From Aminipila luticellarii (GTDB lineage Bacteria; Bacillota; Clostridia; Peptostreptococcales; Anaerovoracaceae), in NCBI RefSeq assembly GCF_004103735.1, contig NZ_CP035281.1, positions 992,001 to 1,056,000 of the forward strand: a stretch of 64,000 nucleotides of DNA, read 5' to 3'. Positions 1 through 64,000 of the stretch are shown one piece after another (the first letter of the stretch is position 1; each line of letters starts with the position of its first letter). Under the pieces are notes generated by a model. It was not told the DNA's origin. It searched no databases and was given only the letters and a program-made list of their open reading frames with translations. The translations under genes were made by a program, and so were the position numbers.

Positions 1-336
1 CCAAAGGCCGGCAGCTGTGGTGAGTCCCTTTATTTTATGCTTTCCCGTCATAAAAATAGTTCCTACTCCAAGAAAGCCGACTCCTGTAATAACCTGTGCA
101 CCTAACCGGGCAGGGTCAGAGCCGGGAGCTAAATACTGAGAGATATACTGATTGGTAAGCATGGCCAGTGCAGCCCCTACACAGACCAAAATATGTGTTC
201 GGAATCCTGCGGGGTGACTATTGGCGCCTCTTTCCAGCCCAATGGCTCCTCCGAATAAGACGGCAAGCAGCAATCGCAGTATGACCGACAGCAGATTCAC
301 GTCATAAAAGTAATGCGGCAGTTGAAATACAGACAT
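1..336 (-). CDS. MgtC/SapB family membrane protein, 3' end beyond window
   Basis: The minus strand reads in frame from an ATG at 336 to the window edge (112 residues), so the C-terminus is missing. A good Shine-Dalgarno (AAAGGAG) lies just upstream. The visible part is hydrophobic, with membrane segments at about residues 15-37, 48-63 and 78-95. The stretch AIGLERG followed by HPAGFRTH and the glycine-rich VITGVGFLGVGTIF segment are typical of the MgtC/SapB N-terminal domain. Family members are inner-membrane proteins linked to magnesium or acid stress and, in pathogens, to survival inside hosts; the biochemical activity is unsettled. It is divergent from the Fic-like gene. The family call is firm, the function is not. 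Confidence 0.85.
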   Translation of the reverse strand, partial: MSVFQLPHYFYDVNLLSVILRLLLAVLFGGAIGLERGANSHPAGFRTHILVCVGAALAMLTNQYISQYLAPGSDPARLGAQVITGVGFLGVGTIFMTGKHKIKGLTTAAGLW

Positions 337-447
337 AAAAAGACTCCTTTTTGTTGATATGTAGTATTTAAGTATATGTAATTGTACCATAATGTGTTAA
401 TATATACAAAAGAAAGTATTTTAAATTCGTATATGCGGAGGTCTAAT

Positions 448-1170
448 ATGTATCAACAGATTTTAGAAAAGAAATTGATTTTAGATAGCAGAAAACCGTA
501 TAGCACAGAAGTCAGAAAACAAATCAAAGAAATGGGGCGGTGCGACCTCATTTATACCTCTCTTCATTTAGATGGAAGCCCGATAAAAAAGGAGCAGCTC
601 CAAAGAATTTTGCAGGGTGATGTGGTTCCGGAGGTCACATTGAACGATCACGTAGCCATTGAAAGGTACCTAGACACCTTAACGCTTATGGAAAATCTCA
701 TGGGAATGGAAAGTGATGTCAGTTTGAAAGTCATAGAAGAGCTTCATGGGATGAGCTGCGGGACAGATCGCACGGTGTGGCGAAAAAGCAACCCCATCCT
801 GTATACACTGGATTACAATCCCCCTCACTGGCAGGAAATCAGGGAAAAGATGGAGCAGTTCATAAAGTGGTCCTATCAGGCAGAGGAGAAGCTGGCGGGA
901 AACATCCTTTTAAAAGCAGCTTACCTGCACCATAAAATGATTGAGATCTATCCCTTTGAGCAGAACAGCGAATCTACAGCCAGACTGGTTTTGTATTATT
1001 CTCTTTTGCGAGACGGATATCCCATTTTTGAGCTTCGTTTAAGTGAATCTGAATATAATACTTCTATTATCGAATACTTGAAACATAAGAATATAGAACC
1101 TTTTTATAAAGCAGTGGAGCGGGGAATTTTCAATAAATTGGACGTATTGCTGCAAATGACAGAGGAATAA
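448..1170 (+). CDS. Fic/DOC-fold protein with degenerate active site
   Basis: The 240-residue reading starts at the ATG at 448, which has a GGAGG 6 bases upstream; the frame is open from 382 but has no ribosome site there. The fold signature is the C-terminal half: AYLHHKMIEIYPFEQ followed by STARLVLYYSLLRDGYP aligns with the Fic motif HPFxDGNGRxxR and the next helix. Here the catalytic His is Tyr168, the DGNG loop reads QNSE (172-175), the first Arg is Ser176, and only Pro169, Phe170 and Arg179 remain. An SxxxDG segment at residues 38-43 resembles the inhibitory-helix motif SxxxEG/N. AMPylation therefore looks impossible; a structural or binding role is inferred. It is a single-gene unit followed by a hairpin terminator. 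Confidence 0.7.
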   Translation: MYQQILEKKLILDSRKPYSTEVRKQIKEMGRCDLIYTSLHLDGSPIKKEQLQRILQGDVVPEVTLNDHVAIERYLDTLTLMENLMGMESDVSLKVIEELHGMSCGTDRTVWRKSNPILYTLDYNPPHWQEIREKMEQFIKWSYQAEEKLAGNILLKAAYLHHKMIEIYPFEQNSESTARLVLYYSLLRDGYPIFELRLSESEYNTSIIEYLKHKNIEPFYKAVERGIFNKLDVLLQMTEE

Positions 1171-1175
1171 CATAA

Positions 1176-1229
1176 AGGAGGATGCCTCTTCCGGATTTAT
1201 TCAAATCTTTTGAGACACCCTCTTTTATT
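1176..1229 (+). terminator. Hairpin terminator between Fic-like gene and argG
   Basis: Arms at 1176-1188 and 1212-1224 pair in 11 of 13 positions, with a 23-base loop, followed by TTTTATT. It ends the Fic-like transcript and may also serve argG from the other side, where the T-run is weaker. Confidence 0.6.
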
Positions 1230-1232
1230 GCA

Positions 1233-2501
1233 CTAGCGGATAAAATCGCCGCCTTTAAGGATCTTTCTTTCTAATGTATCGCTGCCCTTTAGTTCACCGC
1301 ATTGCTGTTGTTTTTGAATAGCTCGGATTTTCAGAGGCAGAGAAAATAAATTGATAAAGCCTTCTGCGTCGCTTTGATTGTACACTTCATCTTTGCTGAA
1401 AGTAGCAAATTCTTCACTGTACAGCGAGTACGGAGACTTGGAGGCTACCGGAATGGCACTTCCTTTGTAGAGCTTTATTTTTACGGTTCCGGTCACTTCT
1501 TTTTGCGTGACGTCTACAAAAGCTGCAATCGCGTCTCGGATGGGGGTGAACCATAATCCGTCATAGACAAGCTGGGCATATTTCTGGGCTACAATATTTT
1601 TGTACTGCATGGTATTTCGGTCGAGAATCAGCTTCTCTAATGCAGCGTGCGCTTTGTAGAGAATAGTACCTCCGGGGGTTTCATATACGCCTCGGGACTT
1701 CATGCCTACGAGACGGTTCTCAACAATGTCTATGGTGCCCACGCCGTTGGCACTGCCCAGTACATTTAAAGCCTCAAGGATTTTGACGCCACTCATCTTT
1801 TCTCCGTTTATTGCAATCGGAATACCCTGCTCAAAGTCGATTTCCACAAACGTAGGCGTATCAGGAGCTTGTTCTACCGGTACGCTTAAGACGTGAATAT
1901 CATCTTTATGTTCATTCCATGGGTTTTCGAGATTACCGCCCTCATGACTGATATGCCATATATTTTCATCTCTTGAATAAATTTTTTCCGTGGTCTGTGC
2001 AATAGGAATGTGGTGTGCCTTTGCATATTCAATCAAGTCCTCTCTGGATTCCAGATTCCAGATTCGCCAAGGGGCTATAATTTTAATGGCAGGGTTCAGA
2101 GCCTTGATCGTGGTTTCAAAACGAACCTGATCGTTGCCTTTTCCTGTACAGCCGTGGGCAATGATGTAAGCTCCTTCTGCTTCAGCAATTTCTACGAGTT
2201 TTTTTGCCATAAGAGGTCTGGCCATGGAAGTACCTAAAAGATAATCATTTTCATATATAGCTCCGGCTTTCAAAGTGGGCCATATATAATTTGTGACAAA
2301 TTCATCCTGTATATCCAGTATGTACGCTTTTGATGCTCCGGTTGCGTATGCCTTTTTTTCAATCGCATCATAGTCTTCTCTTTGTCCGGCATTGCAGCAG
2401 ACTGCAATGATGTCACAGTTATAATTTTCTTTTAACCAGGTCAGGATAATAGACGTATCTAATCCGCCTGAGTACGCCAGTACGATTTTTTCTTTTTCCA
2501 T
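1233..2501 (-). CDS. argG: Argininosuccinate synthase
   Basis: The 422-residue protein joins citrulline and aspartate with ATP to form argininosuccinate, the penultimate step of arginine synthesis, in the cytoplasm. The N-terminal P-loop AYSGGLDTS (about residues 9-17) is the ATP-pyrophosphatase signature, and [15 protein letters not shown] (around 115-129) is the highly conserved citrulline/aspartate-binding stretch. Length is slightly above the usual 400-410. A Shine-Dalgarno GGAGG lies upstream of the ATG. argH is not adjacent, so the gene stands alone with its own promoter, and its 5' region carries an ARG-box-like sequence. Confidence 0.97.
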
Positions 2502-2560
2502 TTAAGTGCCTCCTACTTATTGTGCAAGGGTATCACAAATTTCTGATTTGCAGAAACCCA

Positions 2561-2579
2561 CTGCGAATTTATACATAAA
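2561..2579 (-). promoter_or_regulatory. Possible ArgR/AhrC operator (ARG box) in argG leader
   Basis: Read on the minus strand this is TTTATGTATAAATTCGCAG, which resembles the ARG-box pattern TGnATnnnnATnCA with imperfect symmetry. It lies just downstream of the predicted argG start point, a sensible place for arginine repression. The match is by eye only. Confidence 0.35.
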
Positions 2580-2607
2580 AAATATTAATTATTCGTAACT
2601 TAAAAAG

Positions 2608-2636
2608 ATTATACATGGGTAAATCACAAAAATCAA
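2608..2636 (-). promoter_or_regulatory. argG promoter
   Basis: On the minus strand a TTGATT (-35, 2631-2636) and a perfect TATAAT (-10, 2608-2613) are separated by 17 bases. This predicts a leader of about 100 bases before argG. Confidence 0.65.
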
Positions 2637-2799
2637 GGCTTTTTTTGTGAAAACGAACTAAAATATATAATATACTTATAGAAACTAATAAAAATTAAAA
2701 AAAATGATTTTAATATCCAAAAAATGGGTGTATATAAAGTATATATAATATAAAAAGAAAGGTACAGTGGGATAAAACAATGTAGAAATACAAAAAATA

Positions 2800-2820
2800 T
2801 GGTATACTTATCGTAAGTAT
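2800..2820 (+). promoter_or_regulatory. Extended -10 promoter of the murB operon overlapped by a palindrome
   Basis: TGG-TATACT at 2800-2808 is an extended -10 element; no convincing -35 is visible. A perfect inverted repeat, ATACTTA-TCG-TAAGTAT (2804-2820), overlaps the -10 and the expected start point, as expected for a repressor operator. Confidence 0.5.
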
Positions 2821-2890
2821 GAATCGGCTATTTTTTAAGAAGCAGCTTCGGTTCAGGTGAATTATGATGAATTAGGGAGGAACGGAATGG

Positions 2891-3823
2891 ATGGAATCTG
2901 AAAAACAGATTGATATAGAGTCCTTATGTTTGAAAATGAAAGAGTTTCTGGCATTTGAAAACATAAAGACGAATGTTTCCATGAGTGAATATACATCCTT
3001 CAGAGCAGGCGGAAAAGCCGCGGCGATGGCGGTGGTCGAAACGATTCCAGAGCTTAGGAGGCTATTAAATCTGCTGACTCAGGAGAAAGTCCCTCATATT
3101 ATTTTGGGCAGTGGCTCCAATATCCTTGTAAAGGATGGGGGATATAATGGAATTGTTATTAAGCTTGGGCGCAGCTTTCATACTGTTCAAGCGGAGGAAA
3201 ACGTGATTACGGCTTTTGCAGGCGCAAAAATATCGGCGGCAGCGAAAGAAGCTATGGAGCATGGTCTGTCGGGAATGGAATTTGCCAGTGGGATTCCGGG
3301 AAGTATTGGCGGCGGAGTCTTCATGAATGCGGGAGCCTACGACGGTGAAATGAAAGATATTATTCTATCGGTTCGAGCGATAACCAGCGATGGCACCAGA
3401 GAATATAGCCTTTCCGGCGAGGATCTGATGCTTGGATATAGAAGCAGTGTTTTTCAGAAAAACGGTGATATTATAATCTGTGCTGAGTTTCAGTTGGAGA
3501 AGAAAGATAAGGAGATGATTTCCGCGCGCATGAAAGATCTGATGGAGCGGAGAAATCGGAAGCAGCCCGTCAATCTGCCCAGTGCCGGAAGTTTTTTCAA
3601 AAGGCCGGAAGGATATTTTGCCGGAAAATTGATTCAGGACTCGGGCTTAAAGGGTTTGAGCGTTGGCGGAGCGCAGGTATCTCCGCTTCATGCCGGATTT
3701 ATTGTAAATAATGGAAACGCCACCGCCACCGATATTTTAAAATTAATGAGACTCATACAAAACACAGTTTTTGAAAAGTTTGGTGTAAGATTGGAACCTG
3801 AGGTCAGAATACTTGGGGACTGA
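2891..3823 (+). CDS. murB: UDP-N-acetylenolpyruvoylglucosamine reductase
   Basis: MurB is the FAD enzyme that reduces UDP-GlcNAc-enolpyruvate to UDP-MurNAc in peptidoglycan precursor synthesis. The 310-residue sequence has the FAD-binding region (SGSNILVKDGG around residues 75-85, ASGIPGSIGGGVFMNAGAYD around 136-155) and the C-terminal MurB domain with LGYRSSVFQ and SAGSFFKRPEGYFAGKLIQ, which contains the proton-donor serine. Length and lack of the type I insertion fit the Gram-positive type II enzyme. A GGGAGG lies upstream of the ATG. It leads a tight operon with the PHP protein and rapZ, an arrangement common in Clostridia. Confidence 0.97.
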   Translation: MESEKQIDIESLCLKMKEFLAFENIKTNVSMSEYTSFRAGGKAAAMAVVETIPELRRLLNLLTQEKVPHIILGSGSNILVKDGGYNGIVIKLGRSFHTVQAEENVITAFAGAKISAAAKEAMEHGLSGMEFASGIPGSIGGGVFMNAGAYDGEMKDIILSVRAITSDGTREYSLSGEDLMLGYRSSVFQKNGDIIICAEFQLEKKDKEMISARMKDLMERRNRKQPVNLPSAGSFFKRPEGYFAGKLIQDSGLKGLSVGGAQVSPLHAGFIVNNGNATATDILKLMRLIQNTVFEKFGVRLEPEVRILGD

Positions 3824-3851
3824 TCAAAGATAGAAGGGAAGAGCGCCTGTG

Positions 3852-4619
3852 ATGGAGAACAAAGATATTAAAGTGTATCAAGGATTTAGGATGATGTATG
3901 ATTTACACACTCATACCATATTTTCTCATGGAAAGGGAACCATAAGAGACAATGTACTGGCTGCACTGGAACGGGGCTTGAACAAGATTGCGATTTCGGA
4001 CCACGGGCCGGGTCATCTGACTTATGGAATAAAGAAAAGTGCTGTCCCTGAAATGAGAGAGGAGATTGAGCAGCTGAAAAAGGAATTTCCTCAAATTGAT
4101 ATTTGTCTCAGTGTTGAGGCAAACATTATTAACAGAGGCTCTTGTTTGGATGTAAGCCCGGATGAATTTCTGCAGTACGATTTTGTTATCGGAGGGTATC
4201 ATTATGGTGTATTGAACGGATACTGCATAAGCAATTATCTGGAGAACCATAAAAAGAAAAAAAGCATGACCGATTCCAGGTCGGTAAAAAAGCTGAGAAG
4301 CAAGAATACGGAGATGACCGTAAAGGCCATTTATGAGAACGATTTAAAAATATTGACACATCCCGGAGACAAGGGGCCTTTTGATATACTGGAAATAGCA
4401 AAAGCGTGTGATGAGAGGGGAACGCTGATGGAAATAAGTACATGGCATGCGCACCTGACCGTGGAAGAAATCAAGACGGCTGCGCTTACCGGAGTGGGAT
4501 TCATCATCAGCAGTGATGCGCATCATCCCAGCCGAGTGGGAGATTTTGAAGGCGGCCTGGACAGAGCGATGGAAGCCGGTCTTGATTTATCCAGAATTGT
4601 TAATATAGAAAGGGTATAA
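3852..4619 (+). CDS. PHP-domain metal-dependent hydrolase
   Basis: The 255-residue protein begins its PHP domain with MYDLHTHTIFSHGKG, giving the HxH metal ligands, followed by ISDHGPG, the conserved Glu in SVEANI, a histidine in ILTHPGDKG and the terminal SSDAHHPSRVG. These are the ligands of the trinuclear metal centre of PHP phosphoesterases such as histidinol phosphatase and YcdX. The substrate cannot be told from sequence. I chose the ATG at 3852; a GTG one codon earlier and an ATG at 3891 are alternatives. It lies 28 bases after murB and 6 bases before rapZ, so it is surely cotranscribed with them. Confidence 0.88.
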   Translation: MENKDIKVYQGFRMMYDLHTHTIFSHGKGTIRDNVLAALERGLNKIAISDHGPGHLTYGIKKSAVPEMREEIEQLKKEFPQIDICLSVEANIINRGSCLDVSPDEFLQYDFVIGGYHYGVLNGYCISNYLENHKKKKSMTDSRSVKKLRSKNTEMTVKAIYENDLKILTHPGDKGPFDILEIAKACDERGTLMEISTWHAHLTVEEIKTAALTGVGFIISSDAHHPSRVGDFEGGLDRAMEAGLDLSRIVNIERV

Positions 4620-4625
4620 ATTTCA

Positions 4626-5471
4626 ATGGAAGCGGTAATTATAACGGGTTTATCCGGCGCAGGGAAATCCCAGGCAGCCAACTGTTTGGAGGACTTAGGG
4701 TACTATTGCATCGACAACATGCCCCCGGCTCTGATTAAAAATTTTATCACCTTGGCGATGAACGAAAAAAGTTCCATAGAAAAGGCGGCTTTTGTTACGG
4801 ATATACGCGGCGGTGAATTTTTTGAGGAAATTAAACCCTGCCTGCAGGATCTGAAAGCGATGGGCCTGAATTTTAAAGTATTATTTTTAGAGGCGTCGGA
4901 CGAAGTTCTGATCAGAAGATTTAATGAGACCAGAAGACAGCATCCGCTGGCAGAAGGAGGGGAAACCTTATCCGGGCTGAGACGGGAGCGGGAAGTATTA
5001 AAGGAAATAAGGGCGATTTCTGATTTTGTTATTGATACGTCCAATATGAAATCAGCAAAGCTCAGAGAAGAAATAAAAGATATTTTTGCAAAAGGCGAGG
5101 AGGCCGGATTTATTTTGAATATTTCCTCCTTCGGGTTTAAGCACGGGATACCTCTTGAAGCCGATATGGTTTTTGATATGCGGTTCATTCCAAATCCGTA
5201 TTATGTGCCAAGTCTAAAAAAACTAACGGGAAACAGCAAAAAAATTCAGGATTATGTTCTTAAGTTTCCGGAAACGCAAAGCTTTATCGAAAGTGCGGAC
5301 AAAATGATCACGGAAATGATCCCCTGCTATATACGAGAGGGAAAATATCATTTAAATCTTGCGTTTGGTTGTACCGGCGGACAGCACAGATCTGTGACCA
5401 TGGCCAATGTTTTTGCAAAAAAATTTAAAGAGCAAGGTTTACGAATAACTATTGAGCATAGAGACCTCTAG
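4626..5471 (+). CDS. rapZ: RNase adapter / nucleotide-binding protein RapZ (YvcJ)
   Basis: The 281-residue protein starts with a Walker A loop GLSGAGKSQA (residues 8-17) and ends with the RapZ signature FGCTGGQHRSVTMAN. In E. coli RapZ guides RNase E to the GlmZ small RNA and senses glucosamine-6-phosphate; in Bacillus YvcJ is a GTP/ATP-binding protein affecting competence and cell-wall metabolism. Neighbouring murB fits a role in envelope precursor control. In most Firmicutes rapZ is followed by glmR (yvcK) and whiA; here kce takes the middle position. The stop codon lies inside the next promoter. Confidence 0.95.
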   Translation: MEAVIITGLSGAGKSQAANCLEDLGYYCIDNMPPALIKNFITLAMNEKSSIEKAAFVTDIRGGEFFEEIKPCLQDLKAMGLNFKVLFLEASDEVLIRRFNETRRQHPLAEGGETLSGLRREREVLKEIRAISDFVIDTSNMKSAKLREEIKDIFAKGEEAGFILNISSFGFKHGIPLEADMVFDMRFIPNPYYVPSLKKLTGNSKKIQDYVLKFPETQSFIESADKMITEMIPCYIREGKYHLNLAFGCTGGQHRSVTMANVFAKKFKEQGLRITIEHRDL

Positions 5472-5480
5472 TGGTATACT
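5452..5480 (+). promoter_or_regulatory. kce promoter
   Basis: TTGAGC (5452-5457), a 17-base spacer and TATACT (5475-5480) preceded by TGG form an extended -10 promoter that overlaps the end of rapZ. Nested short repeats (CTAG/CTAG and AGCTA/TAGCT, about 5489-5514) lie in the leader. Confidence 0.6.
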
Positions 5481-5554
5481 TATAATGGCTAGTTTCACAG
5501 CTAGAGATTAGCTATGCTGAATTTTTATTAATTAATTTAGGAGGGAAAATACTT

Positions 5555-6409
5555 ATGGAAAAATTAATTATTTCAGCTGCTATATGTGGCGCAGAAGTAA
5601 CAAAGGAACAAAACCCTGCTGTCCCTTATACAGTGGAAGAAATTGTAAGAGAAGCGAAATCCGCTTATGACGCAGGTGCATCTGTTATTCACCTTCACGT
5701 AAGAGAAGATGACGGAACTCCGACTCAGTCTAAGGACAGATTTCAGGTATGTGTAGATGCTATCCGAAAGGAGTGCCCAGAGGCTATCATTCAGCCTTCA
5801 ACAGGCGGTGCAGTTGGTATGACTGATTTAGAAAGATTACAGTCTACAGAGATCGAGCCAACTCCGGAATTTGCTACATTAGACTGCGGTACTTGCAACT
5901 TCGGCGGAGATGATATTTTTATTAATACAGACAATACGATTATTAACTTTGCAAAGATCATGAAGGAAAGAGGCATTAAGCCTGAGCTGGAAGTATTTGA
6001 AAAGGGTATGATCGATACGGCATTAAAGGTAGAGAAGAAGGGATTCCTGACACGTCCTTTGCATTTTGACTTTGTACTTGGCGTTCAGATGTCTGCTACT
6101 ATCCGTGATTTATTATTCATGTCCGAGAGTATTCCTGAAGGTTCAACCTGGACTGCTAGCGGACTGGGAAAGAACGCATGGAGCATAGCTGCTGCTACAA
6201 TCGCCTTAGGCGGACATGTAAGAGTTGGATTTGAAGACAATCTTTATATGGAAAAGGGCGTTCTGGCAAAGAGCAACGGAGAAATGGTTGCTAAGGTTGT
6301 AGAATTGGCTAAGCTTCTGGGAAGAGAAGTTGCTACTCCTGCTGAAGCAAGAGAAATTTTAAGCCTAAAGCCACTGAAACAGGAAAAGCCAAAAAAGCAG
6401 AAGAAGTAA
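5555..6409 (+). CDS. kce: 3-keto-5-aminohexanoate cleavage enzyme (BKACE family)
   Basis: The 284-residue protein belongs to the BKACE (DUF849) family, which condenses a beta-keto acid with acetyl-CoA and splits it into acetoacetate and a CoA thioester. Diagnostic segments are AAICGAEVTKEQNPAVPYT at the N-terminus, IHLHVREDDGTPTQS with the two zinc-binding histidines, and QPSTGGA. In lysine fermentation Kce acts on 3-keto-5-aminohexanoate, but kamA, kamDE, kdd and kal are not in this window, so the substrate is uncertain. The C-terminus has an unusual lysine-rich tail (LKQEKPKKQKK). AGGAGG precedes the ATG. The gene has its own promoter and terminator within the murB-whiA group. Confidence 0.88.
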   Translation: MEKLIISAAICGAEVTKEQNPAVPYTVEEIVREAKSAYDAGASVIHLHVREDDGTPTQSKDRFQVCVDAIRKECPEAIIQPSTGGAVGMTDLERLQSTEIEPTPEFATLDCGTCNFGGDDIFINTDNTIINFAKIMKERGIKPELEVFEKGMIDTALKVEKKGFLTRPLHFDFVLGVQMSATIRDLLFMSESIPEGSTWTASGLGKNAWSIAAATIALGGHVRVGFEDNLYMEKGVLAKSNGEMVAKVVELAKLLGREVATPAEAREILSLKPLKQEKPKKQKK

Positions 6410-6424
6410 TAAAAACATAGATAG

Positions 6425-6466
6425 GAGCGCTTCAAGCTGGTGATCAAGTTTGCGGCGCTCTTTTTT
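6425..6466 (+). terminator. kce terminator
   Basis: Arms GAGCGC (6425-6430) and GCGCTC (6455-6460) are followed by six T residues. The 3' arm overlaps the next hairpin, so the two structures exclude each other. Confidence 0.7.
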
Positions 6467-6508
6467 ATATAAGCAGGAAACAGGGTTTCCTGCTTATATA
6501 AAAAAGAG
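6458..6508 (+). promoter_or_regulatory. 23-bp perfect hairpin covering the start of the whiA Shine-Dalgarno
   Basis: Positions 6458-6480 and 6486-6508 are exact reverse complements with a 5-base loop (CAGGG). The 3' arm includes the AAAAAGAG just before GGAG of the whiA ribosome site, so the folded form should hinder whiA translation. The 5' arm shares CTC (6458-6460) and the T-run with the kce terminator. Confidence 0.7.
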
Positions 6509-6523
6509 GAGTACAGAGATATT

Positions 6524-7468
6524 ATGTCATTTTCAGTTGATACAAAAAATGAATTAGCTCGATTAGAGCCGGAGAAAAAATGCTGTATGCTTGCTGAAAT
6601 TGCAGGCTTTATTCGAATGTGCGGGAGCATTAGGCTGGCAGGCGGCGGTAAATTTAATATCATCATTACCACAGAAAATCCGGCCGTTGCAAGACACTTT
6701 AAAAAGATCATAAAAGATTATTTCGATGTAGATGCGAACCTTGAAATTGGACAGGGCACGACGCTAAAAAAAGGGCATGTGTATTTGCTGAATATCGGAC
6801 CGGAGGAACGAAGCGAGCAGATCCTGCGTGAAACAGGAATCCTCATGGTTCGGGAGGGAATGAACTTCATAAGTGACGGAATTTATGAGGGTTTGATCAA
6901 GACCAAATGCTGCCGAAAATCCTACTTGAGAGGTGTGTTTTTGGGATCCGGAACTATCAGTGATCCGGAAAAAAGCTATCATATGGAATTTGTATGCAGC
7001 ACTCAAACCTTATCTAACGATGTGAAAAAACTGATTAATAGTTTTGTGGATTTACATGCAAAACAAGTGCAGAGAAAGAAAAGTTATGTGGTATATGTGA
7101 AGGAATCGGAGCAAATCGCAGACATTTTAAATATATTAAAGGCGCATGGACAGCTGCTCAAGCTGGAAGACATCAGAATCATGAAGGAAATGCGTAACAA
7201 GACCAATCGAATCAATAATTGTGACAGTGCAAATTTGGATAAGACTTTAAATGCTTCTGAAAAACAGGTAGAAGCTATAAAATGGATAGACCAGAAAAAA
7301 GGATTGGATTTTTTGAATGACAAGTTGAAGGAAGTGGCTTTTCTGCGGTTGGAAAATCCGGATGCTACCTTGCAGGAGCTGGCAGATATGATGGAACCGC
7401 CTTTAAAAAAGTCCGGTGTAAATCATCGGTTAAAAAAGATAGAGGACATTGCGGAAAAACTGATATAA
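6524..7468 (+). CDS. whiA: DNA-binding protein WhiA
   Basis: WhiA (314 residues) has an N-terminal region related to LAGLIDADG homing endonucleases and a C-terminal helix-turn-helix. Characteristic stretches are MSFSVDTKNELARL at the start, CCRKSYLRGVFLGSGTISDPEKSYHMEF (about residues 126-153), NRINNCDSANLDKT and the C-terminal SGVNHRLKKIEDIAEKL. In Streptomyces it activates sporulation division genes; in Bacillus it influences division and chromosome segregation without large transcriptional effects. AGAGGAG precedes the ATG. No catalytic nuclease role is expected. Confidence 0.97.
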   Translation: MSFSVDTKNELARLEPEKKCCMLAEIAGFIRMCGSIRLAGGGKFNIIITTENPAVARHFKKIIKDYFDVDANLEIGQGTTLKKGHVYLLNIGPEERSEQILRETGILMVREGMNFISDGIYEGLIKTKCCRKSYLRGVFLGSGTISDPEKSYHMEFVCSTQTLSNDVKKLINSFVDLHAKQVQRKKSYVVYVKESEQIADILNILKAHGQLLKLEDIRIMKEMRNKTNRINNCDSANLDKTLNASEKQVEAIKWIDQKKGLDFLNDKLKEVAFLRLENPDATLQELADMMEPPLKKSGVNHRLKKIEDIAEKLI

Positions 7469-7828
7469 ATAAGATGGAGAAATTTGCTGTCGAATGTCAA
7501 GTTTTTTTGAAAAAACATGGTATGCACAAAGGCAGTAAACCTGTGGATAACTTACTGTTGACAAATGTAAAAAAAGCTGGAATAAAGTAAAATCAAGGGA
7601 TGTGTAAAATATAGTTATTCACAGGCTCCATGGGATAAAATTGTATACAATATTTGCGGATTATGTGGAAAAGTGACGAATGTTTTAAAAAACTGGCATT
7701 TGCAGGTTGTGGAAAACGACAGGATTTTACACAGAAAGTTTACATAATACTGTCAAAATAATGGACGAAATATTATTTTTTGTAATAAGATAGGATAGAA
7801 ATTGTAGCCTAGAAGGAGGTAAAAATCA
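7469..7828. other. Gene-free region with a cluster of six DnaA-box-like sequences
   Basis: No reading frame with a ribosome site is visible in these 360 bases. Nine-base matches to the DnaA box TTATCCACA or its complement occur at 7542-7550 (exact), 7601-7609 (two mismatches), 7615-7623 (one), 7664-7672 (one), 7708-7716 (one) and 7725-7733 (two). The stretch 7740-7800 is very AT-rich. This could be a replication origin, a DnaA-titration cluster or a DnaA-controlled promoter region. Confidence 0.6.
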
Positions 7829-8515
7829 TTGCTCGTAGTACTTGTAAATACGTTAGCTGTCATTATCGGAAGCACCATAGGTCTGCTTTTAAAAAAGGGC
7901 ATTCCTGAGAGCATAAGAGATATTGTGATGAAAGGAATCGCCTTATGTACGCTTTATATTGGGATATCCGGTACGTTAAAAGGGCAAAACACGTTAATAT
8001 TAATTTTATCTATGGTCATTGGATCCATTATAGGACAAGGGGTGGATTTGGACAAAAGGCTCAACAGTTTCGCCGAGAAGCTGGAAGGTCGGTTTAAAAA
8101 GCCGGGGGACAAAGTATCTGTAGCAGAAGGTTTTGTGACAGGCAGCCTGCTGTTCTGTGTGGGAGCTATGACCATAGTGGGCTCTCTTAGAGCAGGACTG
8201 GTGGGCGATTATGAAATGCTGATGACAAAGTCTGTTTTAGATTTAATTTCCTCTTGCGTTTTCGCTTCGGCTTTGGGGATTGGTGTTCTCTTTTCGGCGG
8301 GATTTGTTTTGTTCTTTCAGGGAGCTATTGTTCTTTTGGCGCAGTATGTGTCGCCTTTTTTAGGGGATTACGTGATTGCAGAAATGACTTGTGCCGGTTC
8401 TTTGCTGATTTTGGCATTAGGCCTTAATATTTTAGGCGTTACCCGATTAAAGGTGATGAACTTTCTGCCCGCTATATTTTTACCAATTTTGCTATGCATG
8501 TTCATTCCGGCTTAA
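7829..8515 (+). CDS. DUF554 family membrane protein (YdfK/YqgA-like)
   Basis: The 228-residue protein starts at TTG (7829), with AAGGAGG 9 bases upstream. It is almost entirely hydrophobic, with about six or seven predicted membrane helices; the first (residues 1-19) starts directly and is followed by the conserved GSTIGLLLKKGIPE. The central motif FVTGSLLFCVGAMTIVGSLRAGL is the DUF554 hallmark. The role of the family is unknown; transport is often suggested without proof. It is likely transcribed alone from the region containing the DnaA boxes. Confidence 0.88.
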   Translation: MLVVLVNTLAVIIGSTIGLLLKKGIPESIRDIVMKGIALCTLYIGISGTLKGQNTLILILSMVIGSIIGQGVDLDKRLNSFAEKLEGRFKKPGDKVSVAEGFVTGSLLFCVGAMTIVGSLRAGLVGDYEMLMTKSVLDLISSCVFASALGIGVLFSAGFVLFFQGAIVLLAQYVSPFLGDYVIAEMTCAGSLLILALGLNILGVTRLKVMNFLPAIFLPILLCMFIPA

Positions 8516-8609
8516 TTATCATTTGTTCATAAATTTTTAAGAATAAAGTGATAGTATGTTTGAGTGAGCAGGAATATAATACTATTAATTTATGAGAGGA
8601 GATTAGACA

Positions 8610-8822
8610 ATGGAAAAGAAGCAATATGTATGCTCGAAATGCGGATGCCATGAATATGAGTGTGATCAATTTCAGGCTACGGGAGGAAATTTTGCAAAAA
8701 TTTTTGATGTACAAAATAAGAAGTTTACGACAATAAGCTGTGCTCAATGCGGGTATACGGAACTGTATAAGCAAATGGGCTCTTCCGGATGGGATACATT
8801 GGACTTCCTGACGGGATCCTGA
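8610..8822 (+). CDS. Small zinc-ribbon protein (COG3478 type)
   Basis: This 70-residue protein has two CxxC-type knuckles, CSKCGC near residue 8 and CAQCGYTELYK near residue 45, separated by the GNFAKIFDVQNKKFTTIS strand segment. That pattern is the small zinc ribbon annotated as a predicted nucleic-acid-binding protein. It has a GAGAGGAG ribosome site and ends shortly before a strong terminator. It stands alone, so function cannot be inferred from neighbours. Confidence 0.8.
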   Translation: MEKKQYVCSKCGCHEYECDQFQATGGNFAKIFDVQNKKFTTISCAQCGYTELYKQMGSSGWDTLDFLTGS

Positions 8823-8833
8823 TAGAATAATGA

Positions 8834-8874
8834 GATAAAAAGTGCTAAGGATAGATTCCTTAGCACTTTTTATC
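8834..8874 (+). terminator. Strong bidirectional terminator
   Basis: An 18-base perfect inverted repeat (8834-8851 with 8857-8874) with a 5-base loop has A-rich and T-rich flanks, so it can terminate both the zinc-ribbon gene and the convergent PFL/ACT operon. Confidence 0.85.
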
Positions 8875-8933
8875 TAACAGGAAATATCGTTTTCTGTTAA
8901 AACGGGGAGTACAGAGGGGTTCCCCGAAAATAT

Positions 8934-10292
8934 TTAATTTTTTAAGCTTTGAAGAGGAGCTGGAATTCTTCCGCCCCGGTTGATCATTTTAGCAGGAGAT
9001 TTGGAGTGAAGCTTCATGACCGGACCATTTCCAAGGAGTCCGCCAAAGTCCAGCTCTTCTCCTTCTTTTAATCCCACAGCCGGGATGACTCGTACAGCTG
9101 TGGTCTTGGAGTTTACCATACCTATAGCTGCCTCGTCGGCAATAATGGCTGAAATGGTTTCAGGCGTTGTATCTCCCGGAATGACGATCATATCAAGACC
9201 TACCGAGCATACGGCTGTCATGGCTTCCAGTTTTTCAATGGACAGGCTTCCGGCTCGTGCGGCATCGATCATTCCGGCATCCTCTGTCACAGGAATGAAG
9301 GCTCCGGAAAGTCCGCCTACATTGGAAGAGGCCATTACACCGCCTTTTTTTACGGCATCGTTCAGCATGGCCAGCGCAGCGGTGGTTCCATGGGTACCGC
9401 ATTGCTCCAGACCTATTTCTTCCAGTATGTGGGCGACGGAATCTCCAATAGCCGGCGTAGGGGCGAGGGAGAGGTCAATAATGCCAAAGGGCACGCCCAG
9501 ACGCTTGGAAGCTTCTGTTCCGACCAGTTGACCCATTCGGGTGATCTTAAAAGCGGTCTTTTTAATCATGTCTGCGACCTCGGTCAAGTCGGCATCGTCC
9601 GGCATTTTTGCAAGAGCCGCACGCACTACACCGGGACCTGAAACGCCTACATTCAGAACGCAGTCCGGTTCACCGGGTCCGTGGAAGGCACCTGCCATAA
9701 AGGGGTTATCCTCAGGAGCATTGCAGAAAACCACAAGCTTTGCCGCTCCGATACACTGACGGTCTTTGGTTTCTTCGGCAGCAGCCTTTACGATACCGCC
9801 CATGAGCTTCACGGCATCCATATTGATTCCGGCTTTGGTGGAACCAATGTTGACAGAAGAACAAACGAAGTCCGTTTCGCTGAGTGCTCTTGGAATGGAT
9901 TCAATCAGTTTTTTGTCTCCGGGCGAAAATCCCTTATGAACTAAAGCGGAGAAACCTCCGATAAAATTTACCCCTACATCTTTTGCCGCTCGATCCAGCG
10001 TTTTCGCATATTGGACCGGGTCACCCCCTGATGCTCCCACAAGCATAGCGATAGGAGTGACAGAAATTCTTTTGTTTACAATGGGAATACCATATTTTTT
10101 TTCAATATCTTCTCCGGTTTTTACCAGATCCTTTGCGTAATTATATATTTTGTTGTACACCTTTTCGCAGGATTTATCAATGTCGCTGTCACAGCAGTCC
10201 AGCAACGATATACCCATGGTGATCGTTCGTATGTCTAGATTTTCATCCTGTATCATGGTGATGGTCTCCATGATGTCCGTCATATTCAGCAT
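8934..10292 (-). CDS. UPF0210/DUF711 (PFL-like) family protein
   Basis: The 452-residue cytoplasmic protein belongs to the DUF711/UPF0210 family, whose fold resembles glycyl-radical enzymes such as pyruvate formate-lyase. Family stretches include the start [55 protein letters not shown] and [23 protein letters not shown]. No glycyl-radical motif is expected, and the reaction is unknown. It lies 20 bases downstream of the ACT-domain gene in the same orientation. This pair is widely conserved, which suggests that the ACT protein senses a small molecule for it. Confidence 0.92.
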
Positions 10293-10312
10293 TACATGTA
10301 CCTCCCCATCTA

Positions 10313-10576
10313 TTAAATTCTATGCATGGAATTAAAAATGTCTTCGTGCATGACATGAATCGTCATCCCTGCTACATTTTTCTGCAGATTTTCTCTTAAC
10401 GTGTCTAATTCACAGTTCATTTCGGATATATCAATGAGCATGACCATGGCGAAGTATTCCTGTAAAACGGACTGTGTCACTTCTACTACATTGGCATTGG
10501 CTTCGGCGCAGGTGGTGCTGACTTTGGCCAGAATGCCTACCATGTCCTTACCTATTACTGTTACTACCGCTTTCAT
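10313..10576 (-). CDS. ACT domain protein, UPF0237
   Basis: This 87-residue protein is a single ACT domain ([35 protein letters not shown]) of the UPF0237 type, related to the N-terminal half of the glycine-cleavage regulator GcvR. ACT domains usually bind amino acids as dimers. It is the first gene of a two-gene operon with the DUF711 protein and has a GGAGG ribosome site. An amino-acid-responsive partner role is inferred from this pairing. Confidence 0.92.
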
Positions 10577-10675
10577 ATATTTAATCCTCCTTTAAAGCTC
10601 TGCTCCTATCTTGTGATGTAGGGGGCAGAGTGTATGTGTATTGTGATCATAAACAAAATTTTATATAATATTTTA

Positions 10676-11743
10676 TTATTTTATCACATTATAGTGATTG
10701 TCCGCAAGTAAAGTATTTTCAGTATATCGGATTTCAATATGAGGATATTTGGCGGCAAAATACTCTTTGTTGCTGCGCTTATTGCCAATCATATTTGAAA
10801 AGCACCGACTGTTGCTTTGAAAAGTAAAGCACGGTTTCTGCTCGGGATCCTCCGGGAATTCTGAACCCGGAGCACGGTATGCGCCGGAGCATAACAGGGA
10901 TGTTAGCTTCTCCTCGAGAATTTCCTTGGCAATTTCTGATTCTACAAGCTGTCTGAAAGCAGGGTGATACGTACCGCCGGTAATGGCACCGTGCTCATTA
11001 ATAATGTCCGTGCTTTTTAGTCCCACCCGAATGATTTGGATACCCGCCGCATCTAATATTTTGTACATTTCCTTTGTGGTGAAGACCGCTTCCTTTTGTG
11101 AAAGGGGTTGATAGACTCCCCGCTCATACATACGCAGAAGCTCGGTATCCTCAATGATGATCGTGGGGTAAAGCCGCGCGATAGACGGCCCGATTTTGAC
11201 GGCCTCCATAGCGGAATAAACAGACTTTTCATGCGTATCTCCGGGGAGACCAATCATCAACTGAATACCCAGTTCAAATGAATAGGCTTGTATCAATTCA
11301 CAGCTTTTATATACAATCTCACTGTTATGACCGCGGTTAGAAGCTTGCAGCACCGAATCATCGAAGGATTGGACGCCCAGTTCTATAATGTCCGTATGGT
11401 ATGCCTTCAGATTATCCAGAATTTCTTCATTAATATAATCCGGTCTTGTGGAAAGGTGAATCTTATCGATCCGTCCTTCATCTTTGTATTGCTTTGCCAC
11501 GGCCAGATAGGCTTGCTGCTCTTCGATGGGTATCCCTGTAAAGCTGCCGCCGAAAAAGGCAATTTCCACTGTTTCCAGACCACGCCCGGTTAAGGTCGGG
11601 AGATATTGATCTATAATATGCTTTACGTCTTCCGCGTGAATGGGCTTCTGCCGGGCGGTAATCTTTTTCTGGTTACAGAAAACGCAATCATTGGGACAGC
11701 CTTCATGGGGAATAAAAATGGGTATAATGGCATGTTTCTTCAT
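10676..11743 (-). CDS. Radical SAM protein, Elp3-like
   Basis: The 355-residue enzyme carries the radical-SAM cluster motif CX3CX2C in HEGCPNDCVFCNQKK near its N-terminus, followed by the GGSFTGIP glycine-rich SAM-binding segment and LSTRPDYI. The family is annotated as Elp3/coproporphyrinogen-oxidase-like, but the substrate is unknown. I start at ATG 11743 rather than 11755, because GGAG lies correctly upstream and this ATG overlaps the upstream stop as ATGA, a sign of translational coupling with the GME-fold gene. A histidine/cysteine-rich C-terminal extension binding a second cluster is not evident. Confidence 0.85.
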   Translation of the reverse strand: MKKHAIIPIFIPHEGCPNDCVFCNQKKITARQKPIHAEDVKHIIDQYLPTLTGRGLETVEIAFFGGSFTGIPIEEQQAYLAVAKQYKDEGRIDKIHLSTRPDYINEEILDNLKAYHTDIIELGVQSFDDSVLQASNRGHNSEIVYKSCELIQAYSFELGIQLMIGLPGDTHEKSVYSAMEAVKIGPSIARLYPTIIIEDTELLRMYERGVYQPLSQKEAVFTTKEMYKILDAAGIQIIRVGLKSTDIINEHGAITGGTYHPAFRQLVESEIAKEILEEKLTSLLCSGAYRAPGSEFPEDPEQKPCFTFQSNSRCFSNMIGNKRSNKEYFAAKYPHIEIRYTENTLLADNHYNVIK

Positions 11744-12459
11744 TGATGTCTCCATTCGATAATCGATCCGATATCCTCCAGCGGATATTCTTCAAAATAC
11801 TTTACTTTCAGATTCTGTGCTGATATATATTCTGAAATCCTTTCGAAGTCGGGATGTGCTTTCAGATTTCCGTTAAAAATGATTTCATCGCCTACTCGGC
11901 CGGAGGCTCCTCCTAAAAATCCGTAGGGAAATTTGCCCAGTCTTACGTGTCCCGGCTGAATTAAAAGGAGATGAATGCCATGAGAATTCCTTTCGGAGGG
12001 TGGTAAGTCAGAACGGCTTATCGTATCAAAGTATTTGTTGACACTGGCATAGATTCCCTGGTCGGAGGTAATGGCACAGCGGTCGTTGATAACCACCATA
12101 TTACATTTTGTATACCCCTGATTGACCTGTAGGGTCTTCCGCTTGGACTGGCAGATCTTTTCCAGCAGAAGCGGGGAGGTGTATTTCAGGTTGTGAATAA
12201 AATAATTTCCCATGCATACGGCATTGTATTTTATATTTTCCGGATATCGATAACCCAGATCGGATGAGGGCGGGAAATCTGCACAAAAAACAGGAGCTTC
12301 CGGTTCCGCACCCAGTTTGCACATATACATATCCGCATGGGAAGCGACTTCCGGATAAACAAAGCCGGTAGCTTTTATGGGCACCAGCGTATGATTCAGG
12401 CTTATAAGATAGTTCAGCAGTATGCTGTGGGCGTTTTCTGATACATATATCGTACTCAT
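11740..12459 (-). CDS. DUF6873 GME-fold protein
   Basis: The 239-residue protein matches the clostridial DUF6873 family, predicted to adopt the guanidino-modifying-enzyme (amidinotransferase) fold of arginine deiminase and DDAH. Visible repeat units are VNQGYTKCNMVVINDRCAITSDQGIY, GGASGRVGDEIIFNGNLKAHPD and the C-terminal LEDIGSIIEW. Its partner is the radical SAM gene that overlaps its stop by four bases; this pair is likely functional but undescribed. The active-site Cys of guanidino-modifying enzymes is not obvious at the C-terminus, so catalysis is uncertain. Confidence 0.7.
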   Translation of the reverse strand: MSTIYVSENAHSILLNYLISLNHTLVPIKATGFVYPEVASHADMYMCKLGAEPEAPVFCADFPPSSDLGYRYPENIKYNAVCMGNYFIHNLKYTSPLLLEKICQSKRKTLQVNQGYTKCNMVVINDRCAITSDQGIYASVNKYFDTISRSDLPPSERNSHGIHLLLIQPGHVRLGKFPYGFLGGASGRVGDEIIFNGNLKAHPDFERISEYISAQNLKVKYFEEYPLEDIGSIIEWRHQ

Positions 12460-12545
12460 ATAAAAATAGATCCTTTTGTTTTTTGCCCGGTGCCTTGCAC
12501 TGCAGGCAGATTTTTGTCGTAGATAAGTTGTTATAGGTTTTTACT

Positions 12546-12573
12546 ATTATAGCACAAAACAAAATGGTATAAT
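12546..12573. promoter_or_regulatory. Divergent promoter region of ung and the GME-fold operon
   Basis: A TGG-TATAAT extended -10 (12565-12573, + strand) serves ung, and a TATAAT on the minus strand (12546-12551) could serve the GME/radical SAM pair. Neither has a strong -35, and they nearly overlap. Confidence 0.45.
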
Positions 12574-12615
12574 GAACTTATCATAATAATTTATAGAAAT
12601 TGGAGGAAAGAAATC

Positions 12616-13293
12616 ATGCCAAAGATCAGTAATGATTGGCTGGATGTAATCGGAGATGAATTTCAAAAACCCTATTATTTACAGTTACGCCAGTTTTTAA
12701 TAAAGGAGTATAAGACCCGTAGAATTTATCCTGCCGCAGACGATATTTTCAATGCCTTTCATTTTACTCCGTTGAAGGAAGTGAAGGTACTGCTGATTGG
12801 TCAGGATCCTTATCATAATGAAAATCAGGCCATCGGAACGAGCTTTGCCGTTCCTGCCAGCCAGAAGGAAATCCCGCCGTCCCTTGTGAATATCTATCAG
12901 GAGCTGCATGATGATCTGGGCTGTAGGATTCCGAATAATGGATACCTGAAAAAATGGGCAGATCAGGGCGTGTTACTTTTAAATACGGTTTTAACCGTGA
13001 GAGCTCATCAGGCAAATTCTCATCAGGGACAGGGATGGGAAATCTTTACAGATGCTGTTATCCATGCGGTAAACAAAGAGGATCGGCCTATTGTATATTT
13101 CTTGTGGGGAAGGCCTGCACAGTCAAAAAAGAGAATGTTGACGAATCCGAAGCATCTGATTCTGGAAGCCCCCCATCCAAGTCCTTTATCCGCCTACCGG
13201 GGCTTTTTCGGATGCAGGCATTTCAGTAAGGCCAATGCATTTCTGTCTGCCAACGGCGTGGAACCGATAGACTGGCAGATCGAGGACGTATAG
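12616..13293 (+). CDS. ung: Uracil-DNA glycosylase, family 1
   Basis: Ung excises uracil from DNA as the first step of base excision repair. The 225-residue protein contains the catalytic water-activating motif GQDPYHNENQAIGTSF (about residues 60-75), the leucine-loop/histidine motif HPSPLSAYRGFFGCRHF near 190-206, and LLLNTVLTVRAHQANSHQGQGWE. Length matches bacterial enzymes. GGAGG precedes the ATG. It is a separate unit divergent from the GME-fold gene. Confidence 0.98.
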   Translation: MPKISNDWLDVIGDEFQKPYYLQLRQFLIKEYKTRRIYPAADDIFNAFHFTPLKEVKVLLIGQDPYHNENQAIGTSFAVPASQKEIPPSLVNIYQELHDDLGCRIPNNGYLKKWADQGVLLLNTVLTVRAHQANSHQGQGWEIFTDAVIHAVNKEDRPIVYFLWGRPAQSKKRMLTNPKHLILEAPHPSPLSAYRGFFGCRHFSKANAFLSANGVEPIDWQIEDV

Positions 13294-13414
13294 GAAGAGA
13301 CTCTCGCTAAACCTCCGAAACAATTATGAAGCTTTAGGTACATAACGAATAACGCTGGCATATATATGATATATATTGAGAATTATGCCTGTTGTGCATA
13401 AGTTAGGAGGATAT

Positions 13415-13972
13415 ATGGAGACGACAACGCCAAGTGTTTATTTGAGCCCTTCAGTTCAAGATTATAATGAATATATTATTGGAGGAAGTGAAGAATATTA
13501 CATGAATCTCATCGTTGATGCCATGGTGCCTTATCTGAGGGCAAGTGATATCTCCTTCAATCGGAATAATCCAAACGATTCTCTGGCTCAAGTCATTGAA
13601 CAGTCCAATGCGGGAGAATATGATCTGCATTTAGCCCTTCATTCCAATGCTTCTCCGGAAAATTTGTCAGGCATGCTGCAGGGACCGGACGTTTATTATT
13701 ATGCCTTTAGTCAGGATGGTGAAAAAGCCGCAAACATATTTGCCAAAAATCTTTCAGATATTTATCCAAATCCTGATTTAGTAACCACTATTCCAAATAC
13801 TACGCTTGCCGAACTGAGGAGAACCAGAGCCACATCCATTCTTATAGAATTGGCCTATCACGATAATTATGAAGATGCCAACTGGATCGCAGGCAATATC
13901 GAAGCTATTGCAGAGAATCTGGTATTTTCTCTGGCAGAATACTTTGGAATTCCTTTTGTAGATCCACTTTAA
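13415..13972 (+). CDS. N-acetylmuramoyl-L-alanine amidase-like protein, lacking the first zinc ligand motif
   Basis: I start at ATG 13415 because AGGAGG lies 5 bases upstream; the open frame extends 39 bases further up. The 185-residue product is a bare Amidase_3-like domain with no signal peptide and no cell-wall-binding repeats. It keeps the second metal-ligand Glu (GGSEEYYMN), the HxN motif in LALHSNAS and the catalytic Glu in ILIELAYHDN. The usual first motif DPGHGG is replaced by LSPSVQDYN, so the first His ligand is missing. A clostridial subgroup shares this form, so it may be a genuine variant. Role in wall or cortex remodelling is inferred. Confidence 0.72.
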   Translation: METTTPSVYLSPSVQDYNEYIIGGSEEYYMNLIVDAMVPYLRASDISFNRNNPNDSLAQVIEQSNAGEYDLHLALHSNASPENLSGMLQGPDVYYYAFSQDGEKAANIFAKNLSDIYPNPDLVTTIPNTTLAELRRTRATSILIELAYHDNYEDANWIAGNIEAIAENLVFSLAEYFGIPFVDPL

Positions 13973-14010
13973 TTGAAAAAATTTCGGCAGCTGAGGCTGG
14001 CGAAATACTG

Positions 14011-14048
14011 TAATAGCCGTCAAATCTATTGGCGGTTATAAAGTTTTT
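14011..14048 (+). terminator. Terminator after the amidase gene
   Basis: TAATAGCCG and CGGTTATA pair around a loop of about 12 bases and are followed by AAAGTTTTTTGG. A second small hairpin (TTTCG-CAGC with GCTG-CGAAA) lies just upstream at about 13982-14005. Confidence 0.55.
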
Positions 14049-14057
14049 TGGTATAAT
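14029..14057 (+). promoter_or_regulatory. Promoter of the methyltransferase gene
   Basis: TTGGCG (14029-14034), a 17-base spacer and TATAAT (14052-14057) with a TGG extension. The -35 lies inside the terminator stem of the preceding gene, so the two signals overlap. Confidence 0.65.
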
Positions 14058-14107
14058 ATAAATTTAGATTAAAATGACATCTGAAATAACGGAGAAAGCG
14101 GTGTACA

Positions 14108-15274
14108 ATGGACAAGCTTATTGAATTAATTAGAAAAATATTGGAAGAAGATCAGGTCATCAAGATTACCTTGGGGAATATGCGAAAAAAATCAAACCCT
14201 TGTAAAAAGGTTACCATACGGCCGATTCTTTTGAAGAAACAGCTGGTATATCAGGTGGAATACCACTTCGAGAAAAAAGTGACTCATGAAAATTTATCTG
14301 CTGAAGAAATCCTTTTGCTGTGTCAGAGACTCATCAACGAGGAGTTTAAGCAGGTAAATGTGCAGACAACGGATGAAGAGATTCAGATTCTGGCGTCGAA
14401 ACCCGAAAAGCCTAAAATCATAAGAAGGCAGACCGAAAAAAGAGCAGTAGCTCATTTGGAACATAATAAAGGGAAAAAGTATATCATTCAGGAAGGGGAA
14501 CCTTGCGATTTTTTAATCAAATTGGGTGTTATGGGAGAGGACGGCACGGTCTTTCAAAAGCATTATGCCAAGTTCAGGCAGATAAACCGATATTTGGAGA
14601 TCGTGGAGGATGTGCTGGAGTATTTACCGGAAAGAGAAGAGAAACCCTTAAGGATTATTGATTTTGGCTGCGGTAAATCTTATTTGACCTTTGCGCTATA
14701 CCATTACCTTCGAATCATGAAGAAACGGAATGTGGAAATAATCGGGTTGGACTTAAAGGAAGATGTGATAGAATTCTGCAATAACATATCGGAGGAGCTG
14801 GGCTACCCGGAGCTGCATTTTTTGAAAGGTGACATTGCTGATTACACCAGCGACCATGCGGATATGGTGGTTACTCTTCACGCCTGTGATACGGCGACCG
14901 ATTATGCGCTGATCAATGCGGTCCGATGGAACTCTAAGGTCATTTTATCCGTTCCCTGCTGTCAGCACGAATTGTTTCATCAGATTAGAAGTGACCTGCA
15001 TCAGCCTTTGTATAAGCACGGGATTTTAAAGGATCGGTTTACGGAGCTGCTAACGGACGGGCTGAGAGGACTAAAGCTGGAAGCCTGTGGGTATGAGGTG
15101 GCTATGATTGAGTTCACCAGCTTGGAGCATACGGCTAAAAATATCATGATCCGTGCTGTTAAAAAAGAAGAGGCCATGAAAACAGCATCCAGGAAAAAGG
15201 CTCAGGAAGAATATGAAGCGCTAAAAACGTATTACCATGTAAATCCTACCATGGACCAATTGAAAATCAAATAG
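14108..15274 (+). CDS. Class I SAM-dependent methyltransferase
   Basis: The 388-residue protein has a central Rossmann methyltransferase domain of the Methyltransf_32 type, with motif I IIDFGCGKSYLTFAL (about residues 182-196), an acidic IIGLDLKEDVIEF and VVTLHACDTATDYAL followed by SVPCCQHEL. This cysteine/histidine-rich motif IV region is typical of relatives of eukaryotic METTL25 and RRNAD1-like proteins. The N-terminal 170 residues form a separate basic domain, perhaps for RNA binding. The substrate is unknown; RNA is a reasonable guess. It has its own promoter and terminator. Confidence 0.85.
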   Translation: MDKLIELIRKILEEDQVIKITLGNMRKKSNPCKKVTIRPILLKKQLVYQVEYHFEKKVTHENLSAEEILLLCQRLINEEFKQVNVQTTDEEIQILASKPEKPKIIRRQTEKRAVAHLEHNKGKKYIIQEGEPCDFLIKLGVMGEDGTVFQKHYAKFRQINRYLEIVEDVLEYLPEREEKPLRIIDFGCGKSYLTFALYHYLRIMKKRNVEIIGLDLKEDVIEFCNNISEELGYPELHFLKGDIADYTSDHADMVVTLHACDTATDYALINAVRWNSKVILSVPCCQHELFHQIRSDLHQPLYKHGILKDRFTELLTDGLRGLKLEACGYEVAMIEFTSLEHTAKNIMIRAVKKEEAMKTASRKKAQEEYEALKTYYHVNPTMDQLKIK

Positions 15275-15297
15275 CGGCTGATGCCGTTATTTTTTTA
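15271..15297 (+). terminator. Terminator after the methyltransferase gene
   Basis: ATAGCGGC-TGAT-GCCGTTAT (one G-U pair) followed by seven T residues; the stem begins inside the stop codon. Confidence 0.85.
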
Positions 15298-15304
15298 ATA
15301 AATA

Positions 15305-15332
15305 TTGAATTTATTTTGCATTGTGATATAAT
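15305..15332 (+). promoter_or_regulatory. typA promoter
   Basis: TTGAAT (15305-15310), a 16-base spacer and TATAAT (15327-15332), giving a leader of about 100 bases with an AGGAG ribosome site before typA. Confidence 0.6.
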
Positions 15333-15436
15333 ATTAAGGTTCGGGATACGACGAGTTACAATTTATGTAAAATGTGGAACTTAATGCATTGGTTCCTTTT
15401 ATAATAAATAAAGTGGTATAGAAAGTAGGAGTCATT

Positions 15437-17308
15437 ATGGCAAACAAACAAAAGATCATTAACATAGCGGTCATAGCGCATGTTGATGCAGGAAAATCTA
15501 CCTTGGTAGATGCATTTTTAAATCAGAGCGGAGTTTTCCGTGCAAACGAAGAAGTCGTTGACTGCGTTATGGACAGCGATGACATAGAGAGAGAAAGAGG
15601 AATTACGATTTATTCCAAAAACTGTTCCGTTATGCATGACGATGTAAAGATCAATATCGTAGATACACCGGGACATGCAGATTTCTCATCCGAAGTAGAG
15701 AGAATCATGAAAACAGTGGACACGGTCATATTGCTGGTAGATTCCAGTGAAGGCCCGATGCCTCAGACACGATTTGTTTTAAATAAATCGTTGGAGCAGG
15801 GATTGAATCCTATTCTGCTGATCAACAAGATCGACAAAAAAGATGCTCGAATTGATGAAGTAGTGGATGAAGTATATGAATTGTTCATGGATTTGAACGC
15901 AAATGATAAACAGCTGGACTTTCCGATTTTATACGGCATAGCAAGACAGGGCATCGTGGTGTATGATCCGGCAGATGTGAAGGATGTTGAAGTGGAAGTA
16001 GGCGGGCAGAAATCTGAAAAAAATCCACAGGGCGGCAAAGGCGGAGATATTAAGCCATTATTTGAAACCATTACCAAGCATGTGGAAATTTATCCGGATC
16101 TTAGAGAAGAATCCCTGCAGATGCAGATTTCTTCACTGGGATACGACGATTATATCGGAAGACTGGGAATCGGCCGTGTGACCAAGGGCATCATAAAAAC
16201 CGGACAAACTGTTGCGGTGGCTAAGGCTGACGGCAGTATCGTTTCCCGAAAAATTAATCAGGTCTTTGTATACAGAGGACTGAAAAGAACCCCTGTGGAT
16301 CAGGCGGAATGCGGAGATATCGTAGTGGTATCCGGCATTGCAGACATTTCTATCGGAGAAACCATTTGTGACAGCTCCAATCCGCAGCCGATGGAAATGA
16401 TCCATATAGAAGAACCGACATTATCCATGAACTTTATGGTAAATAAGTCTCCTTTTGCCGGAAAGGTGGGGAAATTTGTAACTTCCAGACACATTAAAGA
16501 AAGACTGGAAAAGGAACTGGAAGTAAATGTAGGACTTCTGGTAGAGCCGACAGATTCTACGGACGTATTTAAGGTATCGGGCAGAGGGGAACTGCACCTT
16601 TCCATCCTAATTGAAAATATGAGACGTGAAGGATATGAATTGGCGGTATCCAAGCCGGAAGTCATCATGCACAAAAACGAGCACGGGAAGAAATTAGAGC
16701 CCATTGAAGAGGTGGTTATCTCTGTTCCCGATGAATACTCGGGAAGTGTTATTTCAAAGCTGAATGTCCGAAAGGGCATCATGAAGGAAATGTCCGGAGA
16801 AAACGGATATTCCAAGCTGGTGTATTTAGTACCGACGAGAGGGCTGCTGGGATACCGAAGTGAATTTATCAACGATACCCGCGGGGAAGGAACCATGGTC
16901 AGACATTTTGACAGCTTTGATGAATATAAAGGAGAAATCCCACAGAGAACAAACGGTGTAGCTATTGCTCAGGAAGAAGGAACTTGTACGGGATATGCGC
17001 TTTTTAATATTCAGGAGCGAGTTCAGATGTTTGTAGAACCGGGTACAAAAGTGTACGAAGGAATGATCGTGGGCATGAACAGCAGAAATGACGATATGGT
17101 CGTAAATCCATGTAAGGCAAAGAAGGCAACCAACATGCGTGCTGCCGGCAGTGATGATGCGGTCAAGCTTTCTCCTGCAAGGGTCTTTACACTGGAGGAA
17201 GCTCTTGAATTTATTAACGACGATGAGCTGGTAGAGGTTGTACCGGATGACATTCGACTGAGGAAGAAGTTTTTAAAAGAATTGGATCGAAGAAGATCGG
17301 GAAGATAG
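15437..17308 (+). CDS. typA: Translational GTPase TypA/BipA
   Basis: TypA (623 residues) is a ribosome-binding GTPase related to EF-G and LepA that helps ribosome assembly and stress or cold adaptation. The G domain has G1 AHVDAGKST (residues about 14-22), ERGITI, DTPGHADF and NKID. Later domains include the conserved SGRGELHLSILIENMRREGYEL and the BipA-specific C-terminal region (SRNDDMVVNPCKAKKATNMRAAGSDDAVKL). It is slightly longer than the usual 605-615. A terminator follows. Confidence 0.98.
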   Translation: MANKQKIINIAVIAHVDAGKSTLVDAFLNQSGVFRANEEVVDCVMDSDDIERERGITIYSKNCSVMHDDVKINIVDTPGHADFSSEVERIMKTVDTVILLVDSSEGPMPQTRFVLNKSLEQGLNPILLINKIDKKDARIDEVVDEVYELFMDLNANDKQLDFPILYGIARQGIVVYDPADVKDVEVEVGGQKSEKNPQGGKGGDIKPLFETITKHVEIYPDLREESLQMQISSLGYDDYIGRLGIGRVTKGIIKTGQTVAVAKADGSIVSRKINQVFVYRGLKRTPVDQAECGDIVVVSGIADISIGETICDSSNPQPMEMIHIEEPTLSMNFMVNKSPFAGKVGKFVTSRHIKERLEKELEVNVGLLVEPTDSTDVFKVSGRGELHLSILIENMRREGYELAVSKPEVIMHKNEHGKKLEPIEEVVISVPDEYSGSVISKLNVRKGIMKEMSGENGYSKLVYLVPTRGLLGYRSEFINDTRGEGTMVRHFDSFDEYKGEIPQRTNGVAIAQEEGTCTGYALFNIQERVQMFVEPGTKVYEGMIVGMNSRNDDMVVNPCKAKKATNMRAAGSDDAVKLSPARVFTLEEALEFINDDELVEVVPDDIRLRKKFLKELDRRRSGR

Positions 17309-17338
17309 TAATTTAATAATAATTAAAAGATATTATAA

Positions 17339-17377
17339 AGGCTGAGTTTTGCATCGTGCAGGATTCAGTCTTTTTGT
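17339..17377 (+). terminator. typA terminator
   Basis: AAGGCTGA and TCAGTCTT pair (one G-U), with an inner TGCA/TGCA step, followed by a TTTTTG run. Confidence 0.65.
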
Positions 17378-17493
17378 TCAGTAGGAAATATCGTTCCTTT
17401 TAAATAAAATGGAATGAAATCCGATTTTTGTTGATAAAGTAAGAAAATAGGATTATACCACAGTATTATCCGTTGAAGAAAATCAACGATAAT

Positions 17494-17590
17494 TTCGTCT
17501 AAAATGCAATCAATATAAGTAATAGCCGAAAATACATTGACCAGGTAGAGCGTATCGGCTATAATATAGTATATAATAATTTTAGACGAA
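17494..17590. repeat. 12-bp inverted repeat flanking the ATPase promoter
   Basis: TTCGTCTAAAAT (17494-17505) and ATTTTAGACGAA (17579-17590) are exact reverse complements 73 bases apart. They bracket the promoter and leader of the DUF4143 ATPase gene. A small hairpin, CGTTGA-TCAACG (17471-17488), precedes them. The repeat could be an operator pair or the relic of an integration boundary. Confidence 0.65.
17537..17565 (+). promoter_or_regulatory. Promoter of the DUF4143 ATPase gene
   Basis: TTGACC (17537-17542), a 17-base spacer and TATAAT (17560-17565). AGCCGA/TCGGCT (17524-17529 and 17555-17560) forms a dyad across the promoter. Confidence 0.75.
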
Positions 17591-17601
17591 GAGGTGATTT
17601 C

Positions 17602-18831
17602 ATGAATTATATGCACAGGGTAATGGAGGATACCTTTCTCCGCCTTTCCAATGAGTTTCCTGCTTTGCTGCTTACCGGTCCGAGGCAGGTCGGAAAAACC
17701 ACCATGCTGCAAAAGCTGGCTGCAGAGGAGAACATAGGACGGGAGTATGTTACACTGGACGATTTGACAGAGCGCCAAATGGCAAAGAATGACCCCAAGA
17801 TGTTCCTGCAAATTCATAAGCCACCGGTATTTATCGATGAGGTGCAGTATGCACCGGAGCTGTTTTCCTATATTAAAATACATGTTGATCAAAACCATCG
17901 TGCCGGTGATTTCTGGCTGACAGGTTCACAGGTGTTCAAATTAATGGAGGGAATACAGGAATCTCTGGCTGGGCGCGTTTGCCTGCTCCATATGGCTCCT
18001 ATGTCACAGGCTGAAATCTACGGTGCTGCTTCAGCACCTTTTGTGCTGGATTTGGAGCAGCTGTCACAGCGGATAAAAGAGCGGACTCCTGTTGATACTC
18101 CTGCACTTTATGAACGTATTTTCAGAGGTGGGATGCCTGCTCTAATCAGCGGGCAGTACAGCGATTATCGGGCAGTTTATTCCAGCTATATCAGCACCTA
18201 TATTGACCGGGATGTAAAAGAGATATCTGGTGCCATTGATTCACTTAAATTTATGGATTTTATCACATCGGCCGCCGCTCTGTGTGGACAGATGGTGAAT
18301 TATAAGACTATCTCTGATGTTGCCGGGATTGGCCAGGTTACCGCTAAAAACTGGCTTGGGATTTTGGAGAGGCTGGGAATTGTATTTTATCTACACCCAT
18401 ATTCCAACAATATGCTTAAGCGTATGGTGACGAAACCAAAGCTTTATTTCTACGACTGTGGCTTGGTGGCATACCTGACCAAATGGAGAGGCAGCGACAT
18501 GCTGATGAATGGTGCCATGAGCAGTGCGATTCTTGAGAATTTTGTGGTGTCGGAGATTGTCAAGAGCTATCAGAATTGTGGCCGGGAAGCTTTCGTTTAT
18601 TACTATCGTGACAAAGATACCAAAGAAATAGATATTCTGCTGGAAGACAGCGGTAAGCTATACCCTATGGAAATCAAGAAAACTGCTATGCCACATAGTC
18701 AACTTACCCGGGTATTTGGGGTTATAGATAAAGCCTCTTTAGAACGTGGCACAGGGGCAGTACTTTGCACAACAGATAGGCTATCGGCATTTGATGGCCA
18801 AAATTTAATTGTTCCCATTTGGGGGATATGA
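17602..18831 (+). CDS. AAA ATPase with DUF4143 domain
   Basis: The 409-residue protein has an AAA_14 domain with Walker A LTGPRQVGKTTMLQ (about residues 24-37), Walker B VFIDEVQYAPELF and an arginine-containing LTGSQVF sensor segment, then a C-terminal DUF4143 domain with YYRDKDTKEIDILLE, a nuclease-like motif (ExD with downstream MEIKKT). The family is common in accessory DNA and is often variable between strains; its role is unknown, though links to defence or stress have been suggested. AGAGGTG precedes the ATG. The gene stands between typA and a broken galE remnant, consistent with horizontal arrival. Confidence 0.88.
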   Translation: MNYMHRVMEDTFLRLSNEFPALLLTGPRQVGKTTMLQKLAAEENIGREYVTLDDLTERQMAKNDPKMFLQIHKPPVFIDEVQYAPELFSYIKIHVDQNHRAGDFWLTGSQVFKLMEGIQESLAGRVCLLHMAPMSQAEIYGAASAPFVLDLEQLSQRIKERTPVDTPALYERIFRGGMPALISGQYSDYRAVYSSYISTYIDRDVKEISGAIDSLKFMDFITSAAALCGQMVNYKTISDVAGIGQVTAKNWLGILERLGIVFYLHPYSNNMLKRMVTKPKLYFYDCGLVAYLTKWRGSDMLMNGAMSSAILENFVVSEIVKSYQNCGREAFVYYYRDKDTKEIDILLEDSGKLYPMEIKKTAMPHSQLTRVFGVIDKASLERGTGAVLCTTDRLSAFDGQNLIVPIWGI

Positions 18832-18837
18832 ACTGTT

Positions 18838-19065
18838 TACAGGTGTTAGAAGAAGCAAATGGCATTCAGGTACCCTTTGAGATTGTAGGGCGACGACCCG
18901 GAGACATTGCAAAGTGTTATGCAGATACATCAAAAGCAAAGTGCGAATTAGGGTTTACTGCAAAGCGAAGCATTATTGAAATGTGCAAGGATGCCTGGAG
19001 GTTTGAAACAACATTAAATATTGAAGAAATGGATGCTGGAATAGCTGCACATAAAAAGGAGATTT
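18838..19065 (+). pseudogene. galE 3' remnant
   Basis: Translation from about 18846 gives LQVLEEANGIQVPFEI, then RRPGDIAKCYADTSKAKCELGFTAKR and MCKDAWRFE, closely matching the C-terminal 60 residues of the intact galE about 1 kb downstream. The nucleotide similarity is only partial, so this is not a recent duplication but the tail of a second, diverged galE copy. The other 270 or so codons are gone, replaced by the ATPase gene, whose stop lies just before the homology begins. It ends near 19020, followed by a short spacer and the intact galE ribosome site. Confidence 0.8.
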
Positions 19066-19068
19066 TAT

Positions 19069-20061
19069 ATGGAAATTTTAGTTGCTGGCGGTGCAGGTTA
19101 TATTGGATCCCATACCTGTGTTGCTTTACTTAAAGAAGGACATCGCGTAGTGGTGGCTGACAATTTATGCAATAGTAAAGCGGAAACCATACATAAAATA
19201 GAGCAAATTACCAATAAAAAAGTTGTATTTTATCAAATTGATGTAACAAAAGAAGAGGATATAAGACCTGTATTTTCAAAGCATCAATTTGACGGTGTGA
19301 TTCATTTTGCAGGGCTTAAGGCTGTGGGGGAATCAGTAAAGGAACCGCTTAAATATTATTACAATAATGTGTTGAGCACGATTATGTTGGCTCGCATGTG
19401 TCAAGAGTACAAAGTAAATCGATTTGTATTCAGTTCTTCTGCTACGGTATATGGAGAAAATGAAATCCCTTTTGTAGAGACGATGAATTTATTACCAACG
19501 ACAAACCCATATGGGGAAACAAAGGTCATTAGTGAAAGAATTTTAATGGATATGCAGAAAGCAAATCCTGAGTTTTGTGTATCTCTTTTACGTTATTTTA
19601 ACCCGATAGGAGCTCATGACAGCGGTCTGATAGGAGAAATGCCCAACGGGATACCCAACAATCTGATGCCGTATATAACTCAGGTCGCAAAAGGAAAGCT
19701 AAATAAATTAAAAGTATTCGGAAAGGATTATCCAACCGTCGACGGAACGGGAGTCCGGGATTATATCCATGTGATGGATTTGGCAGAAGGTCATGTACTG
19801 GCTTTGGAAAAGCTTACGAAGGGTGTACAAATTTATAATCTTGGCACCGGCCAAGGCACTAGTGTACTACAGTTGATAAGAGCCTTTGAAGAAGCAAATC
19901 ACATTCAGGTGCCATTTGAAATCAGCGAACGGAGACCGGGAGATATTGCAGAATTTTATGCAGATGCATCAAAGGCGGAGCGTGAATTAGAATTTACCGC
20001 AAGGCGGGGTATTCTTGACATGTGCAGGGATGCGTGGAGATTTGAAAAAAATCTTGGATAG
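19069..20061 (+). CDS. galE: UDP-glucose 4-epimerase
   Basis: GalE interconverts UDP-glucose and UDP-galactose through an NAD-bound keto intermediate. The 330-residue protein has the Rossmann motif VAGGAGYIGSH (residues 4-14), the Ser in FSSSATVYG, the catalytic YxxxK in NPYGETK (about 147-153) and the C-terminal RRPGDIAEFYADASKAERELEF. AAGGAG precedes the ATG. No other galactose genes are nearby; supply of UDP-galactose or UDP-GalNAc for surface polysaccharide is the likely role. Confidence 0.96.
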   Translation: MEILVAGGAGYIGSHTCVALLKEGHRVVVADNLCNSKAETIHKIEQITNKKVVFYQIDVTKEEDIRPVFSKHQFDGVIHFAGLKAVGESVKEPLKYYYNNVLSTIMLARMCQEYKVNRFVFSSSATVYGENEIPFVETMNLLPTTNPYGETKVISERILMDMQKANPEFCVSLLRYFNPIGAHDSGLIGEMPNGIPNNLMPYITQVAKGKLNKLKVFGKDYPTVDGTGVRDYIHVMDLAEGHVLALEKLTKGVQIYNLGTGQGTSVLQLIRAFEEANHIQVPFEISERRPGDIAEFYADASKAERELEFTARRGILDMCRDAWRFEKNLG

Positions 20062-20115
20062 TGGGTATGGGCTGTAGCAGGTACAGAATTTTAGCGATTA
20101 TGAGGGTAGTGACAA

Positions 20116-20946
20116 ATGGAGATTAAACAAAAAAATAACGACGAACATATTTTTATACGGTTCATAAAGGGGTTTATTATTGGCGCTTCCATGCTGGTTC
20201 CGGGAGTCAGCGGTGGGACGATGGCCATTATTCTGGGGATTTATGATGATTTGATACATGCTGTAAATTCTTTAAGAAGTAATTTTAAAGGGAATGGATT
20301 GTTTTTATTACAATATGGAATCGCAGGGGTCATAGGGATACTCTTATTATCGGGACCTATGCTGAATGCGGTCACTGCATGGCAGAAGCCGATGATGTTT
20401 TTATTTCTTGGCGCCATCCTTGGAAGCTTTCCTCCTTTATATAAAAAAGCCACAGCCGATAAGGTGAAGCATGTGAATAAAGTGGCTGTAGTGGTCGGTG
20501 CAGCCATTGCCTATCTGATTACGTTGTTTCCGGAGGGGATGCTGGATTTTGAGCCGGGATTTCATCTGATGAGCTGCTTTATGCTCCTCCTTGCCGGTGT
20601 AGTCATAGCTGTGGCTTTGATCCTGCCGGGAATCAGTGCCTCTTATGTTTTGTTGATGCTGGGCATGTATGATTTGACACTGAAGGCCATTCGATATTTG
20701 GATATGGCCTATTTAGTCCCGCTGGTCGTGGGAACCCTGGCCGGAACTTTTCTTACGGCGGGAATCATTGAACGAGAAATGAAAAGGCACCCGCAGTTTA
20801 CATATATGCTGATTATTGGGTTTATGATCGGCTCTTTGCTGGAGGTTTTCCCCGGTGTGCCTCAGGGAGTGGAACTGGTTCAGTCAGCGGGTATGTTTAT
20901 GGTGGGGCTTTTCGTAATCCTTTGGATCAGTAAGGACAGATCGTGA
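20116..20946 (+). CDS. DUF368 family membrane protein
   Basis: The 276-residue protein has about eight predicted membrane helices. The N-terminal FIKGFIIGASMLVPGVSGGTMAIILGIYDDLIHAVN and the repeated internal VVIAVALILPGISASYVLLMLGMYDLTLKAI form the duplicated PG(V/I)S motifs of the DUF368 family. Recent work assigns DUF368 proteins, along with some DedA proteins, to recycling of undecaprenyl phosphate across the membrane. The next gene is a cis-prenyltransferase homologue, which fits a lipid-carrier theme. The call to the family is firm; the translocase role is from family knowledge. Confidence 0.9.
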   Translation: MEIKQKNNDEHIFIRFIKGFIIGASMLVPGVSGGTMAIILGIYDDLIHAVNSLRSNFKGNGLFLLQYGIAGVIGILLLSGPMLNAVTAWQKPMMFLFLGAILGSFPPLYKKATADKVKHVNKVAVVVGAAIAYLITLFPEGMLDFEPGFHLMSCFMLLLAGVVIAVALILPGISASYVLLMLGMYDLTLKAIRYLDMAYLVPLVVGTLAGTFLTAGIIEREMKRHPQFTYMLIIGFMIGSLLEVFPGVPQGVELVQSAGMFMVGLFVILWISKDRS

Positions 20947-21001
20947 ATAAATTTACCATGGATAGAACATAATACCTCCTATATGAGTGGGGGAAATGGA
21001 T

Positions 21002-21649
21002 ATGCGGAACAGTGAGGTAAATGAAAGAAAACGAGCTTTTAAGAGGATACCCCGGCACATTGGGGTCATACCCGATGGAAACCGGCGCTGGGCTGTCAAC
21101 TGCGGTCTGGAAAAGAAAGACGGGTATCAACACGGTCTTGATCCGGGATTTCAGCTGTATGATTTATGCAGAGAAATGGGTGTAGAAGAATTGACCCTTT
21201 ACGGGTTTACTGTGGACAATACGAAACGCCCGGCAGAACAAAAAAGTGCTTTTCAACGTGCCTGCGTGGATGCGGTACTGGAGCTTTCAAAACGGGATGC
21301 AGAGCTTTTGGTCATGGGGAATGACCGATCTCCGTGTTTCCCGGAAGAACTAAGAGCCTTTACGAAGCGAACGAAATTTGGACAAGGCGGTATCAAAGTG
21401 AATTTTCTGGTGAATTACGGATGGGATTGGGATCTGATGAATGAAAGCGGCTTGGCTTCCAGAGATATTTCCAGAATTGATTTGATCATGCGGTGGGGAG
21501 GAATGCGCAGATTGAGTGGATTTTTACCGGTTCAGTCCGTATATGCAGATATTTATGTTTTAGATGAATTTTGGCCGGAGTTTACGGAGGAGCAATTTTA
21601 TCGGGGCATTGCATGGTATCAGACGCAGGATAAAACGCTGGGGGGCTGA
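21002..21649 (+). CDS. Divergent cis-prenyltransferase (undecaprenyl diphosphate synthase family)
   Basis: The 215-residue protein opens with PRHIGVIPDGNRRWA, the catalytic Asp motif of UppS-type enzymes, and retains LYGFTVDNTKRP and a C-terminal RLSGFLPVQSVYADIYVLDEFWPEF. However, the substrate/Mg motif RTSGExRLSNF reads RWGGMRRLSGF, so the essential Glu is Met, and the protein is about 30 residues short. It may be an altered-specificity or inactive paralogue. I chose ATG 21002 because the GGGGGA lies about 9 bases upstream; GTG 20987 and ATG 20996 are alternatives. It follows DUF368 with a short gap and is likely cotranscribed. Confidence 0.8.
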   Translation: MRNSEVNERKRAFKRIPRHIGVIPDGNRRWAVNCGLEKKDGYQHGLDPGFQLYDLCREMGVEELTLYGFTVDNTKRPAEQKSAFQRACVDAVLELSKRDAELLVMGNDRSPCFPEELRAFTKRTKFGQGGIKVNFLVNYGWDWDLMNESGLASRDISRIDLIMRWGGMRRLSGFLPVQSVYADIYVLDEFWPEFTEEQFYRGIAWYQTQDKTLGG

Positions 21650-21790
21650 GAAGTTTCGGATTCCGGAGATAGAGGAACACTGGAAAAGTATGGTTGATTT
21701 TTGAATATAATAGTGATAGTCTTAAACATATATTTGCGGACAAGAGCAAGGAAACTAATTTTTTGTAACAGCCAGACGAGGAGGAAAAAA

Positions 21791-22870
21791 ATGAAGGGTA
21801 AAAAGCTATTGGCTGCTGCTTTGGCATTTTCACTAATGCTTTCTATGGCGGCCTGCGGCAGTAAATCAGAAAATGAGAATACTGCAGACAAAGAAAAGAC
21901 AAAACTATACGTTGTGAACTGGAAGGACTACGGATCGGATGACAAGGATTTCATTGCAGCTTTTGAAAAACAATATAACTGTGAAATCGTCAATACGTAT
22001 ATGTCCAGTGAAGAAGAGCTTTTAACAAAATTGAGGACATCCAAAGCCGGAGAAATTGATGTATGTCTTCCGAACTGCTCCATACTTCCGGCAGCTATTG
22101 ACGAAGGGCTGCTGGCTGAGATCGACACCTCAAAACTCAAGAACTATGACGGAATGTTTGAAAAATTCAAGACGCAAAAGGAATGCTTTAAAGACAACAA
22201 AATGTATGCGGTTCCTTTTGTATGGGGATCAACGGCTATTGCATATAATACAGACGCTGTTAAGGAAGCTCCAAAGTCCATGGCCGCATTATTTGATAAG
22301 AAATATGCCGGAAAAATTGCTTTCCGGGACGATTACAACGATGCGGTTATGTCAGCGGCAATTGTATTAGGTCAAGACCCGAATAATCCTTCCGATTTAG
22401 ATGCAATCAAGGCAAAGCTGATCGAACAAAAAGCATTAAATAAGACCTACTGGAAGACTGGAGACGAATTTTCTAAGCTTTTCGCAGGAAAACAGATCGA
22501 TATTGGACTGATGTGGTCCGGCCAGTCCGCTTCTATGAAACAGGAAGGCCAGCCTATTGCGTTTACTGTTCCTGAAGATGGAGCAATCGGCTGGGTAGAC
22601 AACTGGGGCATTGCGTCAGGCAGCAAGAACAAGGATCTGGCTTATGCATTCATCGACTGGATGATCAGCAAGGACTTTCAGTATAACTGGGCATCCAAAG
22701 GCGGTCCGGCTCCTGTCAATCAGGCAGCCGCAGCCTCCATCGACCCGGAATACGCTGCAGCGGCAGGAATGGATGAAGCCTCGCTGAACCGCCTGTACTT
22801 TATGGAATACCGAACGGATAAAGTGAAGAATACCTGGAATGAACTTTGGACAGAGGTAAAGGCAGAATAA
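21791..22870 (+). CDS. Polyamine-type ABC transporter substrate-binding lipoprotein (PotD-like)
   Basis: A GAGGAGG precedes the ATG at 21791. The 359-residue protein has a signal peptide with lipobox LSMAACG (Cys about 23). It folds as a type II binding protein of the PotD/PotF class: LYVVNWKDYG, LWD-like DDYNDAVMSAAIVLG, LMWSGQSAS and IGWVDNWGIAS align with PotD regions holding the amine-binding Asp and Trp residues. A cationic ligand is therefore likely, but not certain to be a polyamine. It is the first gene of a six-gene unit and is followed by an intercistronic hairpin, which would give excess binding protein over permease. Confidence 0.85.
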   Translation: MKGKKLLAAALAFSLMLSMAACGSKSENENTADKEKTKLYVVNWKDYGSDDKDFIAAFEKQYNCEIVNTYMSSEEELLTKLRTSKAGEIDVCLPNCSILPAAIDEGLLAEIDTSKLKNYDGMFEKFKTQKECFKDNKMYAVPFVWGSTAIAYNTDAVKEAPKSMAALFDKKYAGKIAFRDDYNDAVMSAAIVLGQDPNNPSDLDAIKAKLIEQKALNKTYWKTGDEFSKLFAGKQIDIGLMWSGQSASMKQEGQPIAFTVPEDGAIGWVDNWGIASGSKNKDLAYAFIDWMISKDFQYNWASKGGPAPVNQAAAASIDPEYAAAAGMDEASLNRLYFMEYRTDKVKNTWNELWTEVKAE

Positions 22871-22885
22871 TCTCATAAATAAAGG

Positions 22886-22920
22886 AAGCTGTACTAATTT
22901 ATTTTAGTACGGCTTTTTTT
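22886..22920 (+). terminator. Intercistronic attenuator between binding protein and permease
   Basis: GCTGTACTAA and TTAGTACGGC pair (one G-U) across a 5-6 base loop, followed by seven T residues. Partial read-through would reduce permease, ATPase, kinase and glycohydrolase levels relative to the binding protein. Confidence 0.8.
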
Positions 22921-22986
22921 GTAAGCCATTGGATGAAATTTATGTTAAAATAAAGGACAGTATAGTATTTTATTGGAGGAGTAACA

Positions 22987-23808
22987 TTGAAAAATAATAA
23001 GAAGGTAATGACCCTGCCCGGCATGGCGGTACTCTTTCTATTTGCGATCTTACCGCTTTTCATCATGTTGGCGTACAGCTTTCAGAGCGACAACGGAACA
23101 GGGCTTACACTGGAGAACTATTCCAGATTTTTTACGAAGACTTTTTATCTCACCTTGACCTTTAGAACCATCGTGAACAGTTTTTTAGTGACGGTAATCA
23201 GTCTCGTTATCGCATACCCGTTGGCGTATATCATGGCAAAGCATTTAAAAGGACTTAAGAATATCGTCATGGTGCTTCTGATCATACCCTTTTTTACCAA
23301 TCAGCTGGTCCGGGTATACAGCTGGCTCATTTTTTTGCAGGATGGGGGCGTATTTGACAGAATGATGAATGCGCTTGGGCTTATAGACGGAACGATGGGG
23401 CTGTTGTACACGAGAACAGCCGTAATAATCGGTTTGATCCATGCTTTTTTTCCTTATATGGTCATAACGATCTATATGGCTTTGGAACGTTTGGACAACA
23501 CCCTTCTGGAAGCCAGCAGCTGCCTTGGGGCATCGAAGCTTACCACCTTTACCCGGGTGGTTCTGCCTATGTCCATGCCCGGAGTCGTGACAGGGATCAT
23601 GATTGTATTTGTGCCGTGTCTTGGAACCTTCGTTGAGCCGAGGATTTTGGGCGGAGTGAACGGAACCGTGATAGGAACGGTTATTGAAGACCAGTTCTTC
23701 GAAATTTATGGCTGGAATTTTGGTGCCGCCATAGCCTTTCTTCTTCTTGCCATGGTTCTTATAAGTATGGCTGTTATTAATCGCTTAGGCAGGAGGTATG
23801 ATTCATGA
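22987..23808 (+). CDS. ABC transporter permease, PotB-like
   Basis: The start is TTG at 22987, with GGAGGAG upstream. The 273-residue protein has six membrane segments and the permease EAA loop (LLEASSCLGASKLTTFTRVVLPMSMPG, about residues 170-196), which docks on the ATPase. Its arrangement matches PotB/PotH of the polyamine and related opine/phosphonate-like uptake systems. It overlaps the next permease by four bases (ATGA), indicating coupled translation. Confidence 0.9.
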   Translation: MKNNKKVMTLPGMAVLFLFAILPLFIMLAYSFQSDNGTGLTLENYSRFFTKTFYLTLTFRTIVNSFLVTVISLVIAYPLAYIMAKHLKGLKNIVMVLLIIPFFTNQLVRVYSWLIFLQDGGVFDRMMNALGLIDGTMGLLYTRTAVIIGLIHAFFPYMVITIYMALERLDNTLLEASSCLGASKLTTFTRVVLPMSMPGVVTGIMIVFVPCLGTFVEPRILGGVNGTVIGTVIEDQFFEIYGWNFGAAIAFLLLAMVLISMAVINRLGRRYDS

Positions 23809-24599
23809 TAAAAAGCATTGGAATGAAACTATATGTGCTGTTGACTATTTTATTTTTATATACGCCGATTGTGGTACTGATGGTCATGGGATTTAATGAA
23901 TCCCGATACAACTCCCTGCCGTTTCGATTCAGTACCAGGTGGTATGAAGAGCTGTCGCAGAATGTGACCTTGCTGAGTGCGGCGGAGAACTCTTTCTATC
24001 TGGCGATTGTCACCGGAATCATCTGTGTTATACTGGCGACGCTTTTTACATTGGGAGCGGAGTCCCTATCGAAAAGGGCGGAAGGGCTATGCAGGAGTGT
24101 CATGATGATGCCCATGAGCATACCGTGGCTGATCATGGGGCTTTCCATGCTGCTGATGATTCGGTTCATCGATATGGATAAGAATTTGTTTTTCGTAGCT
24201 GCGGGGCATGTGGTCATATCGCTTCCTTATGCCATGCTGGTATTACAGGCTCGTATTCATTCCATAGATCCGGCGCTGGAGGAGATGAGTTTATCCCTGG
24301 GTGCGGATGCATGGACGACGTTCAGAAAAATAACGCTTCCCGCCATAGCTCCGGCTATGGTGGCAGGAGGATTTTTATCCTTTATGATCAGCTTTGATAA
24401 TTTTCCGATCAGTTATTTCTTGATGCCGTCCGGGATTTCCACCCTTCCTATTGAAATCCAATCCTCCATTAAGTTTGGATTCACACCGGAAATCAATGCA
24501 ATATCTACCATAATAATAGGAATATCCCTTGCTTGTCTGGCCATAGTGGGGCTCATTATGGGCAGAAGCTTTAAAAGTGTGCTGGGAGGTGGCAAATAA
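23805..24599 (+). CDS. ABC transporter permease, PotC-like
   Basis: This second permease, 264 residues with six membrane segments, carries the EAA loop in ALEEMSLSLGADAWTTFRKITLPAIAPAMVAG. It pairs with the PotB-like protein to form the channel. Start ATG overlaps the preceding stop. The ATPase gene follows after two bases. Confidence 0.9.
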   Translation: MIKSIGMKLYVLLTILFLYTPIVVLMVMGFNESRYNSLPFRFSTRWYEELSQNVTLLSAAENSFYLAIVTGIICVILATLFTLGAESLSKRAEGLCRSVMMMPMSIPWLIMGLSMLLMIRFIDMDKNLFFVAAGHVVISLPYAMLVLQARIHSIDPALEEMSLSLGADAWTTFRKITLPAIAPAMVAGGFLSFMISFDNFPISYFLMPSGISTLPIEIQSSIKFGFTPEINAISTIIIGISLACLAIVGLIMGRSFKSVLGGGK

Positions 24600-24601
24600 T
24601 C

Positions 24602-25576
24602 ATGGCAAAGGTAACAATAAAAAATTTAACGAAGGTATACGGAGAGAATACGGTCGTAAGCAATATATCTGTAGAGGTTCCGGACGGAACACTGGTTTCC
24701 ATACTGGGACCTTCGGGCTGCGGTAAGACCACGACTCTTAGAATGATAGCAGGTTTTGAGATCCCACAGGAAGGAGAAATTTATTTTGATGACCAGCCGA
24801 TAACCGGTATTCCTGTAAACAAAAGAAATATTGGGATGGTTTTTCAGAGCTACGCACTGTTTCCTCATATGACAGTAAAACAGAACATTGCATACGGATT
24901 GGAGCAGCGTAAATTTACAAAAAGTGAAATAGAGAAACAGGTAAATACTGCATTGAAAATGGTTCATATGGAAGAGTATGCAAACCGAAAACCCAAACAG
25001 CTTTCGGGGGGACAGCAGCAGAGAGTCGCTCTGGCTCGTGCTCTGGTCATAAAGCCGAGAGTATTGCTTCTGGATGAATGTTTAAGTGCTTTAGATAAAA
25101 AGCTGAGAGTAGAAATGCAGCTGGAGCTGAGGAAGATCTTAGAAGAGACCGGTGTGACCACTTTCTTTGTGACTCACGATCAGGAGGAAGCGATGACCTT
25201 ATCGGATTATATCATTGTCATGAATAACGGTATAATCGAGCAAATAGGAACGCCTTTAGAGATCTATGAAAAACCTAAAAATGCTTTTGTAGCCAGTTTT
25301 TTAGGAAAGGCTAATTTCTTTGAACAGGGAAACCGTCTGTATGCGGTGAGACCTGAAAAGGTAAGCATATCTAAAGAAAGAATGGAAAATGCCAAGAAAA
25401 AGGGCAGAGTAAGTTTTGTGACGTATTCGGGAAGTCTGACCAGCTATACTATAGAAGCCGAAGAAAAGACTGTAGTGGTACAGCAACAGAATACTTCTTT
25501 ACAGGAACAGATCAATAAGGGCGATGAAGTGTATATCGGATGGGAAAAAGAATCCCAGATCCCTCTGGAGGTATGA
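24602..25576 (+). CDS. ABC transporter ATP-binding protein, PotA-like
   Basis: The 324-residue ATPase has Walker A GPSGCGKTTT (about 38-47), the signature LSGGQQQRVALARAL, Walker B VLLLDECLSALD and the H-loop THDQEEA. A C-terminal OB-fold region (about 240-320) is present but short relative to PotA. It powers uptake through the two upstream permeases. The stop is two bases before the PfkB start, so kinase and transporter are one transcript. Confidence 0.93.
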   Translation: MAKVTIKNLTKVYGENTVVSNISVEVPDGTLVSILGPSGCGKTTTLRMIAGFEIPQEGEIYFDDQPITGIPVNKRNIGMVFQSYALFPHMTVKQNIAYGLEQRKFTKSEIEKQVNTALKMVHMEEYANRKPKQLSGGQQQRVALARALVIKPRVLLLDECLSALDKKLRVEMQLELRKILEETGVTTFFVTHDQEEAMTLSDYIIVMNNGIIEQIGTPLEIYEKPKNAFVASFLGKANFFEQGNRLYAVRPEKVSISKERMENAKKKGRVSFVTYSGSLTSYTIEAEEKTVVVQQQNTSLQEQINKGDEVYIGWEKESQIPLEV

Positions 25577-25578
25577 GG

Positions 25579-26451
25579 ATGACGGAATGTGTAATATTTG
25601 GCGGGCTGCTTTTGGACAAATACTTCGAGATTGAAGAGCTGCCCGAAAGAGGTCAGGATGGGTTTATAAACGGCGAATTTGAATGCGTCGGAGGATGCTC
25701 TGTCAATATGGCGGTGACTTTTGACAATCTGGGGGGCAAAGCGCATATTGTGTCCTATATAGGAAAAGACCAAACGGGACAGTCCATTATGAAATATATG
25801 AAGGAACACCATTTGTCCACCCGGTATGTACGGGAAAGGGAAGGAACGACCGGGTATTGTATGGTCTTTCTGGAGCCGGACGGCGAAAGGACCTTTCTCA
25901 CAAAAACCGGTATGGAGCTAAATTTCTCAAAAGAGATTCTTTCAGACGAATTAAAGGGGATAAGATATGCGGCAGTAACGGGATATTTTCTTTTGAACGA
26001 TCAGACAGAACATATTGTTCAAGTACTGGAAGCTTTTCATCGGGACGGCGGATATATTTTATTTGACCCCAGTCCTTTGGTAGGAAGTATCGATCAGGAG
26101 CTATTGAGGCGCATGATCCGTATCAGCGATATGGTCACGCCCAACACAAGTGAGATAGGGGTTGTCAGAGAGTGGCTGACTGGGGATCAGGTGGTCATTC
26201 TTAAACGGGGTGAATTGGGCGGAACGGTATATGAGGGAAATCATTCCTTCGATTATTTACCATTGGTAGTGGATACGGTAGATACCACTGGCGCCGGAGA
26301 CAGCTTTGCTGCGGGTGCTCTGTTTGGAATCGCAGAGGGTAAAACACTGGCGGAGTCTGTGAGACTGGGCAGTCTGACTTCTGCCATAACAGTTGGGATA
26401 AACGGGCCTCACGGCTTTTGGAAGCTGGAGGATAAACTAAAAGAACTATAA
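25579..26451 (+). CDS. PfkB family sugar/nucleoside kinase
   Basis: I start at ATG 25579 (GGAGG 6-8 bases upstream, inside the preceding stop region); the 290-residue protein carries the N-terminal PfkB glycines VGGCSVNMAVTFDNLGG and the C-terminal signature DTTGAGDSFAAGALFG with the catalytic Asp. The family phosphorylates sugars and nucleosides such as ribose, adenosine, fructose-1-phosphate or pseudouridine. Linkage to an ADP-ribosylglycohydrolase resembles the E. coli yegV-yegU pair, which lies beside a nucleoside permease. A ribosyl or nucleoside substrate is inferred from this. Confidence 0.9.
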   Translation: MTECVIFGGLLLDKYFEIEELPERGQDGFINGEFECVGGCSVNMAVTFDNLGGKAHIVSYIGKDQTGQSIMKYMKEHHLSTRYVREREGTTGYCMVFLEPDGERTFLTKTGMELNFSKEILSDELKGIRYAAVTGYFLLNDQTEHIVQVLEAFHRDGGYILFDPSPLVGSIDQELLRRMIRISDMVTPNTSEIGVVREWLTGDQVVILKRGELGGTVYEGNHSFDYLPLVVDTVDTTGAGDSFAAGALFGIAEGKTLAESVRLGSLTSAITVGINGPHGFWKLEDKLKEL

Positions 26452-26477
26452 AACAGAAATAGGAGAGGAGGAGTTTG

Positions 26478-27461
26478 ATGTTAGACAGAGCATATGGTGC
26501 CTTGGTAGGAGGGGCAATCGGCGATGCCATGGGGATGCCGGCATCCTTTTTTACCCGGGAGAAGATGAAAAATACGTATGGGTATATCCATGATTTTGTT
26601 ACGCCGGAAGCAGAAGTTCAGACCTGTCACGGAAGCCTGCAGGCAGGAGAAATTACGGATGATACCATGGAAAGTGTTATCATCAGTAATGTTTTAATTG
26701 AATATAGAGGCTTTAATAAGGAAGCTTTTAATCAGGCTATGAAGGAATGGGCTATCCGGCAAAAAATGCTGGAAACTACAGTGATCGGCCCAGCTACCAG
26801 AAAGTATTTAACGGCTTTAATAGAAGGAAAAAATCCGGAAGAGACTTCAGGAGAAAGTGCCACAAACGGCAGTGCTATGAGAGTGGCTCCGGTGGGAGTT
26901 AAATATTGGAATGACTGGGAAGGCTGTTTGCAAGCGGCGGCGGAATCTTCCCTGCCGAGCCATGGCAGCCGGCCTTGTGTAGCCGGGGCCTGTGCAGTGG
27001 CGGCAGCTGTTGCGGCGGGCGTGCATGGCGGATATACTCCGGAAGAGGTGATGAATAAAGCCTGTGAGGCAGCCATCTTTGGTGAAACCATTGGCAGGGA
27101 TATAACGGCCCCTCTGGTTTCTAAACGAATCCTTTTAGCCAAACGGATTGTGGAGGAATATAAAAAGGAAGGTCTGGAATGCGTTTTAGACGAATTGGTA
27201 GGTACGATAGGGGCCAGTATGTATGTCTACGAATCCGTTCCTTTGGCACTGGGCGTTTTTTATGCCGTGGATGGGGATGCAAAGAAAGGTATACCTGCGG
27301 CTGTAAATTGCGGGGACGATGCAGATACCAACGGTGCCATCTGCGGCAATATCTGCGGAGCCTATTCCGGTGCGGCAGTGCTGCCTGAAAGCTGGAAGCA
27401 GCGGGTACAAAAGGTGAGCAGCTTAGATTTTCTGGAGACTGCAAAAAAATTAATAGGATAA
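26478..27461 (+). CDS. ADP-ribosylglycohydrolase family protein
   Basis: The 327-residue protein has the full dimagnesium signature of the family: GGAIGDAMGMPASF near the N-terminus, EITDDTMES around residues 60-68, and GDDADTNGAICGNICGAYSG near 280-300. Such enzymes hydrolyse N- or O-glycosidic bonds to ADP-ribose or related ribosides. GGAGGAG precedes the ATG (TTG one codon earlier also possible). It ends the transporter-kinase operon; uptake, glycosidic cleavage and phosphorylation of a ribosylated compound is a coherent scheme. Confidence 0.92.
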   Translation: MLDRAYGALVGGAIGDAMGMPASFFTREKMKNTYGYIHDFVTPEAEVQTCHGSLQAGEITDDTMESVIISNVLIEYRGFNKEAFNQAMKEWAIRQKMLETTVIGPATRKYLTALIEGKNPEETSGESATNGSAMRVAPVGVKYWNDWEGCLQAAAESSLPSHGSRPCVAGACAVAAAVAAGVHGGYTPEEVMNKACEAAIFGETIGRDITAPLVSKRILLAKRIVEEYKKEGLECVLDELVGTIGASMYVYESVPLALGVFYAVDGDAKKGIPAAVNCGDDADTNGAICGNICGAYSGAAVLPESWKQRVQKVSSLDFLETAKKLIG

Positions 27462-27495
27462 GCCCCAAGAAATAAAATGGGATAAGAGGTGTTTT

Positions 27496-28293
27496 ATGTT
27501 TTCAGAAAGAGCGTTAGAAAAGTTAGTAAGTTTTGCAGCTTCACTGGGAGAAGCTGCAGTGGTTTTAATTGCCGGGTACATTATCATAAAAATCGTACTG
27601 GGAATTATCAGACGTGCTTTGAATAAAACTACATTAGATGCATCCCTGCATACGTTTATTGAAAATTCGGTAAAGGTCGTTTTTTGGATTATATTGACGA
27701 TTACCGTGTTAGGTGTGCTGGGTATTCCGTTGTCTACGTTTATTGCGGTGCTTGGGGCTGCCGGAGCGGCTATTGCGCTGGCATTAAAGGATAGCTTGGG
27801 AAATATTGCAGGAGGAATCATCATCCTTGTGACAAAACCTTTCAAACAGGGCGATTATATCGATATTATTGAGGTGGCAGGCGTGGTGGAAGAGATTGAT
27901 TTGCTCTGCACCAGACTGAAAACGGCGGATAATAAAGTGGTCAGTGTACCCAATGGAAAGATGACCACTGCAGTAATGATCAATTCCTCTGCGGAAGCCA
28001 CGAGAAGGGTAGACTGTACATTTGGAATCGGTTATGAGGATGATATGGACAAGGCAAAGGAGCTGCTTTTGGCAGTTGCCGAAGCGAAACCTGAGGTTTT
28101 CCGTGACCCGGCTCCTTTTGTGTGCGTTTCAGGACATGGGGATAACAGTGTGCTCATTGACTTGAGAGTTTGGTGTAAAACAGAAGACTATTGGGATATA
28201 AAATATTTTCTGGAGGAGAATGTGAAGGTAGCTTTTGACGAGGCGGGGATTTCCATTCCATATCCGCAGATAGAAGTACATTACAAAAAATAA
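27496..28293 (+). CDS. Small-conductance mechanosensitive channel (MscS)
   Basis: The 265-residue protein has three N-terminal membrane helices. The pore helix is recognisable as the glycine/alanine-rich VLGAAGAAIALALKDSLGNIAGGIII (about residues 82-107), followed by the beta domain (FKQGDYIDIIEVAGVVEEIDLLCTRLKTADNKVVSVPNGKM) and the alpha/beta C-domain. It releases osmolytes when membrane tension rises. A short gap separates it from the glycohydrolase gene, so cotranscription is possible. Confidence 0.95.
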   Translation: MFSERALEKLVSFAASLGEAAVVLIAGYIIIKIVLGIIRRALNKTTLDASLHTFIENSVKVVFWIILTITVLGVLGIPLSTFIAVLGAAGAAIALALKDSLGNIAGGIIILVTKPFKQGDYIDIIEVAGVVEEIDLLCTRLKTADNKVVSVPNGKMTTAVMINSSAEATRRVDCTFGIGYEDDMDKAKELLLAVAEAKPEVFRDPAPFVCVSGHGDNSVLIDLRVWCKTEDYWDIKYFLEENVKVAFDEAGISIPYPQIEVHYKK

Positions 28294-28538
28294 AGTTTTT
28301 TTATGCTGTCAATAATTAAAAACTATCGATATATACGTAAAAACGATTAAGTATTAAGAAAATTTCGTTGACAAGGGAATGGAATAGTTCGTATAATTGA
28401 ACTAGAGAGAAAAAAACATTGTGGAATAAAACAAAAAAATAAGGCAATTCGTGGCATAAATTTTGTAAGATTTCACAAGAATTAAAAAACCATAAAGGGT
28501 TAGACAGTTAAGTTATTAGTTATGAGGAGAGATTTATA
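28294..28538. other. Intergenic region with the pyc leader
   Basis: The gap holds one strong promoter and a leader of about 130 bases rich in A and T, with only short dyads and no riboswitch consensus that I recognise. Confidence 0.5.
28368..28397 (+). promoter_or_regulatory. pyc promoter
   Basis: Consensus TTGACA (28368-28373) and TATAAT (28392-28397) separated by 18 bases. Confidence 0.85.
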
Positions 28539-31500
28539 ATGCAGCAGAAGTTTAAAAGAGTCCTGGTTGCAAATCGAGGTGAAATTGCAATCAGAGTGTT
28601 TAGAGCTTGTAAAGAGTTAGGCATTAGAACAGTAGCAATTTATTCAGAAGAAGATAGAAATTCGCTATTCCGTACAAAAGCTGATGAAGCGTATCAGATC
28701 GGGAGAGGAAAATCACCGGTTGATGTTTATTTAAGCATCAATGAAATTATTGAGCTGGCAAAGGCCAAAGGCGTTGATGCCATCCATCCGGGTTATGGAT
28801 TCCTCTCAGAAAATGTTGAATTTGCAAGAAAATGTGAGGAAGAGGGAATCGTCTTTATCGGGCCGACTTATCAAATGATGGATAGATTGGGCGATAAGAT
28901 CAAATCTAAAATTGTAGCTCACGAAGTGGGTGTTCCAACGATTCCGGGCGTAGAAAAGGCCATAGAAAATGAAGAGGAAGCTAAAAAAATAGCGGAGGCC
29001 TGCGGATACCCGATTATGCTTAAGGCGGCTGCCGGCGGCGGCGGAAGAGGGATGCGTATTGTACGTAAGGCAGAAGATCTGCTGGCTGAGTTCAGAAGTG
29101 CAAGAAGTGAAGCTAAAAAAGCCTTCGGGATCGACGATATTTTTATTGAAAAATATCTGGAAAGTCCAAAGCATATCGAAGTTCAGGTCTTTGGGGATAA
29201 CTACGGAAATATTGTTCATCTTCACGAAAGAGACTGCTCCATCCAGAGAAGACATCAGAAGGTCATAGAATTTACACCTGCTATTTGTATTACTCAGGAA
29301 CAGAGAGAAAACATTTGTGCAGATGCACTTAAGATGGCCAAAGCGGTAAGCTACAGAAGTGCAGGTACTGTTGAATTTTTAGTAGATAAGACAGGACAGC
29401 ATTATTTTATTGAAATGAACCCAAGAATCCAGGTAGAGCATACCGTAACAGAAATGGTCACGGGAATTGATATCGTACAGTCACAGATTTTAGCGGCTGA
29501 AGGATACCCGCTGGATTCTGACAGAATCAATATCAAGAGCCAGAAGGACATACAGCCGAGAGGATACGCTATTCAGTGCAGGGTAACCACAGAAGACCCG
29601 AGCAATGGCTTTGCTCCGGATACCGGGGTGATTGATCTATACAGAACAGGCTCCGGTTTTGGTATCAGACTGGATGGCGGTAACGGCTTCTCAGGAGCTA
29701 CGATTACCCCTTATTATGACAGCCTGCTGGTAAAGGTAACCGCATGCGGCAGAACCTTTGATGACACCATTGCCAAAGCCCTTCGAGCTTTGGATGAAGC
29801 GAAGATCAAAGGAGTAAAGACGAATATTGGATTTATCATGAATGTATTGAATCATGAGATGTTCCGGGCAGGAAAGTGCGATACGGGATTTATCGCGGAC
29901 AATCCGGCTTTATTTGAAATCAAAAGCGACGATCCGGAACTGAAGATTTTAAACTTCCTCGGAAATAAATTCGTCAACGAAACCAAGGGCGAAAAGCCGC
30001 AGTTTGACGTACCGGTCTTCCCGAGGATAAAATCGGAGGTCATCAAGGAACTGAGAGGCACAAAGCAGAGACTGGATGAAGAAGGTCCGGAAAAGCTGTC
30101 CAAGTGGATCGGAGCTAAAAAGGAACTTCTTTTGACCGATACGACCATGAGAGATGCACAGCAGTCTCTTATGGCTACAAGAGTAAGAACCATTGACATG
30201 GAGAAAATTGCTCCGGCTACTGCACTTTATGGCCAGAATCTGTTCTCGCTGGAAATGTGGGGCGGGGCGACCTTTGATACCTCGTATCGATTCCTTAAAG
30301 AATCCCCATGGGAAAGACTTGCTACGCTGAGAGAAAAGATTCCTAATATTCTATTTCAGATGCTGATTCGAGGTGCCAACGCAGTTGGATATAAAAACTA
30401 TCCGGATAATGTTATCCGCGAATTTGTTAAAGAGTCTGCTCAGGCAGGTATCGACGTATTCCGTATCTTCGATTCATTAAACTGGATAGAAGGCATGGAG
30501 GTTGCTTTAGACGAAGTGCTGAAACAGGGAATGGTAGCAGAACCTTGTATTTGTTACACAGGAGATATTTTAGACGAAACCAGAGAAAAGTATAACCTGA
30601 AATATTATATCAACATGGCTAAGGAGCTTGAAAAGAGAGGCGCACACATTTTAGGCATCAAGGACATGACGGGTCTTTTAAGACCGATGGCGGCTAAAAA
30701 GCTGGTTGAAAGCTTGAAGAATGAGATTGATATTCCAATCCATCTTCATACCCATGATACAAGCGGTAATGGCGGAGCTACGTACCTGATGGCGGCATTA
30801 GCCGGTGTGGATATCGTCGACGCAGCCTTTAACAGCATGGCAGGTCTTACAAGCCAGCCTGCACTGAATACCATGGTTGCGGCTCTTGAAAATACAGAAA
30901 GAGCTACAGGTATTCAATTGGATGGCATTCAGCAGATTTCAAACTATTGGAATGCCGTAAGACCGGTATATCATGATTTTGAATCCGATCTGAAAGTAAG
31001 TACTGCGGAAATTTATAAATATGAGATTCCGGGAGGTCAGTATTCAAATCTGAGACCTCAGGTTGAAAGCTTTGGATTGGGACATAAATTTGAAGCTGTA
31101 AAAGACATGTATAAAACCGTAAATGAAATGCTTGGTGATATTGTCAAGGTAACGCCTTCCTCAAAAGCGGTGGGCGATATGGCTATCTTTATGGTACAAA
31201 ACGACCTGACTCCGGAAAATATTTATGAAAAAGCAGCGGACATTGATTTCCCGGATTCCATCGTATCTTATTTTGAAGGAATGATGGGCCAGCCTCAGGG
31301 CGGATTCCCGGAAAAGCTTCAGAAGCTTGTATTGAAAGACAAGAAGCCGATTACCTGCAGACCGGGCGAACTTTTACAGCCGGAAGACTTTGAATATATC
31401 CGAAAAGGTCTGGTAGAGAAGCTGGGTCTTGAGGGTACGCCTCAGGAAGTCATCAGTTATGCCCTGTATCCAAAAGTATTTGTGGATTATATTCAGAGCG

Positions 31501-31979
31501 TAAGGAAAGATGGAGACTTCCGAATGATGGGAAGTGATATCTTCTTCCACGGACTTGCAGAAGGGGAAACTTGTGAGATCAAGATCGGAGAAGGAAAGAT
31601 CCTCGTTATTAAGCTGGTGGAAGTTAAGAGTCCGGATTCGGAAGGTATGAGAGAGGTTGTATTTGAAGTAAACGGCAACAGACATTCCATCTCCATTAAA
31701 GATAAGGACTTAGAAAATATGGGCGTTGTCAAATCTTCTGCTCCTATGGCTGATCCGGATGACCCCGCACAGATCGGCGCCAATATTCCGGGAAATATTA
31801 TCAAGGTTCTCGTGAAGGAAGGCGAAAAGGTTGAAGAAAAACAGCCTGTAGCGGTTATTGAAGCGATGAAAATGGAAACCAATATTTTAGCTGCTATGGC
31901 AGGAACCGTTGATAAGGTTTACGTCAAAGAAGGCCAGCAGGTAAAAGCAGGAGAATTAATCGCTGAATTGAGCAAATAA
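28539..31979 (+). CDS. pyc: Pyruvate carboxylase
   Basis: This 1146-residue single-chain enzyme makes oxaloacetate from pyruvate, bicarbonate and ATP. The N-terminal biotin carboxylase domain starts KRVLVANRGEIAIRVFRAC, contains the ATP-grasp glycine loop AAAGGGGRGMR and FIEMNPRIQVEHTVTE. The carboxyltransferase TIM barrel begins near residue 530 (LLTDTTMRDAQQSLMATR), and the C-terminal biotinyl domain carries EAMKMETN with the biotin-accepting Lys1111. It supplies oxaloacetate for biosynthesis and the partial TCA cycle; gdhA next door consumes the derived 2-oxoglutarate. Own strong promoter and terminator. Confidence 0.98.
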   Translation: MQQKFKRVLVANRGEIAIRVFRACKELGIRTVAIYSEEDRNSLFRTKADEAYQIGRGKSPVDVYLSINEIIELAKAKGVDAIHPGYGFLSENVEFARKCEEEGIVFIGPTYQMMDRLGDKIKSKIVAHEVGVPTIPGVEKAIENEEEAKKIAEACGYPIMLKAAAGGGGRGMRIVRKAEDLLAEFRSARSEAKKAFGIDDIFIEKYLESPKHIEVQVFGDNYGNIVHLHERDCSIQRRHQKVIEFTPAICITQEQRENICADALKMAKAVSYRSAGTVEFLVDKTGQHYFIEMNPRIQVEHTVTEMVTGIDIVQSQILAAEGYPLDSDRINIKSQKDIQPRGYAIQCRVTTEDPSNGFAPDTGVIDLYRTGSGFGIRLDGGNGFSGATITPYYDSLLVKVTACGRTFDDTIAKALRALDEAKIKGVKTNIGFIMNVLNHEMFRAGKCDTGFIADNPALFEIKSDDPELKILNFLGNKFVNETKGEKPQFDVPVFPRIKSEVIKELRGTKQRLDEEGPEKLSKWIGAKKELLLTDTTMRDAQQSLMATRVRTIDMEKIAPATALYGQNLFSLEMWGGATFDTSYRFLKESPWERLATLREKIPNILFQMLIRGANAVGYKNYPDNVIREFVKESAQAGIDVFRIFDSLNWIEGMEVALDEVLKQGMVAEPCICYTGDILDETREKYNLKYYINMAKELEKRGAHILGIKDMTGLLRPMAAKKLVESLKNEIDIPIHLHTHDTSGNGGATYLMAALAGVDIVDAAFNSMAGLTSQPALNTMVAALENTERATGIQLDGIQQISNYWNAVRPVYHDFESDLKVSTAEIYKYEIPGGQYSNLRPQVESFGLGHKFEAVKDMYKTVNEMLGDIVKVTPSSKAVGDMAIFMVQNDLTPENIYEKAADIDFPDSIVSYFEGMMGQPQGGFPEKLQKLVLKDKKPITCRPGELLQPEDFEYIRKGLVEKLGLEGTPQEVISYALYPKVFVDYIQSVRKDGDFRMMGSDIFFHGLAEGETCEIKIGEGKILVIKLVEVKSPDSEGMREVVFEVNGNRHSISIKDKDLENMGVVKSSAPMADPDDPAQIGANIPGNIIKVLVKEGEKVEEKQPVAVIEAMKMETNILAAMAGTVDKVYVKEGQQVKAGELIAELSK

Positions 31980-32005
31980 GACAAAAAAATAAAAGAATAG
32001 AGATG

Positions 32006-32058
32006 AAAAAGGATTGCTTGAAGAAGATGTATCACATCAGAAAGAAGCAATCCTTTTT
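32006..32058 (+). terminator. pyc terminator
   Basis: AAAAAGGATTGCTT (32006-32019) and AAGCAATCCTTTTT (32045-32058) form a 14-base perfect stem; the loop contains a smaller GATGT-ATC-ACATC hairpin. Confidence 0.85.
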
Positions 32059-32061
32059 GTT

Positions 32062-32100
32062 TGAAAAAAAGAAGCCTGCAATGCTGCTTGCAGACTCCTT
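32062..32100 (-). terminator. gdhA terminator
   Basis: On the minus strand, TCTGCAA and TTGCAGG pair around a 6-base loop and are followed by a seven-T run. The two terminators lie back to back between pyc and gdhA. Confidence 0.65.
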
Positions 32101-32118
32101 GATTTTTAGAAGTAGTGT

Positions 32119-33465
32119 TTATACTAAACCTTGAGACATCATGGCATCGGCGACCTTCTGGAAACCGGCAATATTTGCACCGGCTACCAGGTCATACTTG
32201 TCGTAGTATTTCTGGGAAGCCTCAGCACAAGCCTTATGGATGCCCACCATAATGTTGTGGAGCTGTTCATAGACCTGCTCTGTTGTAAATACCGTATGTC
32301 CGGCATTTTGCCCCATCTCAATACAAGAGGTAGCTACGCCGCCGGCATTGGCTGCTTTGGAAGGACCGACGATGATTCCGCCCTCCTGCATGATTTTGAT
32401 CGCTTCATTGGTGGAGGACATATTGGAACCCTCACAGACAAATTTAACGCCGTTTTTAACGAATGTTTCAGCATCTTCTTTATGTATTTCGTTCTGAGTC
32501 GCACAAGGAATATAGAGATCGGCCTGAACCCCCCAAGGCTTTTCGCCCGGGAAGAATTTAGCCCCCGGGAATTTATCCGCATAAGGTGCACAGACATTTT
32601 TACCGGATCCGCGCAGTTCAAGCAGACAAGCAATTTTTTCATCGGTGTTGATTCCGGCTTCATCCAGAATATATCCGTCCGGACCGGAAATCGTGATCAA
32701 TTTAGCTCCTAAATCTCTTAACTTTATGGCAGTGCCCCAGGATACGTTTCCGAAACCTGAGATGGCAACTGTTTTGTCCTTTAAATTTTCTCCGTTGGCC
32801 TTTAACATTTCCTCGGCATACCATACGATACCGAATCCGGTGGCTTCCGTTCTACCCAGACAACCGCCGTAGGATAAGCCTTTACCGGTTAAAACGCCTT
32901 CAAATCTATTTACAATTCTCTTATATTGACCGTACATGTAACCAATTTCTCTTGCACCAACGCCAAGGTCACCGGCAGGGACATCGGTTTCCGAGCCAAT
33001 ATGTCTGTATAATTCTGTCATAAAGGCCTGACAGAATCTCATAATTTCAGCATCAGATTTTCCGTTTGGATCAAAGTCTGATCCGCCTTTACCTCCACCG
33101 ATAGGCAGACCGGTCAGGCTGTTTTTAAAAATCTGTTCAAAGCCCAAAAATTTAATGATTCCGGGATACACGCTGGGTGCAAATCTCAAACCGCCTTTGT
33201 AAGGTCCGATCGCACTGTTGAACTGGTATCTGTACCCTTTGTTCACGTGCACCTTGCCGGCGTCATCCGTCCACACAACTCTGAAAGTGACTCCTCTTTC
33301 GGGTTCCACTAATCTTTCAAGAAGACCGGCAGCCTCGTATTCCGGATGTTGTTCCATAACAGGTTTTAACGAAGAAAGCACTTCTTCAACAGTCTGATGA
33401 AACTCGGTTTCGCCAGGGTTATTTTTGATACACTGAGCGATAACTCTTTCAACATAATTTGACAT
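32119..33465 (-). CDS. gdhA: NADP-specific glutamate dehydrogenase
   Basis: The 448-residue protein has the length and motifs of the hexameric NADP-type enzyme: GGGKGGSDFDPNGKSDAEIMRFCQAFM with the catalytic Lys, GDLGVGAREIGYMYGQYKR, and the Rossmann loop AISGFGNVSWGTAIKL. It links ammonium and 2-oxoglutarate to glutamate and can run in either direction in fermenters. GGAG precedes the ATG. It is convergent with pyc and divergent from the 1623-residue gene. Confidence 0.98.
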   Translation of the reverse strand: MSNYVERVIAQCIKNNPGETEFHQTVEEVLSSLKPVMEQHPEYEAAGLLERLVEPERGVTFRVVWTDDAGKVHVNKGYRYQFNSAIGPYKGGLRFAPSVYPGIIKFLGFEQIFKNSLTGLPIGGGKGGSDFDPNGKSDAEIMRFCQAFMTELYRHIGSETDVPAGDLGVGAREIGYMYGQYKRIVNRFEGVLTGKGLSYGGCLGRTEATGFGIVWYAEEMLKANGENLKDKTVAISGFGNVSWGTAIKLRDLGAKLITISGPDGYILDEAGINTDEKIACLLELRGSGKNVCAPYADKFPGAKFFPGEKPWGVQADLYIPCATQNEIHKEDAETFVKNGVKFVCEGSNMSSTNEAIKIMQEGGIIVGPSKAANAGGVATSCIEMGQNAGHTVFTTEQVYEQLHNIMVGIHKACAEASQKYYDKYDLVAGANIAGFQKVADAMMSQGLV

Positions 33466-33526
33466 CTTTTTTCTCCTCTTCTCATTTAATACTCTTGCTC
33501 CAAAAACAAGTACTCAACTTAGTTTC

Positions 33527-33555
33527 AATATAGCACTTTGGTAATTTCTAGTCAA
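33527..33555 (-). promoter_or_regulatory. gdhA promoter
   Basis: On the minus strand TTGACT (33550-33555), a 17-base spacer and TATATT (33527-33532). Confidence 0.75.
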
Positions 33556-33655
33556 CGAAATTATCTGTCAAATGTATGCAGAATACAAAGTTGAAATATT
33601 CTGAAAAGAACAAATATTTTATACTGTGGCAATAGTGGAACAATAACTCAAATAG

Positions 33656-33664
33656 TGGTATACT
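33656..33664 (+). promoter_or_regulatory. Extended -10 promoter of the 1623-residue gene operon
   Basis: TGG-TATACT with no good -35. Two AATAGTGG copies (33631-33638 and 33651-33658) lie directly upstream and could be an activator site. Confidence 0.45.
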
Positions 33665-33742
33665 AAACGCAACTATTAAAGTCAGCGTTGCCGCAGAGAA
33701 GCGTTGCGGTGCGGGTAGTACGGTGCTACAGCGGAGAGGTGT

Positions 33743-36700
33743 ATGATGTATAAAAAAGCAGTGACAGAGATATACAGGCAGCTGGAAAAATCCTTGACGG
33801 ACAGAGATTTTCTAAAAGAGGCGGATGTGCCAAAGAAGATAATGGTCAAGTTATTACGGGATCAGAACTGGCAGGCACGCATTGCAGAGCTTCTTTCCTT
33901 AGAGAAAATGACCTGTACAGCCATAGCAGAAGCCAGCCGTTCCACGATTTCCGCTCTGGATACGGAACCGGAAGAGGGGTGGCTTGAATGCATAAAAAAC
34001 AATACGATAGAAAGATTATTTCCTACGGGAACGAGAGAAGAAAAAAGAGCAGGAACGGATATGCTTCTTCGCATCATCCGTATATTTATTCAATGGCAGA
34101 ACGCAAACAGGGCATTTGATCCTTCTCAAAATATAGAATTACTGGCGGAGGAAGAATTTAAATCGTGCCCGGTAAGGGATGAATATATGAAGTTCATCCG
34201 ATTTTGGAATGATTCTTACATTTACGAATTTATGCTGATTTTTAAAGAGCTGACCTCCTTTAATACGGTGGGCCATATAGCCGGCGTTCATTTTGTGGCG
34301 ATGCATATAGCAAGGCAGCTTAAGAAGCTGGGCATGCCCATTGATATGGCTCTTGTTTCGGGTGCGGCTGCCGGACATGATCTGGGAAAGTATGGATGTA
34401 AGCCTCATGAAACAGAAAAAATTCCTTACCTGCACTATTATTATTCCGACCAGCTGTTTAAAGAAAATGGTATGCCCACCATCGCTCATATTGCGGCCAA
34501 TCATTCCACGTGGGATCTGGAGCTGGAGAATCTTTCAGTGGAATCGCTGGTATTGATTTATGCCGATTTTAGAGTCAAGAGCAGCAGAGATAAGGATGGG
34601 GATGAAATCGTGCATTTTTATTCCTTGGAAGAGTCTTTTGATATTATTCTTAACAAGCTGGATCATGTGAATGAAGAAAAAAGCAGACGATATATCCGGG
34701 TATATTCCAAGCTCAGTGATTTTGAGAAATACATGAAGGACATAGGTATTTCTGTGGATTTAAATTCCAATTGCGTTTTAAAAGCAGATCAGAAAGGGGA
34801 ATCCCTCTTAAATACACAGCAGACCATAGCAAAATTAAAGTTTCTTGCCATCGAACACAACATAACCTTGATGAGCCATTTAAACAATGATATTTCTTTT
34901 GCAAATCTTTTGGAAAAGGCTAGAAGTGAAAAGCAATGGAAAAGCATTCGGGCATATTTGAATATTTTTAGTGAATATTCCACGTACATGACGCAGAAGC
35001 AAAAATTATATACCTTGCATTTTCTGTATGAACTGCTTATGCACAGAGAGGGCGATATAAGAAGACAGGCCGCAGGTATTATGGCGGCCATCATCGTGAA
35101 CTATGACGAGGACTTCCGAAAGGAACTTCCGGAGGATGCCCATGTGGATTCTAAAGAAATGACCGCACTGGAGCTGTGGAAACAATTCATAGAACAAATT
35201 ATTTTTCCGGATTATAAAGTGACAGAACAGCACAAGCGGTGGATTCGATACAGCCTAAAGACGCTTATGACTATCATGCTTGAAAAATGCAGAACAGAGG
35301 TAGAGAGACAGCAATATCTGGATGTGTTCTTCTCCCATTTTCAAAACAGGCGTATGGAAGATGGTTCAGCTTTTATGATGCTGGCTACGGCTTTAGTTGT
35401 TCCCCTTGGAATCTACAGCAAGGAAAGTATGATACGTTTGATGACCTTTGCCGGCGAAATGTCTGAGAGGGACTCCTTAGAAATTAAAATAGCCGCTTTA
35501 AGATGTGCAAAGTATGTGGCAGCGGAATGCGAAGATCCTTGCGTGATAGAAAAAATAAAGCCTTCTATCGTGCAAATCATGGAAGGTGTGCATGAAGACC
35601 GGATATCTGTGGCTTATCTCAAATATAAAATTTTATCTGCTTTAGGAGAATATACGAAAGAGAAATGCCTGTATGAAGAAAAATTATATAAAGAAAATCA
35701 GGTGGAGTCTGATTTATATCTGGAAAATCTAAAAATAGATACACCGTGGGTCATCAAAGCAGTGAATATAGAGTTTTTGCTGGATAAACTAAACCGGGGC
35801 ATGTACGAGGAAAAGCTTCATATTGCCACGCATTTTTCTAATCTGGTCAAAGTCAGTGAACGAATTACCGTGAGACACAGTGCGGGCAAAGGGTTATTAC
35901 AGGTCATAAAGCTTTTGTCTTTGGATCAGAGAAATGAGATCATCATCGAAATGACGAAGGGCTTGGAAATTGGGGAATACCAGTTTTCAAAATATATACC
36001 GGAGTATTTGGGCGAGCTGGCTATGTATCTGCATCCACGTGAACTGGATGAACTGTTAGGGGATTTAAAGAAGCTTTCAGACAGTACAAATCAGCGGATT
36101 GCTTCTGTTGCGCTGGATACGCTGGGCGTTATGATCAAGAAATATCCGGGCTATGGGAAGCGGTTCGAGGAAGCAGCTGAAATCTATGAAAAGCGCAGAG
36201 AACTGATGATTGGTATCCTTCTCAGAGGGTTTGCCAATTATGATGAAATAATCAGTCAGGAGGCCTTTCTGGTGATTGGACAGAGCATTTTTGGCAGCGG
36301 GGAGTTGTCCCTTCAGGACAAACGGACTGTCTTTGAACAGACCTATAAAAAAATAGTGACTCTTATAGCAGATAAAAAAGAAAATGAACTTTCCTTTTAC
36401 AACAATGCCGCAGCCTTAAATCATATCTACCGATTTATTACGGATTATCTGATGCAGAATGAAAGCTTTGATTTCGCGGATCCTTCTAAGGTGGCTTTTT
36501 TCCCGGGTACGTTTGATCCATTCTCCCTCAGTCATAAGGGAATCGTGCAGGAAATCAAGAAGCTGGGATTTGAAGTGTATTTGGCTTTGGATGAGTTTTC
36601 CTGGTCCAAAAGAACACAGCCCCGCATGATACGAAAACAGATTGTCAGCATGTCTGTAGCGGACGAAAGCGGCGTGTATATTTTTCCGGACCATATCTCC

Positions 36701-38614
36701 GTAAACCTTGCTAATCCTGCTGATTTAAGGCGGTTGAAAAAGATATTCGCAGATAAGGATTTATATATGGTGGTAGGAAGTGATGTAATCGCCCATGCCT
36801 CTTCTTACAAAAAATCACCGGAACCGGATTCTATACACCATATGAATCACATCGTATTTAAAAGAGACAGTGAGGTGGAAGGCTCCGCAGAAGCGAACGA
36901 TTCATCCCATTCAGTCAATCCGATTCAAGGTGCTGTCATTGAGTTGAAGCTTCCGGTTCATCTGGAGGACATCAGTTCTACCAGAATCAGAGAAAATATA
37001 GATAATGATCGGGACATTTCCAATTTAATTGATACGGTGGCGCAAAACTATATTTATAGGAATAGTCTGTATCTGAGGGAACCGCAATACAAAAGCGTCA
37101 TACGATCCTCTTCCATTATTCTTGAGGTGATCAAGCATGATAATGCAGAAATCTTTTGTGCTGTCAGTGCAGCAATGGGAGGCCTTTCAGCCATTAAGGA
37201 CAGTCTGTCGGATTATGTGGAAAATAAAGAGGTCACCGCGATGGTTATAAAAAATGGAAGCGATTATGACCGGGTCCTGGGGGTCGTTTTATTTCATGAG
37301 CTGGATACGGTAAATTTATATAGAGAATTTCACCAGTCAGAAGCAGCCTCTTATATCAGAGAGCATTCCTCCGGAAAAGTTGCCGTTTTGGGAGCACTCC
37401 TTGTCAGTGCGGATAGTAAGATCGACGATTTGGAGCAGATCCTTTTGACGGAAGCTCTTGCCGACTGTCTGAGAACGGGCTTTACGTATGCGGTATACAA
37501 TCCCATATTTTCAAAATCGGAGGCCTACAGCCAGAGGGTAGAAGCGGTAATGCGCCGTCAGGGATTTTTCAACATATCGGAGGATTTGAACGGCTCGGCT
37601 ATTTATTTTGTCGACATGCAATCGCCGGTCATCTTATTTGAAAATATGGAAATGAGAATAAAAAGTCCTTTTGATACAAACCAAAGGATTTTACAAGTGT
37701 TAAAGCAGGCACATATCAATATGCAGAATTCCCTGACTCAGATTTATAAGGGAAGTCTTGTGCTGTCTTTCAACTCGGGGATTATGCACCATCGATTGGT
37801 AGACATGATCACGGCGGTAAACGGCGTTTCAAGAGAGCATACAAAAATTCGAAGGTTAGGGCCATACATGTGTGTGCCTTTTGGAAAAATTTTGGATGGC
37901 AAAGCCGTACCAAATACCGTTACAAAAACCCTTCATACGGAAAAAATTTTTGATACGCAGGTGAGAAGCTTTAAAATTAAGGAATTTCCAAATTATACAA
38001 CCCTTGAAAATCAGATCGGTACCATAGAATCCTTTCATCGGCCTGTGCTGTTGGTAGATGACATGCTGCATAAGGGATATCGGCTGAAGGAGTTAGATCC
38101 CATTTTTAAAAAGACAGATATCCAGGTAGAGAAAATCATTGTAGGCGTTCTTTCCGGCAAGGGAAAGGATTTGATGGCGATTCAGGGAAGAAACGTAGAC
38201 AGCGCTTACTTTATCCCCCACCTCAGAACTTGGTTCATAGAGGATGCCATGTATCCGTTTTTAGGAGGGGACAGCGTAGAAAGAGAATATTCTTTTACCG
38301 GAAATTTGATTCCGTCTGTCAATATGATACTGCCCTATGTACTGCCGGCATTTTTGGCCGGAGAAGATAGGAGGGCGGTCTTTACATTTTCACTGACCTG
38401 CTTAAAAAATGCTGAAAAGATTCTGAAAGTGCTGGAGGAAGAGTTTCAAAGAACTTTTGAGAAAAATTTGACCTTGAATAGGCTTGGAGAGGTCATTTAT
38501 TCCCCAAGGTGTCCGGACAAGGGATATTGCATCGGGTATGATGAAAATCTGGCCCCTTCCGTATATGTATCCAATGATATTGAAAAACTAATGCGATTAA
38601 AAAATATGGTTTAA
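33743..38614 (+). CDS. 1623-residue multidomain protein: HD domain, helical repeats, NadD-like nucleotidyltransferase, GNAT-like and PRTase-like regions
   Basis: No signal peptide or membrane segment is visible, so this is a large cytoplasmic protein. Residues about 165-300 form an HD phosphohydrolase domain: His178, His212-Asp213 in AAGHDLGKYG, His249/His254 in HIAANHSTWD and Asp275. Residues about 370-900 are helical, HEAT-like repeats. At 916 a NadD-type cytidylyl/adenylyltransferase begins with FFPGTFDPFSLSH (HxGH variant SLSH) and ends with ISSTRIREN (1077-1085), the ATP-site ISxTxIR motif. Residues about 1115-1280 look like an acetyltransferase fold. The C-terminus has a phosphoribosyltransferase-like PRPP loop VLLVDDMLHKGYR (1435-1447). 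Domains usually found separately in NAD and nucleotide metabolism are fused here. Function unknown; boundaries are estimates by eye. Confidence 0.75.
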   Translation: MMYKKAVTEIYRQLEKSLTDRDFLKEADVPKKIMVKLLRDQNWQARIAELLSLEKMTCTAIAEASRSTISALDTEPEEGWLECIKNNTIERLFPTGTREEKRAGTDMLLRIIRIFIQWQNANRAFDPSQNIELLAEEEFKSCPVRDEYMKFIRFWNDSYIYEFMLIFKELTSFNTVGHIAGVHFVAMHIARQLKKLGMPIDMALVSGAAAGHDLGKYGCKPHETEKIPYLHYYYSDQLFKENGMPTIAHIAANHSTWDLELENLSVESLVLIYADFRVKSSRDKDGDEIVHFYSLEESFDIILNKLDHVNEEKSRRYIRVYSKLSDFEKYMKDIGISVDLNSNCVLKADQKGESLLNTQQTIAKLKFLAIEHNITLMSHLNNDISFANLLEKARSEKQWKSIRAYLNIFSEYSTYMTQKQKLYTLHFLYELLMHREGDIRRQAAGIMAAIIVNYDEDFRKELPEDAHVDSKEMTALELWKQFIEQIIFPDYKVTEQHKRWIRYSLKTLMTIMLEKCRTEVERQQYLDVFFSHFQNRRMEDGSAFMMLATALVVPLGIYSKESMIRLMTFAGEMSERDSLEIKIAALRCAKYVAAECEDPCVIEKIKPSIVQIMEGVHEDRISVAYLKYKILSALGEYTKEKCLYEEKLYKENQVESDLYLENLKIDTPWVIKAVNIEFLLDKLNRGMYEEKLHIATHFSNLVKVSERITVRHSAGKGLLQVIKLLSLDQRNEIIIEMTKGLEIGEYQFSKYIPEYLGELAMYLHPRELDELLGDLKKLSDSTNQRIASVALDTLGVMIKKYPGYGKRFEEAAEIYEKRRELMIGILLRGFANYDEIISQEAFLVIGQSIFGSGELSLQDKRTVFEQTYKKIVTLIADKKENELSFYNNAAALNHIYRFITDYLMQNESFDFADPSKVAFFPGTFDPFSLSHKGIVQEIKKLGFEVYLALDEFSWSKRTQPRMIRKQIVSMSVADESGVYIFPDHISVNLANPADLRRLKKIFADKDLYMVVGSDVIAHASSYKKSPEPDSIHHMNHIVFKRDSEVEGSAEANDSSHSVNPIQGAVIELKLPVHLEDISSTRIRENIDNDRDISNLIDTVAQNYIYRNSLYLREPQYKSVIRSSSIILEVIKHDNAEIFCAVSAAMGGLSAIKDSLSDYVENKEVTAMVIKNGSDYDRVLGVVLFHELDTVNLYREFHQSEAASYIREHSSGKVAVLGALLVSADSKIDDLEQILLTEALADCLRTGFTYAVYNPIFSKSEAYSQRVEAVMRRQGFFNISEDLNGSAIYFVDMQSPVILFENMEMRIKSPFDTNQRILQVLKQAHINMQNSLTQIYKGSLVLSFNSGIMHHRLVDMITAVNGVSREHTKIRRLGPYMCVPFGKILDGKAVPNTVTKTLHTEKIFDTQVRSFKIKEFPNYTTLENQIGTIESFHRPVLLVDDMLHKGYRLKELDPIFKKTDIQVEKIIVGVLSGKGKDLMAIQGRNVDSAYFIPHLRTWFIEDAMYPFLGGDSVEREYSFTGNLIPSVNMILPYVLPAFLAGEDRRAVFTFSLTCLKNAEKILKVLEEEFQRTFEKNLTLNRLGEVIYSPRCPDKGYCIGYDENLAPSVYVSNDIEKLMRLKNMV

Positions 38615-38640
38615 AAAGAACCGGATGAGGAAGTGTAAAG

Positions 38641-39606
38641 GTGTACAGATTAACTGATTTGGATTCCCAAGCTGAAAGGACAGGATATATGCCGTTTTCG
38701 TTTCAGCATAAAAAGAGAGTAAATCTGCTTGCTTTAGGAGATGTGGGCAGTACGCTCCTGACCGGATTAAAGCTGATGGGGGCGGATGTTATTGAATGCA
38801 TAGGGATTTACGACATGAACACTGACCTGTGCCGAAGATATGAAATGGAAATAAATCAGATTACATTCCCGCTTGATCCAAGGAAGCTTCCGGAGGTTCG
38901 GAGCATTACCGCAGAAGAGCTGTTTCATTGTGATCTGTTCATCTTTTGTGCGGCAAAAGCGGTGCCGCCCCTAAATGAAAAAGTGCAGGATGTGCGAATG
39001 GCTCAGTTTGCAGGCAATAAAAAAATAGTGGAACAATATGCAAGGATGGCGGCAGATAAAAATTTCAAAGGATTATTTGCCGTTCTGTCAGATCCGGTGG
39101 ATCCGCTGTGCAAGGCAGCCTGGCTGGCCGCAGGAGGCAGACTGTGCGCCGAACAGATACAGGGATTTGGTCTGGGAGTCATGAACAGCAGAGCTATCTA
39201 TTATGCAAAAAGGGAGGAACGGTTCAGACGCTATTTGAGCGAAGGCAGAGCTTTCGGACCGCATGGACAGGATCTGGTTCTTGCAGACAGTGTACAGGAT
39301 TACGATGATGAGTTATCCCGGGAGTTGACCAGATTAACGATTGATGCCAATACAGAGGTCAGAGAGCTTGGTTTTAAACCTTATATAGCGCCGGCTTTGT
39401 CCTCAGGGGCTATTTCCCTGCTGCTCACTTTGCGGGGAGAATGGCATTACAGTTCAAACTTTATGGGAAGGAGCAAGGAGGGAGCCTTCATAGGTGCGTT
39501 AAATCGCATGACGGAGCGGGGGACCCAATGGGAGGATACGTTCCTGCCGGAGCCTCTATTCTTGCGGATAAAAAATGCATATGATAACCTAAAAACTTTT
39601 ATTTGA
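38641..39606 (+). CDS. Divergent lactate/malate dehydrogenase superfamily protein
   Basis: Start GTG at 38641 with GAGGAAG upstream, 26 bases after the giant gene. The 321-residue protein has the NAD loop ALGDVGSTLLTGLKLMG (residues about 31-47), FAVLSDPVDPLCKAAW (equivalent to VSNPVD), GVMNSRAIYYAKRE (equivalent to the substrate-binding DSARFR) and FGPHGQDLVL with the catalytic His in place of GEHGDS. So the catalytic His/Arg framework seems kept, but the substrate loop is quite unlike ordinary enzymes. Substrate unknown. It is surely in an operon with the giant protein and the flavoprotein. Confidence 0.75.
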   Translation: MYRLTDLDSQAERTGYMPFSFQHKKRVNLLALGDVGSTLLTGLKLMGADVIECIGIYDMNTDLCRRYEMEINQITFPLDPRKLPEVRSITAEELFHCDLFIFCAAKAVPPLNEKVQDVRMAQFAGNKKIVEQYARMAADKNFKGLFAVLSDPVDPLCKAAWLAAGGRLCAEQIQGFGLGVMNSRAIYYAKREERFRRYLSEGRAFGPHGQDLVLADSVQDYDDELSRELTRLTIDANTEVRELGFKPYIAPALSSGAISLLLTLRGEWHYSSNFMGRSKEGAFIGALNRMTERGTQWEDTFLPEPLFLRIKNAYDNLKTFI

Positions 39607-39671
39607 AAACTCGCTATCAATTTTGCCGCAGTGTTAAAGCACCGGACAGAATGCGGAAGGAGGCGGACAGA

Positions 39672-40754
39672 ATGTGTATGGAGAAGGATGACCTGGTATT
39701 GATCAAGCCTTATTGCAGAGAGAAGAATAAAGCCGGGAGGTTGAGGGCTATATTGGCTAAAAGCTTAGAGGGATATACCTTTGATACGATTGCTACAGTA
39801 GAAGAATTTGAAGAATATGATCTGACCAATAAGAGGATCCTCTTTGCTGTGTCCCTGGGAGAATCCGGCATCAATCTGGAATGGTATGCCATTTTAAAAA
39901 AAATCAGAAAAAGCGGATTGTGCTTTCAGGGAAGCATCGGCGGAATTCTTGTGGACGGAAACAGTGAGCTCTATACCAAATCCTTTGCCAGAGAACTGGT
40001 CCTGAGTGCCAATCTGGCGGGCTGTACCTTTGTGGGAAGGCCTCTTGTAGAAGGTACAAGATCTTTGCAGAATTTTAATATTGCGGCGAAGAATCTGGAA
40101 ACAGATAACATGGGGGCTTATATGGAGTCCGGTCATGAATTGGTAAAAAGGGTGATGACATTTGATTACCTTAAAAAAGATCATCCCAAAATCTTGATGC
40201 TTCATGCAGGAAATAAAAGAATTTCCAATAGTCTGCTCTTATGGGAAAAGGTAAAGGGGCATTTAAAAGGCTGCGATATAAAGGAAATTTCTTTGCTCAA
40301 CGGGACGGTGGTAGACTGTATCGGATGTCCATATGGTCAATGTCTGCACTTTGGCGAAAATAATACCTGCTTTTATGGAGGAATCATATCGGATCAAGTT
40401 TATCCGGCTATTTTAGAGGCAGATACGTTGCTGCTTGTATGTCCGAATTATAATGATGCGGTCAGTGCCAATATTGCCGCCTTTATTAATCGGCTGACGG
40501 CTTTATTTATGACCCATAAATTTTATGAAAAAGCATTGTTTGGTATCATTGTATCGGGATATAGCGGGGGTGACATCGTCGCCCAGCAGCTGATCAGTTC
40601 TCTCAACATGAATAAGACCTTTTATCTGCCGGCCGGTTTTGTCCTGATGGAAACTGCCAATAACCCGGGGACGGTTTTGGACATTCCGGGAATCGAAGAG
40701 AGGGCGGCGGCCTTTGCCAACCACATTTTAATAAATAAAACGTTAAAAGAATAA
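39672..40754 (+). CDS. Flavodoxin-fold NAD(P)H-dependent FMN reductase-like protein
   Basis: I start at ATG 39672 because AAGGAGG precedes it; an upstream TTG overlapping the previous stop is open but has no ribosome site. The 360-residue protein has an N-terminal domain (about 1-170) that I do not recognise, then an FMN reductase/iron-sulphur-flavoprotein domain: HAGNKRISNSLLLWEKV, DCIGCPYGQCLHFGENNTC (four Cys, possible FeS or structural) and LLLVCPNYNDAVSANIAAFINRL. A redox partner for the two upstream genes is inferred from their order and orientation. Confidence 0.75.
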   Translation: MCMEKDDLVLIKPYCREKNKAGRLRAILAKSLEGYTFDTIATVEEFEEYDLTNKRILFAVSLGESGINLEWYAILKKIRKSGLCFQGSIGGILVDGNSELYTKSFARELVLSANLAGCTFVGRPLVEGTRSLQNFNIAAKNLETDNMGAYMESGHELVKRVMTFDYLKKDHPKILMLHAGNKRISNSLLLWEKVKGHLKGCDIKEISLLNGTVVDCIGCPYGQCLHFGENNTCFYGGIISDQVYPAILEADTLLLVCPNYNDAVSANIAAFINRLTALFMTHKFYEKALFGIIVSGYSGGDIVAQQLISSLNMNKTFYLPAGFVLMETANNPGTVLDIPGIEERAAAFANHILINKTLKE

Positions 40755-40770
40755 CAAATAAAGCAAGGTC

Positions 40771-40800
40771 TTGCAAACCTACCCTTAAATGGAGTATAAT
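40771..40800 (+). promoter_or_regulatory. mgtE promoter
   Basis: TTGCAA (40771-40776), an 18-base spacer and TATAAT (40795-40800). It gives a leader of about 195 bases before mgtE. Confidence 0.65.
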
Positions 40801-41001
40801 TTATTAGTTATGAGTAAAACTAAAATAAAAAGATAACAACGAAAGGATGTGAAGATTGTGGAACTTGGACCTAGTCCCGAGCGGAGAAGTTTAGCAACAT
40901 ATAAATATAGGGTAAATCCGCAGTTTTTGCATGTTATGACGAACTGACCCTGTTTCAAAAATTTGGATTTGCCCCATATAAAATAAAGGAGGTATATTCC
41001 A
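40801..41001 (+). promoter_or_regulatory. Structured mgtE leader, not a recognisable M-box
   Basis: The leader contains GGACCTAGTCC (40866-40876), a small hairpin, and a long-range stem in which GGGTAAATCC (about 40909-40918) pairs with GGATTTGCCC (about 40968-40977; one G-U). The 3' arm lies 10-20 bases before the AAAGGAGG of mgtE. I do not find the M-box consensus (the conserved GAGGCTCC core is absent). A magnesium-responsive element of another kind is possible. Confidence 0.45.
40858..40947 (+). CDS. Possible 29-residue leader peptide upstream of mgtE
   Basis: GTG at 40858 (AAAGGA about 10 bases upstream) opens a frame ending with TGA at 40947; a GTG three codons earlier is also open. 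The peptide starts with ELGPSPERR, a proline/acidic/arginine mix that recalls leader peptides such as Salmonella mgtL only in general character. Its last codons overlap the 5' arm side of the leader stem. Coding status is uncertain. Confidence 0.35.
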   Translation: MELGPSPERRSLATYKYRVNPQFLHVMTN

Positions 41002-42378
41002 ATGGAACAGGAAAAAACATTAAACGAAATACTGGAAGAAATTCTGGAGCTATTGCAGAATAAAAAATACGGAAAGGCAAGAGACCTCTTGCTGAAAAAC
41101 AATTCCGTCGATATAGCCGAGATACTGGAAGACATCATGGGAGAACTCGACGTGGAAATCGCTGTTATCGTATTTCGGACACTGCCTAAAAATGTATCCG
41201 TAGAAGTGTTCTCATACCTGCCGATCGAGGATCAGGTGGCTATTATCAATGTCATAACGGATAAAGAAGTGAGCTACATCATGGACGAGCTGGCTTTCGA
41301 CGATATGATCGACGTGTTAGAAGAGCTGCCTGCCAATGTAGTGGATAAGATTCTTGAAAAGACCCCTAAGGATGAGCGAAAACTGATCAATACGTTTTTA
41401 AATTATCCGGATACTTGCGCCGGAAGTCTGATGACTCCGGATTATATAAGTCTGGAAAAGAATATGACGGTGGCAGAGGCACTAGCCTATATAAAAAAAG
41501 AAGGTATGGACAGTGAAACCGTATATACCTGCTATGTGAAGGACAGGGGACGAACCCTTTTAGGAATCGTTTCTCTCAGAACATTGGTTATCGCGGATGA
41601 CGACTTGTGTATTTCCGAGTTCATGCATACGGATTTTATCAGTGTCAACGTGTATGATGATCAGGAGGAAGTATCGGATATCTTTAAAAAATACGGCTTC
41701 CTTGCGGTGCCTGTAGTAGATAAGGAAAACAGGCTGGTAGGCATCATTACGGTAGACGATATCTTAGATGTTATCGAAGAGGAAACTACCGAAGACTTTG
41801 AGAGAATGGCGGGAGTTATTGACAGCTCCGATAAAGAATATTTGGATATGAGCGTTTGGCATCATGTAAAAAACAGAATTCCATGGCTTTTTCTTTTAAT
41901 GTGCTCCTATGTGATTACAGGCGGAATTATAGCCAGCTTTGAGGATGTGCTGTCCAAGGTGATCAGCTTAGTAGCCTATCTGCCCATGCTGATGGGCACG
42001 GGAGGAAATTCCGGTTCCCAGTCGGCTACGCTTATTATACGCGGGATGTCCCTGGATGAAATCGATCTTTCCGATTTCGGCAAGGTCATGTGGAAGGAGA
42101 TCCGGGTCAGCACCATTGTAGGAATTATTTTAAGCTCCTTAAATTTCGTGCGGATCTGCTGGCTGGATGGGCAGGGCTCCATGATTGCATTGACGGTGTG
42201 CAGCTCTATGCTTGTTATTGTTATAGCGGCAAAGGTAATCGGAAGTATGCTGCCGATGCTGGCCAAAAAGGTAGGAATCGATCCGGCGTTAATGGCCTCC
42301 CCTATGATTGCCTCTTTGACAGACATGGTGTCTGTTATTACGTATTTTTTGATGGCATCCGTCTTGCTGGGAATTTAA
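41002..42378 (+). CDS. mgtE: Magnesium transporter MgtE
   Basis: The 458-residue protein has the MgtE N-domain (about 1-135), two CBS domains (about 135-260, including TVAEALAYIKKEGMD and GIITVDDILDVIEEE), and a C-terminal membrane domain with five helices ending IDPALMASPMIASLTDMVSVITYF. The cytoplasmic domains sense Mg2+ and close the pore at high concentration. AAAGGAGG precedes the ATG. A structured leader suggests additional control of expression. Confidence 0.97.
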   Translation: MEQEKTLNEILEEILELLQNKKYGKARDLLLKNNSVDIAEILEDIMGELDVEIAVIVFRTLPKNVSVEVFSYLPIEDQVAIINVITDKEVSYIMDELAFDDMIDVLEELPANVVDKILEKTPKDERKLINTFLNYPDTCAGSLMTPDYISLEKNMTVAEALAYIKKEGMDSETVYTCYVKDRGRTLLGIVSLRTLVIADDDLCISEFMHTDFISVNVYDDQEEVSDIFKKYGFLAVPVVDKENRLVGIITVDDILDVIEEETTEDFERMAGVIDSSDKEYLDMSVWHHVKNRIPWLFLLMCSYVITGGIIASFEDVLSKVISLVAYLPMLMGTGGNSGSQSATLIIRGMSLDEIDLSDFGKVMWKEIRVSTIVGIILSSLNFVRICWLDGQGSMIALTVCSSMLVIVIAAKVIGSMLPMLAKKVGIDPALMASPMIASLTDMVSVITYFLMASVLLGI

Positions 42379-42391
42379 TAAAGGTTTTTTT

Positions 42392-43240
42392 ATGAAAAAT
42401 GGTTTAATTACTTTAGAATATGTAAATACTGTAATCAAGAGACGAAAAAGAGACATACATAAAGGTGATTGCGGAAGAATTCTCTTGATTGCAGGGTCCT
42501 TGGGAATGGCAGGTGCTGCCATTCTGTGCGGAAGAGGAGCACTGCGAAGCGGTGCGGGTCTTGTGCAGATCGCGGTGCCGGAGGAGCTTTTCCCCATCCT
42601 TCAGACGGGGATACCCGAAGCAACCTGTGTTTCAAGAACGTCTCTTAATTTGGACAAGCAGCGATACCATGCGATTGCAGCAGGTCCGGGGTTAGGGGAG
42701 GAATCGGAAAATGTACAATTGATCAGAAAAATATTGCAAAGATATGAAGGAACCTTTGTTCTGGATGCCGACGGTCTAAATCAGATCGCATTAAATCACA
42801 TGCAGAAAGAATTAAAAAATGCCCGGTGCAGCGTCATCATCACGCCGCATACAGGCGAAGCTGCGAGACTGCTTTCCATTGATATTACCAGCGCCAAGGA
42901 GATGGACAGGCAGGAGCTTTCAGCCCGTCTCGTAGAAGAGACAAATGCCGTTGTCGTGCTAAAAGGGGAAGGGACGATTGTGGCAACGCCGGAGGGAAAT
43001 TCATATACTAATACTACAGGTAATCCCGGTATGGCCACCGGAGGTGCGGGAGATGTTCTTACGGGAATCATCACTTCCCTTGCGGGGCAGGGACTTTTAC
43101 CTGAGGACGCTGCTAAAGCGGGTGTCTGTCTGCATGGGCTGGCAGGCGATTTGGGAGCGGAACGCTTTGGAGAATACGGCCTGATAGCTGGAGATATAGC
43201 AGATATGACAGCTTTGGCCATCCAAAAAACAATGGGATAA
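42392..43240 (+). CDS. nnrD: ADP-dependent (S)-NAD(P)H-hydrate dehydratase
   Basis: The 282-residue protein repairs hydrated NADH or NADPH using ADP. It has the ribokinase-like GDCGRILLIAGSLGMAGAAILCGRGALRSGAGLV start, HTGEAARLL and the C-terminal NTTGNPGMATGGAGDVLTGIITSLAGQG with the catalytic Asp. It lacks the N-terminal YjeF epimerase domain of fused Nnr proteins. It starts 13 bases after mgtE, so the two are probably cotranscribed. Confidence 0.95.
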   Translation: MKNGLITLEYVNTVIKRRKRDIHKGDCGRILLIAGSLGMAGAAILCGRGALRSGAGLVQIAVPEELFPILQTGIPEATCVSRTSLNLDKQRYHAIAAGPGLGEESENVQLIRKILQRYEGTFVLDADGLNQIALNHMQKELKNARCSVIITPHTGEAARLLSIDITSAKEMDRQELSARLVEETNAVVVLKGEGTIVATPEGNSYTNTTGNPGMATGGAGDVLTGIITSLAGQGLLPEDAAKAGVCLHGLAGDLGAERFGEYGLIAGDIADMTALAIQKTMG

Positions 43241-43283
43241 AATATAGTAAAAGAGATTAACTAAAAATTGGAGAGTGAGTGAC

Positions 43284-43643
43284 TTGTTAGTGAAAAAAGG
43301 CGATATTTATTTCGCAGATTTAAGTCCGGTCATAGGCTCTGAACAGGGGGGTATAAGACCCGTTCTTGTAGTGCAAAACGATGTAGGCAACAAGTACAGT
43401 CCTACTATTATAGTAGCTGCTGTTACTTCACAGCTGAACAAGGCGAAGCTGCCTACACATGTTGAGATAGACGCTAAAGATAATGGATTAAGCAAAAAGT
43501 CAGTGGTTCTGCTCGAACAACTCAGAACGATAGATAAAAAGAGATTAAAAGAGAGAATCGGAACCATTGATGAAGCGCTTCTTCCAAATGTGAATGAGGC
43601 ATTGACCGTAAGTTTAGGAATTGCACCGAACAACATGAGCTAG
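43284..43643 (+). CDS. mazF: MazF/EndoA-type endoribonuclease toxin
   Basis: Starting at TTG (43284) the 119-residue sequence aligns codon for codon with Bacillus EndoA, putting the catalytic Arg and Thr at the same positions, Arg25 (GGIRP) and Thr48 (AAVTSQ), which supports this unusual start. MazF cleaves mRNA at short sequence motifs, in Bacillus UACAU. GGAG lies about 10 bases upstream. The usual companions alr and the antitoxin gene mazE (ndoAI) are absent here: nnrD ends 43 bases upstream. A separate antitoxin elsewhere, or none, must be assumed. Confidence 0.95.
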
Positions 43644-43673
43644 GTGTAACCATATATAAAGTAAATACAAAAA

Positions 43674-43689
43674 CACTCGGAAACGAGTG
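43674..43689 (+). other. CACTCG-GAAA-CGAGTG hairpin
   Basis: A perfect 6-bp stem closed by a GNRA (GAAA) tetraloop in the leader of the small secreted protein gene; no U-tract follows, so it is more likely an mRNA structure than a terminator. Confidence 0.55.
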
Positions 43690-43713
43690 GAGAAAGGGAA
43701 ATGGGAGGAAGAT

Positions 43714-44112
43714 ATGAAGAAAAGCATAATAATTTCTATAGTAACGATACTTGTACTGGTGTTTGGCATTTCAATGGCTATGGCAGCCACAGACCAGCCC
43801 GGTTCTGAATCAGATCCGGTTGTTACGAAAAGTTATGTAGACAGCAGAACTTCATATTCCCCTATAAGTCTTACAGCGGGACAAAAACTGATCGGCGGAG
43901 AAGGAACAGAAATCATACTGCGAAGCGGGGAAGCTACGGCTATCGACAACGGCGCAAATGGTGTCTCAGACCTTACGGCCGGTACGGATTTGACGACCGG
44001 CAGTCAGGTGGCGGTAAACCACCTGCTGCTGGTTCCAAGAAATGACGACAGAGGTATAACCGCGACAACAGACATATGGGTGATGATCAGAGGTACATAT
44101 ACGATTCAGTAA
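43714..44112 (+). CDS. Small secreted protein of unknown function
   Basis: I start at ATG 43714 (GGGAGG 8 bases upstream). The 132-residue product has a signal peptide, MKKSIIISIVTILVLVFGISMAMA, with cleavage probably after AMA. The mature part is rich in Gly, Thr, Ser and Asp, with beta-strand character (KLIGGEGTEIILRSGEATAIDNGANGVSDLTAGTDLTTG), and I recognise no domain. It lies just upstream of the DUF5693-csaB-tagA set, so a surface role is plausible. No LPxTG or SLH motif is present. Confidence 0.8.
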   Translation: MKKSIIISIVTILVLVFGISMAMAATDQPGSESDPVVTKSYVDSRTSYSPISLTAGQKLIGGEGTEIILRSGEATAIDNGANGVSDLTAGTDLTTGSQVAVNHLLLVPRNDDRGITATTDIWVMIRGTYTIQ

Positions 44113-44141
44113 CATGGAAAAAGTAAGGAGTTACATATTTT

Positions 44142-46343
44142 ATGAGGGCATTTTTTAAAGAAAACAAATGGTTAATCATTGTCATTTTTGTTTTTGTACT
44201 TATTTCAGGCATTTCTATAGGACATAGGATTGCCATAGAAAAAAATAATAAGACCTATGATATCATAGCAGATTACAATGAGCTTGAATTGATGGCGGAA
44301 CAGTCGCATAAAGATGTTTCCTATTGGTTGAAGCAGTTCAGGGACAAGCTGAATATTACGAAGATCGGCCTTTCTGAGGAGAGTATCGTGACGCTTATGG
44401 AGGATACGGATCTGGAAGTAAGCGGTAAGACCATGGATGAAGTCACGAAGGAAGCGGACTGGAAGGATAAGCTTCCGGCAGCATTTGTTCAGGGACTCAC
44501 AGAACACGGGTATGATTCGTACGATGTACTGGTTCAGATGGATTCCCGCAGAGCGGCAGATTTTGTGTTGAATGCTGTAAAGAACAGATTTGAAAAGAAC
44601 AAATATTATGCCATGGATTTCGGCGATTCTGCCTATGTGGTCATTGACGGTGATTCTAAGACCGCTTTGTACTCGCAGCCATATAAATTGGCCAATTCCA
44701 AGAAAGGCGGATTTATAGAACGAACAGATATTGTCGGCTCCAAGATTATGTATATCAGCCTAGGGCTGCTGCCTGAAAAGGTTGAAAAGGTTCAGGCTTT
44801 GGGGCTTGAAATCATACCGAGAACGCTGTGCTATGGCGGATATAACGGAGATAAGTATGGGAAAGCTGTCATTGCCGAGTACGAAAAGTACGGCATTAAG
44901 CCAGAGTATCTTATTGCGGGCGGAGAAGGTGTGATTGGATATGATGACGGTATCAAGCTGGCTGAAAAGTATATAAAAGATAACCACATTAAGATTGGAT
45001 TGATAGAAAATACTACGCAGCTTCAGAACATTTTGCAGGATGGTGTGGAGGAGATTGCTAAAGACACGGAGTATGATGCCGTACGGGTTTTCTCTGTGTG
45101 GAATTATATACAATATAGATATAAATTCTATGGGTACGAAGGTGCTGAGGAAATCGAAAATACGCTGTTTAGAGCCATTACTGAAAGAAATGTCCGGGTC
45201 ATTTATTTTAAACCGATCAAAGAAAATCAGGATTTATTTACTTATGTAACCGACATGAAGGTATACGAAAAGATGTTTACAAGCCTTGATAAAAGGCTGG
45301 AAGCACATAACTTCTCCTATGGTTCCGCTTCTGTCATGAAGTACCATGAGGTAAGCTATGCTTTAAAGATGTTTACAGCTTTCGGCTGTGTTGCAGCGGC
45401 AGTTCTTCTGCTCAGCGCATTTTTGCCTCTGAAAAAAAGAGGAAAAATTATCTTGGGCGTATTAGGCGCAGCTGGTGCACTGGCCGCTTCCTATGTGATA
45501 CCTAACAGCTTTGTGCTTCTGCTTTCTTTTGTCTCAGCGGTGGTTTTTGCCTGTCTGGCTATTACACTGTTTACAGGAGTGAGCCAAGGACTTCGGGATA
45601 CCTTGAGACCGGATACTCCTTTAATAAAGCTGATGGGGTTGTCCGCGTTGACGTTGATAGCCTGTGTGCTGATTTCCCTAATGGGCGGCATGATGACGGC
45701 AGCTCCGTTATCCTCCACCAGCTATATGCTTGAAATCGACATTTTCAGAGGAGTGAAGCTGGCACAGCTGCTGCCGATCGCGTATTTTGCCGTTGCCTAT
45801 TTGGCATATTTTGGATTCGGTGAAAAGAAAAAGAATGCAGGAAAACTGGAGTTTCATGATTTAAAAGACATGATGAACACCTCCATTAAGATTTGGATGA
45901 TTCTTGTGGGGGCTGCGCTCGCCGGAGTGGGATATTACTATATCGCCAGGACTGGTCATGAATCCTCTGTTGAAGTGTCCAGCATCGAAATGATCTTTAG
46001 AAATTATCTGGAGGATATGTTAGTCGCAAGACCTAGAAATAAGGAATTTCTGTTCGCATTCCCTTCGATTATGCTGATGGTCTATACTTCTGTAAGAAGA
46101 TTTAAATTGTGGCCTGTTCTGTTTGGACTTTGCGGAGTCATCGGTATGACCTCGGTGAACAATACCTTTATGCATATCAGGACGCCGCTGTACCTGGGCT
46201 TTTTCAGAACAGGATACTCCTTACTATTTGGCGTTATTGCAGGTATTATTGGAATTTTTGTCTTTGAAATGATTTATAAGATATATACAAAATGGATCGT
46301 GCCGTTTCAGGCGGGCTGTACAAATCAGGAAGAGGGCAGGTAA
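44142..46343 (+). CDS. DUF5693 family membrane protein
   Basis: The 733-residue protein starts with a membrane anchor (about residues 10-25) and has a large extracellular domain (about 30-405) and then roughly nine to ten membrane helices (about 410-720). The match is to the DUF5693 family, regularly found beside csaB in Clostridia. Its function is unknown. A role in export or assembly of the pyruvylated secondary wall polysaccharide that anchors S-layer proteins is inferred from this location. csaB follows after three bases. Confidence 0.85.
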   Translation: MRAFFKENKWLIIVIFVFVLISGISIGHRIAIEKNNKTYDIIADYNELELMAEQSHKDVSYWLKQFRDKLNITKIGLSEESIVTLMEDTDLEVSGKTMDEVTKEADWKDKLPAAFVQGLTEHGYDSYDVLVQMDSRRAADFVLNAVKNRFEKNKYYAMDFGDSAYVVIDGDSKTALYSQPYKLANSKKGGFIERTDIVGSKIMYISLGLLPEKVEKVQALGLEIIPRTLCYGGYNGDKYGKAVIAEYEKYGIKPEYLIAGGEGVIGYDDGIKLAEKYIKDNHIKIGLIENTTQLQNILQDGVEEIAKDTEYDAVRVFSVWNYIQYRYKFYGYEGAEEIENTLFRAITERNVRVIYFKPIKENQDLFTYVTDMKVYEKMFTSLDKRLEAHNFSYGSASVMKYHEVSYALKMFTAFGCVAAAVLLLSAFLPLKKRGKIILGVLGAAGALAASYVIPNSFVLLLSFVSAVVFACLAITLFTGVSQGLRDTLRPDTPLIKLMGLSALTLIACVLISLMGGMMTAAPLSSTSYMLEIDIFRGVKLAQLLPIAYFAVAYLAYFGFGEKKKNAGKLEFHDLKDMMNTSIKIWMILVGAALAGVGYYYIARTGHESSVEVSSIEMIFRNYLEDMLVARPRNKEFLFAFPSIMLMVYTSVRRFKLWPVLFGLCGVIGMTSVNNTFMHIRTPLYLGFFRTGYSLLFGVIAGIIGIFVFEMIYKIYTKWIVPFQAGCTNQEEGR

Positions 46344-46346
46344 TTC

Positions 46347-47444
46347 ATGTATAAGATATTGATTTCAGGGTACTATGGGTTCAACAATATTGGGGATGAA
46401 TCCATTTTGCGCGCAGTGGTGGACAATCTGCAGGACAGGCTTGAGGATATTGAAATTACTGTGTTGTCGCAAGATCCTGTCTCTACAGCTGAAAAGTACG
46501 GCGTAAAATCCGCAAGCAGAAAATCGATGAAGAGCATTGTGAAAGCTGTAAAAAGGTGTGATTTGCTGGTCAGCGGAGGCGGAAGCCTTTTGCAGGATGT
46601 CACCAGTAAGAAAAGCATCTTATACTATTTGATCATCATGTGGCTGGCTCAGCTTTTCAGGAAGAAGATTTTTATCTACAGCCAGGGAATCGGACCAATC
46701 AATTCTAATTTAAACAGAAGACTGACTGCCAGGACTTTATCAAAGGTCAGCGGAATTGTTGTCCGGGATGAGGCTTCTAAAGAATTTCTTGCGGAAATTG
46801 GAGTAGATCCTCAAAGAGTAGAGGTCACTGCAGATCCGGTACTGAGAATCAAGCCCGTTCCCCTGATCATAGGCCAAGAAATTCTGCGGAAAGAGGGTAT
46901 CCAAATCGATCGGGACCGGCTTACCGTAGGATTCGCCATAAGGGAGCGCAAAACGGACAGTGAATTTGTGGACGAGCTTTGTATCGCCATAGACAGGTTG
47001 GTAACGGAGCAAAAAGCGCAGATCGTTCTAATCCCTTTTCACTATTCAGAAGATGTAGGAGTAATTGAGGAACTGGAAAAGCGGCTGGGCGATAAGGTCT
47101 GTTCCATCAAACATAAATACTTAACCAATGAAATGCTCAGTATCATAGGAAATATGGATTTGCTGGTGGGGGTTCGGCTCCATGCCTTGATTCACTCTGC
47201 CATTATGAATGTTCCCATGATCGGTATTTCTTATGATCCGAAAATCAACTCTTTCATGAAGTCTATTGGTATGAAGGCCATGTGCTCCATATATGACTTC
47301 AATAATCAGGATTTCATGGAGGAGTTCAATAAAACCATACAGCATCGGGAGGTCATCAAAAACAGAGTGCAGGAAAAGCTTGTGCATTTGACCAAGGCAT
47401 TGGATACGAACGAAGAAATGATTAAAAAGATAATGGAGAAATAA
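46347..47444 (+). CDS. csaB: Polysaccharide pyruvyl transferase CsaB
   Basis: CsaB transfers pyruvate from phosphoenolpyruvate to a secondary cell wall polysaccharide, forming the ketal recognised by SLH domains. The 365-residue protein begins ILISGYYGFNNIGDESILRAVVDNL and has SGGGSLLQDVTSKKSILYYL, FIYSQGIGPI and VGVRLHALIHSAIMNVPMIGISYDPKI, the family signatures. It overlaps the tagA-like start by one base (TAATG). Its presence predicts S-layer or SLH proteins elsewhere. Confidence 0.95.
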   Translation: MYKILISGYYGFNNIGDESILRAVVDNLQDRLEDIEITVLSQDPVSTAEKYGVKSASRKSMKSIVKAVKRCDLLVSGGGSLLQDVTSKKSILYYLIIMWLAQLFRKKIFIYSQGIGPINSNLNRRLTARTLSKVSGIVVRDEASKEFLAEIGVDPQRVEVTADPVLRIKPVPLIIGQEILRKEGIQIDRDRLTVGFAIRERKTDSEFVDELCIAIDRLVTEQKAQIVLIPFHYSEDVGVIEELEKRLGDKVCSIKHKYLTNEMLSIIGNMDLLVGVRLHALIHSAIMNVPMIGISYDPKINSFMKSIGMKAMCSIYDFNNQDFMEEFNKTIQHREVIKNRVQEKLVHLTKALDTNEEMIKKIMEK

Positions 47445-48199
47445 TGGAAAACAGTAAACGAATAAAAATTTTGGACGTACCTGTGGATATGGTCAACAAT
47501 CAGCAGGCAATGGAAATTTTTAAAGGGCTTATGGAAAGACCGGGCTGCGATTTAATCGTAACGCCCAATTCTGAAATAATAATGAATGCGACCAGAGATC
47601 CGGAGCTAAAAATGCTGATAGAAGAGGCTGGACTCATTATTCCTGATGGAATCGGTTTGGTATATGCTTCTAAAATAATCGGTCAGCCCTTAAACGAAAG
47701 AGTGACAGGGGTAGATTTTCTGAACAGTATATTGGAATATTTAGAGCAGAACGGGAAATCCGTATATCTTCTGGGCAGCAAGCCGGCTAATGAGGAAAGA
47801 GCATCGGTGGCGGAACTGGCGGGAGAAAATATGCGAATCAAGCATCCAAGGCTGAAAATTGCGGGGACCCATGACGGATACTTTAAAAAGCAGGAAGAAG
47901 CGGATTTGGTCAAAGAAATCAACGCGTCGGGGGCAGAGTTTTTATGCACGGCGCTGGGTGCTCCTAAGCAGGAAAAATTTATTTATGAGCATAGAAATGA
48001 ATTAATAAATATCCGTGCCGGAATAGGTGTCGGCGGAAGTCTCGATGTATGGGCGGGAACCGTAAAGAGGGCACCGAAATTTTATCAGGAGCATGGATTG
48101 GAATGGCTTTACAGGTTGATACAGGAACCTAGCAGATATAAGAGAATGGCACAATTGCCGTTATTTATGGTTAAAGTCTTAGCAAAAGGCAAGCAATAG
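47444..48199 (+). CDS. WecB/TagA/CpsF family glycosyltransferase
   Basis: The 251-residue enzyme has the GT26 hallmarks VTPNSEIIMNATRDPELKMLIEEAGLIIPDGIGLVYASKI, FLLGSKPANEERASVAEL-type Rossmann segment and GAPKQEKFIYEHR near residue 175. TagA-type enzymes add ManNAc to lipid-linked GlcNAc in linkage-unit synthesis. The 3' end is coupled to csaB by one shared base. Together they mark a cell-wall polysaccharide locus. Start ATG 47444 is shared with the csaB stop. Confidence 0.93.
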   Translation: MENSKRIKILDVPVDMVNNQQAMEIFKGLMERPGCDLIVTPNSEIIMNATRDPELKMLIEEAGLIIPDGIGLVYASKIIGQPLNERVTGVDFLNSILEYLEQNGKSVYLLGSKPANEERASVAELAGENMRIKHPRLKIAGTHDGYFKKQEEADLVKEINASGAEFLCTALGAPKQEKFIYEHRNELINIRAGIGVGGSLDVWAGTVKRAPKFYQEHGLEWLYRLIQEPSRYKRMAQLPLFMVKVLAKGKQ

Positions 48200-48221
48200 T
48201 CGCAAGAAGGAGGCGAGTAAT

Positions 48222-49040
48222 ATGAAATACCCAGAATTAAAAGAAATTGCTCAAAGAATCAGAATTGATATAATCAGAGCCGTGCATGCAGCCGGTTCAG
48301 GGCATCCGGGCGGCTCCCTTTCAGCTGCGGATATCGTTACAGCATTATATTTTCGTGAAATGAACATCGATCCGAAAAATCCAAAGATGCTGACCAGAGA
48401 TAAGTTTATTCTTTCAAAAGGACACGCCAATCCGGTCTTGTATTCGGCTCTGGCTGAAAAAGGATTTTTCCCGGTAGAGGAATTACTTACGTTGCGTAAA
48501 ATTGGTTCTAAGCTTCAAGGCCACCCGGACATGAAGAAGGTGCCGGGCGTTGAAATGTCCACAGGCTCCTTGGGGCAAGGATTTTCTGCTTCTGTAGGAA
48601 TGGCTCTGGCAAACAGAATGGATGACAATGAAGGAAGAATTTATGTCCTTCTGGGAGACGGAGAAATGCAGGAAGGAATCGTATGGGAAGCAGCTATGGC
48701 TGCCGCTCATTACGGACTGGATAACATGACGGCCATTTTAGATTGGAATGGTCTTCAGATTGACGGCAGAAACGAAGAGGTTATGACCGTGGCTCCGGTA
48801 GATGAAAAGTTCAGAAGCTTTGGATGGAATGTGCTTTATATAGATGGCCATAATTTTGATGAGATCGTTGAAGCCTTGAATACGGCAAGACATACCGAGG
48901 GAAAACCGACTGTCATTATTGCAAAGACTATAAAGGGTAAAGGTGTTTCCTTTATGGAGGATAATGCGGGATGGCATGGAAAAGCACCGAATGATGAAGA
49001 AGCAAAACGGGCAGTAGAAGAACTGGGAGGTGAATGGTAA
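48222..49040 (+). CDS. Transketolase, N-terminal subunit
   Basis: The 272-residue protein is the thiamine-diphosphate-binding half of a split transketolase: AAGSGHPGGSLSAADIVTALYF near residues 23-44 and the TPP motif GDGEMQEGIVWEAAMAAAHYGL with AILDWNGLQ. It exchanges two-carbon units between sugar phosphates in the nonoxidative pentose phosphate pathway. Split forms are common in Clostridia. It overlaps the C-terminal subunit gene by one base (TAATG). Confidence 0.96.
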   Translation: MKYPELKEIAQRIRIDIIRAVHAAGSGHPGGSLSAADIVTALYFREMNIDPKNPKMLTRDKFILSKGHANPVLYSALAEKGFFPVEELLTLRKIGSKLQGHPDMKKVPGVEMSTGSLGQGFSASVGMALANRMDDNEGRIYVLLGDGEMQEGIVWEAAMAAAHYGLDNMTAILDWNGLQIDGRNEEVMTVAPVDEKFRSFGWNVLYIDGHNFDEIVEALNTARHTEGKPTVIIAKTIKGKGVSFMEDNAGWHGKAPNDEEAKRAVEELGGEW

Positions 49041-49969
49041 TGGCAGAAAAAATGGCGACGAGACAAGCTTATGGGCAGGTTCTTGTAGAGCTTGGAGATA
49101 AATATGATAATTTGGTGGTAATGGATGCAGACCTTTCCAAATCAACGATGACCGCTGATTTTGGGAAACATTTTCCGGAACGGTTCTTAAATATGGGGAT
49201 TGCGGAACAGAATCTGTACGGCGCGGCAGCGGGTCTGGCCTTGTCCGGAAAAATTGTGTGCGCCAGTACGTTTGCTATGTTTGCGGCAGGAAGAGCCTTT
49301 GAAATCATCCGGAATTCTATCGGATACCCTCATGCCAATGTGAAAATTTGTGCGACCCATTCAGGAATCACAGTAGGAGAAGACGGTGCCAGCCACCAGA
49401 CCTTTGAAGATATGGCATTGATGAGAACTATTCCCGGAATGACGGTCATCAACCCCGGCGACGGCTTTTCAGCAAAAGAATTGATCAGGCAGGCCGTAGC
49501 CTTTGAGGGTCCGGCTTATATTCGGCTTGGACGAGCGGCAGTTCCTATGATTTATAATGAAAAATCAGTCATTGAAATCGGAAAGGGAAACTGCATCCGA
49601 AAAGGAAAGGACTATACGATTATAGCGACAGGTATCATGGTGAACGAAGCATTAATGGCGGCAGACCAGCTTGCAAAAGAAGGATTGGACGTAAGAGTGA
49701 TCGACATGCACACCATTAAGCCGATCGATAAAGATATCATACTGAAAGCAGCGGCAGAAACGAAAGGTATCGTTACGGCTGAGGAGCATTCAGTCATCGG
49801 AGGACTGGGTGCTGCCGTAGCAGAAGTGGTGTGTCAGCATGCGCCTATACAGATGGCTTTTGTCGGGCAGCAGGATACGTTTGGCGAATCGGGAAAGCCG
49901 GAGGAATTAAAAGAAAAGTATGGAATGACAGCAGCGAATATCGTAGCTGCGGTAAAATCTTTACAATAG
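49040..49969 (+). CDS. Transketolase, C-terminal subunit
   Basis: I choose ATG 49040 (GGGAGG 9 bases upstream, coupled TAATG) over ATG 49034. The 309-residue protein carries the transketolase pyrimidine-binding and C-terminal domains: GIAEQNLYGAAAGLALSGKIV, FAAGRAFEIIRNSIGYPHANVKICATHSGITVGEDGASHQTFEDMALMRTIPGM and VITAEEHSVIGGLGAAVAEV. It pairs with the upstream gene. A terminator-like hairpin follows. Confidence 0.96.
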   Translation: MAEKMATRQAYGQVLVELGDKYDNLVVMDADLSKSTMTADFGKHFPERFLNMGIAEQNLYGAAAGLALSGKIVCASTFAMFAAGRAFEIIRNSIGYPHANVKICATHSGITVGEDGASHQTFEDMALMRTIPGMTVINPGDGFSAKELIRQAVAFEGPAYIRLGRAAVPMIYNEKSVIEIGKGNCIRKGKDYTIIATGIMVNEALMAADQLAKEGLDVRVIDMHTIKPIDKDIILKAAAETKGIVTAEEHSVIGGLGAAVAEVVCQHAPIQMAFVGQQDTFGESGKPEELKEKYGMTAANIVAAVKSLQ

Positions 49970-50001
49970 AAAATCAAAAATAAAAATAGACGAATATTTG
50001 T

Positions 50002-50069
50002 CTCCCTTCGTGAATAGATTTTTGTATATCGGAAGATTATGAAGATTTACAGGCGAAGGGAGTTTTTAT
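50002..50069 (+). terminator. Terminator whose 3' arm contains the next gene's Shine-Dalgarno
   Basis: CTCCCTTCG (50002-50010) and CGAAGGGAG (50054-50062) pair perfectly and are followed by TTTTTATT. The AAGGGAG in the 3' arm is also the ribosome site of the GTG gene at 50071. The loop is 43 bases. Confidence 0.6.
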
Positions 50070-50070
50070 T

Positions 50071-50544
50071 GTGAGCGAGAATAAGTTTTTGAAAAAGTTG
50101 GGTGGGCCGTGGAAAAAAGTCCTTATAATAATTTTAGTTGTAGTGGTAGTTCTTTTAGCGGCCGTATTTGCCATGAATCATTTTGGCGGGTCGGAGGCTG
50201 TAAAATTTAAAGTCCTTGGAGAGCAAGAGATCCCTCAGGATATCGTGGGTCAGGTCATACCGGAATATAGGGACTTGGAAAGAGCTCTTGCGTGTATGGT
50301 AGATGACAAAGTATATGTACTCGTTTCTCGGGGTGAAAAACCTACATCAGGCTTTGATCTAAATATTGATCGGATGGCGATAGAAGAGAAGGACGGCGTG
50401 ACGAATCTGGCTGTGTATGCAAATTTTGCGGACCCGGAACCGGGTGTGGCGCTTACTCAGATTCTGACTTATCCTCTCAAGGTCGCAGAAACTGAACTGA
50501 CCCAACTGCCTGACCAGATAGAACTCAGAGTGCAATATAAATAA
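50071..50544 (+). CDS. Membrane-anchored protein with PrcB-like C-terminal domain
   Basis: The start is GTG (50071) with AAGGGAG 8 bases upstream. The 157-residue protein has an N-terminal membrane helix (about 17-37), so the C-terminal domain lies outside the cell. VYVLVSRGEKPTSGFDLNIDRM and PGVALTQILTYPLKVAET resemble the PrcB C-terminal domain, a small beta domain often placed near secreted proteases. No protease gene is adjacent. The assignment is tentative. Confidence 0.6.
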   Translation: MSENKFLKKLGGPWKKVLIIILVVVVVLLAAVFAMNHFGGSEAVKFKVLGEQEIPQDIVGQVIPEYRDLERALACMVDDKVYVLVSRGEKPTSGFDLNIDRMAIEEKDGVTNLAVYANFADPEPGVALTQILTYPLKVAETELTQLPDQIELRVQYK

Positions 50545-50557
50545 AGAAAGAAAAATC

Positions 50558-50592
50558 AGAACCTGAGAATCAATGGATTTCTCAGGTTCTTT
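50558..50592 (+). terminator. Bidirectional terminator
   Basis: AGAACCTGAGAA (50558-50569) and TTCTCAGGTTCT (50579-50590) form a 12-bp stem with A-rich and T-rich flanks, serving the PrcB-like gene and the convergent ferritin-like gene. Confidence 0.75.
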
Positions 50593-50610
50593 GTTCAGAT
50601 GAGATAAAAG

Positions 50611-51009
50611 TTAAAGTCTGCTTAAGAGGTAAAGCAGTGCAATGGAATTCAAGTTTTTGTCTACGGCGGCACCAAACAGGGAACCTAGCAGCAGGGCGTC
50701 TCCTAACCCTCTGTTATAGTTGGACATGTATCTGCGGTAGCGATAGCCTTCGGACAGAGCCTTGTCACGGAGAGCTTCACGGTATGGTCTTCTTTGCAGA
50801 GAACTGGAGACACGGGGGGTATACGCCTCTCCTGTCATCCCTTGATAGATGGCACCAAATTCTTTTGCGTGCTGCATTTCGCTGTCGGACATCTCATTTA
50901 AGAGCTGCTGGCTTACCTGATCCGGAGCCATATCAGCCAGCTGCTTGTAATATTGACTGTCCGATACGCCCTCATCGATGTACATTTTAACTGTTTCCGG
51001 TAAAGTCAT
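50611..51009 (-). CDS. Small ferritin-like protein
   Basis: The 132-residue protein has two helices with ferritin-like metal motifs, ESDSQYYKQLADMAP-like and MSDSEMQHAKEFGAIYQGMTG (ExxH), and a less regular arginine/tyrosine-rich second half, YRYRRYMSNYNRGL. It may bind iron or act as a spore- or coat-associated protein, as small ferritin-like proteins do in Clostridia. An AAAGG ribosome site precedes the ATG. Its 5' region contains a long hairpin. Confidence 0.6.
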   Translation of the reverse strand: MTLPETVKMYIDEGVSDSQYYKQLADMAPDQVSQQLLNEMSDSEMQHAKEFGAIYQGMTGEAYTPRVSSSLQRRPYREALRDKALSEGYRYRRYMSNYNRGLGDALLLGSLFGAAVDKNLNSIALLYLLSRL

Positions 51010-51042
51010 ATGTTAAACAACCTTTCTATTTAGAATCTTTAC

Positions 51043-51090
51043 ATGAATCTTCTGACCGGCGCTTAGACGCCGGACTGTCAGAAGGTTCAT
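51043..51090. promoter_or_regulatory. 48-base bulged hairpin upstream of the ferritin-like gene
   Basis: ATGAATCTTCTGA pairs with TCAGAAGGTTCAT, and inside this CCGGCG pairs with CGCCGG around a CTTAGA loop; a 4-base ACTG bulge lies on one side. On the minus strand it sits in the leader, 33 bases before the ATG; on the + strand TGCTTTTTC follows. Confidence 0.6.
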
Positions 51091-51176
51091 TGCTTTTTCT
51101 ATATTTATTATATGTTTGCCCCTAAAATATGTTATCGCAATACATAGAAGTACTCTATATGTTTTTTAAATAATGA

Positions 51177-51193
51177 TTTACATAAAATGTAAA
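51177..51193. promoter_or_regulatory. TTTACAT-AAA-ATGTAAA palindrome upstream of the MinD-like gene
   Basis: A perfect 7-bp dyad in the AT-rich region 70-80 bases before the MinD-like start; TTTACA could also act as a -35 element. Confidence 0.45.
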
Positions 51194-51258
51194 ATATGTT
51201 TAAATAATACTAAGAGAAAGGGACAACTTTAAGAATCAGAGGAAAAGGAGGATTGCAG

Positions 51259-52041
51259 TTGAACAGGATTTTTGTGAGAGAGCAGGAGGAGGAAGAGTAC
51301 CGGACGGTTAAAAGCCGTTGTAAAATCGGAGTGATGGGCATGGGAAATGGGGTAGGCACCAGTTTTTTGGCCACGGCCATGGCAAAAGAGTTAGCCAAAG
51401 AAAGGAAAAGGTATGTCACGTACCTTGAAATCAACAGAAATGAAAACAAAACCTTCCTCTACGACAGTCTGGGCATGGACAAGCGGTTCGCAGGGCGGAC
51501 TTTTGTTGATTTTTATGATGAAACGACCAAGGGAAAAAGCATCGCAGGAATGGTAAATTTGGATGAACGAATTAACTGGGCTCTTTGCGTACCGGACCAG
51601 AAAGCCGCAATTCCCAAAAAAAGTCTGGAACCTATTGAACTGTGCAGGATGATAAACAACATTACAGGGGATCACATCCTGTGCGATATTACGTGGTGCA
51701 ACGGATTGGAGCAGATTTTAAAGGAAATGGATGTGCTTATATTTGTTATGGATCCCATGCCATCCAAGCTGATCAAAGAATACGAAAATCTCTGCTTTAT
51801 GAAAAGATGTCAGCTTTCCGGACAGAAGATCATTTGGGTGGTAAATAAATACAATGGCGGAGTCAACAAAAGAGAGTTCTACGACTTTGTCCGGGTGAAG
51901 CAATTTATAAAGGTTCCTTTCATTCTGCCGGAAGAAATGTACCTGGCCGAGTATAACTGCCGGATTCCATATAGCCTGAAATCCGTAAATGCGGTGCTAA
52001 ATCAACCGATCAGACAGATACTCGACCGATGCCCCATTTAA
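51259..52041 (+). CDS. MinD/ParA-like P-loop protein lacking the Walker A lysine
   Basis: I start at TTG 51259 (AAGGAGG 7 bases upstream; TTG 51253 is too close). The 260-residue protein looks like a MinD/ParA-fold NTPase, with GVMGMGNGVGTSFLATAMAKEL at residues about 25-46 in the P-loop position. The deviant Walker A KGGxGKT is replaced by MGNGVGTS, so the conserved Lys residues are absent. The switch region is also weak (VLIFVMDPMPSKL resembles the D-to-P switch II). It stands upstream of ftsEX, so a division or wall-associated role is possible. Confidence 0.65.
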   Translation: MNRIFVREQEEEEYRTVKSRCKIGVMGMGNGVGTSFLATAMAKELAKERKRYVTYLEINRNENKTFLYDSLGMDKRFAGRTFVDFYDETTKGKSIAGMVNLDERINWALCVPDQKAAIPKKSLEPIELCRMINNITGDHILCDITWCNGLEQILKEMDVLIFVMDPMPSKLIKEYENLCFMKRCQLSGQKIIWVVNKYNGGVNKREFYDFVRVKQFIKVPFILPEEMYLAEYNCRIPYSLKSVNAVLNQPIRQILDRCPI

Positions 52042-52070
52042 ATGTAATACTTTTGTAATAAAGGTTCCTA

Positions 52071-52099
52071 TTTAAAAAACAACCGTTGTGCGTTATAAT
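52071..52099 (+). promoter_or_regulatory. ftsEX promoter
   Basis: TTTAAA (52071-52076), a 17-base spacer and TATAAT (52094-52099). Confidence 0.5.
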
Positions 52100-52171
52100 A
52101 AAAACTAGTGCTATATGTAATTTTATGTAGAACAAGAAATAATTTTGACGATAACAGGGAGGTTACCCTAT

Positions 52172-52912
52172 ATGATAGTTTTTGAAAACGTTACCAAGGC
52201 CTATAGAACCAATGTAGGCTTGGATAATGTTAGTGTTAAGATAGATAAAGGTGATTTTGTCTTTCTGGTGGGACCCAGCGGAGCGGGAAAATCCACTTTT
52301 ATCAAGCTTATTCTGAAAGAAATTGATGCGGATTCGGGCAGCATTAAAGTAAACGGAACCGAAATAACAGATTTGCCTAACCGGAAGATTCCCAAGCTCA
52401 GGAGAAGTATGGGAATCGTGTTTCAGGATTTCAGGCTGCTGCCGAAAATGACCGTTTATGAAAATGTAGCGTTTGCCATGGAAATCATCCATATGAGCTC
52501 CAGAGCCATCCGAAGGCAGGTACCTCAAGTGCTTAGCCTTGTAGGGATCAGTAACAAGGCCAACAAATATCCGGATGAACTTTCTGCCGGTGAACAGCAG
52601 AGAGTGGCTATAGCCAGAGCGATTGTCAATAATCCCACCGTGCTTATAGCGGACGAGCCTACAGGAAATCTGGATCCCGACACAGCATGGGAAATTATGA
52701 GACTGTTGGAACAAATCAATCTGAGGGGAACAACCATCGTGATGGTGACTCATGCGAAGGATATTGTAGACAAAATGGGAAAGAGAGTTATTGTAATAGA
52801 GAAAGGTAAAGTCGTCAGGGACGACGTAGGAGCCTATCTAACAGGAGAAGATGCCCCGAAACATAAACATACGGGTATGTATATGGGAGGTGTATTTGGC
52901 AGCCATGTTTAA
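52172..52912 (+). CDS. ftsE: Cell division ATP-binding protein FtsE
   Basis: The ATG at 52172 has GGGAGG 9 bases upstream. The 246-residue ATPase has Walker A GPSGAGKST (about 35-43), signature LSAGEQQRVAIARAIV and Walker B VLIADEPTGNLDP. With FtsX it forms the complex that activates peptidoglycan hydrolases during division or elongation. The C-terminal extension after residue 215 is unusually basic/histidine-rich. It overlaps ftsX by eight bases, and the hydrolase gene follows. Confidence 0.96.
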   Translation: MIVFENVTKAYRTNVGLDNVSVKIDKGDFVFLVGPSGAGKSTFIKLILKEIDADSGSIKVNGTEITDLPNRKIPKLRRSMGIVFQDFRLLPKMTVYENVAFAMEIIHMSSRAIRRQVPQVLSLVGISNKANKYPDELSAGEQQRVAIARAIVNNPTVLIADEPTGNLDPDTAWEIMRLLEQINLRGTTIVMVTHAKDIVDKMGKRVIVIEKGKVVRDDVGAYLTGEDAPKHKHTGMYMGGVFGSHV

Positions 52913-53798
52913 CAGTATAAAATATACACTAAAGCAGGCATGTATCCAGGTCTTTCGAAACAGAACCATGAGTTTTGCTTCTGTTTTTTCAATCACAGCT
53001 ATGATGTTGATACTGGGTCTGTTCTTCGTTTTAATCGTAAACATCAATATGGCCGCGGAAGCGGCAAAGCAGGAATACGATACCGTTCAGGTATACTTAT
53101 TGGATGCCACCACATATGACCAGGCGGAGGCTATGATTTCAGAGGTGAAAGGAGTCCGCGGTGTGGCGGATGCCACATATCTTTCCAAAGAAGATGCTTT
53201 GGCAGATTGGAAATCCGACTGGGGGGAACAGGCCTATCTGTTGGATTCGCTGAACGGGAATCCTCTTCCCAACTCCATTATAGTCAAGGTGGATACGCTG
53301 GAGGCATCGGACAGCGTGGTGAGTGCGCTAAAACAGTATGATGGAGTGGAGGATGTAAAGTATTACAAAGAAACGGTGGAGAAATTAGTGAAGATTACGA
53401 ACGCTATACAAATAGCGGCATTCGTTATTATGGTCTTTCTCGTGGTCGTTTCTGTGGTGGTCGTTTCCAATACCATCAAGCTGACCGTTCTGGCCAGATC
53501 AAGAGAAATAAGGATCATGAAGTACGTAGGAGCGACCAACTGGTTTATCAGAGGGCCATTTCTGCTGGAGGGGATTATAATCGGAATTATTTCAGCCGGA
53601 ATTTCAGCCGGAGTCGTAGCCTTTGTATATGGTAAAGTGGTGAACCTGATCGGGCGGGATTTATTCCTTATATTATCCACGCCGATGGTCTCCCAGGGAT
53701 TCTTGACGGCTCATCTGATTTATATCTTTTTAGCAATCGGCGTAAGCATTGGGGCTTGCGGAAGTATCGTTTCCATGAGAAGATTTTTGGACGCGTAG
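52905..53798 (+). CDS. ftsX: Cell division protein FtsX
   Basis: The 297-residue protein has four membrane helices: one at about 20-45, then an extracellular domain (about 50-160), then three helices at about 170-195, 220-250 and 265-290. ARSREIRIMKYVGATNWFIRGPFLLEG is the typical FtsX coupling loop. ATG 52905 overlaps ftsE; a TTG at 52896 is closer to the GGGAGG and is a possible alternative start. FtsX conveys FtsE ATP hydrolysis to the extracellular hydrolase, probably the EnvC-like protein encoded next. Confidence 0.95.
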   Translation: MFNSIKYTLKQACIQVFRNRTMSFASVFSITAMMLILGLFFVLIVNINMAAEAAKQEYDTVQVYLLDATTYDQAEAMISEVKGVRGVADATYLSKEDALADWKSDWGEQAYLLDSLNGNPLPNSIIVKVDTLEASDSVVSALKQYDGVEDVKYYKETVEKLVKITNAIQIAAFVIMVFLVVVSVVVVSNTIKLTVLARSREIRIMKYVGATNWFIRGPFLLEGIIIGIISAGISAGVVAFVYGKVVNLIGRDLFLILSTPMVSQGFLTAHLIYIFLAIGVSIGACGSIVSMRRFLDA

Positions 53799-53819
53799 AA
53801 AGGGGATAGAGGAATACAT

Positions 53820-54944
53820 ATGAGAAAAGTAATATCCTATACTTTAGTATTTGTGTTGGTATTTTCTTTTGGAGCCGTAGGTCTTACATATGCCGGAAGC
53901 TCCACACAGAATCAGCTGAACGACGTAAACGGTCAGTTAAGCAATGTAAAGAGCCAGCTGAAGGAAGGAAAAAAGCTGGAAAATTCTTTAAATAAGGAAA
54001 TACAGGATCTGGAAGGTAAAATCAATGCTTCACAAAAAGAGATCGATGCCTTGAACGGAAATATCACGGCTACTCAGAATAAGATCACGGAAGCATTAGC
54101 CCAGTTAGATCAGCTGGAAAAGGATATGGACGTACAGAATACCAATCTGAACAGCAGATTGAGAACTATGTATAAAAACGGTTCGGCAGGATTTGTAGAT
54201 GTGCTGCTGGGCTCCACCAGTGTTACAGACCTTATGACCAATCTGGACAGAGTCCAGCGGATTTATGACAGTGATAAACAGCTGATGGAACAGCTCCAGC
54301 AGGAGCACAATATGATCGATGCGCAGAAAAAGAACCTGCTGAATCTTCAATCCCAGCTTGTGGCAACTAAACAGGAAGAAGCTGAAAAAAAGTCTGCACT
54401 GAGCGAGGATAAGTCTGTAGTTGCAGATAAGAAGGCAGAGGTCGCAAGCGACAATAAGGCCTTGGAGGAAATGGAGCAATCCTTCCTGGCAGAAGCCAAC
54501 CGGCTGAAAGCGGAAATTTTAGCTTCCCAAAGCACAGGTACTACATATAAGGGCGGCAGTATGGCATGGCCTGCTCCCGGAGTTACGAAAATAACTTCCC
54601 CCTTTGGATACAGAATTCATCCGATTCTTAAGGTGAAAAAGCTTCATACCGGTGTGGATATCGGTGCACCTTCCGGAACTACAATCGTGGCTGCCAATGC
54701 AGGGACGGTCATCAAGGCAGGCTGGAATAACAGCTATGGCAACATGATCATGATCGACCATGGCGGCGGTATCGTAACCTTGTATGCACACAATTCCAGT
54801 TTGTTGGTGAAAACCGGAGATGTGGTGGCCAGAGGACAAGCTATTTCAAAATCGGGATCTACAGGACAGTCTACAGGTCCTCATCTTCACTTTGAGGTTC
54901 GTGTAAACGGAAACTATGTGGATCCGCTGAGCGGTTGGATATAA
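53820..54944 (+). CDS. EnvC-like secreted murein hydrolase with coiled coil and M23 domain
   Basis: The 374-residue protein has a signal peptide (about 1-25), a long coiled coil (about 30-235) and a LytM/M23 domain (about 250-374) with HPILKVKKLHTGVDIGAPSGTT and GPHLHFEVRVN. The zinc ligands HxxxD and HxH are present, so unlike E. coli EnvC it may itself be an endopeptidase. Bacillus CwlO-like partners of FtsEX have this plan. It lies 21 bases after ftsX, and the three genes are likely one operon. Confidence 0.93.
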   Translation: MRKVISYTLVFVLVFSFGAVGLTYAGSSTQNQLNDVNGQLSNVKSQLKEGKKLENSLNKEIQDLEGKINASQKEIDALNGNITATQNKITEALAQLDQLEKDMDVQNTNLNSRLRTMYKNGSAGFVDVLLGSTSVTDLMTNLDRVQRIYDSDKQLMEQLQQEHNMIDAQKKNLLNLQSQLVATKQEEAEKKSALSEDKSVVADKKAEVASDNKALEEMEQSFLAEANRLKAEILASQSTGTTYKGGSMAWPAPGVTKITSPFGYRIHPILKVKKLHTGVDIGAPSGTTIVAANAGTVIKAGWNNSYGNMIMIDHGGGIVTLYAHNSSLLVKTGDVVARGQAISKSGSTGQSTGPHLHFEVRVNGNYVDPLSGWI

Positions 54945-54955
54945 ATAAACATCAG

Positions 54956-54998
54956 ATCCATTCCTGTTTCGACATATAGAAACGGGAATGGATTTCAT
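54956..54998 (+). terminator. Hairpin after envC-like gene
   Basis: ATCCATTCCTGTTTC (54956-54970) and GAAACGGGAATGGAT (54979-54993) form a 15-bp stem with one G-U, followed only by TTCATATT, so termination may be partial and recJ may be read through. Confidence 0.55.
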
Positions 54999-55030
54999 AT
55001 TATATGAGGAAACTTGAGAGAAGTAATTTT

Positions 55031-56785
55031 ATGGAAAAATGGATATTAGTAAACAGGCGTGCTGACTTAAAACGAATCGCGGAAACCTTTCATATCGATC
55101 CATTAGTGGCAAAATTAATGCGAAATCGGGATATCATAGAGGATCGGGACATTCAGGCTTATCTTTATCCAAGCTTGAAGGAGCTATACGATCCGTTTTT
55201 ACTGAAGGATATGAAAAAAGCGGTGGAAATCGTAAAAACGGCCATTGAAAAAAAGCAGAAGATCATGGCAGTGACAGATTTTGATTGTGATGGAATCTGT
55301 ACCGGCTATATTTTGAAGCACGGCCTTGAAAAGCTGGGAGCAGACGTCTGCGTGGAGATTCCGGAAAGGATTCGCGACGGATATGGAATAAATAGCCGTA
55401 TCGTACAGGACGCAGCGGATCAGGGTGTAAAACTCATTATAACGGGGGATAATGGAATTGCGGCAAAAGAAATCATTGAAGAAGCAAAATCCTATGGAAT
55501 AAAGGTGGTGGTGACCGACCATCACGAAGTTCCCTACACGGTAGAAAAGAATAAAAGGGTATACCAGCTGCCGGATGCAGATGCGGTGGTGGATCCGAAA
55601 AGGCAGGACTGTCCGTATCCTTATGACGGCATTTGCGGTGCAGTGGTGGCATGGAAGCTGATACAGGCTATATATATGAATATGGGCTTCGGTATGGAAA
55701 AGGCAGAAGAATTTTTGCCCTTTGCCGCTATTGCCACCGTGGCCGATGTAATGGATTTAAGAGACGAAAACCGAATCATAGTGAAGAACGGGCTTTCGGC
55801 CATCAACCAGACGAATCATATCGGTCTGAGGGAGCTGATCCGAGCAAACGGTCTGGAGCAAGTCACGTCCTATAGTATCGGATTCGTTCTCGGACCTTGC
55901 TTGAATTCCAGCGGACGTTTAAAAACAGCAGATCTTGCGCTAAAGCTTCTGGATACGCAGAATGTGGACGAGGCAAAGGAACTTGCCGCGCAGTTAAAGC
56001 TATTGAATCAGGAAAGAAAGGAACTGACGGAGAAGGGGATACAGCAAGCCAAAGCGGTGATAGAGGAAAACAAGCTGTATAACGATTCTGTTCTTTTAGT
56101 GAAATTGTCTGAGGTTCATGAAAGCATTGTCGGAATCATCGCAGGAAGGGTCAAGGAAACATACAATCGGCCGGTCATCGTACTGACCAACGTAAAAGAC
56201 GGATTAAAGGGTTCCGGACGTTCGGTGGAGCAGTATGACATCTTCGAGAAGGTAAATCAGTTCAAGGGGCTGCTGAAACGGTTTGGCGGACACCCTATGG
56301 CCTGCGGCCTTTCTATGGAGGAAGCCAATGTTGATAAGCTGAGAGAAGGCCTGAACGGGGAAAGCGGATTGAGGGAAGAGGATCTGGTTCCTACGGTTCG
56401 TATTGACGCGCAGGTAGATCTTTCCTATTTTACGGAGGATGTAGTATGCGGATTGGAAGTGCTGGAGCCTTTTGGAAAGGGCAATACGAAGCCGGTGTTT
56501 GGTGAAAAACAGATCAAGGTAATGAGGCTTCGGTATATCGGGCAGAATAATCAGTATTTGCGCCTTACTATTTGTAATAAAAGCCCGGTGGAAAGAACGG
56601 CTCTCTTCTTTGGAGAGGCAGAGCAGTTTGTTGCTTATTTTACAGAAAAATATGGCAGGCAAGAAGTGGACAAGGCCTTTAGAAACCAAAAAAACAAAAT
56701 AGAAATGACGATTACCTATTACCCTCAGATCAATGTATACAATGGAGTGTCTTCTGTTCAGTTCATTATCAGCCATTATCGGTAG
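55031..56785 (+). CDS. recJ: Single-stranded-DNA-specific exonuclease RecJ
   Basis: I start at ATG 55031 (AGAGAAG upstream); ATG 55004 is also in frame but has no ribosome site. The 584-residue protein has the DHH-domain motifs VTDFDCDGICTGYI and VTDHHEVPYT, DHHA1 GSGRSVEQYDIFEKVNQFKGLLKRFGGHPMACGLSM and a C-terminal OB-fold. It degrades 5' single strands in recombination and mismatch or base excision repair. Confidence 0.96.
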   Translation: MEKWILVNRRADLKRIAETFHIDPLVAKLMRNRDIIEDRDIQAYLYPSLKELYDPFLLKDMKKAVEIVKTAIEKKQKIMAVTDFDCDGICTGYILKHGLEKLGADVCVEIPERIRDGYGINSRIVQDAADQGVKLIITGDNGIAAKEIIEEAKSYGIKVVVTDHHEVPYTVEKNKRVYQLPDADAVVDPKRQDCPYPYDGICGAVVAWKLIQAIYMNMGFGMEKAEEFLPFAAIATVADVMDLRDENRIIVKNGLSAINQTNHIGLRELIRANGLEQVTSYSIGFVLGPCLNSSGRLKTADLALKLLDTQNVDEAKELAAQLKLLNQERKELTEKGIQQAKAVIEENKLYNDSVLLVKLSEVHESIVGIIAGRVKETYNRPVIVLTNVKDGLKGSGRSVEQYDIFEKVNQFKGLLKRFGGHPMACGLSMEEANVDKLREGLNGESGLREEDLVPTVRIDAQVDLSYFTEDVVCGLEVLEPFGKGNTKPVFGEKQIKVMRLRYIGQNNQYLRLTICNKSPVERTALFFGEAEQFVAYFTEKYGRQEVDKAFRNQKNKIEMTITYYPQINVYNGVSSVQFIISHYR

Positions 56786-56800
56786 AAGGAATAAATAATC

Positions 56801-56829
56801 TTGACAGGCAAGGGAGAAAAGAGTAATAT
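56801..56829 (+). promoter_or_regulatory. Promoter of the LysR regulator
   Basis: TTGACA (56801-56806), 17 bases, TAATAT (56824-56829). An ATATCATAT/ATATGATAT dyad (56826-56834 and 56851-56859) overlaps the -10 and start region, a possible autoregulation site. Confidence 0.7.
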
Positions 56830-56886
56830 CATATAAAACCTATGTAAATAATATGATATATTACAAATTGAGAAAGGCAGGTTGAG

Positions 56887-57795
56887 ATGACACTTCAGCA
56901 AATGAAATATGCGATAGAAATCGCAGACAAGGGTTCGATCAATCTTGCAGCGAAGTCTCTGTTTATTTCCCAGCCCAGCCTATCGGGAACCATAAAAGAG
57001 CTGGAGGATGAAATCGGCATAGAAATTTTTATCCGTACCAATCGAGGGATTACCATCACTTCAGAGGGAAGTGAATTTTTGGGATACGCAAGGCAGGTAG
57101 TGGAACAGTACAACTTGATGGAAGAACAGTATATAGAAAAGAAGGTCCGAAAAAAATATTTTAGTGTGTCTACTCAGCACTATTCTTTTGCCGTAAAGGC
57201 CTTTGTGGAAATGGTCAAGCAATTTGATATGGATGAATATGAGTTTGCAGTGCATGAAACGAAAACCTACGAAGTCATTGACGACGTTAAGAACTTTAAG
57301 AGTGATGTAGGTATTCTTTATCTGGATGATTTTAACGAAAAGGTATTACGAAAGATTTTAAATGAAAATTCTTTGGAATTTATCGAGCTTTTTTCATGCG
57401 ATACCTATGTGTATCTATGGAAGGGACATCCTTTGGCAAAGAACAGCATGATCACTATGGAAGAGCTGGAGAACTATCCATGTCTATCCTTTGAACAGGG
57501 GAAAAACAATTCTTTTTATTTTGCTGAAGAGGTTTTAAGCACCTACGAATATAAACGAATCATCAAAGCCAATGATCGGGCTACCATGCTGAATCTCATG
57601 GTAGGGCTCAACGGATATACCTTGTGCTCCGGAATTATCTGTGAAGAATTAAACGGAAAGGATTATCAGGCGATAAAGCTGGATTCGGATGAAGTGATGC
57701 ATATTGGGTATATCAAACATAAGAGGATTCCATTGAGTCTGGAAGGCAAAAAGTATCTGGACGAATTATTGAAGTATAGGGAATTGGTATTGTAA
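56887..57795 (+). CDS. LysR-type transcriptional regulator
   Basis: The 302-residue protein has a typical N-terminal winged helix (MTLQQMKYAIEIADKGSINLAAKSLFISQPSLSGTIKELEDEIGIEIFIRTNRGITITSEG) and a C-terminal two-lobed effector domain (about 90-300). It precedes metN-metI-metQ and lies in the same direction. The family usually regulates neighbouring genes. It is probably a cysteine/methionine-type regulator (CysB/MetR-like) whose effector may be O-acetylhomoserine, O-acetylserine or a methionine precursor. The shared motif at the metN and metY promoters supports this. Confidence 0.92.
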   Translation: MTLQQMKYAIEIADKGSINLAAKSLFISQPSLSGTIKELEDEIGIEIFIRTNRGITITSEGSEFLGYARQVVEQYNLMEEQYIEKKVRKKYFSVSTQHYSFAVKAFVEMVKQFDMDEYEFAVHETKTYEVIDDVKNFKSDVGILYLDDFNEKVLRKILNENSLEFIELFSCDTYVYLWKGHPLAKNSMITMEELENYPCLSFEQGKNNSFYFAEEVLSTYEYKRIIKANDRATMLNLMVGLNGYTLCSGIICEELNGKDYQAIKLDSDEVMHIGYIKHKRIPLSLEGKKYLDELLKYRELVL

Positions 57796-57821
57796 ATAAA
57801 ATATTACAGAGAATTTAAGCT

Positions 57822-57852
57822 CCGCTTTCATAAATTGAGAGCGGTTTTTTTG
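57822..57852 (+). terminator. Terminator after the LysR gene
   Basis: CCGCTTTC (57822-57829) and GAGAGCGG (57837-57844) pair, with an imperfect base pair, followed by a seven-T run. Confidence 0.7.
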
Positions 57853-57878
57853 TGTACAGAGTTTTGTTGTAGGTTGAA

Positions 57879-57935
57879 CTTATAACAGGATATTGTTTTC
57901 AAGTATTAACACCTACTTTTCATATATGATAACAT
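57879..57935 (+). promoter_or_regulatory. metN promoter with putative LysR operator
   Basis: CTTATAACAGG (57879-57889), 11 bases, then AAGTATTAACACC (57901-57913), which contains TTAACA as a -35 (57906-57911). At 18 bases spacing comes TAACAT (57930-57935), a weak -10 as expected for an activated promoter. The same two blocks in identical spacing precede metY. Confidence 0.65.
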
Positions 57936-57976
57936 TAATTTAGAAACCGATAAAAAAAAAGGAGGAAAGTGAGCGC

Positions 57977-59020
57977 GTGATCAAATTTGAAAATATCAGT
58001 AAGACCTTTGAGTCTGGCGGTAAAACGGTGGAAGCGATCAAAAGAATAAACCTGAACATTGATGCAGGAAAAATATATGGCATTATCGGATTTTCGGGAG
58101 CGGGTAAGTCCACTCTGGTAAGGTGTATCAATTTGCTGGAAAGACCCACGGAAGGAAAAGTTTTTTTAGGAAGTACGGAGCTGACCGGACTGTCAGAAAG
58201 ACAGCTTCGCAGGGAACGAAAGAAAATCGGTATGATATTTCAACAATTTAATTTGTTTTCGTCCAGAACCGTGCAGCAGAATGTAGCCTATCCTCTAAAG
58301 CATCAGGGAATGACCAAAAAGAAGGTGGATGAAAGGGTGGAGGAGCTGCTGCATTTGGTGGGCTTAGAAGATAAAGCAAAGATGTATCCTTCCCAGCTAT
58401 CCGGGGGGCAGAAACAGCGAGTGGCCATCGCAAGAGCATTGGCGCACCAGCCGGAAATTCTGCTCAGTGATGAAGCTACCAGTGCACTGGATCCGCAGAC
58501 CACAAGATCCATATTAAAGCTGTTAAAGCAGTTAAATGAAACGCTTGGAATCACCATAGTGGTGATCACCCATGAGATGCAAGTCGTAAAAGAAATCTGT
58601 GATAAGGTCGTGGTCATGGAAAACGGTGAAATTGTAGAGGAAGGGGAAGTCTTTCAGGTTTTTTCCAATCCAAAGAAAGACATTACAAAAAATTTTGTAG
58701 ACAGTACTTCTAATTTATCTAAAATATATGAGCTGATGGAGTCTTCTGTTTCCGTTACGAAATTAAATAAAGGAGAATGCATTTTAAGGTTCAAATATTT
58801 GGAAAAAAATACATCTGAAGCTCTGGTATCGCAGATTTCAAGAAGATTCAATCTGGATGTAAATATTATTTTCGGAAATATTGAGCTGATTGGAGAAAAT
58901 CCCATTGGCGGTCTGGTTTCAGTTGTGAAAGGGAGTAAGGAAGATATTGAGGCGGCCATGGATTATCTAAAGTCAAAGAATGTGGGAGTGGAGGTGATTC
59001 TGGATGCACGAGCTTCTTAA
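57977..59020 (+). CDS. metN: Methionine ABC transporter ATP-binding protein
   Basis: The start is GTG (57977) with GGAGG upstream. The 347-residue ATPase has Walker A GFSGAGKST, signature LSGGQKQRVAIARAL, Walker B ILLSDEATSALDP, and a C-terminal NIL domain (about 265-345), the methionine-binding regulatory domain that transinhibits MetN. With MetI and MetQ it imports methionine or related compounds. It overlaps metI by 17 bases. Confidence 0.96.
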   Translation: MIKFENISKTFESGGKTVEAIKRINLNIDAGKIYGIIGFSGAGKSTLVRCINLLERPTEGKVFLGSTELTGLSERQLRRERKKIGMIFQQFNLFSSRTVQQNVAYPLKHQGMTKKKVDERVEELLHLVGLEDKAKMYPSQLSGGQKQRVAIARALAHQPEILLSDEATSALDPQTTRSILKLLKQLNETLGITIVVITHEMQVVKEICDKVVVMENGEIVEEGEVFQVFSNPKKDITKNFVDSTSNLSKIYELMESSVSVTKLNKGECILRFKYLEKNTSEALVSQISRRFNLDVNIIFGNIELIGENPIGGLVSVVKGSKEDIEAAMDYLKSKNVGVEVILDARAS

Positions 59021-59684
59021 TACGTATTGCCCGAATCTGATGACGAAGCTTCCCGACTTTTATGAAAGCATAGCTGAGACTCTGCAAATGGTTGTGAGGT
59101 CAGGCTGGATTTCTTTTATGATCGGATTGGTGCTGGGCATTTTACTGACGGTTACTAAAAAAGGCGGGATCCTTGAAAATCAAATTGTTTTTCAGATTCT
59201 GGATAAGGTCGTCAATTTTTTCCGGTCCATACCATTCATTATTTTGCTGGCAGGTCTGCTCCCTTTCACAAGAATGATAGCGGGGACAGCCATAGGTGTG
59301 GAGGGCGCCATTGTTCCGCTGATCTTTGGAACGGTTCCATTCTTTGCAAGACAAATTGAATCGGTGCTGGCGGAACTGAATCCGGGATTATTGGAAGCTG
59401 CAAAAGCGATGGGAGACGGGCCGATCAGAATTATTATCAGCGTTTATTTAAGAGAGAGCATTCCGGGAATTGTTCGGGCTACGACGATTACAACGATTAG
59501 TTTAATTGGGCTGACAGCCATGGCGGGCGCCGTTGGGGCCGGGGGACTGGGAGATTTTGCAATCCGGTTCGGCTATCAAAGAAATCAGGTGGATGTAACG
59601 TATGCTTCGGTTTTGGTATTGGTTCTTTTAGTCAGCCTGATACAGCTGGGCGGAAATCTCATTGCGAAAAAAAGCACCCATTAA
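59004..59684 (+). CDS. metI: Methionine ABC transporter permease
   Basis: The 226-residue permease has five membrane helices and the EAA-type coupling loop LNPGLLEAAKAMGDGPIRIIISVYLRESIPGI (about residues 130-162), the standard MetI arrangement. Its start lies inside the metN end. The following 54-base gap precedes the hydroxyacid dehydrogenase gene, which separates metI from metQ. Confidence 0.95.
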   Translation: MHELLNTYCPNLMTKLPDFYESIAETLQMVVRSGWISFMIGLVLGILLTVTKKGGILENQIVFQILDKVVNFFRSIPFIILLAGLLPFTRMIAGTAIGVEGAIVPLIFGTVPFFARQIESVLAELNPGLLEAAKAMGDGPIRIIISVYLRESIPGIVRATTITTISLIGLTAMAGAVGAGGLGDFAIRFGYQRNQVDVTYASVLVLVLLVSLIQLGGNLIAKKSTH

Positions 59685-59738
59685 CGAACAAGCTTTCGGC
59701 ACTATAGATGCCGGAATTACAACGAAAGGAGAAAGTTT

Positions 59739-60698
59739 ATGACACTAAGAACCAGAAAAATAATTATTATCGGAGCGGGGCATGTAGGATCTCATGCGGG
59801 ATATGCCTTAGCCTCCCAGGGACTGGCAGAGAAGATTGTCTATATTGATACAGATGAAGAGAAGGCTGGAGCGCAGGCATTAGATTTATTTGATGCAATG
59901 GCTTATCTTCCCCATCGTGTATTGGTTACAGCAGGGGACTACACAGAGGCTGCTGATGCGGATTTGCTGATTATAGCCGCAGGACCGCTTCCCGATATGG
60001 GTAAAGGCCAGTCTCGAATGGATACTCTGGCTCAGACGATTGAAATTCTGCAAGGCATTCTGGATGGAATCAAACAATCAGGCTTTCATGGAATCATAAT
60101 CAGTGTTTCCAATCCGGCAGATGTTGTTGCCCACTATGTACAGCACCGGTTGGGGTATCCAAAAGAAAAAATTATTTCTACCAGCACGGTCTTGGATTCG
60201 GCAAGACTTAGAAGGGTTCTTTCAGAGAAAATCGGAATAGATCAGAAATCCATATATGCTTATGCACTGGGGGAGCACGGGGAAAGTCAGATGGTCGCTT
60301 GGTCCACTGTGACCATTGCCGGGAAACCTGTTTTAGAGTTGATGAAGGAAAAACCGGATAAATATGGGCAGCTGGATTTAGAAGCCATAGCGGAAGAAGG
60401 AAAAGCCGGAGGGTGGCATATTCTCGGTGGAAAAGGTTCAACCGAATTTGGAATCGGAGCGGCTATAGCGGAGGTAACGCGGGCTGTTTTTGCAGATGAA
60501 AAAAGAGTTCTCCCTGTCTCCGTTCTGTTAGAGGGGGAATATGGCCAGCGGGGGGTTTATGCTTCTGTTCCGGCAGTCCTTGGAATACATGGAGTGGAAG
60601 AAATCATAGAATTGAATCTAACCGAAGAAGAAAAGGCAAAATTTGATTGGTCTTGCCAAACTATGCGAGAAAATTATGAAATGGCATGCAAGCTATAG
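59739..60698 (+). CDS. L-2-hydroxyacid dehydrogenase, LDH family (L-2-hydroxyisocaproate-type)
   Basis: The 319-residue enzyme is of the lactate dehydrogenase family: IIIIGAGHVGSHAGYAL (residues 8-24), SVSNPADVVAHY, STVLDSARLRRVLSEKI and YALGEHGESQMVAWS with the catalytic His. It is closest in appearance to L-2-hydroxyisocaproate dehydrogenases. Lying between metI and metQ and before an aminotransferase, it probably reduces 2-oxo acids such as 4-methylthio-2-oxobutyrate or branched-chain ketoacids, regenerating NAD. Confidence 0.88.
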   Translation: MTLRTRKIIIIGAGHVGSHAGYALASQGLAEKIVYIDTDEEKAGAQALDLFDAMAYLPHRVLVTAGDYTEAADADLLIIAAGPLPDMGKGQSRMDTLAQTIEILQGILDGIKQSGFHGIIISVSNPADVVAHYVQHRLGYPKEKIISTSTVLDSARLRRVLSEKIGIDQKSIYAYALGEHGESQMVAWSTVTIAGKPVLELMKEKPDKYGQLDLEAIAEEGKAGGWHILGGKGSTEFGIGAAIAEVTRAVFADEKRVLPVSVLLEGEYGQRGVYASVPAVLGIHGVEEIIELNLTEEEKAKFDWSCQTMRENYEMACKL

Positions 60699-60759
60699 GA
60701 AGCTTTGATTTCGGTCATTTCCATACAATAAGAAATTAAATTTAAAGGAGGGTATGAAT

Positions 60760-61593
60760 ATGAAGAAAAAGACAGTTTTGGGACTTATTTTAGTCATTGT
60801 GTTGACCGTTGCCTTATCGGCCTGCGGAGATAAAAAAGAAAAGAATACCGGGAATGGTGAAAAGGTTGTTAAGGTCGGCGTAGTAGGCGAATCAAATGAA
60901 ATGTGGGATCCGGTCATAAAGGAACTGGGAAAGGAAGGAATTCAGGTGGAGCTGATAAGCTTTACGGATTATGGAACGCCAAATCAAGCACTGGACAATG
61001 GAGAGATTGATTTAAATGCATTCCAGCATTATGCTTATCTAAATGAGGAAATTAAAAATAAAGGGTACAAAATAACGGCCATCGGAGACACCTTTATTTC
61101 CAGTATGAACATCTATTCGGATAAGGTTTCAGATGTGAAAGAAATTCAAAAAGACTCCAAAATTGCAGTACCTAACGATGCAACCAACGAAGGAAGGGCT
61201 TTAAAAATTTTGGAGGCTGCCGGATTGATAAAATTAAATAAGGCTGCCGGAGACAGTCCCGAGGTATCCGATATAACAGAAAATCCGCTAAATTTGGAAT
61301 TAGTAGAGGCAGATGCAGCCAATGTATATTCTTTACTGCCGGATGTTGCAGCTGCTGTTATTAACTGCAACTATGCTTTGGATAATGGACTGAACCCGGC
61401 GAAGGATTCCATCTTTCAGGACAATCCAAGCTACTATACAGGAAAGAGCTATATTAATTTAATCGCTGCCAGAACTGCAGATAAAGAGAATGAAACGTAT
61501 AAAAAAATAGTGAAGGCCTATCAATCAGAAGCCGTAAAGGAAGTATATGCCACAACCTTTAAAGGGTCTTATATCGCAGCGTGGAAGGAATAA
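60760..61593 (+). CDS. metQ: MetQ/NlpA family methionine-binding lipoprotein
   Basis: I use ATG 60760, 8 bases after GGAGG; ATG 60754 is too near. The 277-residue lipoprotein has lipobox LSACG (Cys about 22) and the NLPA family segments ISFTDYGTPNQALDNGEIDLNAFQHYAYL and VADAANVYSLLPDVAAAVINCNYALDNGL-like region. It is the external binding protein for MetNI. It overlaps the aminotransferase by one base (TAATG). Confidence 0.95.
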   Translation: MKKKTVLGLILVIVLTVALSACGDKKEKNTGNGEKVVKVGVVGESNEMWDPVIKELGKEGIQVELISFTDYGTPNQALDNGEIDLNAFQHYAYLNEEIKNKGYKITAIGDTFISSMNIYSDKVSDVKEIQKDSKIAVPNDATNEGRALKILEAAGLIKLNKAAGDSPEVSDITENPLNLELVEADAANVYSLLPDVAAAVINCNYALDNGLNPAKDSIFQDNPSYYTGKSYINLIAARTADKENETYKKIVKAYQSEAVKEVYATTFKGSYIAAWKE

Positions 61594-62771
61594 TGTACAA
61601 TATGAAAGAATTGAGCAACAGAACAGCAGAATTTACAGATTCGGTCATTAGGAGAATGACAAGGATTTCAGATCAGTATGGTGCCGTAAATCTTTCCCAA
61701 GGAATGCCGGATTTTGAACCGCCCAAGGAAATATTGTCAAGATTAGTCGAAGCGGCCATGGAAGGCCCCCATCAGTATGCGACCACATGGGGGGCAAAAA
61801 ATTTTAGGGAAGCATTAGCTTTCAAGCAGAATCATTTTTCCGGAATGAAAATAGATCCAAACACAGAGATCGTAGTTACCTGCGGGAGCACAGAAGCCAT
61901 GATGGCTGCTATGTTGTCCGTTACAAACCCCGGAGATAAGGTGATTATTTTTTCACCATTTTATGAGAATTATGGAGCAGATACCATTTTAAGCGGAGCA
62001 GAGCCCATTTATGTACCCTTGATACCACCTGAATTTAAGTTCGATGCCAATGTACTAGAGGAGGCTTTCAAGCAGAATCCCAAAGCGTTGATCTTATGCA
62101 ATCCGTCCAATCCTACCGGAAAAGTATTTACGCGGGAAGAATTGCAGCTGATTGCAGACATGGCAATCAAGTATGATGCTTATATTATTACAGATGAGGT
62201 GTATGAACACATTATATATGCTCCTTATGAACACGTTTATATGGCCGCACTGCCCGGTATGAAGGAACGCACCATAACGTGCAGTTCCTTGTCCAAAACT
62301 TATGCCATTACAGGATGGCGGCTGGGCTATGTGATCGCGCCGGAAAGAATCATAGACCGTATTAAAAAGGTACATGATTTCCTCACGGTAGGAGCGGCAG
62401 CCCCCTTGATGGAAGCCGCTGTTGTAGGGCTTCGCTTTGGGGAGGAATATTACAAGGAGGTGCAGAAGCACTATGCACATATGAAAAACCTGTTTTTAAA
62501 GGGCCTGGATGATATTGGGCTGAAATATATCGAACCCCAAGGGGCGTATTATGTCCTGGTGGATATCCGGGAATTTGGATACCAAAATGATCTGGAATTC
62601 TGTGAATGGCTTGCTAAGGAAGTAAAAGTCGGTGCCGTACCCGGCTCTGCCTTTTTCAAGGAAGAGGTGAATCATTTGATTCGATTGCATTTTGCCAAAA
62701 AAGACGAAACCTTGCAGCTTGCTCTTCAAAATCTATCCTCCATATATGTAAAGGCGGCTAAAGGGAATTAA
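61593..62771 (+). CDS. Class I/II pyridoxal-phosphate aminotransferase
   Basis: The 392-residue enzyme carries the fold type I motifs CNPSNPTGKVFTREEL, YIITDEVYEHIIY and the PLP-lysine SSLSKTYAITGWRLGY. The start ATG 61593 overlaps the metQ stop, and GTG 61581 is a less likely alternative. It is similar to aspartate/aromatic or methionine aminotransferases (MTNA/YkrV-like). Coexpression with the LDH-family gene suggests amino acid to 2-oxo acid to 2-hydroxy acid conversion. Confidence 0.9.
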   Translation: MYNMKELSNRTAEFTDSVIRRMTRISDQYGAVNLSQGMPDFEPPKEILSRLVEAAMEGPHQYATTWGAKNFREALAFKQNHFSGMKIDPNTEIVVTCGSTEAMMAAMLSVTNPGDKVIIFSPFYENYGADTILSGAEPIYVPLIPPEFKFDANVLEEAFKQNPKALILCNPSNPTGKVFTREELQLIADMAIKYDAYIITDEVYEHIIYAPYEHVYMAALPGMKERTITCSSLSKTYAITGWRLGYVIAPERIIDRIKKVHDFLTVGAAAPLMEAAVVGLRFGEEYYKEVQKHYAHMKNLFLKGLDDIGLKYIEPQGAYYVLVDIREFGYQNDLEFCEWLAKEVKVGAVPGSAFFKEEVNHLIRLHFAKKDETLQLALQNLSSIYVKAAKGN

Positions 62772-63658
62772 TCGGAAGCAGCAGCTTTGCTGCTGAGGAT
62801 TTCCTGATACAGTAAGCTACAAATAACGAGTATTCCGCCGAGTATGGCGACGAGCCCCATTCTCTCGTGGAGAAGGAGCACCGATAAAAAGGCACCCGAA
62901 GTCGGTTCTATGGCAAATATAACACCGACCCGGTTAGAAGGCACATATTTCTGACAGACAGTTTGCAGAAGAAATGCGGCGCAGGTGCAAAATAAGCCGA
63001 TGAACAACAGAATACCCCAATCCATTTTAGTAGGAGACGCCGTAAAATCACCAAGTACCAATGCCGTACAGAAGCCCCATACAGCGGTAAAGCACATCAT
63101 CAGTATGGAAAGGAGTACGGGATTGGTATTTTCTCCTTTTTGGCTGATTCGGTCAAGGTAAATGATAGAAAAAGAACCTGTTAAGGAACTGCCCATGCAA
63201 ATGATATCGCCCAGTGCCAGACCAAAGCCCATGCCGGGAGAATAGGATAGCAGAACGATGCCAGCAAGGCAGATAAAAACACTGATTGCGGTAGTCCTGG
63301 TGAATTTTTGCTTATATAGGATTAAATTGAGAATCGGAATGATAAGAAAACCTAAGCAGCTGAAAAAGGAGGCCTTGGCAGAGGTGGTATATTTTATGCC
63401 CACTGTGGTAAAGATGTATAGGGAAAAATTTAGCAGAGAGAGGATGAAAGCATTTTTTATCAGTTCTCTGCTAATAAATTTCAGCTGTTTATAGAACAGA
63501 ATGCCTAATACTACTGCTGCTACGGCAAACCGTATGGATATGATGTAGAAGGTCGGTAAGGTTTCTACCGCTTTCAAGGCAGGGAAACCAAAACCCCACA
63601 GTAAAGCGCAAACCACAAGACCGGATACGGAAAGTATTTCTTTGTTATTTTCTTTCAT
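62768..63658 (-). CDS. EamA family transporter
   Basis: The 296-residue protein has ten membrane helices in two EamA repeats, as in RhaT/YdcZ-like drug/metabolite transporters. AGAGGAG precedes the ATG. Its stop overlaps the aminotransferase stop by three bases in convergent orientation. Its 5' end faces metY, with the putative LysR operator between, so it could be the amino acid or sulfur-metabolite exporter of this regulon. That is inference. Confidence 0.9.
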   Translation of the reverse strand: MKENNKEILSVSGLVVCALLWGFGFPALKAVETLPTFYIISIRFAVAAVVLGILFYKQLKFISRELIKNAFILSLLNFSLYIFTTVGIKYTTSAKASFFSCLGFLIIPILNLILYKQKFTRTTAISVFICLAGIVLLSYSPGMGFGLALGDIICMGSSLTGSFSIIYLDRISQKGENTNPVLLSILMMCFTAVWGFCTALVLGDFTASPTKMDWGILLFIGLFCTCAAFLLQTVCQKYVPSNRVGVIFAIEPTSGAFLSVLLLHERMGLVAILGGILVICSLLYQEILSSKAAASD

Positions 63659-63747
63659 GGATGCTGTTCTCCTCTTCTTTTATGTTGAAATAAAAGGTGT
63701 GAATGAACATAGTTTATCACAGGTCAGAAGCATGTGCAAATTCCATT

Positions 63748-63819
63748 TTGTTATAACCTCAGCTTATAACAGGCTGTATGTTATAAGTATTAACACCCCG
63801 GAATTCTCCGGGGTATAAT
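63748..63819 (+). promoter_or_regulatory. metY promoter with putative LysR operator
   Basis: CTTATAACAGG (63763-63773) and AAGTATTAACACC (63785-63797) are in the same spacing as upstream of metN. TTGTTATAA (63748-63757) adds a third half-site, and CTTATAACA with TGTTATAAG forms a perfect dyad. TTAACA (63790-63795), an 18-base spacer and TATAAT (63814-63819) give the promoter. The spacer CCCCGGA-ATTC-TCCGGGG is itself a palindrome. Confidence 0.7.
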
Positions 63820-63891
63820 GATAACTATACAAAAGGACAGTAAATCGTAATCCATATTTTATATAAAGAGTAAAAAAGAGAGGTAATCATT

Positions 63892-64000
63892 ATGAGCAAG
63901 AAAACAAGAGAAAATAGAAATTTTAAATTTGAAACATTACAGCTGCATGTCGGACAGGAAAATGCAGATCCGGTAACAGACGCAAGAGCCGTTCCGATCT
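63892..64000 (+). CDS. metY: O-acetylhomoserine sulfhydrylase, 5' end
   Basis: The 36 codons before the window end read MSKKTRENRNFKFETLQLH, then VGQENADPVTDARAVPI, which is the N-terminus of O-acetylhomoserine aminocarboxypropyltransferase (PLP, Cys/Met metabolism family). The enzyme makes homocysteine from O-acetylhomoserine and sulfide. AGAGAGG precedes the ATG. The 3' part lies outside the window. Confidence 0.9.
   Translation, partial: MSKKTRENRNFKFETLQLHVGQENADPVTDARAVPI

Follow-up and report, generated by a model that had tools for sequence, protein, structure and literature searches.

What task could bring a hydrolase-type HD site, a nucleotidyltransferase fold and a PRTase-like segment together in one polypeptide, and do the genes behind it share in that task? 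In the window (the whole analysed stretch of 64,000 nucleotides), the open reading frame list places the gene for such a giant at the head of a three-gene operon, followed by genes for a lactate dehydrogenase (LDH)-like protein and a flavoprotein (Table 1). A sequence-only reading had described the giant as a fusion of HD, helical-repeat, NadD-type, acetyltransferase-like and PRTase-like parts, and this observation is real, far beyond chance. The motifs that it quoted were found in place: His178, His212-Asp213, Asp275, GTFDPFSLSH (922-931), ISSTRIR (1077-1083) and VLLVDDMLHKG (1435-1445). A literature search found no description of a giant-plus-redox-partner system. The scan for promoters and terminators was uninformative (29 promoter-like sites versus 17.1 expected; 5 terminator-like sites versus 6.0 expected), and Rfam gave no match above the gathering score in the window or six related loci.

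Table 1 Coordinates of the genes and of the domains of the giant protein in the window.
Feature	Position	Strand	Remarks
Giant multi-domain protein gene	33743..38614 (stop included)	+	1623 aa; strong relatives in 26/61 genomes
HD domain, aa 141-335; H178, H212, D213, H231, H254, D275	34163..34747	+	each ligand 80/80
HEAT/ARM-like helical solenoid, aa 358-880	34814..36382	+	AlphaFold pLDDT 90; Z about 12-14 to solenoids
NadD-like nucleotidyltransferase domain, aa 914-1112	36482..37078	+	PF01467 29 bits against 21
GNAT-fold domain, aa 1124-1292	37112..37618	+	7ciu_B Z 14.5, rmsd 3.1, 158 aligned
PRTase-like domain, aa 1302-1623; motif VDDMLHKGYR, loop PNTVTKTLHTEK	37646..38611	+	Asp pair conserved; PF00156 weak
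Divergent lactate/malate-dehydrogenase-like gene	38641..39606	+	321 aa, GTG start; PDB profile best E 2.4e-9
Flavoprotein gene, FMN_red domain and four invariant Cys	39603..40754	+	383 aa as called, TTG start

Residue conservation in the giant was read from an alignment of 80 rows, consisting of the window protein and 79 relatives with 37-100% identity to it. Among 85 picks under 85% identity, six whose longest open reading frame was not the giant were removed (L043, L088, L085, L069, L097 and L071), and the short frames L007, L015 and L078 were removed before the large alignment. The numbers of rows were 71 and 70 for folding, 47 for the domain profiles and 19 for the dehydrogenase profile. 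Besides the six HD ligands, H931, G1012, D1014, S1079, I1082, R1083 and D1439 are identical in 80/80 sequences, and D1440 in 79/80. In the confident AlphaFold models of the giant (mean pLDDT of 90 and 88), the HEAT part forms a solenoid, and the two parts that follow it adopt the NadD and GNAT folds. The helical-repeat linker described earlier is the solenoid, and the Pfam HEAT model matched 7/18 in this part. For the acetyltransferase-like part, the GNAT fold was borne out and the acetyl-CoA loop was not. GNAT acetyltransferases usually bind acetyl-CoA with a loop of the RxxGxG/A type, and none was seen at aa 1211-1244; the domain is poorly conserved and degenerate in the alignment. The PDB fold lists were filled by NadD, GNAT and other domains, and the absence of YqeK and PRTase from the matches listed is uninformative.

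The HD domain contains the six-residue H..HD..H..H..D dimetal motif, which predicts a metal site as had been claimed. The available part of PMC8177086 gives the same six-residue rule for YqeK. The comparison with YqeK needs correcting: the HD domain is closer to NF045665 (DVU_1551) and TIGR00295, and NadD and YqeK occur as a separate pair in this genome. NF045665, the nearest family, was matched by 47/47 HD members. The 20 families listed at E up to 1 for these members did not include YqeK (TIGR00488), in a search whose filters can hide weak matches. The NTP transferases of the DVU_1551 family resemble the giant in joining HD to a nucleotidyltransferase, but the match is confined to the HD part (the HD segment of the window protein scored 27.3 bits against 315), and their transferase is of another type.

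The NadD-like domain has the fold of NaMN adenylyltransferases (3e27_B, Z of 16.8, rmsd of 2.5, 175 aligned). The fold of the proposed NadD-type domain thus stood, but its identity as a NadD did not: TIGR00482 scored 43.1 bits (E of 4.6e-11), under its curated cut-off of 112.45 bits, and the motifs of NadD itself are missing. With NadD (TIGR00482), the domain shares the GTFDP start, GxD and ISSTxIR. NadDs have an HxGH motif and a Trp after GxD, and the true NadD of this genome carries HFGH and GTDSFLSIELW. In the giant, HxGH is replaced by SLSH (position 928 is Ser in 59/80 sequences or Thr in 21/80), the Trp by Tyr (position 1022, 79/80), and the PPH loop by a near-invariant, family-specific DEFSWSK loop (80 sequences). 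The profile ranked the engineered Escherichia coli NadD chains 6kg3 and 6kh2 above the wild type, a difference too weak for use.

The PRTase-like assignment of aa 1302-1623 is weak. Type I PRTases (PF00156) share with this segment a hydrophobic strand with the Asp-Asp PRPP motif, and the giant also has a conserved Lys/His-rich loop. The 5'-phosphate loop of PRTases is usually of the TGGT type, whereas the giant has KGYR there. PF00156 scored 11.2 bits on the window segment (gathering score 26.3), and 18/47 members matched at E up to 10, with a best E of 0.0011 and none above the Pfam cut-off. Alignment with two PRTase families by hhalign gave probabilities of 7.8% and 2.8% (decoys 0.1-0.7%), and the fold search returned three weak viral matches named as PRTases, for which aligned ranges are not given. 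Thus, the intact Asp-Asp motif speaks for the PRTase-like part proposed earlier, and the Pfam and fold matches are weak.

Both downstream proteins are related to redox enzymes. The LDH-like protein (21.4 bits; Pfam cut-off 27) shares with L-lactate/malate dehydrogenases the GDVGS Rossmann motif, the loop Arg R119, the substrate Arg R184 and the catalytic His H208. With positions placed by the alignment to 4q3n, these are kept in 63/63 (R119), 62/63 (R184) and 61/61 sequences with letters (H208). It differs from those enzymes at the catalytic Asp, which is Met181 in 63/63, and at the Asn of SNPVD, which is Asp in 63/63. The flavoprotein scored 57.4 bits with PF03358 (FMN_red; gathering score 24), a domain shared with NADPH-dependent FMN reductases and iron-sulfur flavoproteins. 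Unlike these, it has an additional N-terminal half, about 170 residues long, that no Pfam model matched. Its four Cys are invariant (60/60 sequences), which is suggestive of a bound iron-sulfur cluster. A PDB sequence search with the flavoprotein found no relative at E up to 0.1.

The three genes travel together. The giant was found in 26 of 61 related genomes at E of 1.9e-70 or better, and nine more gave weak matches to the NadD-like part only. The LDH-like protein occurs in the same 26 genomes and the flavoprotein in 24 of these; no genome among the 61 had a strong flavoprotein match without the giant. In public genome contigs, at least 553 of at least 591 pattern-matched stretches (stretches, not genomes) encode a relative. 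Where the public locus had room, the LDH-like gene was downstream in 72/73 and the flavoprotein gene in 65/66. Giants without partners occur at one public locus and in one extra genomic copy (L041, L113). Neither the structural check nor this joint conservation overturned the original proposal: the HD motif and the HEAT, NadD and GNAT folds are present, with weak viral matches for the PRTase fold. The correlated distances could be explained by shared descent alone. Other neighbour families did not exceed 14/80 loci, and transporters, regulators or additional biosynthetic genes were not among the conserved neighbours. The single-sequence contig scan added nothing. A phage or defence link was rejected (PHROG and PADLOC, three proteins, no match at E up to 0.01); phage records and a scan of viral contigs contained no relative. 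Among plasmid records there was one, on a 2.63 Mb Acetoanaerobium replicon labelled plasmid, in a stretch without annotated features. A sporulation link was likewise discarded, with Spo0A_C (E of 1e-31 or better) in 14/26 genomes with the giant versus 12/35 without (p = 0.19). In genome G059, the giant is split into two copies that both retain the PRTase-like Asp pair. Copy 1 has all six HD ligands and an eroded NadD part, and copy 2 has the NadD-like domain without HD, so that the two sites are separated in this genome.

The giant is not an enzyme of housekeeping NAD synthesis, because ordinary NadD, YqeK and NaPRTase genes are present in the genome, the first two side by side. A link to the NAD precursor route was not borne out either: NadC was above cut-off in 10/26 genomes with the giant versus 13/35 without, and NaPRTase in 17/26 versus 30/35 (p = 0.07). 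Neither was over cut-off in 4/26 giant genomes (G029, G043, G047 and G058). The nearest known design is the NadD-YqeK fusion of mycoplasmas (JCVISYN3A_0380), which also has a NadD-fold transferase and an HD hydrolase in one chain. According to the available part of PMC9426524, the YqeK-type HD fused to NadD in JCVI-Syn3A hydrolyses dinucleotides made by the same NadD. The giant differs in that its HD comes first, about 580 residues separate HD from the NadD-like part, the chain also carries a PRTase-like and a GNAT-fold part and has two redox proteins as partners, the NadD motifs differ, and ordinary NadD and YqeK are separate genes in the genome.

We tentatively favour a three-gene pathway dedicated to a nucleotide-linked compound, beside rather than inside NAD synthesis, because of the retained catalytic residues, the NadD fold, the co-occurrence of the genes, the split in G059, the genome's own NAD genes and the precedent of the YqeK-NadD fusion in the available part of PMC9426524. 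For such a pathway, we infer the following reactions, substrates and directions. The PRTase-like domain would join a phosphoribosyl group to a small aromatic base or remove it, and the NadD-like domain would use an NTP to add a nucleotidyl group to the mononucleotide so formed, giving a dinucleotide. The dimetal HD site would cleave this dinucleotide or wrong products, in turnover or proofreading. The HEAT solenoid may keep the sites together, the GNAT-fold part may be structural or ligand-binding, and the LDH-like dehydrogenase and flavoprotein would catalyse redox reactions that either act on the product or make use of it. Several observations weigh against this reading: the weak PRTase assignment, the Ser/Thr at the first residue of HxGH, the giants without partners, and the lack of an Rfam match or conserved neighbour hinting at the substrate. 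The redox proteins could also serve chemistry unrelated to the giant.

Two alternatives are unlikely to a similar degree. One is NAD(P) damage control, in which HD would cleave faulty NAD-type dinucleotides, the NadD-like and PRTase-like parts would rebuild them, and the redox proteins would reset wrongly reduced forms. The dimetal motif and the NadD-like transferase fit this role, and the YqeK-NadD fusion of JCVI-Syn3A proofreads NadD products (PMC9426524, available part); however, NadD and YqeK already occur as a pair in this genome, HxGH, the Trp and the PPH loop are replaced in the giant, and the distribution is patchy (26/61), while NAD damage should be universal. The other is a specialised metabolite, made or broken down, with the nucleotidyl group as an activating handle and an acceptor part modified by the dehydrogenase and the flavoprotein. 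This would agree with the family-specific DEFSWSK loop at the acceptor site, with the LDH-like protein that retains the catalytic His and both Arg next to a Met at the catalytic Asp, and with the four invariant Cys, but a hydrolase and a transferase in a single chain are hard to reconcile with simple activation, and conserved genes for transport, regulation or further biosynthesis are missing around the operon.

Less probable still is a natural redox-cofactor system of its own, in which the giant would build (PRTase-like, then NadD-like) and recycle (HD) an NAD-like dinucleotide whose base or nucleotide is non-standard; the LDH-like protein would use this compound and the flavoprotein would recharge it. 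We consider a sensor or regulator slightly more doubtful: the giant would make and destroy a nucleotide signal in response to a redox state that the two small proteins would report. Known bifunctional signal enzymes carry synthase and hydrolase sites in one chain, as the giant appears to do, and the long HEAT scaffold and degenerate GNAT-fold domain would suit such a role; against it, the neighbourhood shows no conserved effector or regulator gene, Spo0A is not associated, and PADLOC gave no match. A housekeeping NaMN adenylyltransferase with fused extras is highly improbable, the weak matches to NadD models being offset by the score below cut-off, the replaced motifs, and the true NadD and YqeK elsewhere in the genome.

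The giant and its two near-constant redox partners, found in many clostridial lineages, point to a piece of anaerobe metabolism. If the compound is indeed separate from NAD, gut and sediment clostridia would have an extra nucleotide-linked cofactor or metabolite. The split in G059 and the motif differences from NadD offer direct experiments. For such work, the true start of the flavoprotein is probably ATG 39672 or 39678, because most homologous frames are about 350-360 aa long.

The giant, a 1623-residue protein with HD, HEAT solenoid, NadD-like, GNAT-fold and PRTase-like parts, is encoded ahead of a divergent lactate/malate-dehydrogenase-like protein (the dehydrogenase) and an FMN_red protein above the PF03358 cut-off (the flavoprotein). 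The giant's stop is separated from the second gene by 26 bases. The flavoprotein ORF as listed overlaps the dehydrogenase ORF by 4 bases, and its real start is probably the ATG at 39672 or 39678. All motifs quoted in the sequence-only reading sit at the residues it gave. At 13 of 80 public loci a homologue of the upstream glutamate dehydrogenase gene lies close to the operon, probably through local synteny.

Positions of the operon genes, the upstream neighbour and unusual copies of the giant gene
Feature	Position	Residues	Remark
Giant gene	window 33743-38614	1623	same strand as other two; ORF listing
Dehydrogenase gene	window 38641-39606	321	same strand; ORF listing
Flavoprotein gene	window 39603-40754 (as listed)		same strand; ORF listing
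Glutamate dehydrogenase gene	window 32119-33465		divergent, upstream
Shorter-NadD copy (G059)	L111:6437-10090	1217	six HD ligands all kept; NadD part shortened, GSD and ISST motifs lost
HD-less copy (G059)	L112:6267-11393	1076	complete NadD-like domain
Lone giant	L041:2048-6901		no dehydrogenase; downstream genes look unrelated
Second full-length copy (G046)	L113:8489-13372	1627	neither partner beside it

That the three genes form one operon, as had been read from the sequence, agrees with their conservation together. The giant (E ≤1.9e-70) and the dehydrogenase occur in an identical set of 26 of the 61 related genomes and are absent from the rest, and 24 of the 26 also have a strong flavoprotein match. 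Its match in genome G029 is fragmentary and lies at a contig end; none was found in G058. Among 80 named public loci, 76 have the dehydrogenase and 71 the flavoprotein. Where the contig leaves 1.5 kb of room, the dehydrogenase is present in 72 of 73, and where it leaves 3 kb, the flavoprotein in 65 of 66, with L041 as the sole exception in both; it is the only public locus lacking the dehydrogenase despite at least 1.5 kb of room. The flavoprotein is on the opposite strand at two loci, L028 and L100. The former is a metagenome bin labelled Spirochaetes, with the operon at about 49% identity, by transfer or misbinning. No other neighbour family was found above 14 of 80 loci. Across 45 loci, protein distances are correlated at r 0.79 and 0.85, values that none of 2000 permutations reached, a pattern that shared descent alone could produce.

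Pfam places the nucleotidyltransferase above its cut-off (29 versus 21 bits) and HD just short of it (20 versus 22 bits). Each half of the giant was folded separately, on alignments 70 and 71 rows deep, giving mean pLDDT and pTM of 90.2 and 0.84 (residues 1-885) and 87.9 and 0.87 (residues 880-1623). In a PDB fold search, model residues 914-1111 matched NaMN adenylyltransferases (3e27_B, Z 16.8, rmsd 2.5, 175 aligned) and residues 1124-1292 GNAT acetyltransferases (7ciu_B, Z 14.5, rmsd 3.1, 158 aligned). Residues 375-885 matched HEAT and ARM solenoids at Z about 12-14, a level easily reached by helical repeats. The NadD-like, acetyltransferase-like and helical-repeat assignments of the sequence-only reading thus find fold matches, while its HD and PRTase-like parts were barely probed by the two halves' match lists. 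GNAT acetyltransferases usually have an acetyl-CoA loop. No loop of that kind was found in the GNAT-fold part across the 80-sequence alignment, and only 6 of its 178 positions are conserved at 97% or more, compared with 0 of 140 in the N-terminal helical stretch and 51 of 195 in HD; an acetyltransferase role for this part is therefore doubtful.

The active sites were compared in 80 sequences, the window protein and 79 relatives at 37-100% identity to it. All 80 share the HD residues H178, H212, D213, H231, H254 and D275; H..HD..H..H..D is described in a review as the sequence signature of dimetal HD sites (PMC8177086). By sequence, the closest family to HD is NF045665 (47 of 47 members), followed by TIGR00295 (40 of 47), and TIGR00488 (YqeK) is not among the families listed for these members. 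In the NadD-like domain, H931, G1012, D1014, S1079, I1082 and R1083 are kept in 80/80. At the place of HFGH in the genome's own NadD, the giant carries Ser or Thr first, then Leu, then mostly Ser or Gly, and finally His; the Trp of that NadD is Tyr1022 here (79/80). Where an E. coli NadD chain reads PNNVPPH, the giant has DEFSWSK, each position in at least 78/80. By predicted fold the domain is a NadD-type transferase, yet the membership tests place it outside NadD (43.1 bits; cut-off 112.45). In genome G059 the giant is present as two copies, L111 and L112, both retaining the PRTase-like Asp pair and TK-LH loop; the dehydrogenase and flavoprotein genes come after L112 only. The HD and NadD-like sites thus sit on separate copies, which argues that both are used.

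The PRTase-like part has an Asp pair (D1439 in 80/80, D1440 in 79) and a conserved Lys/His-rich loop. At E up to 10, 18 of the 47 members gave Pribosyltran matches, the best with an E of 0.0011. A viral fold library returned PRTase-named matches, without aligned ranges, to UMP synthase (probability 0.84), a PRTase-domain protein (0.69) and Hpt (0.97). When its profile was compared with those of two PRTase families, the probabilities were only 7.8% and 2.8%, with the PRPP loops aligned, against 0.1-0.7% for four decoys. We therefore call this part PRTase-like, not PRTase.

The dehydrogenase profile found LDH and MDH among known structures, at a best E of 2.4e-9. In terms of LDH residue roles, the protein keeps GDVGS, mobile-loop R119 (63/63), substrate R184 (62/63) and catalytic H208 (61/61 sequences with letters there), so a hydroxy- or oxo-acid substrate is possible. 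Met replaces the catalytic Asp (63/63) and Asp the Asn of SNPVD (63/63); to judge from these residues, catalysis must differ from that of LDH. An N-terminal part of at least 80 residues is present in 33 of 62 homologues, and the window protein has 22 there. Four cysteines of the flavoprotein, present in 60/60, suggest an iron-sulfur cluster.

Our tentative reading, which we hold at somewhat under even confidence, is that a nucleotide-linked compound is both made and broken down by the giant, and that the two small proteins act in redox chemistry; we infer the reactions, substrates and order. The PRTase-like site would transfer phosphoribose, the NadD-like site would transfer a nucleotidyl group and HD would hydrolyse, while the dehydrogenase and flavoprotein would carry out redox steps that modify the product or use it. 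HD policing of NadD products has published precedent: in JCVI-Syn3A, NaAD and its analogues with cytosine or uracil are hydrolysed by a YqeK domain that is fused to NadD (PMC9426524). That the operon serves an NAD-like cofactor of its own seems improbable. A synthetase engineered for a cytosine analogue of NAD is reportedly derived from NadD. This analogue has been made with an engineered synthetase (PMC8035330). Housekeeping NAD synthesis is rejected as the giant's role: the window's genome has adjacent NadD and YqeK genes near G000:C1:1374229-1375339, plus NaPRTase (E 3.5e-171). NadC or NaPRTase exceeds its cut-off in 22 of the 26 giant-carrying genomes. All recognisable folds, and NadD-HD fusions as a kind, are already known; neither a described function for the operon nor a counterpart of the three-gene system was found in the openly licensed papers searched.

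Of 398 genomes sampled broadly from the phylum, 8 carry the giant, the window's own included, and the PRTase-like domain was found only in those 8, within frames of 1573-1667 residues. Carriers among the matches listed include Anaerovorax, Anaerotignum, Sedimentibacter, Emergencia, Hornefia, Oscillibacter and Pseudoflavonifractor; the closest of those listed is Clostridium aminobutyricum (63%). No phage or defence link was found for the giant or its partners in family-model, phage-record and viral-contig searches, nor a sporulation link among the 61 related genomes. In C. difficile, a sigma-E-dependent operon, CD3638-CD3637, includes an FMN reductase (PMC3789822). No plasmid link was found apart from one record labelled a plasmid, NZ_CP154629.1 (L146) of Acetoanaerobium noterae, which carries the giant gene; its size of 2.63 Mb suggests a mislabelled chromosome.
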